A stretch of DNA of 26,533 bases from a virus. A program made the translations under genes and the position numbers. Under the pieces are notes generated by a model. That model had not been told where the DNA came from, made no database searches, and was given only the letters and a program-made list of their open reading frames with translations. How positions within the stretch are numbered: the first letter of the stretch is position 1; every line of letters starts with the position of its first letter. Shown here in pieces: positions 1 through 26,533 of the stretch. The stretch spans positions 1-26,533 of IMG/VR virus record IMGVR_UViG_3300042987_001241, one strand, 5' to 3'.

Positions 1-102
1 TCAATAACATCCGATAGAACAATTACAGTAACAGGTAATCCAGGTGTAGCAACAGATAATCCAACAATTGCAACAAATAAGGGATGGACGGTGACAGGAT
101 GA
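1..102 (+). CDS. C-terminal fragment of a structural-type protein (5' truncated)
   Basis: The first reading frame is open from base 1 to a TGA at 100-102, giving 33 residues that end in KGWTVTG. The residues are rich in Thr, Asn and Val, with a TITVTGNPG stretch followed by NPTIATNKGWTV. This resembles the last turn and cap of leucine-rich or beta-solenoid proteins, where a conserved KGWTV often closes the domain. It sits directly upstream of the portal region, where phages can carry a fibre or decoration protein. The start lies outside the window, so length and function are unknown. The stop overlaps the next ATG as ATGA, which supports real coding and translational coupling. Confidence 0.6.
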   Translation, partial: SITSDRTITVTGNPGVATDNPTIATNKGWTVTG

Positions 103-317
103 CAGCAGGATTTTATAAATATGAAAGCGATATACTATCTTATGGTCCTAACTTTGTTCTTAATGCAGATTATGAATTGAGAGCGGAATCAAAAGATGAA
201 TATACATATCCTGTAGACGGATGGTATTGGTTCAATAGTATAGAAGAGGCTTATTTATTTTTTAATATACCAAGCCCTGATAATAATAAAGAAGAGGTAA
301 GCAATGAGTCTATCTAA
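99..317 (+). CDS. small conserved phage protein with YTYPVDGWYWF motif
   Basis: This 72-residue protein is rich in Tyr, Trp and acidic residues, with the core YTYPVDGWYWFNSIEEAYLFF. Short proteins with this GWYWF-type motif recur in environmental phages next to structural genes, but I know no experimental function. I prefer the ATG at 99, which forms an ATGA overlap with the preceding gene; an in-frame ATG at 84 would add five residues. Neither start has a convincing Shine-Dalgarno, so coupling is likely. The 3' end overlaps the portal start by 14 nt. It has no membrane segment or cysteines. A small virion or chaperone role is only a guess. Confidence 0.65.
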   Translation: MTAGFYKYESDILSYGPNFVLNADYELRAESKDEYTYPVDGWYWFNSIEEAYLFFNIPSPDNNKEEVSNESI

Positions 318-1707
318 GAGATTAAAGGCATCTGGTGAGCAAAGAATTGGTAATAACCAGTACATTGAGCCTCTAATTCCACCAAGACCACTCTATGGTG
401 TGGCAAATGCTGGTGTTTATGTAGATGCAGACTCTGCACTACGAATTTCTACTGTTTATTCATGTGTAAGATTACTTGGCGATACCGTCTCATCTTTGCC
501 CATGGGAGCATATGTACGCAGAGGTCGTAATCGTATCTCTTATTCGGCGGTATATGGAAGTCAACCTGAATGGATCAATAAGCCTAATCCAGAATCAACA
601 AGATTAGAGTTTATTGAACAAATAATCACATCCCTACACCTACATGGAAATGCATACATCTTAACAGTTAGAGACAATTCTGGCGAGGTAGTAGAACTAT
701 ATTGCCTTAACCCTAATGATGTTAAGATAGAAAGACCATTTCCAGGAGAACCTCTTGTATATAAACTAAGAGATGAATTAAATAACTTTACTCGTATTTT
801 GACCAAAGATGAAATTGTACATATTCCAATGATGAAACTTCCTGGAAGCCATTATGGATTATCTCCAATTGGTGCTTGCCGTATGTCAGTTGGTATTTCT
901 ATGGCTTCTGATACTTATGCTTCTGCATATTTTGGCAATGCCGCAAATCCTGCAGGTGTTATTGAAGTAGCAGGAGAATTAACAGATGAGCAGGCTGCTG
1001 ATATTAAGCGTCAATGGAATCAGAATCATGGTGGTCCATATATGTCTGGATCAACAGCAGTTCTTTCAGGTGGAGCAGCATTTAAGCCTCTATCACTAAA
1101 CGCTGCAGACGCACAATTAATTGAAAGCAGAAAATTCAATGTGACTGATATTGCAAGAATTTTTAGAGTTCCTCTAAGCCTTCTTGGATATCCAGAGTCA
1201 GGAACAATGTCATATGCCTCTGTTGAAGCACAGAACCTTTCCTTCGTACAGCATTCTCTACGCCCACTATTAGAGCGTTTGGAACAAGCACTATCTCCAT
1301 TGCTTCCTGAAGCAGATGGATTTATTAGATTTAATTTAGATGCCCTTCTTCGTGGTACCACAATTGAAAGATTTGATGCCTATACAAAGGGTCTAAGAGA
1401 AGGTTTCCTAAGCCTAAATGATGTTCGTTCATACGAAGATTTATCTCCACTTGGAGAGGCTGGAGATCAATATAGACTTCCTCTACAGAATATTGATGCA
1501 GCCCAAGCACCACTTGTTGGTGACAAACTCAAGGCAGAAATTGCATCTATCCTTGTACAGGCTGGATATAACCCAGATGATGTTGCTAAGGCTGTAGGCA
1601 TGGAAGAGATTGGTCATACTGGTCTTGCTTCTGCTCAATTACAGCAGGTAGCATTAATTAATCCAGAAAATCCTGATGCTGTTTACAGTGATGAGGTAAA
1701 AGACTAA
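304..1707 (+). CDS. portal protein (HK97 family)
   Basis: This 467-residue protein has the length and order of motifs of HK97-type phage portals: near residues 48-65 the STVYSCVRLLGDTVSSLP segment, then LHLHGNAYI, then the central GLSPIG and SMASDTYASAYFGNAANPAGVIE stretch, and the FNVTDIARIFRVPLSLLG helix of the stem and wing. The portal forms the dodecameric ring at the capsid vertex, through which DNA is packaged and to which the connector binds. A GAGG ribosome site lies just upstream of ATG 304. The stop overlaps the start of the protease gene (TAATG at 1705-1709), the classic portal-protease-capsid order. Confidence is high from motifs and synteny. Confidence 0.95.
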   Translation: MSLSKRLKASGEQRIGNNQYIEPLIPPRPLYGVANAGVYVDADSALRISTVYSCVRLLGDTVSSLPMGAYVRRGRNRISYSAVYGSQPEWINKPNPESTRLEFIEQIITSLHLHGNAYILTVRDNSGEVVELYCLNPNDVKIERPFPGEPLVYKLRDELNNFTRILTKDEIVHIPMMKLPGSHYGLSPIGACRMSVGISMASDTYASAYFGNAANPAGVIEVAGELTDEQAADIKRQWNQNHGGPYMSGSTAVLSGGAAFKPLSLNAADAQLIESRKFNVTDIARIFRVPLSLLGYPESGTMSYASVEAQNLSFVQHSLRPLLERLEQALSPLLPEADGFIRFNLDALLRGTTIERFDAYTKGLREGFLSLNDVRSYEDLSPLGEAGDQYRLPLQNIDAAQAPLVGDKLKAEIASILVQAGYNPDDVAKAVGMEEIGHTGLASAQLQQVALINPENPDAVYSDEVKD

Positions 1708-3077
1708 TGCCTTACGGAATATCTTCTGAGCAGAGCGATTGTGAAAATTGGGCGGTAGTTAAAGAAGAGTCTGATGGCTCATATACTACCCTTAAATGCC
1801 ATGATAATAAACAAGATGCTATTGATCAGATGGTAGCAATATCTATATCTGAAGATATGGAACCACTTGGAGAAGTAAGAGAAGTAGGAACAGTCCCACA
1901 ATTTATTAGAAGAAATGCACAAAAGGGATTGGATTATTTGGCAGAAGGTTTTGGTGGTGACGGTTTAACTGACGCTACCAAGAGAGAAGCAAGAGAAATG
2001 GCAGCAGGTCGTATTTCTGAGAACAAAGTCAGAAAGATGGCACCATGGTTCGCCAGACATAAAGCAGATGGTCAAGCACCTAAGAATAGTGATCCTTCAG
2101 ATTCACAATATCCAGGTCCAGGATTAGTTGCTTGGTTACTATGGGGCGGAAATTCAAACTTTGACGATGCTGCTCAAAACTGGGCACAACGCCAGATAGA
2201 TTCCTTAAATAATGAAGAAAGTAAGACAAGGAGCAAAATGAAAAAGACGGAACGCCGTACCTTTACCGTCAAGGGCATAGAGGCGAGACAAGCAGAAGAC
2301 GGTAAACTGCGAATGGCTGGATATGCTGCGGTATTTAATGAAGCATCCTTGCCACTACCCTTCATTGAGAGAATAAGCCCTGGTGCATTTAGAAAGACTC
2401 TAAGTGAGACACCAGATGTTCGCTTGTTAATTAACCATGAAGGCTTGCCATTAGCAAGAACAAAGAATGGTACTATGAAATTATATGAAGACGAAAGAGG
2501 TCTTTATTTTGAAGCAGAATTAGCAGATACCCAAGAAGCAAGAGATTTGCATACTCTGGTTGCTCGTGGAGATGTTGATCAAATGTCGTTCGCATTTCGT
2601 GTCATCCGTCAGAAATGGAATGAGGACCGCACTGAGAGAACTCTCACAGAAGTATCTTTGGCTGATGGAGATGTGTCTATTGTGACCTATCCTGCTTATC
2701 CTGCAACCTCCGTAGAGGCGAGGGAACAGTTAAAGAAGGCTATTGCTCAAATAAAAGAAGGAAGAGAAATATCAGGAGACTCTCTATTAGTACTTGAAAG
2801 CATATTTGGAGATCTAACAGAAGGTCATGAATATGTAATGAAGGCTGTAGAAGTTATGTCTGCATTGCTTGGAAATAATGGAGAAATAGAAGAAGAGAAT
2901 TCTCCATATACAGATGTAGAAGATGATGAATTAGAAGAATCTGCAATTACTCAATTAATTGTAGATACACCTGGAGAAGGTTCCAAGGTTGTTGGAGAAA
3001 TTCCATCTACTCAATTAAATGTACCAATTAGAGGAATGTCTCTAAGATTGGCACAAGCAAAGAGAAACAATATATAA
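1707..3077 (+). CDS. prohead protease (HK97/S78 family) with extra N-terminal domain
   Basis: A 456-residue protein. Residues ~178-345 are the HK97 prohead protease: RTFTVKGIEARQ, GYAAVFNEASLPLPFIERISPGAF, the catalytic histidine in LLINHEG (H244) and the catalytic serine in DQMSFAF (S294). Proteases of this family cut the capsid scaffold domain during maturation and usually have about 200 residues. Here ~177 residues precede the protease, including a Cys-containing module (SEQSDCENWAVVKEESDG), a charged helical stretch and a PGPGLVAWLLWGG motif. An internal ATG at codon 178 has its own AAGGAG, so a 279-residue protease alone is probably also made. The C-terminus (~390-420) is very acidic and may be scaffold-like. 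Confidence 0.92.
   Translation: MPYGISSEQSDCENWAVVKEESDGSYTTLKCHDNKQDAIDQMVAISISEDMEPLGEVREVGTVPQFIRRNAQKGLDYLAEGFGGDGLTDATKREAREMAAGRISENKVRKMAPWFARHKADGQAPKNSDPSDSQYPGPGLVAWLLWGGNSNFDDAAQNWAQRQIDSLNNEESKTRSKMKKTERRTFTVKGIEARQAEDGKLRMAGYAAVFNEASLPLPFIERISPGAFRKTLSETPDVRLLINHEGLPLARTKNGTMKLYEDERGLYFEAELADTQEARDLHTLVARGDVDQMSFAFRVIRQKWNEDRTERTLTEVSLADGDVSIVTYPAYPATSVEAREQLKKAIAQIKEGREISGDSLLVLESIFGDLTEGHEYVMKAVEVMSALLGNNGEIEEENSPYTDVEDDELEESAITQLIVDTPGEGSKVVGEIPSTQLNVPIRGMSLRLAQAKRNNI
2228..2240 (+). promoter_or_regulatory. internal ribosome-binding site and in-frame start within the protease gene
   Basis: AAGGAG at 2228-2233 lies four bases before an ATG at 2238-2240 that is in frame with the protease gene (codon 178). 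The arrangement closely copies the connector gene's own site (AAGGAG-CAA-ATG before 4754). Initiation here would yield MKKTERRTFTV..., a normal-sized HK97 protease of 279 residues, alongside the longer fusion product. Confidence 0.7.
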
Positions 3078-3079
3078 TT

Positions 3080-3097
3080 CCTATCAGAAATGATAGG
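3080..3097 (+). other. GAAA-tetraloop hairpin between protease and capsid genes
   Basis: CCTATCA (3080-3086) and TGATAGG (3091-3097) form a perfect 7-bp stem closed by a GAAA (GNRA) tetraloop, three bases after the protease stop. No U-tract follows, so it is not an intrinsic terminator. It may protect or define a processed end of the capsid mRNA. The rest of the 114-nt gap carries the capsid ribosome site (AAAAGGAG) and a short protein-like remnant described among the findings. Confidence 0.6.
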
Positions 3098-3191
3098 CGA
3101 AGTCGGAGCAGGATTCACACCCTTTTAAGCGTCGTGAAGATCCATTGCCACCACCTCAAATAACTTAAACTCACAAAAGGAGAACATACAA

Positions 3192-4544
3192 ATGTCTTAT
3201 TTAGACAAGTTGATGGATCGCCGTGATGCAGTTAAGGTAGAAATGGATGCAATTCTTGAAGCAGTTGCTGCAGAGAATCGCACTGACCTTACAAATGATG
3301 AGTCAGCAAAGGTTGATGCCCTTGTTGAAGAATCACGCTCACTTGATTCAAAGATTGAAAAGTTCAAGGCACAAGCAGATGCTGATGCTAAGGTTGCAGA
3401 AGTTCGTGCAGCAGTAGCAGATGTTGCTATGCCAAAGACAACCGCTTCAACAAAGATTGTAAGCGAACCACGCACCTATACACCAGAATCTGGTAACTCA
3501 TTCATTGCTGACGCATTCAATGCACAGTATCGTAATGACTTTGGTGCATCAGAGCGTCTTGCTCGTCACACTCGTGAAGAGTCAATTGAGCGTCGTGATG
3601 TAGGAACTGCAAACTTTGCAGGTCTTGTCATTCCTCAGTACCTCGTAGATCTCGCAGCACCATATGCTCGTGCAGGTCGTCCAACTGCTGATTTTGCAAC
3701 CAACAAACATGCTCTTCCAGCAGCAGGTATGACACTAAATATCTCTCGTATGACTACAGGTACATCTGCAGCAGTTCAGGCTTCTGAAAACTCTGCAGTA
3801 TCTGAGACAAACGCAGATGATACACTCTTGACTATTGATGTGCGTACAATCGCAGGTCAGCAAGATCTATCCAAGCAGGTAATTGAAAGAGGAACTGGCG
3901 TAGATGCATTCGTCGTACAGGATCTCATTCGTGCTTGGCACACAACTCTTGATAACCAAATCCTAAATGGTTCTGGTGCATCAGGACAGATTCTTGGTCT
4001 ACGCAATACTTCTGGTATCAACTCTATAACTTATACAGAGGCATCACCATCTGTTGCTAACCTATATCCAAAGTTGGCAGATGCTTATCAGTCAATCCAA
4101 ACTGGCGTATTCATGAACCCAACACACTGGATCATGCACCCACGCCGCTTGGCATTCTTGCTATCAGCAGTTGATGGTTCTGATCGTCCACTCGTTCTTC
4201 CAGCCCTAAACGGCCCAATGAACGCAGTTGCGACTGGTGCAGGTGCCGCATCTTATGGTAACTCTGGCTACACAATGATGGGTCTACCTATCATCGTAGA
4301 TGCAAATGTTGTTACTGATGCTGGTGCAGGAACTGATCAAGACGAAATCTATTGCGTCACAGCACCTGAACTACATCTCTGGGAGCAAGCAGGCTCACCA
4401 TTCGCATTGTCATTTGATGCAACTGGTGCAGGCTCACTCACAGTTAAGTCAGTTGTTTACGGATACTCAGCATTCTCTGCTGGTCGTTATCCTGCAGCAT
4501 CATCTGTTATCACAGGTACTGGCTTAGTAGCACCAACATTCTAA
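3192..4544 (+). CDS. major capsid protein (HK97 gp5 family)
   Basis: A 450-residue protein of HK97-fold length. Residues 1-~75 form a charged alpha-helical scaffold (delta) domain (LDKLMDRRDAVKVEMDAILE...ESRSLDSKIEKFKAQ), normally removed by the prohead protease encoded just upstream. The shell domain starts near residue 115 and contains FAGLVIPQYL, DQLSK-like QQDLSKQVIERG, LDNQILNGSGASGQILGLRN and the THWIMHPRRLAFL and GLPIIVDANV segments typical of the family. The ribosome site AAAAGGAG is strong. All but one of about 23 arginine codons are CGN, whereas neighbouring genes mostly use AGA, which fits selection for very high expression. Hairpins flank the gene on both sides. Confidence 0.95.
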   Translation: MSYLDKLMDRRDAVKVEMDAILEAVAAENRTDLTNDESAKVDALVEESRSLDSKIEKFKAQADADAKVAEVRAAVADVAMPKTTASTKIVSEPRTYTPESGNSFIADAFNAQYRNDFGASERLARHTREESIERRDVGTANFAGLVIPQYLVDLAAPYARAGRPTADFATNKHALPAAGMTLNISRMTTGTSAAVQASENSAVSETNADDTLLTIDVRTIAGQQDLSKQVIERGTGVDAFVVQDLIRAWHTTLDNQILNGSGASGQILGLRNTSGINSITYTEASPSVANLYPKLADAYQSIQTGVFMNPTHWIMHPRRLAFLLSAVDGSDRPLVLPALNGPMNAVATGAGAASYGNSGYTMMGLPIIVDANVVTDAGAGTDQDEIYCVTAPELHLWEQAGSPFALSFDATGAGSLTVKSVVYGYSAFSAGRYPAASSVITGTGLVAPTF

Positions 4545-4551
4545 GTTAGAT

Positions 4552-4575
4552 TTGCATAGGGTTGATCCTGTGCAA
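4552..4575 (+). other. hairpin just after the capsid stop codon
   Basis: TTGCATAGG (4552-4560) pairs with CCTGTGCAA (4567-4575): nine pairs including one G-U, around the loop GTTGAT. It begins seven bases after the capsid TAA and precedes the terminator. A 3' stabilising role for the capsid mRNA is inferred. Confidence 0.5.
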
Positions 4576-4595
4576 TACTTAGAGTAATCTAAGGA

Positions 4596-4640
4596 AGGAC
4601 AGGCTAATAGGCTACCCCGACTTATTAGCCTGTTCCTTTT
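4596..4640 (+). terminator. intrinsic terminator after the capsid gene
   Basis: AGGACAGGCTAATA (4596-4609) pairs with TATTAGCCTGTTCCT (4623-4637) with a single bulged base; the loop is 13 nt and the run ends in TTTT. It is a long, mostly perfect stem placed to limit transcription from the highly expressed capsid gene into connector and tail genes. Confidence 0.85.
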
Positions 4641-4652
4641 AAACGAGGGAAT

Positions 4653-4757
4653 ATGAAAAAACTTAAAAAGATATTTAGAATTAAGAAGGAAACAGCAACT
4701 GCTCTACCTAAAGTGGAAAAGGCTATGTTACCTAAATTGGAGAGAAGGAGCAAATGA
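4653..4757 (+). CDS. small basic 34-residue protein
   Basis: A short reading frame that starts MKKLKKIFRIKKE and ends KLERRSK. Eleven of 34 residues are Lys and four are Arg. CGAGGGA lies just upstream of ATG 4653. Its stop overlaps the connector start as ATGA (4754-4757), so it is probably translated in tandem with the connector or serves as a leader that couples it. It contains the connector's own AAGGAG. No family is recognised. It could be a minor virion or DNA-binding peptide, or only a translational leader. Confidence 0.5.
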   Translation: MKKLKKIFRIKKETATALPKVEKAMLPKLERRSK

Positions 4758-5377
4758 GTCAATCAACAACAGTCTATACGACCTTGGCAGATGTTAAAAA
4801 TGCCTTGCAGATTGAAGATACTTTAGACGATACTGCTATTCAGGCTGCTATTTTGACTGCAAGCCGTCAGATTGATGAATATTGCCAAAGATTTTTTTAT
4901 CGTGAGGGTACAGTAGGAAGTCCTGCAACAAGATACTATACTGCTTACAGCCCTTGGTATGTAGAAACAGATGATATTGTTCAAATAACACAATTAGCAT
5001 GTGACCCAGATTTTGATCAGTCATATAGCCAGGTCTGGAATACAACAACAGCACCTTTAGATGTTATGTATGAACCAGTAAATAACCCAAATAAAGGGTG
5101 GCCTTGGACAAGAATATTAGCAATAGGCTCATATGTATTTCCATATTTCTTTCCACAAACTGTAAGAGTTCAAGGAGTATTTGGATTTCCAGAAGTGCCA
5201 TATGAAGTAGAATTAGCCTGCAAGATTCAGGCATCAAGATTATTTGTAAGAAAGCAATCACCTTTTGGAATTGCTGGATCAGTAGAATTGGGTACAGTTA
5301 GATTAAATTCAAGACTTGACCCAGATGTAGAAATGCTTTTAAAGACATTCCGTAGAAATAAAGGACTTGCCTACTAA
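4754..5377 (+). CDS. head-tail connector (HK97 gp6-like adaptor)
   Basis: A 207-residue protein. The N-terminus, TLADVKNALQIEDTLDDTAIQAAILTASRQIDEYCQR, is the helical signature of phage head-tail connectors of the gp6/gp15 adaptor type, which bind below the portal ring. The C-terminus (VELACKIQASRLFVRKQSPFG...LDPDVEMLLKTFRR) matches the closing helix of the same fold. It is somewhat long: the middle holds a Tyr/Trp-rich beta insertion (about residues 55-135). The AAGGAG site is only three bases from ATG. The stop overlaps the next start as TAATG. Position after the capsid and before the tail terminator agrees with this call. Confidence 0.85.
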   Translation: MSQSTTVYTTLADVKNALQIEDTLDDTAIQAAILTASRQIDEYCQRFFYREGTVGSPATRYYTAYSPWYVETDDIVQITQLACDPDFDQSYSQVWNTTTAPLDVMYEPVNNPNKGWPWTRILAIGSYVFPYFFPQTVRVQGVFGFPEVPYEVELACKIQASRLFVRKQSPFGIAGSVELGTVRLNSRLDPDVEMLLKTFRRNKGLAY

Positions 5378-5778
5378 TGATACAGATAAGTAAAGTCAGA
5401 GATGCTATTGGAAAGAACATAGAAAGTATTTCAGGTATAAGGATTTATGATACAATACCTGATGTGGTAGTTCCACCATGTGCTGTAGTTGGTCAATTAG
5501 ATTTCACATTTGATGTTGACAATGCAAGAGGTTTAGACCAGGCATCTGTTGATGTTTATGTGATTGTTCAGAGAATTTCTGAGAGGGCAGGTCAAGATAA
5601 ACTTGATCAACTATTAGGTGGTACTGGTAATAAGTCTATTAAGACTGCTATAGAATCTGATAGAACATTAGGTGGACTTGTAAATACCCTCAGAGTAATA
5701 AGTGCCGAAAGTGGTACTTACCAGACTGGAGATCAGACTTTCTTATCTTATCGTTATAACCTCACAATTTGGGGCTAA
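5377..5778 (+). CDS. tail terminator / tail completion protein
   Basis: A 133-residue protein placed between connector and tail tube, where siphoviruses encode the protein that caps the tail tube and joins it to the head. It starts ISKVRDAIGKNIESISGIRIYDTIPDVVVPPCAVVG and ends in SYRYNLTIWG. This layout (N-terminal helix, 'PP' turn, then alternating beta strands ending in a W-G) is typical of lambda gpU-like tail terminators in actinophages. I see no conserved motif strong enough to exclude a head-closure protein. Translation is coupled to the connector by TAATG. Confidence 0.65.
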   Translation: MIQISKVRDAIGKNIESISGIRIYDTIPDVVVPPCAVVGQLDFTFDVDNARGLDQASVDVYVIVQRISERAGQDKLDQLLGGTGNKSIKTAIESDRTLGGLVNTLRVISAESGTYQTGDQTFLSYRYNLTIWG

Positions 5779-5787
5779 GGAGTAATA

Positions 5788-6036
5788 ATGGAATATGTAG
5801 TAACTTCAAAATCACTTTATGGCAAGAAGCCAGGTGAGAAGATTACAGAAAAAGAATTACTTGCTGTAGGTGCTAATATTCAAAAACATCTTCAGTCAGG
5901 TAGATTAACAAAATCAGTAAATGTACCAAAAGTACAAGAAGTAAAGCAAGAAGCAGTAAAGCAAGAACAGCAGGCACCGAAGGTAGAACCTGAAGTGTTT
6001 GTTTTTAACAAATATAACAATGAAGGAGATAAATAA
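5788..6036 (+). CDS. hypothetical 82-residue protein
   Basis: The ribosome site AAGGAG precedes ATG 5788, and the gene ends two bases before the tail-tube gene starts. Residues 1-45 (MEYVVTSKSLYGKKPGEKITEKELLAVGANIQKHLQSGRL by segments) look folded. Residues 46-70 are a Lys/Gln/Glu/Val-rich, probably disordered stretch with near-repeats VKQEAVKQEQ. I recognise no family. Its place between the tail terminator and tail tube, in a strongly translated string of genes, suggests a small virion or tail-assembly role. Confidence 0.7.
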   Translation: MEYVVTSKSLYGKKPGEKITEKELLAVGANIQKHLQSGRLTKSVNVPKVQEVKQEAVKQEQQAPKVEPEVFVFNKYNNEGDK

Positions 6037-6038
6037 CA

Positions 6039-6506
6039 ATGGCTCGTATAGTACTTACAGATGTTGAAGTGTTGATTGATGACGCTGCAACAACTCCGCC
6101 AGTTAATAACATCAGTGAATATATCTCAAGCGTAACAATTAATACGCCAGAAGATGTAGTTGAAACAACTGCATTCGGCCCAGTAGGAGCAAGAACAAGA
6201 ACTTCAGGACTAAAGGATCACTCCATTACTCTTGAATTCCATAATGACTTTGCTTCTGGTGCACTTGAGTCAATTATTGATGGAATTGGAATTGGACAAT
6301 TGGCTAACATTCAAGTTAAGCCAACCTCTGCTGCAGTATCAGCAACCAACCCTGCATATAAGGCAGATAACTCTGGTTCTGGAGCAACAAAGGCTGGACA
6401 AGTTCTAATTTCTGAATGGACACCACTAAATGGAGCAGTTGGCGAACTCGCTACTGTATCTGTTACATGGCCAGTTTCAGGTCAAATCGTTAAGGCGACT
6501 TCCTGA
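6039..6506 (+). CDS. major tail (tube) protein, copy 1
   Basis: A 155-residue protein with the beta-rich character of siphovirus tail tube subunits: MARIVLTDVEVLIDD, ISEYISSVTINTPEDVVETTAFG, LEFHNDFASG, and the C-terminal EWTPLNGAVGELATVSVTWPVSG. In actinophages this family stacks as hexameric rings around the tape measure. AAGGAG precedes the ATG. The copy immediately downstream (6513-6995) is clearly homologous along its full length. This first copy has the better ribosome site and is probably the main tube subunit. Confidence 0.85.
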   Translation: MARIVLTDVEVLIDDAATTPPVNNISEYISSVTINTPEDVVETTAFGPVGARTRTSGLKDHSITLEFHNDFASGALESIIDGIGIGQLANIQVKPTSAAVSATNPAYKADNSGSGATKAGQVLISEWTPLNGAVGELATVSVTWPVSGQIVKATS

Positions 6507-6512
6507 TAACTC

Positions 6513-6995
6513 ATGGCTAAATTAGTCTTAACGGATGTTCAGGTTCTTGTAGGACCATGTTATACATTGAATAACTGCTTAGATATAGGTGGTGCCAATG
6601 ATACTCCAGCATATGATATTAGTGAATGGGTATCAAATGTAACGCTTTCTACTACCTATGACATTTTTGAGACTACACAAGTAAATGACACAGCCAAGAA
6701 AAGAGTTCCTGGTCTTGCAGATAATCAAGTAACACTTGAATTACAACAAGACTTTGGATCTGGAGTAACAGACCTGGAATATGTAATGAACCAGCCTGGA
6801 AACAGCAGTCTAATAGGAACAATTGGCAGAATGTTAGTAAGACCAAAAAATCAAGCAACGAGTGCAACCAATCCTCAGTACTATTTTGAAGTAGTATTTG
6901 CAGAATGGCAACCTCTAAGCGGAAGCGTTGGAGAATTATCCACGATCCAGGTTACTTGGCCTGTTAACGGTGTCATAAACAAATCATACACATAA
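6513..6995 (+). CDS. tail tube protein paralogue, copy 2
   Basis: A 160-residue protein. It aligns end to end with copy 1: MA-x2-VLTDV-x-VL, ISEW-x-SNVT, ETT, GL-x-D-x3-TLE, DFGSG, SATNP-x-Y, EWQPLSGSVGELSTIQVTWPVNG. It differs by an N-terminal insertion with two cysteines (GPCYTLNNCLD). It starts six bases after the stop of copy 1 with no visible Shine-Dalgarno, so translation probably depends on reinitiation and yields less protein. A minor tube subunit, a tail-end ring or a tube with two alternating subunits are the plausible roles. Confidence 0.8.
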   Translation: MAKLVLTDVQVLVGPCYTLNNCLDIGGANDTPAYDISEWVSNVTLSTTYDIFETTQVNDTAKKRVPGLADNQVTLELQQDFGSGVTDLEYVMNQPGNSSLIGTIGRMLVRPKNQATSATNPQYYFEVVFAEWQPLSGSVGELSTIQVTWPVNGVINKSYT

Positions 6996-7015
6996 CCTTG
7001 AAGGGGTAAAATATA

Positions 7016-7294
7016 ATGGATGGATTAAGTATCAAAGTCAAAACAACAGATGGAAACGAAGGACTATATCCTTTGCGTCCAAAGTCAATTGTTGCTTTTG
7101 AACAAAAATTCAATAAAGGCTTTGCAAAACTTCTTAGCGAAGACCAAAAGTTGGAGCATGTCTACTTCCTTGCATGGGCAGCCATGAGGGACAGTGGAAA
7201 GGTTGTAAAGCCATGGGGCGATTCTTTCCTTGCTGAACTTGAAGCAGTGGAGTTGGCCTCAGACCCAAATTCAGAATCCACAGAGATAGCCTAA
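7016..7294 (+). CDS. tail assembly chaperone, G-like (unshifted product)
   Basis: A 92-residue product between the tail tube and tape measure genes, the canonical place for the lambda G/T-type tail chaperones. It starts MDGLSIKVKTTDGNEGLYPLRPKSIVAFE and includes the helical VYFLAWAAMRDSG segment common in this family. AAGGGG lies nine bases before the ATG. The family acts by coating the tape measure protein before tube assembly. Near its end the gene carries the slippery heptamer CCCAAAT that allows synthesis of the longer GT form. Confidence 0.85.
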   Translation: MDGLSIKVKTTDGNEGLYPLRPKSIVAFEQKFNKGFAKLLSEDQKLEHVYFLAWAAMRDSGKVVKPWGDSFLAELEAVELASDPNSESTEIA

Positions 7295-7425
7295 CCTATA
7301 CGGTAGCAATGATCTCTGTGGAGACTGGATTATCTCCAGTTGATCTGCTTGAAGCACCTGACGGTATACTTGAAGCAATAGTTATTTATCTCAAGGAGAA
7401 ATCCAAGAATGCGAGCAGGAAGTGA
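7016..7425 (+). CDS. tail assembly chaperone GT-like protein made by -1 frameshift
   Basis: If ribosomes slip back one base on C-CCA-AAT (7264-7270), reading continues from 7270 in the -1 frame to TGA 7423-7425. It adds 51 residues beginning FRIHRDSLTYTVAMISVETG and ending KNASRK, for 136 residues in total. The RDSLTYTVAMISVETGLSP segment is the recognisable T-domain of actinophage tail chaperones and has no start codon of its own with a ribosome site. The heptamer fits X-XXY-YYZ in the correct frame. The GT extension overlaps the next gene by GTGA. Confidence 0.85.
7264..7270 (+). other. -1 programmed frameshift slippery site CCCAAAT
   Basis: C CCA AAT fits X XXY YYZ in the frame of the G gene (codons 84 and 85). 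Slippage lets both tRNAs re-pair on CCC and AAA and joins G to the T frame. I see no obvious strong downstream hairpin or upstream Shine-Dalgarno-like stimulator at the usual distance. Confidence 0.8.
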
Positions 7426-7961
7426 GTATTGAAAATCGTGTAGTGGTAACTGGCCTTAAAGAAACACGCCAAGCACTACAAAAGTTTGACAAAGATGCAG
7501 TTAGGGCATTTGATAAAGTTATAAACTCTGAACTCAAAAATGCCAAAGCAGATGCATTAGGCTTTGTTAAAACTGAACCACCACTTAGTGGGTGGAATAC
7601 TCAACCTGCTCGCAATCCGAGAACTCGTGGAGGTGCTGGATGGCCTCAATGGGATCAAAGTATTATTAGGGCTGGAATCACAAGCAGTAAGGCTGAGGGC
7701 AGAGTTAGAAAAGACTACACCACATCTGTTGGTTCATTAAAAAATAAGTCTGCTGCTGGTGCAATATATGAATTAGCGGGAAGAACATCAAGAGGAACTG
7801 GTACCTTTATTAGAAATATAGAAGGTAAGTTTGGAAATGCTTCTCGTATAGTTTGGAAATCTGTAGATAAAAACAGAGATAGATTTGAAAGAAATGTCTT
7901 AAGGGCATTAGATGATATGAAGGCAAAACTACAAAGAAATTTACAAAAGGAGCGTGACTAA
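7422..7961 (+). CDS. HK97 gp10-like tail/neck protein
   Basis: A 179-residue basic protein starting at GTG 7422, which overlaps the T-frame stop as GTGA. The N-terminus, VVVTGLKETRQALQKFDKDAVRAFDKVI, is the opening helix-turn of HK97 gp10-like proteins (head-tail joining or minor tail). A GAGWPQWDQSIIRAGI segment and a C-terminal helix (RNVLRALDDMKAKLQRNLQKE) follow. In many actinophages a protein of this type lies between the chaperones and the tape measure rather than in the neck cluster, so a tail-associated role is likely. The exact function is not established from sequence. Confidence 0.65.
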   Translation: MSIENRVVVTGLKETRQALQKFDKDAVRAFDKVINSELKNAKADALGFVKTEPPLSGWNTQPARNPRTRGGAGWPQWDQSIIRAGITSSKAEGRVRKDYTTSVGSLKNKSAAGAIYELAGRTSRGTGTFIRNIEGKFGNASRIVWKSVDKNRDRFERNVLRALDDMKAKLQRNLQKERD

Positions 7962-7963
7962 AC

Positions 7964-10900
7964 ATGGCTACAGGTGCAGTTAAGGCCACGATCCTCTCTC
8001 AATATTCCGATAAAGGTTCTAAGCAAGCCCAAAAAGATCTTGCCAAACTTAGTAAAAAGTTTGATCAGATGGGCAAAAGAGCATTTAAAGCGGCAGGTCT
8101 TGCTGCTGGTGCTTTTGGAGCATTGGCAGTTAAAATTGGTAAAGACTCAGTAAAGGCAGCCGTAGAGGATGCCAAGTCACAGGCATTACTTGCGAACACA
8201 TTAAAGAATTCTCTTGGTGCTACAAATGATAGTATTGCTGCAGTTGAGGACTACATTGAAAAGCAGCAGATGCTTACAAATGTTCAGGATACAGAATTAA
8301 GAGCAAGTTTTAGTAAATTAGCCATAGCCCTTGGAAATACAAGCGATGCAATGCTCGTACAGGGTGTTGCCTTGGATGTGGCGGCAGGTACAGGAAAAGA
8401 CCTTTCAGCAGTAACAGATGCAATAACAAAAGCAACTCAAGGTAATTTTACATCATTAAAGAAATTAGTTCCTACATTAGATGAGAACATTGTTAAAAAT
8501 AAAGATTTAGGTAAAGCCTTAACATATTTATCTGCAACATATAAGGGTTCAGCAAAAGAATTAGCAAAAAAGGACCCAATAACAGCCCTATCAATTGCAT
8601 TTGATGAATTAAAAGAAAAATTAGGAGCAGCACTACTTCCTGCATTTATTCAATTAGCAGAATACATGAAGAGCAATGTTATTCCTCAAATTGAATTATT
8701 CTTGGGAATGAATGAAACAAGAATTAAATCTGCTCTTGAAAATGCTGTTGGAAATATCAAAGAAGTAGTACAAGCCTTTACAAATATTTATAATGTTGTT
8801 AAAGGAATAAATGACATACTTCCATTTGGAATTGCAGGATGGATTCAACTTGGTGTTGCCCTTGCTTTTGCAAGTAGATTGGGAGCATTATATAATGCAA
8901 CAATTTCTTTGCTTGCTGTAGTTACAAAAGCAGGAACTGCAGCACTTATAGAGAATGCGGCAGCAGCAAGAGCAAACGCAGCAGCACAAGGAGCAAATGC
9001 ACTTGGAAGCACTCTTGTTGCACAAAAAGTTGCAGTGCTTGTTGCAACAATAAGAGTTTACATAGCAGAAACTTATGCTTCAATATCAAGTCAATTATTG
9101 CTTAATTCGGCAATGACTAAAGGTGCTGGCGCAGCCACCGCTTTAAATGTTGCTCTTTTAAGAGTTAAGGCAACACTTCTGACAATGTTTGCATTTGTAA
9201 AAAAGTTTGCAAAGCAAATTGGACTTCTTATATTAGCCCTTGGAGTAGTTGCTACAATTGTTGATAAAATATTCGGTAGCGATAAAATAAAGATATCTGA
9301 AACAGCAAGAGCAGCAGAAGTTAGTATGTATCAGGCTGCTATTGCAACAGAATCTATGGATGATGCTCTTAATAAATATAAAGAAACACAAGCAGCAGTA
9401 GTTAAAAAGACTAAAGAAGAAATTGAAGCAGAAAAAAGACTTAATCAACTTAAGGCTCAACAAGCAAAATTAGATAAAGAGCGAGCAGCGACTCAGGCTA
9501 TTAAAGATAGAATTGCTAAGAAGTTTGGCGTTAAATTAACTGATCCTGAAACACAAGCAAGAATTGATGCCAGAGCAATAGAGTTAAATCTCATCCGAAG
9601 CAAGAAAAATGCTGAAGCAGAGATAATGAAGCAAACTCAAATTCTCAAAGAATTGAATAAGGCTGCTCTTGAAGAAGAAATTAAATTAAGAGAACGCATT
9701 AGAGACATTCTTGATGCATATTCTGATGACCAAAAAGTAGACCAAGTAGAAATTGCAGCACTCGCAAAACTTTGGGGCACAACTGCTGATGCAGCAGCAC
9801 TATATGTAGATCAAATTATAGCAGTTTCTGATAATAAGATTAATGATAGTGAAGTTACTAACCTTGCAGCAATGTGGGGTATTTCAAAAGACCAGGCTGC
9901 TAAATATCTTGACTTCCTAAAAGTAGTAAGTGATGGCAAAGTTTCTGATGCTGAAATAAGAAATCTTGCTGATAAATGGAATATGACCATTAAGGAAGCA
10001 CAGCAATATGCTGACTTCATCATAGCAGTCCAAGATAGAGAATTAAATGATGCAGAAGTTGAAAGACTTAAAGATAAATGGGGATTGACCAATGAAGAAG
10101 TAACTGCTTATATTCTTGGTATTGGTGCTCCTGTTAAGTATCAAGGAACTATTCTTGATCCCGCTTCAATTAAGGCATTAGAAGATGCCTGGAATGCAGC
10201 CTTAGCAGCACTTAATAAGTATAAGTCAGCACTTGGTGGTCTTCCTGGTGGAACACCTGGTGGAACCCCTGGCGGAACGCCTGGTGGCACTCCTGGAGGC
10301 ACTCCTGGAGGCACTCCTGGTGGAACACCTGGTGGTACTCCTGGTGCTGGTGGTAACAATGGTACAGGTGGTAGTAGAACTGACTCAGCAGCAGCAGCCG
10401 CAGCAAGAGCAGCCGCAGCAAGAGACTATGCAATTGCTAAAGCAGCAGGCGATATGGATGCAGCAGCAAAAGCAGCAGCACAAGTTGGTCCATCAGCACT
10501 TGCAGCAGGAGAAAGCGGAGCAATTGGTGCAGCATCTATAGCAGCAGCACTAAAAGCAGCAGAACAACAGTTGCAAAATGAAAAGATAATGGCTACCTAT
10601 GCATCATTTAAGGCTAAAGAGGCTGCAGATGCAGCAAAAGCAGCAGCAACCTCTACAATGTCAGATGCAGCAGCAGATGCGGCTGAGAGAGCAAGATTTA
10701 GGGCATTAATAAGTGATGGAACATCAAGCGCAGGTAAAAATCTTTCTGGCGGAGGAAATCTAATGGCTGGAGGACCTGTAAATGTCACTGTAAATGTTGC
10801 TGGTTCTGTAACTGCAGAACAAGATTTAGTACAAACTGTTAGAAATGGTCTTTTAGCAGCACAGTACAACGGTAATCAAATTAACCTACAGGCGGTATAA
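7964..10900 (+). CDS. tape measure protein
   Basis: A 978-residue protein, the largest in the window, placed after the tail chaperones. The start is helical and basic (DKGSKQAQKDLAKLSKKFDQMGKRAFKAAG by segments), followed by an Ala-rich region typical of tape measures, and two hydrophobic segments (about 287-320 and 419-438). Residues 600-735 hold four repeats of exactly 34 residues. Residues 762-793 are eight GGTP units. The rest is Ala-rich coil ending in GGPVNVTVNVAGSV, a common tape-measure C-terminal element. At about 0.15 nm per residue the tail would be near 145 nm, a rough inference because the linker may not count. AAAAGGAG precedes the ATG. Confidence 0.9.
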   Translation: MATGAVKATILSQYSDKGSKQAQKDLAKLSKKFDQMGKRAFKAAGLAAGAFGALAVKIGKDSVKAAVEDAKSQALLANTLKNSLGATNDSIAAVEDYIEKQQMLTNVQDTELRASFSKLAIALGNTSDAMLVQGVALDVAAGTGKDLSAVTDAITKATQGNFTSLKKLVPTLDENIVKNKDLGKALTYLSATYKGSAKELAKKDPITALSIAFDELKEKLGAALLPAFIQLAEYMKSNVIPQIELFLGMNETRIKSALENAVGNIKEVVQAFTNIYNVVKGINDILPFGIAGWIQLGVALAFASRLGALYNATISLLAVVTKAGTAALIENAAAARANAAAQGANALGSTLVAQKVAVLVATIRVYIAETYASISSQLLLNSAMTKGAGAATALNVALLRVKATLLTMFAFVKKFAKQIGLLILALGVVATIVDKIFGSDKIKISETARAAEVSMYQAAIATESMDDALNKYKETQAAVVKKTKEEIEAEKRLNQLKAQQAKLDKERAATQAIKDRIAKKFGVKLTDPETQARIDARAIELNLIRSKKNAEAEIMKQTQILKELNKAALEEEIKLRERIRDILDAYSDDQKVDQVEIAALAKLWGTTADAAALYVDQIIAVSDNKINDSEVTNLAAMWGISKDQAAKYLDFLKVVSDGKVSDAEIRNLADKWNMTIKEAQQYADFIIAVQDRELNDAEVERLKDKWGLTNEEVTAYILGIGAPVKYQGTILDPASIKALEDAWNAALAALNKYKSALGGLPGGTPGGTPGGTPGGTPGGTPGGTPGGTPGGTPGAGGNNGTGGSRTDSAAAAAARAAAARDYAIAKAAGDMDAAAKAAAQVGPSALAAGESGAIGAASIAAALKAAEQQLQNEKIMATYASFKAKEAADAAKAAATSTMSDAAADAAERARFRALISDGTSSAGKNLSGGGNLMAGGPVNVTVNVAGSVTAEQDLVQTVRNGLLAAQYNGNQINLQAV
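9761..10168 (+). repeat. four 102-bp (34-residue) coding repeats in the tape measure
   Basis: Repeats begin at residues 600, 634, 668 and 702, each with the pattern L-A-x-x-W-G, then A-x-x-Y-x-D-x-I-x-x-V-x-D-x-x-(L/V/I)-x-D-A/S-E. The first three are clear; the fourth diverges in its second half. The D-x-K-(V/I)-x-D-x-E portion is reminiscent of an acidic EF-hand-like loop but lacks the full calcium-ligand set. The exact period suggests tandem duplication, which could change tail length. Confidence 0.75.
10247..10342 (+). repeat. eight 12-bp repeats encoding GGTP in the tape measure
   Basis: Eight in-frame copies of a GGTGGAACACCT-like unit encode GGTPGGTP..., preceded by GGLP and followed by GAGG. 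Copies differ synonymously (AACACC, AACCCC, AACGCC, CACTCC), so purifying selection keeps the protein repeat. It is probably a flexible or polyproline-like spacer separating the repeat domain from the Ala-rich coil. Confidence 0.85.
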
Positions 10901-10901
10901 A

Positions 10902-12188
10902 ATGTTGCCACAAATAGGTGTCTCAATTGACTTTGCAAACGGAGCATCATTTGCTTATCCTTTGATATTAGATGACCCTGCATTTGGACATTTAAATGAA
11001 CAAGTTTTAGCAGATAATCCTGCTGACATTGTTGAGATTACTGACCAAGTAATGAGAGTATCTACTCGTAGAGGCCGTAACCGTTTATTGTCTAACTTTG
11101 AGGCTGGAACTGCAACGGTAGTTATAAATGATCCAAATGGTGATTTTAACCCTCAGAATCCATCATCACCATATACAAATAAATTATTACCATTGCGTAA
11201 AATTCGTATATGGGCAGACACACCTTATCTGGGAAATACTGTAAGAGTTTTCTTATTCTCAGGATATATTACTTCATATGATACAAGTTTCTATCAAGGT
11301 GTAGATTCAACTTCTACAGTTACATTACAATGTATTGATGGCTTCCGCCTATTAAATAATGTTGCTACAGGCAATGCTCCAGTTCCAGGTACAAGTGCAG
11401 GTCAATTATCTGGAAATAGAATTCAATATTTATTAGATTTTGCTGGATGGCCTGCTTCTATGAGATCAATTAATCCTGGTAATTCAACAATGATGGCGGA
11501 TCCTGGTGGAAACAGAACAATATTACAGGCTATCCAAACAGTAGAACAATCTGAGTTTGGTGCATTTTATATATCAAGACAAGGTGATGCCAGATTCATA
11601 GATCGTGAATTAGTAACACTTTTATCAGACTATACGGCAAGATATTATTCTGATCAGTCACTTCCTGGAACTTTATCATATGTAAATCTTGACTTTGCTT
11701 ATGATGATCAATTAATTCTTAATGATGTTACTGTAACAAGATATAACGATGGATCAATTCCTGCTCCAGTACCTCAAGAAATTACTAATCAGGAAAGTAT
11801 TGATACATATTTCCGTAAATCAGGACAAAGAAGTGATATCTTAGTTCAGACTGATCAAGAGGCAAATGATCAGGCAAGAACAATTGTTGCTGGTCGTAAA
11901 GACGCAGAACTTAGAATTGATTCTATGACTGTTGATATTACTGGTGAAACTAATGAAGAAAATGCAGTTATTAATTTAACATCTGACATTTATTCATTGG
12001 TTATTATTTCAAAACAAATGCCTGGTAATAGTAGTATAACCAAAGAATTGTTCATTCAGGGAGTTCAGCATGATATTACTCCAACTGCTTGGACAATGAA
12101 ATTACTTACTGCAGAACCAATCATTCAAGCACTAATCCTTGATTCTCCAAGTCAAGGAGCACTTGATATTAACACTTTATCATACTAA
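10902..12188 (+). CDS. distal tail / baseplate hub-type minor tail protein
   Basis: A 428-residue protein directly after the tape measure. It contains VSTRRGRNRLLSNFEAGTATVVINDPNGDFNPQN, a segment seen in actinophage minor tail proteins that form the tail tip, then FSGYITSYD, and SEFGAFYISRQGDARFIDRE, typical of the gp27/gpJ-like hub domain. These proteins attach the tail tip complex to the tube and bear fibres. The start is only one base after the tape measure stop, with a weak GGCGG ribosome site, so translation is likely coupled. The exact division between Dit-like and hub-like roles cannot be settled by eye. Confidence 0.75.
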   Translation: MLPQIGVSIDFANGASFAYPLILDDPAFGHLNEQVLADNPADIVEITDQVMRVSTRRGRNRLLSNFEAGTATVVINDPNGDFNPQNPSSPYTNKLLPLRKIRIWADTPYLGNTVRVFLFSGYITSYDTSFYQGVDSTSTVTLQCIDGFRLLNNVATGNAPVPGTSAGQLSGNRIQYLLDFAGWPASMRSINPGNSTMMADPGGNRTILQAIQTVEQSEFGAFYISRQGDARFIDRELVTLLSDYTARYYSDQSLPGTLSYVNLDFAYDDQLILNDVTVTRYNDGSIPAPVPQEITNQESIDTYFRKSGQRSDILVQTDQEANDQARTIVAGRKDAELRIDSMTVDITGETNEENAVINLTSDIYSLVIISKQMPGNSSITKELFIQGVQHDITPTAWTMKLLTAEPIIQALILDSPSQGALDINTLSY

Positions 12189-12203
12189 CATAAGGAGAAG
12201 AAT

Positions 12204-12920
12204 ATGCCTACAGGCAGTCCAAACGCTGGTTACAGAACCTTTAATACAGGTGATGTTTTAACCGCAGCACAGGTTCAGTACAACCTGCAGAATCAGTCAA
12301 TCATGTACTTTGCTAATGCTGCAGCGAGAGATGCTGCCCTAACAGCAGGTATTGTTCAAGAAGGTATGTTTGCATATCTTGCTGATACAAACACAACAGT
12401 CTTTTATGATGGTACCACATGGCAATCATTTGGTACTGGTGATGTAACAGGCCTAACAGCAGGTACTGGAATTACCATTACTAACCCATCTGGCCCTGTC
12501 CCAACTATTGCACTATCAACTGGTGCAACTCTAACATCACCAAAAGAACTAATTGAAATTGTTGGTGCTGGATCAACAGGTACAATTAATGTTGATACCT
12601 TAACGGCATCTGTTGAATACTATACTGGTCCTGCAACAGGTAACTGGACACTAAATGTTCGTGGTGATGGCTCTACTACCCTTGATTCATTAATGGCTGT
12701 TGGAGAGCAAATTTCTGTTGTATATCTTAATACAAATACTGGAACAGCATACTACCCAACAGGCTTTACGATTGATGGATCAGCAGTAACTCCTAAATGG
12801 TTAGGTGGAACAGCACCTTCTTCAGGTAATATTAACTCAGTTGATGCATATGTTTATACAATCATTAAGACTGCGGCATCAACATATACAGTTTTAGCAT
12901 CACAAAGCAAGTTTGCTTAA
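12204..12920 (+). CDS. tail tip / short fibre protein
   Basis: A 238-residue protein with a strong AAGGAG site. The first 45 residues include FNTGDVLTAAQVQYNLQNQSIMYFANAAARDAAL, an opening used by many environmental phage fibre or tip proteins. It is followed by a GMFAYLADTNTTVFYDGTTWQ beta-hairpin and GLTAGTGITITNPSGPVPTIALS, a typical fibre beta-strand repeat. The C-terminal ~110 residues resemble a compact beta-sandwich of the kind that folds around a trimeric fibre. No enzyme motif is visible. Host-surface or fibre-anchoring function is inferred from position and composition. Confidence 0.7.
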   Translation: MPTGSPNAGYRTFNTGDVLTAAQVQYNLQNQSIMYFANAAARDAALTAGIVQEGMFAYLADTNTTVFYDGTTWQSFGTGDVTGLTAGTGITITNPSGPVPTIALSTGATLTSPKELIEIVGAGSTGTINVDTLTASVEYYTGPATGNWTLNVRGDGSTTLDSLMAVGEQISVVYLNTNTGTAYYPTGFTIDGSAVTPKWLGGTAPSSGNINSVDAYVYTIIKTAASTYTVLASQSKFA

Positions 12921-12941
12921 TATTTAATAAAGGGAGTAACA

Positions 12942-13847
12942 GTGAGTCCATTACAGCGTTTTCCAAGTGGCATAGGTGTACATCTTAGGGTTGTTCCTGC
13001 ACCTACACCTGCACCAACGCCAGTCGCACCAACGCCAGTCGCCCCAACGCCTGTCGCCCCAACTCCTGTCGCTCCTACACCAGTAGCCCCAACACCTGTT
13101 GCACCTACACCTGTTGCGCCAACTCCTGTTGCGCCTACGCCTGTAGCACCAACCCCTGTTGCGCCTACTCCAGTGGCTCCTACACCTGTTGCACCAACAC
13201 CTGTTGCTCCTACGCCTGTAGCCCCAACACCAGTAGCCCCAACTCCTGTAGCCCCAACACCAGTAGCACCTACGCCTACTACTCCTATAACTGTTTATTG
13301 GGCAACAGGATGCTGTCGTGGTATTCCAAACAATACTCAGGTATATGGATATAGCACTAATCCATTTAATGGTGCTACTCAAGCATTAGATAATTTGTAT
13401 GATGCATGTGGTGGATTACCTGGAGTTGTTGAAAACATTCAACAAGGTACATATACTGATCCACCAAACATAAGCAATGTTCCATCAATCAACTGTACTC
13501 CAGCACCTACACCAGTTGCTCCTACACCAGTTGCTCCTACACCAGTTGCTCCTACTCCAGTAGCACCTACTCCAGTAGCACCTACACCAGTAGCACCTAC
13601 ACCAGTAGCACCTACTCCAGTAGCACCTACACCAGTAGCACCTACTCCAGTGGCTCCTACTCCAGTGGCTCCTACTCCAGTGGCTCCTACTCCAGTGGCT
13701 CCTACTCCAGTGGCTCCTACGCCTACAGCACCATGTACACGATGGACATGCTCTTATCAAGAGTGGTGGGAAGGATATGGAGATTGTGCATATGCTGGAG
13801 ACTGCGGTATGCCATATAACAATGGATTAGCATGTTGCCAGTATTAA
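12942..13847 (+). CDS. proline-rich (APTPV)n fibre-like protein with Cys-rich domains
   Basis: A 301-residue protein starting at GTG 12942 after AAAGGGAG. After about 23 residues there are 17 copies of APTPV. A globular Cys-containing domain (YWATGCCRGIPNN...LYDACGG...SINC) follows, then 14 more APTPV copies and a C-terminal Cys- and aromatic-rich domain (PCTRWTCSYQEWWEGYGDC...LACCQY). The repeats should form extended polyproline-II rods separating two small knobs. The position after tail-tip genes suggests a tail fibre or surface adhesin. Proline and threonine repeats of this kind are classical targets for prolyl hydroxylation and O-glycosylation, and the next operon encodes oxygenases and a glycosyltransferase. 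No signal peptide is seen. Confidence 0.8.
   Translation: MSPLQRFPSGIGVHLRVVPAPTPAPTPVAPTPVAPTPVAPTPVAPTPVAPTPVAPTPVAPTPVAPTPVAPTPVAPTPVAPTPVAPTPVAPTPVAPTPVAPTPVAPTPVAPTPTTPITVYWATGCCRGIPNNTQVYGYSTNPFNGATQALDNLYDACGGLPGVVENIQQGTYTDPPNISNVPSINCTPAPTPVAPTPVAPTPVAPTPVAPTPVAPTPVAPTPVAPTPVAPTPVAPTPVAPTPVAPTPVAPTPVAPTPVAPTPTAPCTRWTCSYQEWWEGYGDCAYAGDCGMPYNNGLACCQY
13011..13265 (+). repeat. tandem repeat tract 1: 17 copies of a 15-bp APTPV unit
   Basis: Seventeen contiguous 15-bp units encode APTPV. The DNA is diverse: GCA, GCC, GCG and GCT for Ala, CCA and CCT for Pro, four Thr codons and four Val codons are mixed. The protein repeat is therefore conserved while the DNA has drifted, indicating an older tract under selection. 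Confidence 0.95.
13503..13712 (+). repeat. tandem repeat tract 2: 14 copies of a 15-bp APTPV unit
   Basis: Fourteen contiguous units encode APTPV. Unlike tract 1, the DNA is nearly uniform and falls into blocks of identical copies (for example four consecutive GCTCCTACTCCAGTG units). This indicates recent expansion by slippage or unequal recombination, and probable copy-number variation between phages. Confidence 0.95.
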
Positions 13848-13884
13848 TATATAAATTAACAAATAATAGAGGATATGATATACT

Positions 13885-14256
13885 ATGAATATGCTAACTG
13901 ATTTAGATATATATTGGCAAAAAGAATGGCATCCTTTTGAACATAAAGATCACGATAGAACTGAGTATGCCGTTTATGCAATTGTCATAGATAATGAAAT
14001 CGTTGATGTTTGTGCATATAAAAAATCATTTATTGATATGTACAACAGTCATAAATTTGTTGAAATAGATTTCGTTGATGGCAAATATACAATTGATGTG
14101 CTTTCTGATGATAATTTTGTAGTTGCTCAATTAGAACTTTCTGAAAGAGTTGGATCAATATTTTTAAGCGAACCAATTACAGTAAGAGTTAATGATCAAA
14201 CAAGTTACGCTTCTGTTGGTATGAAGCATATTAATGGAGAAATAGTTAGGCTATAA
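13885..14256 (+). CDS. hypothetical 123-residue protein
   Basis: An acidic, aromatic-rich protein. It begins MNMLTDLDIYWQKEWHPFEHKDHDRTEYAVYAIVIDNEIVD (by segments), with alternating strands through VEIDFVDGKYTIDVLSDDNFVVAQLELSERVGSIFLSEP. I recognise no family. AGAGGA lies 11 bases before ATG 13885. The stop overlaps the zinc-ribbon gene as TAATG, so it is the first gene of the oxygenase and glycosyltransferase operon. The all-beta pattern would fit a fibre chaperone, fibre tip or accessory to the modification enzymes. None of these is shown. Confidence 0.7.
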   Translation: MNMLTDLDIYWQKEWHPFEHKDHDRTEYAVYAIVIDNEIVDVCAYKKSFIDMYNSHKFVEIDFVDGKYTIDVLSDDNFVVAQLELSERVGSIFLSEPITVRVNDQTSYASVGMKHINGEIVRL

Positions 14257-14510
14257 TGAATAATTCGGGGAAGTCAAGATGGCAGCAATATAAAGAAAAT
14301 CTTGGTGAAACAAGACCATGGGACTTTTTAAATCCTAATCTTCAAACTGTTCCTATAGAAATATCAAATAGTAGATTAGATATATGTAAAACATGCCCAG
14401 AATTAATTAAATTAACTACACAATGCAAAAAGTGTGGCTGCTTTATGGCTGCTAAAACAAAATTATCATTTGCAGAATGTCCAATAGGGAAATGGGGTAA
14501 GCATGAATAA
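14256..14510 (+). CDS. small zinc-ribbon protein
   Basis: An 84-residue protein. The N-terminus (RWQQYKENLGETRPWDFLNPN) is amphipathic. The C-terminal half carries RLDICKTCPEL...TQCKKCGCFMAAKTKLSFAECPIGKW, with CxxC, CxxCxC and a final Cys, a compact zinc site. Short proteins with this CPE...CKxCGCxMxxKTKLxxAxCPxGKW pattern are common in marine and freshwater phages, often near tail fibre and oxygenase genes, but their function is unknown. It has no Shine-Dalgarno and is coupled by TAATG to the gene before. It overlaps the first oxygenase by 8 nt. Confidence 0.75.
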   Translation: MNNSGKSRWQQYKENLGETRPWDFLNPNLQTVPIEISNSRLDICKTCPELIKLTTQCKKCGCFMAAKTKLSFAECPIGKWGKHE

Positions 14511-15108
14511 AGAAGAAATAGCACCAGGAATAGTAGTCTATAGCGATGTAATTCCTGATAGTGAAAGTCTATATAAAGACATAGAAGAAGGAATGTTATC
14601 AGCAGGTATTCCATGGGTAGGAGCCAGAGTAAAAGAAGGCGATGGCGAAGGCGATACCTTGAACACAATGACCAGAGACACTCAAACTATTGGTGTGCCT
14701 TATAAGGGTAAAATTGAGGGCGAATTATCTGCTGACATGAGAGTAGTATTTCTTGATAGCCTAAATAATATTTTCTTTCAAAACTTTGATTTACTTGAAA
14801 GAGACTACCTTTCTTCATATAATATTTTTAGCACATGGCATGATCAATGGGGAGTCTTGAAATATGGAGCGGGACAAAAATTTGTTAATCATATAGATGA
14901 TCATCCTGATTATCATAGACGAGTATCTACTGTATATTATCTAAATGATAACTACACAGGTGGAGAAATTAATTTCCCTCGTTTTGGCATAACATTTAAG
15001 CCTAAAGCAAATCAAATGATTGTATTTCCATCTACATATGTTTATAATCACTCAGTATCTCCAGTCATTGAAGGCGAAAGATATGCGGTGGTAAGTTGGT
15101 TACGATGA
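14503..15108 (+). CDS. 2-oxoglutarate/Fe(II) oxygenase, prolyl 4-hydroxylase-like
   Basis: A 201-residue protein. The core reads FVNHIDDHPDYHRRVSTVYY, then LNDNYTGGEINFPRFGITFKP, FPSTYVYNHSVSPV and GERYAVVSW. This gives the full set expected for the prolyl 4-hydroxylase-type fold: iron ligands H130 and D132 (HxD), distal H183, and R193 for 2-oxoglutarate. The spacing and the YxLN...GGE...F segment are typical of P4H-type enzymes in phages. Its substrate is not shown by sequence. The nearest plausible target is the (APTPV)n protein encoded 650 bases upstream. It is followed by two further oxygenase-like genes. Confidence 0.88.
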   Translation: MNKEEIAPGIVVYSDVIPDSESLYKDIEEGMLSAGIPWVGARVKEGDGEGDTLNTMTRDTQTIGVPYKGKIEGELSADMRVVFLDSLNNIFFQNFDLLERDYLSSYNIFSTWHDQWGVLKYGAGQKFVNHIDDHPDYHRRVSTVYYLNDNYTGGEINFPRFGITFKPKANQMIVFPSTYVYNHSVSPVIEGERYAVVSWLR

Positions 15109-15677
15109 AAGATCCATTATTAGTTAATAGTATTTTATCCAAAGAGGACTACGACAGACTTCTACTTGCCGTAGATAATCCTAAAAGTTTTCAATATGAT
15201 CCTGGATTTAGTAGATACTGTATAGGAGATGGCGGACTGCCTATTATAAAGGAATTAGCAACTAAATTAATTCCACTTGCAAGAGAAGTATTTGACAGTG
15301 AAGGCCTATTGCCTACATATGCACTGTTTGCTCATTATGAGGGACAAGACCCTGAGCCAAGTTTATATAAGCATAAAGATGATAATGCATGTACCTACAC
15401 CTTAGATATGTGTGTTTATCAGGTAGAGCCATGGGACCTGTTTGTAGATGATAGGGCGTATACTCTTTATCCTAATCAAGCCCTTGCATATTATGGCAAT
15501 GATCAGTGGCACTGGAGAGAGAAGTTCCCAAATCCAGAAACTAATCATGTTGCTATGATTTTCTTCCACTTTGCAGAGCCTGATCATTGGTACTTTACTA
15601 AAGGTCCTGAATATTTGCAGGTAATTAGAGGACAAATGACAGAAGAACAATGGGAATCCAGTCATGGAAGAAACTAA
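15105..15677 (+). CDS. second 2OG/Fe(II) oxygenase-like protein
   Basis: A 190-residue protein. ATG 15105 is chosen because it overlaps the previous stop as ATGA; a TTG at 15096 would add three residues. The core is SLYKHKDDNACTYTLD (H90, D92 as HxD), PWDLFVDDRAYTLYPNQALAYYGNDQWHWRE (distal H136 within QWHW) and NHVAMIFFHF. This matches the double-stranded beta-helix with a 2-His-1-carboxylate iron site. The 2-oxoglutarate-binding basic residue is less obvious than in the first enzyme (R138 is a candidate). It is distinct in sequence from its neighbours, so it is not a recent tandem duplicate. The substrate is unknown. Confidence 0.75.
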   Translation: MKDPLLVNSILSKEDYDRLLLAVDNPKSFQYDPGFSRYCIGDGGLPIIKELATKLIPLAREVFDSEGLLPTYALFAHYEGQDPEPSLYKHKDDNACTYTLDMCVYQVEPWDLFVDDRAYTLYPNQALAYYGNDQWHWREKFPNPETNHVAMIFFHFAEPDHWYFTKGPEYLQVIRGQMTEEQWESSHGRN

Positions 15678-16176
15678 GGTTATACATAATTTCTTTAATG
15701 CAGATTATTCTTGGGATAATTTTATAAAGTCTATAAGCGATGCTTATGATGTAAATGATCCAAATAATAAGATTGAAGGGCCAAAAGAGGTAGTTGGGAA
15801 AGTAAACTTTTGGCAAAAATTAACTGTAACTTTAGATAATATCAATGAGCAAAATTTTCCAGGGATTGAAGATAAAGTAGTCAAATTAGTAGAACTACAC
15901 AGAACCTTTAGAGATATACCCAATAGATGTACTGGTTATTTTGGTGCTGTAAGTTTTACAAACAAAGAGCCTACTACAGGAAAACATAGCGATCCAATAG
16001 ATGTTATTTATTGTCAATTTATTGGTTCTGTTGTTTGGAGTATATTTACTGATGCTGGTCAACAGGACTTTACATTAAATCCTGGCGATATTATTTATGT
16101 GCCAAGATATGTTGATCACGAAGTAACATCTTTAACTCCAAGAGCAGCAGTATCTTTCATGTTTGATGCGGTATGA
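15664..16176 (+). CDS. cupin/JmjC-like Fe(II) oxygenase
   Basis: A 170-residue protein. The C-terminal half shows TGKHSDPIDVIYCQFIGSVVW (H108 and D110 as HxD), LNPGDIIYVPRYVDHEV (distal H152) and LTPRAAVSF (R160). The NPGDxIYVPxxxxHEV strand is the cupin/JmjC-hydroxylase signature of ribosomal oxygenase and aspartyl hydroxylase relatives. It overlaps the second oxygenase by 14 nt and the glycosyltransferase by 4 nt (ATGA), so all are translated together. The family usually hydroxylates amino-acid side chains in proteins. A non-catalytic sugar-binding cupin is possible but less likely with all ligands present. Confidence 0.75.
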   Translation: MEETKVIHNFFNADYSWDNFIKSISDAYDVNDPNNKIEGPKEVVGKVNFWQKLTVTLDNINEQNFPGIEDKVVKLVELHRTFRDIPNRCTGYFGAVSFTNKEPTTGKHSDPIDVIYCQFIGSVVWSIFTDAGQQDFTLNPGDIIYVPRYVDHEVTSLTPRAAVSFMFDAV

Positions 16177-16937
16177 AAAACGCCATAGTCTATTCTTTTG
16201 TTCTTAGGTCAGGTAGTATTAAAGACCTTCATTGCTATAAGCAGTTGAAGTATTCTATAGATACCCTGCGAAAATATAATGAAGATATACCTGTTTATGT
16301 TTATATATCTGGTGCTGATTTATCTAATTTAGCATTTGACAAAAATGTTCATATTGTAAAGTTTGATGTTGTAGATGATGGCGGATGGCCTGAAGATTGG
16401 GTTAAATTAGGATATTTACAATTCCTAAAGCATAGATGGGAAAATGCAATACAGTCCATACATGACTACAATTTAGATAACATTTTATATCTTGATACAG
16501 ATACCGTATTCCATGGAGATCCAGAAATACTATTTGACAAATATGGATCAACAGAATATCTATGGGCAAAGCCAGACAATAGTACTGACATAATGCAAAT
16601 AGTTGAAGTTTGGCCTGGTATGAATGATGGCCAATTTATACTAAGTAAAGCCTTAGCAAATAAAGACATACTTAAGCATATGAAGTTCTATGTTAATCAT
16701 ATTACCTCTAAGCATAAAGATAAACTGACAAATCAACAATATAGAGATTTATGCTGGATATCCACACAATACGCAGTTTGGGATTACTTTCAAAATCAAA
16801 ACAATCCAGTAAAATATTTTGATGATAAAGAAGTTATGCTTCATGTAGAGCCAGAACATAATAATACAGATAAGTTGATTCTGCATCATTACTATAGTGG
16901 AAATACGACTAAGTTTGTTCCAGGAGAATATCTATGA
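16173..16937 (+). CDS. GT-A fold glycosyltransferase
   Basis: A 254-residue protein. It begins KNAIVYSFVLRSGS and has a sugar-nucleotide binding core. The hallmark is NILYLDTDTVFHGDPE with the metal-binding DxD at residues 108-110. Further on are NDGQFILSKA and a C-terminal ILHHYYSGNTTKF that resembles the closing His/Lys motif of GT8-like enzymes. Enzymes of this fold transfer a sugar from a nucleotide donor with a divalent metal. It overlaps both neighbours by ATGA, one a protein oxygenase and the other a sugar-nucleotide epimerase, which suggests glycosylation of a hydroxylated protein, plausibly the fibre. Assignment among GT8, GT77 and others cannot be made by eye. Confidence 0.8.
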   Translation: MKNAIVYSFVLRSGSIKDLHCYKQLKYSIDTLRKYNEDIPVYVYISGADLSNLAFDKNVHIVKFDVVDDGGWPEDWVKLGYLQFLKHRWENAIQSIHDYNLDNILYLDTDTVFHGDPEILFDKYGSTEYLWAKPDNSTDIMQIVEVWPGMNDGQFILSKALANKDILKHMKFYVNHITSKHKDKLTNQQYRDLCWISTQYAVWDYFQNQNNPVKYFDDKEVMLHVEPEHNNTDKLILHHYYSGNTTKFVPGEYL

Positions 16938-17944
16938 AAATATTAGTAACAGGAGTTGCTGGATTTCTTGGTAGTTACATAGCAGAAGCCTTCTTAAAAC
17001 TTGATTATCAGGTTGTTGGAATAGATAATCTTATAGGTGGAGAACTATCAAACATCCCAGAAGGTGTTGAGTTTCATGAATTAGACCTAAATAATCTTGA
17101 ATCAATCAATGATATTTTTACTGGAGTAGATATAGTTGTTCATACAGCATGTACTCCTCATGAAGGGCTGTCTGTTTTTAGTCCCGCTTTTGTAACGCAG
17201 AACACCTTTCAGGTAACTGCTAATGTCCTCAGTGCCTCTGCCAGGGCAAATGTAAAGAAGTTCGTATACATGTCCTCTATGGCAAGATATGGCTCTCAGG
17301 AGACACCTTTTACAGAAGATATGACTCCTATGCCACAAGATCCTTACGGCATTGCTAAATACGCCTCAGAGATGCTTGTAAGAAATGTATGCAATACGCA
17401 TCATATGGATTTTGTAATTTTAGTTCCACACAACATTATTGGGCCAAAACAGAAATATGATGACCCATTCCGTAATGTCGTGTCAATCATGATTAATCGT
17501 GCTCTACAGGGCAAACAGCCAATTATTTACGGCGACGGTAATCAGATGAGATGCTTCTCATTTATTAGTGACTTGATTAATCCTATTGTCCAGGCATGTT
17601 TAGATGGAAGAGGAAATAGTCAGGTAATAAATATTGGACCAGATGATGAGTTCATAACTATAAACGATTTGGCAAAGAGAATATGTGATCAAGTGGGCCT
17701 GCCCTATAATCCCATCTATTTGCCAAGTAGACCTCAAGAGGTAAAACTTGCTAACTGCAGTGCAGCAAGAGCAAGAAATGTCTTGGGCTACAGAAAGACA
17801 ATAACCTTAGATCAAGGTCTATCAGAAATGATTGAATGGATAAAGGCGAAGGGTACTAAGCAATTTAAGTATCACTTACCAGTAGAACTTGTAAAAAAGA
17901 ATACACCATCAACTTGGACTGATGATTTATTTAATAAATTATAA
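16934..17944 (+). CDS. NAD-dependent sugar-nucleotide epimerase/dehydratase
   Basis: A 336-residue extended short-chain dehydrogenase/reductase. It starts MKILVTGVAGFLGSYIAEAF with the GxxGxxG nucleotide-binding loop (G7, G10, G13). It has VYMSSMARYG with the active-site serine (near 114-115), and DPYGIAKYASE with the YxxxK pair (Y138, K142). The length matches UDP-glucose 4-epimerases and related 4,6-dehydratases. AGGAG lies seven bases before ATG 16934, which also overlaps the glycosyltransferase stop. It probably makes the sugar donor for the glycosyltransferase just upstream or for the GT4 enzyme at 21140. The exact sugar is not readable. Confidence 0.88.
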   Translation: MKILVTGVAGFLGSYIAEAFLKLDYQVVGIDNLIGGELSNIPEGVEFHELDLNNLESINDIFTGVDIVVHTACTPHEGLSVFSPAFVTQNTFQVTANVLSASARANVKKFVYMSSMARYGSQETPFTEDMTPMPQDPYGIAKYASEMLVRNVCNTHHMDFVILVPHNIIGPKQKYDDPFRNVVSIMINRALQGKQPIIYGDGNQMRCFSFISDLINPIVQACLDGRGNSQVINIGPDDEFITINDLAKRICDQVGLPYNPIYLPSRPQEVKLANCSAARARNVLGYRKTITLDQGLSEMIEWIKAKGTKQFKYHLPVELVKKNTPSTWTDDLFNKL

Positions 17945-17956
17945 GGAGCATAACAA

Positions 17957-18196
17957 ATGAGCATAGAGCAGTGGGCAGGCTTTATAGTTTCTGCAATCAC
18001 AATAGCAGTAGCATTCGCTGGATCAGTCAGATGGCTGGTTAAACATTACTTAAGCGAATTAAAAACAAATGGTGGAACAAGCCTTCGTGATCAGGTCAAT
18101 AGACTTGAGTCCAGAGTAGATGAGATTTTTATTCTACTTGTTGAGGCTAATAAGCCAAAGAGAAAGAAAACATTTGTAACAAAAGGCGAAGAATGA
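17957..18196 (+). CDS. single-pass membrane protein, DUF2746-like (lysis-associated)
   Basis: A 79-residue protein with one membrane segment at residues ~6-27 (WAGFIVSAITIAVAFAGSVRWLV), followed by a charged helix with a coiled-coil pattern (LRDQVNRLESRVDEIFILLVEANK) and a basic tail. This layout matches small actinophage membrane proteins annotated DUF2746 that sit next to endolysin genes. They may be holin partners or antiholins. ATAAGGAG precedes the ATG, and the stop overlaps the endolysin start as ATGA. Confidence 0.75.
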   Translation: MSIEQWAGFIVSAITIAVAFAGSVRWLVKHYLSELKTNGGTSLRDQVNRLESRVDEIFILLVEANKPKRKKTFVTKGEE

Positions 18197-18690
18197 TAAA
18201 ATCACAAAATGGATGGCCTGCATCTCCTGATCAAAAGGAAATAGGTATAAAGGTCTTTAAAATCAAAAACACTAAGAGAGAAATGAGACTACAGAAAGAC
18301 GCTGGAGTAATCTTGGCTGCCTTTGCTGCTGAGTTTCACGCTCAGGTAGAGCCTATTGATGAGGGAGTGTTTGATGATTGGGCATACGCCTACCGTAATG
18401 TGAGACTGAGTGATTCTGAATTATCAAATCACGCATCAGGCACAGCCATAGATCTTAACGCAACAAAACATCCTCTTGGAGCACAAAATACATTTACCAA
18501 GCAGCAGGCTGCTACAATTAGAGAGTTATGTAAGAAGTACGGAATTCGTTGGGGCGGAGATTATTCAAAGCGTAAAGATGAAATGCACTTTGAAATAATT
18601 GAGACACCTGAACAAGTAAAAGCAAGAATAACTAAAATGGGACTAAAGCCCACTAAGGAGAAGAAAAATGGCAAAGGCCAAGATAGTTAA
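18193..18690 (+). CDS. endolysin, M15 family L-Ala/D-Ala-type peptidase
   Basis: A 165-residue protein carrying the VanY/M15 zinc peptidase motifs: LSNHASGTAIDLNATKHPLG with zinc ligands H80 and D87, then GGDYSKRKDEMHFEI with the third ligand H132 and nearby acidic residue. Peptidases of this type cut peptide crosslinks in peptidoglycan and serve as phage endolysins. It has no signal peptide, so release through the holin encoded downstream is expected. It is coupled to the membrane protein upstream by ATGA. The basic tail (PTKEKKNGKGQ) may aid wall binding. A virion-associated role is possible but less likely in this context. Confidence 0.88.
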   Translation: MIKSQNGWPASPDQKEIGIKVFKIKNTKREMRLQKDAGVILAAFAAEFHAQVEPIDEGVFDDWAYAYRNVRLSDSELSNHASGTAIDLNATKHPLGAQNTFTKQQAATIRELCKKYGIRWGGDYSKRKDEMHFEIIETPEQVKARITKMGLKPTKEKKNGKGQDS

Positions 18691-18883
18691 ATCCAATAAA
18701 GAGAAGGCAATTGCAATGGCTCAATCATGGGCAAGAGCATCTCTCGCATCAGTTGTAGCCCTCTACATGAGCGGAATCACTGACTGGAAGGTATTAGGCA
18801 ATGCATTTATTGCAGGCTTGCTTGGACCTTTAGCAAAGGCTCTTGATCCAAAGTCAACAGAGTTTGGCAAGGGATCCAAATAG
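18668..18883 (+). CDS. holin (r1t-like)
   Basis: A 71-residue protein. The hydrophobic region ASLASVVALYMSGITDWKVLGNAFIAGLLGPLAKAL has the TDWK turn and GLLGPLxKALDPK ending typical of r1t-type holins in actinophages. There are two short membrane helices (about residues 23-35 and 44-58) and a charged tail. It starts inside the end of the endolysin gene (23-nt overlap) with AAGGAG upstream. It would open the membrane for the M15 endolysin. The promoter for the downstream small RNA lies in its last codons. Confidence 0.85.
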   Translation: MAKAKIVKSNKEKAIAMAQSWARASLASVVALYMSGITDWKVLGNAFIAGLLGPLAKALDPKSTEFGKGSK

Positions 18884-18892
18884 TAGTATAAT
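18864..18892 (+). promoter_or_regulatory. sigma70-type promoter overlapping the holin end
   Basis: TTGGCA (18864-18869), a 17-base spacer, then TATAAT (18887-18892). The predicted start is near 18899. It points into a 95-base segment without an ORF that ends in a terminator. Confidence 0.75.
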
Positions 18893-18898
18893 TAGATA

Positions 18899-18995
18899 TT
18901 AAGATCACAACGCTACACACATCCATAAGGGAATTTTGAGCGATTCAGGTCTTAAGGATGGCCCTGGAGTCAAATCTGGGGCCATTTTAAATTTT
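18899..18995 (+). ncRNA. candidate small RNA downstream of the holin
   Basis: The segment between the promoter at 18864-18892 and the terminator at 18958-18995 has no credible ORF. Its predicted first eight bases TTAAGATC (18899-18906) pair with GGTCTTAA (18948-18955) just before the terminator stem. Inside, CGCT (18911-18914) can pair with AGCG (18939-18942). The result is a compact two-domain RNA of about 97 nt. The match between promoter-predicted start and the 5' helix supports a real transcript. Alternatively it is the leader or attenuator of the transglycosylase gene. Confidence 0.55.
18958..18995 (+). terminator. intrinsic terminator after the lysis cassette
   Basis: ATGGCCC (18958-18964) pairs with GGGCCAT (18979-18985) around a 14-base loop; TTTTAAATTTTT follows. 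It closes both the lysis operon and the short RNA unit that begins at 18899. Confidence 0.8.
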
Positions 18996-19038
18996 TACAT
19001 ACAATATCATTAAGATGGTCTAAAAGTGTCCCAAATCG

Positions 19039-19096
19039 CCTGCAAACGACGATAAAGGGCAATCTACGGGAAAGGGGCAGGTAGTGACAGAACCTG
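19039..19096 (+). promoter_or_regulatory. leader with two mutually exclusive helices before the transglycosylase gene
   Basis: GCAGG (19077-19081) can pair upstream with CCTGC (19039-19043), or its shifted version CAGGT (19078-19082) can pair downstream with ACCTG (19092-19096). The two cannot form together. They lie 12 bases before the ribosome site AAGGAG (19108-19113). No known riboswitch class is recognised. Confidence 0.35.
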
Positions 19097-19120
19097 TTTA
19101 AATAACCAAGGAGAATACCT

Positions 19121-19522
19121 ATTAAAAAAGATACAATAATCGGAGGATTATGCGTATTAATAGCAGTTTTATTATTACAAGTAAATACTCCAACACCAGC
19201 AGTTCCAGTAGTATATACTGAAAGACCACCTCTAATGCAGGTATCTGCAAAGGAAGTGGCAAAGGAATTGCTTACTAAAGAACAATATTCATGCTTTACC
19301 AAGTTGATTGGAAAAGAATCAGCCTGGAATCCTAAAGCAGAAAATCCAAGATCCACAGCAAGTGGAATAGGACAAATGCTTGATTCTACTTATAGTAGTT
19401 TAGGCATGAAAAAACAAAAGGCAGGAGTAAGTCAATTAGTGGCTACCCTTTCATATATTTCCAGAAGGCATGTAACTCCTTGCGGAGCATGGAAACATTT
19501 TCAGAACAATGGCTGGTATTAG
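19121..19522 (+). CDS. membrane-anchored SLT-type transglycosylase with probable ATT start
   Basis: The frame is open from 19106. A perfect AAGGAG (19108-19113) lies seven bases before ATT at 19121, and no ATG, GTG or TTG occurs until 19235, which lacks a ribosome site. From ATT the protein has 133 residues: KKD, then one membrane helix (TIIGGLCVLIAVLLLQV), a Pro-rich linker (NTPTPAVPVV) and a lysozyme-like domain with KLIGKESAWNPKAENPRSTA and SGIGQML, where the Glu in GKES is the catalytic acid of soluble lytic transglycosylases. The domain is short. It could help lysis or act as a wall-opening enzyme. Two cysteines (SCFTK, TPCG) may bond outside the cytoplasm. With the ATG start the anchor would be lost. 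Confidence 0.75.
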   Translation: MKKDTIIGGLCVLIAVLLLQVNTPTPAVPVVYTERPPLMQVSAKEVAKELLTKEQYSCFTKLIGKESAWNPKAENPRSTASGIGQMLDSTYSSLGMKKQKAGVSQLVATLSYISRRHVTPCGAWKHFQNNGWY

Positions 19523-19525
19523 AGT

Positions 19526-19555
19526 TTGACAGTATACCAATCACCATGTTATAAT
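19526..19555 (+). promoter_or_regulatory. consensus sigma70 promoter for the anti-SD RNA
   Basis: TTGACA (19526-19531), 18-base spacer, TATAAT (19550-19555): both hexamers are perfect consensus. The predicted start is A19562. It begins five bases downstream of the transglycosylase stop codon. Confidence 0.9.
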
Positions 19556-19561
19556 GAGTAT

Positions 19562-19659
19562 ATTCATGTTGCCATATGAATAAAAATGTCGGATCACCTC
19601 CTGACAGATAGCCTCCAGGGCTGTTTACTCTCATTCTCACTCTGGAGGCTATTTTTTTT
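19562..19659 (+). ncRNA. small RNA displaying the 16S rRNA 3' tail (anti-Shine-Dalgarno mimic)
   Basis: A ~98-nt unit between a consensus promoter and a perfect terminator, without a meaningful ORF. Three hairpins are visible. The first is TATTCAT (19561-19567) with ATGAATA (19576-19582) at the 5' end. The second is TGTC (19587-19590) with GACA (19603-19606), enclosing exactly the 12 bases GGATCACCTCCT. The third is the terminator. That loop is identical to the conserved single-stranded 3' tail of bacterial 16S rRNA, including the CCTCC anti-Shine-Dalgarno. The RNA would offer ribosome-like pairing to AGGAGG sites in mRNA, so a translational decoy or general antisense repressor is inferred. 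No named RNA family is recognised. Confidence 0.8.
19608..19659 (+). terminator. strong intrinsic terminator of the anti-SD RNA
   Basis: ATAGCCTCCAG (19608-19618) pairs perfectly with CTGGAGGCTAT (19642-19652) around a 23-base loop and is followed by eight T (19652-19659). Its arms contain CCTCC and GGAGG, so its 3' arm could also pair with the anti-SD loop of the same RNA. Confidence 0.9.
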
Positions 19660-19665
19660 GTCTAT

Positions 19666-19695
19666 TTGACATATAAAAAACTCTAATGCTACAAT
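19666..19695 (+). promoter_or_regulatory. sigma70 promoter at the start of the second half of the map
   Basis: TTGACA (19666-19671), 18-base spacer, TACAAT (19690-19695). The predicted start A19702 is also the A of an ATG that opens a nine-codon frame (stop 19729-19731) overlapping the start of the 19721 gene. It starts seven bases after the U-tract of the terminator. Confidence 0.8.
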
Positions 19696-19720
19696 GTATC
19701 TATGATGAAGAGAGATCAAT

Positions 19721-20017
19721 ATGTATTATAGAGGCGTCAAGCAGGTAAGAACATCCAGCAATGCCTATAGCACTGTGCGATATGATAAAGATGGAAATAT
19801 TCTTTTAGAAACAAAGGCTGCAAGAAAAGCCAGAAATAAGGCTATGCAAGCAGCAAGAGCAAAGAATAAAAACAAGAAGAAGTCAGATAAGAAAAAATGG
19901 AAAAAACTTTTAAATAAGTATGAGAATACTTGTTGTATTTGCCATCAAGAAGTTCTTGTTGGTGAAGAGATATTTTGGAATATCAAGAGCAAAAGGATCA
20001 AGCATGTAACGCATTAA
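19721..20017 (+). CDS. basic protein with incomplete zinc-finger-like end
   Basis: A 98-residue protein, first of the probable early genes, behind a strong promoter. Residues 30-70 are extremely Lys/Arg/Ala-rich (KAARKARNKAMQAARAKNKN and further KKKSDKKKWKK), suited to binding nucleic acid. The C-terminus reads CCICHQEVLVGEEIFWNIKSKRIKHVTH. This is the pattern of a zinc finger of the CxxC...GE..W...K..HV.C type, but the last ligand is His instead of Cys and the gene stops there. GAAGAGAG is a modest ribosome site. Possible roles are host takeover or DNA binding; no family is certain. Confidence 0.7.
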   Translation: MYYRGVKQVRTSSNAYSTVRYDKDGNILLETKAARKARNKAMQAARAKNKNKKKSDKKKWKKLLNKYENTCCICHQEVLVGEEIFWNIKSKRIKHVTH

Positions 20018-20048
20018 AATTGTAAAAATATACTCTTTTCAGAATCAA

Positions 20049-20222
20049 GTAATTGTGCTTGAGGGAACAACACCTAAGACAACAGAAGGAGTCAAGGCGT
20101 AAGGTAAAAACTTACAGAGTTTGAGGAAAGTGGCATCAGTTGGTAACTGACACTCTCAAAGGAAAGTTTCTGAAGGGCGTTAGTTTAAAAAACTAATGAA
20201 GATACCTACCTGGTTCGTGCCA
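20049..20222 (+). ncRNA. candidate structured non-coding RNA, unrecognised
   Basis: The 20018-20416 gap has no convincing gene. This part folds into nested helices: CAGAAG (20083-20088) with TTTCTG (20167-20172) closes a junction. The junction holds hairpin GTAAG/CTTAC (20099-20115) and a compound hairpin TTTGAG/CTCAAA, AGT/ACT and TCAGTT/AACTGA (20120-20160) with a GGCA internal loop and a GGT loop. A further hairpin, TTAGTT/AACTAA, lies at 20180-20196. The purine-rich single strands (GAGGAAAGT, AAAGGAAAG) resemble those of catalytic or regulatory RNAs. I do not recognise RNase P, tmRNA, a group I intron or a riboswitch. A weak TATACT box lies at 20029-20034. It may be the 3' part of the 19721 transcript. 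Confidence 0.45.
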
Positions 20223-20245
20223 AAAAACAATTAAATAATAAAAAC

Positions 20246-20376
20246 GCTTGCTTCGCAAGCAAAGCCTTACGGCTTTAGATATTAAAACTTTTAAGCCAAG
20301 AAGATGTTGAACTTTACTTCTTGGTTCTTTTATTTATAATAAGTAATAAGGGCGAAGCCCTTTTGGCGAAGCCAAA
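20246..20376 (+). repeat. cluster of compact perfect hairpins with GCGAAGC cores
   Basis: Four short perfect hairpins lie in 131 bases: GCTTGC-TTC-GCAAGC (20246-20260), AAAGCC-TTAC-GGCTTT (20261-20276), AAGGGC-GAA-GCCCTT (20348-20362) and TTTGGC-GAA-GCCAAA (20362-20376), with a terminator hairpin between them. Three contain GCGAAGC, the first on the minus strand and the others on the plus strand. GCGAAGC is known as an unusually stable DNA mini-hairpin. A role in replication start, transcription termination or promoter structure is possible. Confidence 0.7.
20294..20335 (+). terminator. intrinsic terminator in the hairpin cluster
   Basis: AGCCAAGAAG (20294-20303) pairs with CTTCTTGGTT (20317-20326, one G-U) around a 13-base loop, followed by CTTTTATTT. 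It would end transcripts from the promoter at 19666-19695 after the candidate structured RNA. Confidence 0.7.
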
Positions 20377-20381
20377 TTCTT

Positions 20382-20410
20382 TTGCTTTATAAAAACTCTT
20401 CATGTATAAT
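20382..20410 (+). promoter_or_regulatory. promoter for a probable leaderless mRNA
   Basis: TTGCTT (20382-20387), 17-base spacer, TATAAT (20405-20410). Six bases follow and then the ATG at 20417, so the predicted +1 is the A of the start codon. No Shine-Dalgarno is present. Confidence 0.65.
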
Positions 20411-20416
20411 AAGAAT

Positions 20417-20668
20417 ATGAAAAACATGCCTGGTATCTTTAGTAGATTCTATAAAGAGAATCCTATTGAGAAAATAATGAATATGACAGATGAAGAGATT
20501 ACTCTGGCTATTGATAAATATCTTGATAAATATATAAAAGGGTGGGAATCCAGAAATAAAGGAAAAGACCTTCCTGATATAAATCTTATGACCATAAATG
20601 ATATTAGAAATATAAGAACCAATGTTTCTAAGAAGCCAAAAATTTCTGGCAGGAGAAGTTATGACTGA
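20417..20668 (+). CDS. hypothetical 83-residue protein, probably leaderless
   Basis: I place the start at ATG 20417 because the -10 box TATAAT ends six bases earlier; an upstream ATG at 20402 would fall inside the promoter. The protein (MKNMPGIFSRFYKENPIEKI...) is basic and helical, with a MTDEEITLAIDKYLDKYIKGW segment like a small helical domain and a basic end (VSKKPKISGRRSYD). No family is recognised. It overlaps the next gene by 8 nt and opens an operon that runs through the GT4 glycosyltransferase. Confidence 0.65.
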   Translation: MKNMPGIFSRFYKENPIEKIMNMTDEEITLAIDKYLDKYIKGWESRNKGKDLPDINLMTINDIRNIRTNVSKKPKISGRRSYD

Positions 20669-20855
20669 AAGAATTCCAAAAAGATATTTTTTTAAAGCAT
20701 TTATGGAGGAAAAAGAAATGAGCAGTGGCAAATATAAAAGACACGACAAATTTAATCCTGTCCAAATTAAGGATGGCAAAGTAGTTCGTTTAAATAAAAA
20801 CGGCACTGTCAGAAGTATTCTTGGAACACTTAAAGACATGAGGAAAAAGAAATGA
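20661..20855 (+). CDS. hypothetical basic 64-residue protein
   Basis: The start is ATG 20661 with AGGAG six bases upstream. A second in-frame ATG at 20718 has GGAGG at 20705-20709 and would give a 45-residue product beginning MSSGKYKRHDKF, so two forms are possible. The sequence is strongly basic (RIPKRYFFKAF, KYKRHDKFNPVQIKDGKVVRL, MRKKK). No cysteines, membrane segment or known motif. The stop overlaps the next ATG as ATGA. Nucleic-acid or ribosome binding would fit the charge, without direct evidence. Confidence 0.6.
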   Translation: MTERIPKRYFFKAFMEEKEMSSGKYKRHDKFNPVQIKDGKVVRLNKNGTVRSILGTLKDMRKKK

Positions 20856-21046
20856 ACACATGGCAATTTGTTGATGGAGACATAGTTCTTTCATCAGATA
20901 ACGAAGAGCAAATGGTTATGGCTAATCAATGGATTGTAGGCCTAACACAAGCAATACGAGCACAAGTTATGGAGGAAATAAATGGGGGGTCCAACATATC
21001 CACAGATGGATACGAGCAGCCAGAATTACCAGAAGTCCCTTGCTGA
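20852..21046 (+). CDS. hypothetical acidic 64-residue protein
   Basis: Coupled to the preceding gene by ATGA, with AGGAAAAAG upstream. It starts MNTWQFVDGDIVLSSDNEEQ, has a helical middle (MANQWIVGLTQAIRAQVMEEIN) and ends in an acidic, Pro-rich tail. No family is recognised. The last 65 bases overlap the start of the next reading frame at 20982, an unusually long overlap for this genome; the tail after about residue 45 may therefore be constrained by two frames. Confidence 0.6.
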   Translation: MNTWQFVDGDIVLSSDNEEQMVMANQWIVGLTQAIRAQVMEEINGGSNISTDGYEQPELPEVPC

Positions 21047-21143
21047 GGCAAAGGAAACTATAAATAAAACAATTCAGACAATAGACAAAATCATCTACTT
21101 GTTAGAAAACGAATGCTGTAAAGGGGATTGCTGTAAAAAATGA
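20982..21143 (+). CDS. small Cys-rich protein with CCKGDCC end
   Basis: A 53-residue frame with a very good ribosome site (GGAGG at 20971-20975, six bases before ATG 20982). Its stop overlaps the glycosyltransferase start as ATGA. The protein starts MGGPTYPQM, has a central amphipathic helix (LAEAKETINKTIQTIDKIIYLLEN) and ends ECCKGDCCKK, four cysteines in a compact metal-binding or thiol motif. It overlaps the 3' part of the preceding gene in another frame. The helix resembles a dimerising coil. Function unknown. Confidence 0.65.
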   Translation: MGGPTYPQMDTSSQNYQKSLAEAKETINKTIQTIDKIIYLLENECCKGDCCKK

Positions 21144-22210
21144 GATTCCATGTTATAGGACTCCCGCACACAAACACAACTAAAGAGTTTGAAAACTGTG
21201 CCTACACAATGAAGATTATTAATTTCTGCAAAATGATGCATTCCCTTGATCATGAGATATTTTTATACGGCGGAACAAAGAATGAAGCACCAGTAACAGA
21301 ATTTATTCCATGTATGCCAGAAGAAGAAAGACTTAACCTACTTGATGGAAAGCATTTTCTACATGTTCCATATGATGCAGAATTAGAAGGATGGCAATAT
21401 TTTAACAATGCCGTCACAAATGAGATTAAGAAAAGATTACAGCCTCAAGACTTTATTCTATTTATTGCTGGTTCTACACAAGTAAGTATTGCTAATGAAT
21501 TTCCAAATAATATAAGGGTAGAATACGGTATTGGTTATGCAGGAACATTTGCACCATTTAGAGTATTTGAATCTGAAGCCTGGAGACATAGTGTTTATGC
21601 CATGCATAAGAATCCTACAACTGTAGATGGTAATTTCTTTGATGATGTTATTCCAGGTTATTTGGATCCTGCTCAATATCCGCTACAGGAAACAAAAGAT
21701 GATTATTATTTATATGTAGGTAGATTAATTCCAAGAAAAGGAATTGATGTGGCTGTACAGGTCTGTGAGAAATTAGGCAAGCGTCTAATCCTTGCAGGTG
21801 TAGGAGATTTTAAAACGGAGTACGGAGAATACATAGGTCCAGTCTATGGTAAAGAAAAGGCTGAACTCATGGGTAAAGCCATAGCAGTATTTACTCCAAC
21901 CTACTACATAGAGCCATTCGCAAATGTACATATTGAGGCTCAGGTATGTGGTACGCCAGTCATAACTACTCCATGGGGCGTTTATAGTGAGACTGTGATT
22001 AATGGATTAAATGGCTATAAATGTCATACCTTCAAAGAATTCCTAAAAGCGGCGGAAGATGTAAAAAGCCTTGATCCAAAGACTATAAGTAATAGAGCCA
22101 CAGAAATGTATTCATTAGATAGCGTAAGGCATAAATATCATACATATTTTACAAGGCTAATGAGCCTACATGGTGAAGGTTGGTATGATTTAAAATATGA
22201 CCAGACATGA
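21140..22210 (+). CDS. GT4-type (GT-B) glycosyltransferase
   Basis: A 356-residue protein. The N-terminal half opens MRFHVIGLPHTNTTKEFE. The C-terminal half shows the donor-binding signature of group 1 transferases: YYLYVGRLIPRKGIDVA, LILAGVG and EPFANVHIEAQVCGTPVITT, which includes the EX7E pair. These retaining enzymes move sugars from nucleotide donors to glycans, lipids, proteins or modified DNA bases. It is separate from the oxygenase and GT operon at 14-18 kb and sits among probable early genes, so modification of a host surface glycan or of DNA is as likely as fibre glycosylation. AAAGGGG precedes the ATG, and coupling by ATGA is also present. Confidence 0.88.
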   Translation: MRFHVIGLPHTNTTKEFENCAYTMKIINFCKMMHSLDHEIFLYGGTKNEAPVTEFIPCMPEEERLNLLDGKHFLHVPYDAELEGWQYFNNAVTNEIKKRLQPQDFILFIAGSTQVSIANEFPNNIRVEYGIGYAGTFAPFRVFESEAWRHSVYAMHKNPTTVDGNFFDDVIPGYLDPAQYPLQETKDDYYLYVGRLIPRKGIDVAVQVCEKLGKRLILAGVGDFKTEYGEYIGPVYGKEKAELMGKAIAVFTPTYYIEPFANVHIEAQVCGTPVITTPWGVYSETVINGLNGYKCHTFKEFLKAAEDVKSLDPKTISNRATEMYSLDSVRHKYHTYFTRLMSLHGEGWYDLKYDQT

Positions 22211-22231
22211 CCATTATATAATGGCGTCGGT

Positions 22232-22260
22232 TTGCAAAAAGTATAAAACAATGATATACT
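22232..22260 (+). promoter_or_regulatory. promoter for the zinc-finger and nuclease operon
   Basis: TTGCAA (22232-22237), 17-base spacer, TATACT (22255-22260). The predicted +1 is A22267, the A of an in-frame ATG. The RNA would then start with a 6-bp hairpin TGCAGT/ACTGCA (22268-22285), ahead of AAGGAG (22294-22299). Confidence 0.7.
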
Positions 22261-22308
22261 TGTAGTATGCAGTTGAAAGACTGCAAATTCAACAAGGAGA
22301 ATGAGAAT

Positions 22309-22458
22309 ATGAATAAAAACTTAGATAGCCTTATGTGCATATTTTGCCAAGGCTTTATTGCAGATAAGATGGATTATACAAAGACCCTCTACTGCCAACC
22401 ATGCAACGAATATAAAGGCGTAGTAACCGTCAGAGAATTTCTGGAGGTGTATGCATAA
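22309..22458 (+). CDS. small zinc-ribbon protein
   Basis: ATG 22309 has AAGGAG nine bases upstream and follows a 5'-terminal hairpin, so it is my preferred start (49 residues). An in-frame ATG at 22267, exactly at the predicted transcription start, would add 14 residues. The sequence LMCIFCQGFIADKMDYTKTLYCQPCNEYKG contains two CxxC pairs spaced like a zinc ribbon, followed by a short helix (VTVREFLEVYA). No specific family is known to me. It shares its final A with the ATG of the endonuclease VII gene (TAATG). Confidence 0.7.
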   Translation: MNKNLDSLMCIFCQGFIADKMDYTKTLYCQPCNEYKGVVTVREFLEVYA

Positions 22459-23072
22459 TGATAACTTGTAAGCAATGTAAAGAAGAAAAGCCAGATACAG
22501 AATTTTATTACACTAAAAATACTGGATACTACAAAACTTCATGTAAAGAATGTTATATTGGTAATGTTTTAAATATTCGCAGGAATAATAAGAAGACTTG
22601 CAAATTAGATACCTGTGATAAGAAGCATTATGGATTAGGTTATTGCAGGACACACTATGAAAGATATAAGTCTGGTGGAGAAGAACATGTCACTAAAGTA
22701 TTTCGTGAGAATTTAGATACACCAGCCAATTTAGAAAAATATGGAATTACCTTAGAAGAATATAAATACTTTTCTAAAGATGGTTGCATGATTTGTAATT
22801 CTAAAGCAAAAGAATTCTTTGTTATAGAACATGATCATGCTTGTTGCGAAGAGGCTCCATATTGTGGAGAATGCACAAGAGGAGTTGTTTGTTATTCTTG
22901 TAATGCAAATATCGCCAGGTATGAAACTGGTGTCATGCACAAGACTAATCCTCTTAAAGACAAAGTGATTGGCTACCTTGTAAATTATGATATTCGTCGT
23001 AGAAAACTTGAGAACATAAAGAAACTACACGATGTATTTGTAGATCCTGAAGGAAAGTACAAGGAGTGGTGA
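22458..23072 (+). CDS. recombination endonuclease VII-like nuclease
   Basis: A 204-residue protein. Residues 1-33 form a zinc module (CKQCKEEKPDTEFYY...SCKEC). The catalytic part near residues 95-160 reads KYGITLEEYKYFSKDGCMIC, then FVIEHDHACCEEA and CTRGVVCYSCNANIARYE. This matches the T4 endonuclease VII (His-Me finger) family: zinc-binding CxxC pairs, the D-H catalytic pair in EHDHAC and the Asn in SCNANI. Such enzymes resolve branched DNA before packaging or during recombination. GGAGGTG lies eight bases before the ATG, the most extended Shine-Dalgarno I noticed in the window and the best match to the anti-SD RNA loop. Confidence 0.88.
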   Translation: MITCKQCKEEKPDTEFYYTKNTGYYKTSCKECYIGNVLNIRRNNKKTCKLDTCDKKHYGLGYCRTHYERYKSGGEEHVTKVFRENLDTPANLEKYGITLEEYKYFSKDGCMICNSKAKEFFVIEHDHACCEEAPYCGECTRGVVCYSCNANIARYETGVMHKTNPLKDKVIGYLVNYDIRRRKLENIKKLHDVFVDPEGKYKEW

Positions 23073-23076
23073 TGAA

Positions 23077-23475
23077 GTGGATAAAAGAATTTGCATCAAG
23101 TGTGATATTGAATATCCGCTCAACGAGAAATACTTTAGTTATGCTCATGGTACGCATACAAGGTTCCTTACCAAATGTAGAGAATGTGTCAGGGAATACC
23201 AAGAAGAATACAGACTCAAAAAACAAGAGGAAGAACAAGTAGGTGGCGGAATGCATGAAGTAAAAGAAATACCAACAGAAGTACAAAAGCGTAAACTGCT
23301 CAAGGCTTTTAACTATATACATATGCAAGCGTTTGGAGAACAAATGACAGAGATGATATACTGGTGTAAGGCAGATGAGCATGTTCAGATAACTGAAGAT
23401 CAATGCCCTAAATGCAACAAAACTATGGAGAAAATAGGCTTCATAGACTACAACGAGAATGGAGAAAACAAATGA
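23077..23475 (+). CDS. zinc-finger protein with endonuclease-VII-type N-terminal module
   Basis: A 132-residue protein with GTG start at 23077; AAGGAG lies ten bases upstream. The N-terminus RICIKCDIEYPLNEKYFSYAHG...FLTKCRECVREYQEEYR is the same CxxC-P-YF-CxxC module found at the start of the genes at 22458 and 24954, but no nuclease core follows. A helical middle leads to a C-terminal zinc pair (YWCKADEHVQITEDQCPKCNKTMEK). It could be a nuclease-associated accessory or a former nuclease that kept only DNA-binding parts. The stop overlaps the next start as ATGA. Confidence 0.7.
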   Translation: MDKRICIKCDIEYPLNEKYFSYAHGTHTRFLTKCRECVREYQEEYRLKKQEEEQVGGGMHEVKEIPTEVQKRKLLKAFNYIHMQAFGEQMTEMIYWCKADEHVQITEDQCPKCNKTMEKIGFIDYNENGENK

Positions 23476-23876
23476 GTAAGAAAATAAAGGCTAAGAAGTT
23501 AAACAATCTACAATTGATAGGAACATTTTTTGTAGGTTCAGGACAAGCGATAATTGGTGATCCAGCCCATTTGGATAACTGGAAGCCAATGACTCAAGAT
23601 GATGATTTAGATGATCACGAGAATCATGCTGGTGAATATAGTTACATGGGTGCTGCCAATGCAACACTAACTACTGGATTCAATACACTTGGTGATCATG
23701 ATGCAACTGTATTTGCTACAGGCAATGGCGATGGACTATATCCAGTCTATGCACAGATTGAAGATTATAATGGATGGGGTCCAAGAGTATGGGCAGTAGT
23801 AATTGACATGAGTAGAGAAGGCAGATATGTCTTTGATAAGAGTCAGCATATTCATGAATGTGACTGCGAAGAATGA
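23472..23876 (+). CDS. conserved hypothetical protein, DUF4241-like
   Basis: A 134-residue protein starting at ATG 23472, which overlaps the previous stop (ATGA) and has GGAG upstream. It contains LIGTFFVGSGQAIIGDPAHL, then YSYMGAANATL, and ATVFATGNGDGLYPVYAQIED with RVWAVVIDM. A 'GSGQ..IGDP....W' start and 'VFATG.GDG.YPVY' core recur in a family of small bacterial and phage proteins resembling DUF4241, for which no activity is established. The end is acidic and His/Cys-rich (HIHECDCEE). No membrane segment. Cytoplasmic, probably early. Confidence 0.65.
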   Translation: MSKKIKAKKLNNLQLIGTFFVGSGQAIIGDPAHLDNWKPMTQDDDLDDHENHAGEYSYMGAANATLTTGFNTLGDHDATVFATGNGDGLYPVYAQIEDYNGWGPRVWAVVIDMSREGRYVFDKSQHIHECDCEE

Positions 23877-24130
23877 TGCAATTTTTTTGGATGGTATGTG
23901 CAGGTACAATTGCTTATACAAATGGTAGAAAAGTATTTGCTTGGGTAGTTGCTGCATATTTCTTTAGTTGGATTGCACCAGCAATATTGTTAATGTTACC
24001 AAAGAACTTTGCGGTAATGGAACGCAGACAACAATTTACTCAAGAAGTATCAGAAGAATATTTAGCACAGAAAGAATTTAACAATGTCAACACAGTTGAT
24101 GATTTGTTTAAGCAATTAGAAAACAAATAG
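23873..24130 (+). CDS. small membrane protein
   Basis: An 85-residue protein with ATGA overlap with the gene before. The first 50 residues are hydrophobic, consistent with two short membrane helices (FFWMVCAGTIAYT and VFAWVVAAYFFSWIAPAILLML). A charged cytoplasmic helix follows (MERRQQFTQEVSEEYLAQKEF). No family is recognised. It is not next to the lysis genes, so a role at the membrane early in infection, such as superinfection exclusion or envelope attachment of replication, is possible but unsupported. Confidence 0.7.
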   Translation: MMQFFWMVCAGTIAYTNGRKVFAWVVAAYFFSWIAPAILLMLPKNFAVMERRQQFTQEVSEEYLAQKEFNNVNTVDDLFKQLENK

Positions 24131-24138
24131 GGGTAGCA

Positions 24139-24894
24139 ATGGAATGTCAGTTATGTCAGCATGATGCAAGAGACGAAAAGTTTCTATGCAGAAGATGTGA
24201 AAGTATCCTCAAGGATAACATCTCTGATATTCCTACCCTGCAACAAGAAGCAAAAGGATTCCTGGTTCCAGGCAGAACTGGGTCAGGATCTCCTACTTCA
24301 GAAAGATCAATAGGCTTTAATGTATCTGCTATGGATTATTCCATGGCTGTGGATATCCTACCTGTTTTCCATAAATATGAAGCATTGATCAGAAGAGGTA
24401 GAAATCTAACGCCACCAGCCCTGCTAAGGAAACAGCCAAGTACAGAAGCAGAGGTTGCTGCAACAGCCCAGTTTCATGTTACTCATTTAGGCTGGACTCT
24501 AAAGCAGGACTGGGTTGGTGAATTTGCGAGGGATGTAAAAGAACTCCATGCAAAAGGATTATCAGTAACAAAGACATTTGTAGAGAAGCCAAGAAGGATT
24601 CCATGTCCAACAGATGGATGTAAAGCCCATGTTATTATTGATATGGAAAATCTATTGGGTGATGTAAACTGCCTAAAATGTAGGACTTCTTGGACTCTAT
24701 ATAGATTAATCCAATTGGCTATGGATAATCCAAACAGAAGGTTCTGGTTAGATATTGAGGCTATTTGTCTATGGTTAAATATGACCAAGAGGGAAGTCCT
24801 GAAGGTTGTAGATACCCATAAGATAGCCAAAAGGAATGGGCTGTTTGACATTGCTGCTATTGTAAAGATGAGGAATGAAGTTGAGAGTTTTTGA
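24139..24894 (+). CDS. zinc-finger and helix-turn-helix DNA-binding protein
   Basis: A 251-residue protein with three recognisable parts: an N-terminal zinc finger (MECQLCQHDARDEKFLCRRCESIL), a central zinc ribbon (PCPTDGCKAHVIIDMENLLGDVNCLKCRTSW) and a C-terminal helix-turn-helix (WLDIEAICLWLNMTKREVLKVVDTHKIAKRNGLFDIAAI by segments). Proteins with this arrangement are frequent in actinophages and are annotated only as DNA-binding. It could regulate late transcription or act in replication. The strong promoter at 24881-24909 lies in its last codons, so downstream genes form another transcription unit. Confidence 0.75.
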   Translation: MECQLCQHDARDEKFLCRRCESILKDNISDIPTLQQEAKGFLVPGRTGSGSPTSERSIGFNVSAMDYSMAVDILPVFHKYEALIRRGRNLTPPALLRKQPSTEAEVAATAQFHVTHLGWTLKQDWVGEFARDVKELHAKGLSVTKTFVEKPRRIPCPTDGCKAHVIIDMENLLGDVNCLKCRTSWTLYRLIQLAMDNPNRRFWLDIEAICLWLNMTKREVLKVVDTHKIAKRNGLFDIAAIVKMRNEVESF

Positions 24895-24909
24895 TTTGTA
24901 TGGTAAAAT
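24881..24909 (+). promoter_or_regulatory. promoter with extended -10 for the HNH genes
   Basis: TTGAGA (24881-24886), 17-base spacer, TAAAAT (24904-24909) preceded by TGG (24901-24903), an extended -10. The predicted start is near A24916, giving a 38-base leader before ATG 24954. Confidence 0.7.
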
Positions 24910-24953
24910 AAGAACAACAGTGCGGAGCCTACCCAAAAACAGGGCGGAATAGA

Positions 24954-25463
24954 ATGAAGACCTGCACCCTTTGTAATAATACATATCCTAATACCATAGA
25001 ATACTTCAGCCCAAATGGGAAAACATCTGCTGGTAATGTAGTCCTCAGATCTCGTTGTAAACAATGTAGACGCAAAGAAGCAAAAGATTATGCCTCTAAT
25101 AATAAGGATAAAGAACGCAATCGTAAGAGAGCCTGGAGACAGAATAATGTTGAATGGCATAGAGATTATTATCGTCGGAAGAACCATAAACGCAGGGCAC
25201 TGAAAAGAAACAACCTACATGAACCATGGAAAGAATCAGAAGTATTAGAATTATATGGAACTGATTGTTATTTATGTAATAAGCCTATAGACCTAAATGC
25301 TCCAAGAGTTCCAGGCACAGGAGACAATTGGGAGAATGGATTACAGATGGAACATATTATTGCTATTAGTAATGGTGGTCCAGATATTATAGATAATATA
25401 AGACCATCACATGTATTATGTAATCTGTTAAAAGGAAGTGAGTTAATTAATGTTAAACATTAG
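24954..25463 (+). CDS. HNH endonuclease with N-terminal zinc module
   Basis: A 169-residue protein. Residues 1-~40 repeat the CxxC-P-YF-CxxC zinc module (MKTCTLCNNTYPNTIEYFSP...SRCKQCRR). A very basic linker follows (residues 40-80). The nuclease core is LELYGTDCYLCNKPIDL, then LQMEHIIAISNGGPDIIDNIRPSHVLCNLLKGS. It shows the H-I...G-G-x-D/N...N-x-R-P-x-H-x-x-C-N pattern of HNH enzymes, with EH, N and H in expected places. It may be a homing or packaging-related nuclease. GGGCGGA is a weak ribosome site. It overlaps the next gene by 14 nt. Confidence 0.85.
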   Translation: MKTCTLCNNTYPNTIEYFSPNGKTSAGNVVLRSRCKQCRRKEAKDYASNNKDKERNRKRAWRQNNVEWHRDYYRRKNHKRRALKRNNLHEPWKESEVLELYGTDCYLCNKPIDLNAPRVPGTGDNWENGLQMEHIIAISNGGPDIIDNIRPSHVLCNLLKGSELINVKH

Positions 25464-25662
25464 TTTGTCAGTAGGTCCATGCAATGTGCAAATGCAAACA
25501 GATGAACGCCTAAGTTTTGACGGTATAGAAACATTACTCAATAGATCCTCAGTATCAGTACTAACCCTATTCAATGCACACCTGGGTGCCTTAGTTAAGT
25601 ATGAGAATTATGATAATGATATTGAATGTGACTGCCCTGAACATGCAGAAGAAATAGAATAA
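25450..25662 (+). CDS. hypothetical acidic 70-residue protein
   Basis: The start lies inside the end of the HNH gene, with AAGGAAGTG ten bases upstream. The protein (MLNISLSVGPCNVQMQTDERLSFDGIETLLNRSS by segments) has a beta-then-helix pattern and an acidic C-terminus with CDCPEHAEE. No family is recognised. Size, overlap and composition agree with the small early proteins around it. Confidence 0.55.
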   Translation: MLNISLSVGPCNVQMQTDERLSFDGIETLLNRSSVSVLTLFNAHLGALVKYENYDNDIECDCPEHAEEIE

Positions 25663-25690
25663 ATAATAAATAATATAAGAGTATATTAAT

Positions 25691-25990
25691 ATGAAAAAAT
25701 TTAATTCACCCTGCCTATACTGTGGGGTCCTGTCACGAGGGTCAGCATGTAAAGATTGTCTTAATGCAATTCAGGCGAGGGACCCTAAGAGAGCAGAACG
25801 AAATAAACAATATGATTCTGAATGGCATAGACTATCAAGATTGGCAAGATCCATGCAGCCATGGTGCTCAAGATGTGGATCAAAAAATGACCTGACGGCT
25901 GACCATATCCTTAGTTTGGCAAATGGTGGAAGTAATATTTTAGAAAATATTATGGTTCTTTGTAGAAGATGTAATTCAAGTAAAGGCTAA
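25691..25990 (+). CDS. HNH endonuclease adjacent to the terminase
   Basis: A 99-residue protein. An N-terminal zinc pair (SPCLYCGVLSRGSACKDCLNAI) precedes a basic segment and the HNH core: WCSRCGSKNDLTADHILSLANGGSNILENIMVLCRRCNSSKG. It contains the DH catalytic pair, GGSN, N and the C-terminal CxxCN...K. Short HNH proteins directly upstream of the small terminase are known in many cos phages, including HK97 gp74, where they work with the terminase in DNA cleavage and packaging. The leader is very A/T-rich with no clear ribosome site. The stop lies within the first copy of a 13-bp direct repeat. Confidence 0.88.
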   Translation: MKKFNSPCLYCGVLSRGSACKDCLNAIQARDPKRAERNKQYDSEWHRLSRLARSMQPWCSRCGSKNDLTADHILSLANGGSNILENIMVLCRRCNSSKG

Positions 25991-26010
25991 GATTATTAAG
26001 TAAAGGCTAA
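25978..26010 (+). repeat. 13-bp direct repeat at the HNH gene end
   Basis: AAGTAAAGGCTAA occurs at 25978-25990 and again at 25998-26010, a 20-base period. The first copy contains the HNH stop codon. It may be part of a terminase recognition region or a small duplication. Confidence 0.6.
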
Positions 26011-26138
26011 ATAAAAACACTTCCATTACTGGCACCCCTGCCTGGCACTTCTGGGTATGGGTATTTTTCTGTGCGTACAAAACTGTAGGAAACCCCGCAT
26101 GCCCTGTTCTGTATATTCTCGCAAAATTACAGAAATGA
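26011..26138 (+). other. non-coding segment before terS; candidate cos / terminase-binding region
   Basis: This 128-base stretch has no gene and is clearly more G+C-rich than its surroundings. It contains short direct repeats: CTGGCAC at 26029-26035 and 26042-26048, and GGGTAT at 26053-26058 and 26059-26064. It also has a small inverted repeat TACA-AAAC-TGTA and the palindrome GCATGC. Its place between an HNH gene and the small terminase gene is where cos phages carry their packaging site. The cut position cannot be identified by eye. Confidence 0.4.
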
Positions 26139-26144
26139 TATAAT
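26136..26144 (+). promoter_or_regulatory. extended -10 promoter before terS
   Basis: TGATATAAT: a perfect TATAAT (26139-26144) with the TG of an extended -10 one base upstream. No good -35 is present, which is usual for extended -10 promoters. The predicted start is near A26151. Confidence 0.6.
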
Positions 26145-26187
26145 TGGAATTAATTACGCAAAACGGACATTGGAGACGCATAAAAAA

Positions 26188-26533
26188 ATGACGGCAGGAA
26201 GACCACCAAAACCAACGGAATTGAAGAGGCTTATGGGAAATTTAGGGCATAGAGATTTACCAGATTTGAATAATATTACGCATTTGCCCATGGCAAAAAC
26301 AATTCCAACACCACCTGATACTCTTGGTGAGCATGGAAAAAAACTTTGGGATAGGGCTTGGGGAATGGCTATAACTTGGCTTAGTCCAGTTAGTGATATT
26401 GATGCAATTACAAATGCATCTTCCTTGGCTGATGCGACGGAAGCGGCAAGAAATAAATATATGGCGACTCTGGACAATGCAGATGCCAAAGCGTATGTTG
26501 CGATTAATAAAGCCTACACTGATGCGTTAGCAT
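26188..26533 (+). CDS. terminase small subunit (3' truncated by window end)
   Basis: The frame from ATG 26188 is open to the end of the window (115 codons). It begins MTAGRPPKPTELKRLMGNLG, the typical opening of small terminases of the P27-like family (GRPPKPTxLKxLxGNPGxRxLP), and continues PTPPDTLGEHGKKLWDRAWG, another family hallmark, then a helical region. The small subunit recognises the packaging site and directs the large subunit. GGAG lies 12 bases upstream. An extended -10 promoter at 26136-26144 would give it its own transcript. The large subunit should follow outside the window. Confidence 0.9.
   Translation, partial: MTAGRPPKPTELKRLMGNLGHRDLPDLNNITHLPMAKTIPTPPDTLGEHGKKLWDRAWGMAITWLSPVSDIDAITNASSLADATEAARNKYMATLDNADAKAYVAINKAYTDALA

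Follow-up and report, generated by a model that had tools for sequence, protein, structure and literature searches.

Small RNAs (sRNAs) with an anti-Shine-Dalgarno (anti-SD) seed are already known from bacterial chromosomes. The alpha-r14/NfeR1 ('cuckoo') sRNAs silence targets by pairing at the translation initiation region, as the anti-SD loops of NfeR1 do with ntrBC (PMC10746234), SisA-D of Caulobacter crescentus are established anti-SD seed sRNAs (PMC12559287), and for the C-rich loops of the mycobacterial 6C/B11 RNA (Rfam RF01066), pairing with ribosome-binding sites has been reported (PMC10470900). Among phages, AgvB and AsxR are encoded sponges, i.e., trans-acting sRNAs that alter post-transcriptional control in the host (PMC12559287), and the mycobacteriophages L5, D29 and StarStuff produce an abundant early non-coding RNA that is very strongly transcribed and toxic to the host (PMC5712189). 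We found no description of a phage-encoded anti-SD sRNA family in Rfam or in the open-licence papers searched, and within these sources the family reported here is previously undescribed.

The RNA gene analysed here lies in a stretch of 26,533 nucleotides (the window) that represents positions 1 to 26,533 of the IMG/VR virus record IMGVR_UViG_3300042987_001241. Like alpha-r14/NfeR1, it specifies a short sRNA in which very different stems present an ultraconserved anti-SD motif, CCUCCUCCC in the bacterial RNAs (PMC10746234). The latter are encoded by alphaproteobacterial chromosomes and display CCUCCUCCC in three hairpins, an arrangement absent here, whereas the phage RNAs have one or two sites with UCACCUCC, the core (U)CACCUCC being followed by A, G or T; the second loop GUUGCCAU, found in one subgroup, belongs to the phage RNA only. 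The likeness to 6C/B11 is that of an actinobacterial sRNA with loops for which contacts with ribosome-binding sites have been reported (PMC10470900), but those loops are runs of C, unlike the phage loops GTTGCCAT and TCACCTCC with the CACCUCC core, and the RF01066 covariance model gave 0 matches in the window. SisA-D, set beside the phage RNA by description only, are chromosomal. The L5/D29/StarStuff RNA is likewise a non-coding RNA encoded by actinophages, but it is transcribed from Pleft within a region of ~500 bp, and both CCTCC and CACCTC are absent from either strand of the right-end 901 bases of D29. AgvB and AsxR differ in that their targets are host sRNAs, not SD sites. By analogy, the phage RNA may act like the bacterial anti-SD seed sRNAs, while falling outside the 6C and alpha-r14 sequence definitions that were tested. 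It has the sequence features of this class, namely, its own promoter and terminator and no ORF, along with variable stems around a conserved seed that folding predicts to be accessible. The family may also be relevant to the abundant, unexplained non-coding RNAs that other actinophages produce.

The phage and its RNA gene

Portal, capsid, endolysin and transglycosylase genes of the record match phage families. The capsid protein matches Mycobacterium phages only (~36%), and the transglycosylase matches mainly phages of Streptomyces, Gordonia and other actinophages; with a GC content of 38%, the phage is most likely, judging from these matches, an actinophage with an A/T-rich genome. Alignment of the transglycosylase and portal queries against genome contigs did not point out a host. 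Other genes include one (12942-13847) for a low-complexity protein with long tandem APTPV repeats (~30 copies), and genes for a 2OG-Fe(II) oxygenase, an NAD-dependent epimerase and a glycosyltransferase within 14503-17944 and 21140-22210.

Table 1. Features of the RNA gene and its surroundings (window positions)
Feature	Positions	Strand	Evidence or remark
Sigma-70 promoter TTGACA-N18-TATAAT with extended -10 (TGTTATAAT)	19526..19555	+	Single 12/12 site in the window; kept in relatives; TTGACA 19526-19531, TATAAT 19550-19555, TG ahead of the -10
Hairpin 1, ATTCAT-GTTGCCAT-ATGAAT	19562..19581	+	Folding and comparison with relatives; loop 19568-19575
Hairpin 2, TGTCGGATCACCTCCTGACA, displaying the anti-SD seed	19587..19606	+	Folding and relatives
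Conserved seed TCACCTCC	19594..19601	+	CCTCC in 34/34 distinct cassette RNAs; predicted unpaired
Intrinsic terminator, perfect 11-bp stem, U-run, pyrimidine-rich loop (ACTCTCATTCTC)	19608..19659	+	Relatives and covariation of the type A stem
Transglycosylase-like gene, directly upstream; marks the conserved locus	19235..19522	+	phrog_12661, E 4.8e-20
Second promoter TTGACA-N18-TACAAT with extended -10, for downstream genes	19666..19695	+	
Downstream ORF, 98 aa, outside the sRNA	19721..20017	+	Without PHROGs or Pfam match

The promoter, the terminator and the lack of a plausible ORF between them are as given in a first-pass annotation of this DNA (Table 1), and transcription is expected to start near 19562. 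The terminator stem, ATAGCCTCCAG/CTGGAGGCTAT, is followed by a run of 8 T. Because the downstream genes have their own promoter, the sRNA represents a separate transcription unit. The whole RNA is predicted to fold at -34.7 kcal/mol (z = -5.45 compared to shuffled sequences), and no credible Rfam family was found for it at either gathering or permissive thresholds. Hairpin 1, whose loop is the complement of AUGGCAAC, is missing from the first-pass annotation, which centred on 12 bases identical to the 3' tail of 16S rRNA. This 12-mer, GGATCACCTCCT, is indeed an exact match at 19591-19602 and unique in the window (allowing up to 2 mismatches gives 3 sites, vs 1.2 expected by chance). The stem had been described as closing precisely where the 12-mer begins and ends; however, the minimum-energy stem, TGTCGG/CUGACA, extends into it and leaves the loop AUCACCUC.

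Elsewhere around the RNA gene, a minus-strand gene starting AGGAGGTG...ATGGCAAC was considered and rejected, the ORFs being 3-52 aa only and not conserved. An antiterminator role, in which the seed would pair with a GGAGG of the terminator, was also discarded, given that the terminators of many members have no such sequence. The segment 20018-20400 contains few ORFs and several short hairpins (GGGCGAAGCCC, GCTTGCTTCGCAAGC; z of -2.5 vs shuffles), and its predicted folding suggests that it might be another structured RNA.

Conservation of the cassette and of its anti-SD core

Relatives were collected via the upstream transglycosylase gene, yielding 51 related contigs, of which 44 close ones have a complete slot (that of L145 is incomplete). 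The cassette occupies the same place in 43 of these 44; it is absent from the most distant relatives (L165-L168 and L170). Two scans independent of the neighbouring gene gave the same location: all nine matches of the hairpin pattern of one subgroup (type C, below) adjoin a transglycosylase homologue, as does every cassette-bearing match of the promoter pattern, including L369, where the homologue is just 60% identical. Among the matches listed for the type B pattern GTTGATTACCTCCT, only L415 has a promoter-like sequence upstream, and no cassette was seen there. Nucleotide BLAST of phage records returned chance short matches only. Taken together, sequence comparison indicates that this is a true, conserved RNA gene at a fixed position in the phage genome.

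We then compared the cassette RNAs base by base. CCTCC is present in all 34 distinct RNAs (L369 included), and the preceding A, C and T in 32, 29 and 29 of them, respectively. Before L369 was added, CCTCC occurred in 33/33 distinct RNAs compared to 4.2 in shuffled sequences, and CACCTCC in 29/33 compared to 0.3. It should be noted that this 33-RNA set was gathered partly by CCTCC itself; as an unbiased check on these counts, the slots were scanned without a CCTCC filter, and CCTCC was found in 43 of the 44 complete slots, ~40-55 nt past the -10 box in those with a recognisable promoter, the single exception being the cassette of L153, which has no CCTCC. The remaining positions of the 16S tail vary: G at -6 is present in 4/34, and, after CCTCC, the second T in 7/34 and the third T in 4/34. 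In the cassette RNAs, CCTCC is followed by A, G or T, and never by the TT of the 16S tail.

The core is kept while its surroundings change. Stems (TGTCAG, GTTGA, TCTATG), spacing, length, hairpin number and terminators all differ between subgroups, among which we define the following three architectures: (i) type A, in which a hairpin with GTTGCCAT is followed by the seed (the window, L121, L125, L126, L134, L135, L148, L152 and L162); (ii) type B, in which a GTTGA...TCAAC hairpin bears the seed and is usually followed by a second hairpin, with CACCTCC repeated in the latter in L124 and L133; (iii) type C, which consists of one TCTATG...CATAGA hairpin. CCTCC has a mean predicted unpaired probability of 0.84, compared to 0.41 in surrounding windows. 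In the predicted folds of L125, L134 and L135, the core lies in an unpaired linker outside any hairpin; therefore, it is exposure that is kept, not the hairpin. Covariation is clear in the type A terminator stem, where 7 of 12 pairs have changed on both sides, and slight, at 1 of 6 pairs, in the type C hairpin.

These patterns bear on two explanations of the 12-base match. The first is that an ordinary promoter and terminator happen to enclose a coincidental 12-mer with no functional RNA. Chance had been called very unlikely in the first-pass annotation, but the 12-mer alone is indecisive: followed by T6, it occurs in at least 119 stretches of IMG/VR, most of them coding-like or unrelated and not relatives of this phage, and its GGA part is peculiar to the window member. 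The case is carried by comparative conservation, as the seed is kept in dozens of divergent members despite changing surroundings, which leaves coincidence with almost negligible probability.

The second explanation, put forward in the first-pass annotation, is that the RNA mimics the 3' tail of 16S rRNA, masking SDs globally or capturing factors that bind the tail and favouring phage mRNAs. The exact 12-base identity in the window agrees with such a broad decoy, and the RNA is driven by the strongest promoter of the window. The tail as a whole, GGAUCACCUCCU(UU), is not conserved, however: bases of it beyond (U)CACCUCC vary, the core can be presented without a hairpin, and the second invariant loop of type A suggests specific targets. 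We consider the decoy unlikely; an antisense SD seed explains the conservation pattern better than capture of tail-binding factors. Free variation of the loop beside a kept promoter and terminator, which would speak against the original proposal, is not what the relatives display, since they keep the core. What stands of that proposal is a phage small RNA gene with an exposed, conserved anti-SD; mimicry of the whole framed 16S tail does not. As judged by conservation, the anti-SD core is functional, and the kept element, in alignments and predicted folds, is a single-stranded (U)CACCUCC seed, not the full 16S tail. Since the flanking 16S bases are not conserved, the exact 12-base identity is, on this comparison, largely peculiar to the window member and partly coincidental.

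Predicted pairing with ribosome-binding sites

The kept seed is the complement of GGAGGUGA. In predicted duplexes with GGAGGUG, the sRNA seeds reach a mean of -15.8 kcal/mol, compared to -16.6 kcal/mol for the 16S tail, a similarity that would also suit the broad decoy. With AAGGAG, the seeds pair more weakly than the tail (-6.9 vs -8.8 kcal/mol), because no member continues CCUCCUU. AAGGAG is the commonest SD of the phages' own genes, GGAGG-containing sites precede 11 of 598 genes, and AGGAGG is absent from the plus strand of the window.

Together with the resemblance to bacterial anti-SD sRNAs, these observations make it reasonably probable, in our judgement, that the RNA works in trans, as an antisense sRNA, and occludes strong ribosome-binding sites of the GGAGGU(G) type. 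Beyond the gene itself, its conservation, the predicted accessible seed and the SD register of the phages, we infer expression, pairing in vivo, targets and repression. Host RNA polymerase would transcribe an RNA of ~98 nt from the consensus sigma-70 promoter, ending at its own terminator; the (U)CACCUCC seed, single-stranded in a loop or linker, would pair with GGAGGU(G) SD sites; and this pairing would prevent 30S binding. In type A RNAs, the second loop GUUGCCAU could also pair with a AUGGCAAC start codon, and the order of the two elements, anti-AUG 5' and anti-SD 3', is the correct antiparallel one for a single translation initiation region.

Host mRNAs appear to be likelier targets than phage mRNAs, because the phage genes use AAGGAG, a site to which the seed is predicted to bind more weakly than the 16S tail. 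Among phage gene starts in the contigs, none was a conserved partner of both seeds, which points again to the host. Regulation of phage genes, such as the endonuclease-VII-like gene at 22458 with its GGAGGTG site or the neighbouring lysis genes, would account for the location of the cassette beside lysis genes and for the occurrence of TGGAGGTGTATGCATAATG ahead of a gene in the window, L121 and L122, and of GGAGGTATACGCATAATG ahead of a gene in L126 and L130. Yet this GGAGGTG is, in the window, coding sequence for the conserved end of the gene before it, AAGGAG accounts for most phage SDs, and the type A holin starts match GUUGCCAU inconsistently, making such regulation decidedly unlikely. The holin was accordingly rejected as a phage target of GUUGCCAU: that of the window starts with ATGGCAAAG, and those of other type A members mostly with ATGGCTAAAG.

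More tentatively, the antisense sRNA might be a dedicated means of selectively shutting off host translation initiation, with GGAGGU(G) sites occluded and the AAGGAG register of the phage insulated, a possibility that we regard as less than even. Insulation would arise from the pairing of AAGGAG with CUCCUU, the part of the 16S tail that the sRNA omits; the use of AAGGAG may instead reflect an A/T-rich phage or host. If true, a phage anti-SD sRNA kept at a fixed locus and combined with a weakly bound phage SD register would enable the phage to take over its host through an RNA that acts on translation initiation.

Additional conserved loops and adjacent sequences

The long invariant blocks of type A are GTTGCCAT and CCTCC only, and the second invariant loop, GUUGCCAU, is confined to the nine type A members, the window among them. 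Pyrimidine loops are exposed and conserved at several places, the CTCCC..TTTCT of the type C terminator loop among them, which is compatible with a sponge or bait: a host RNA containing GGAGG could be caught by the CCUCC loop, or a protein could be bound by the loops. The phage sponges AgvB/AsxR offer a precedent (PMC12559287). However, the core is most simply explained by its match to the anti-SD, and we rate a sponge or bait as highly improbable compared to an antisense seed.

The pyrimidine-rich CTCCC..TTTCT motif is conserved in type C terminator loops (e.g., L136, L142 and L149) and is possibly a third seed. An alternative seed may perhaps be seen in TCCCTTTCTGGTG, which occurs both in the hairpin loop of L153, TGCTCCCTTTCTGGTG, and in L129, in its second hairpin. 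Directly 3' of the sRNA terminator, a second conserved stretch of ~190 nt, apparently non-coding, was observed (e.g., L137:6662-6860); it had no Rfam match at gathering threshold in the loci tested. This stretch reads GCGTTTAGAGATCACATCAATGTTGG...GACTACGGGCAGA...GGCGAAGCC...CATGGGCAGA, has a promoter-like sequence ahead of it, and is carried by L123, L137, L140, L143, L150, L152, L156, L157, L169, L339 and L369.
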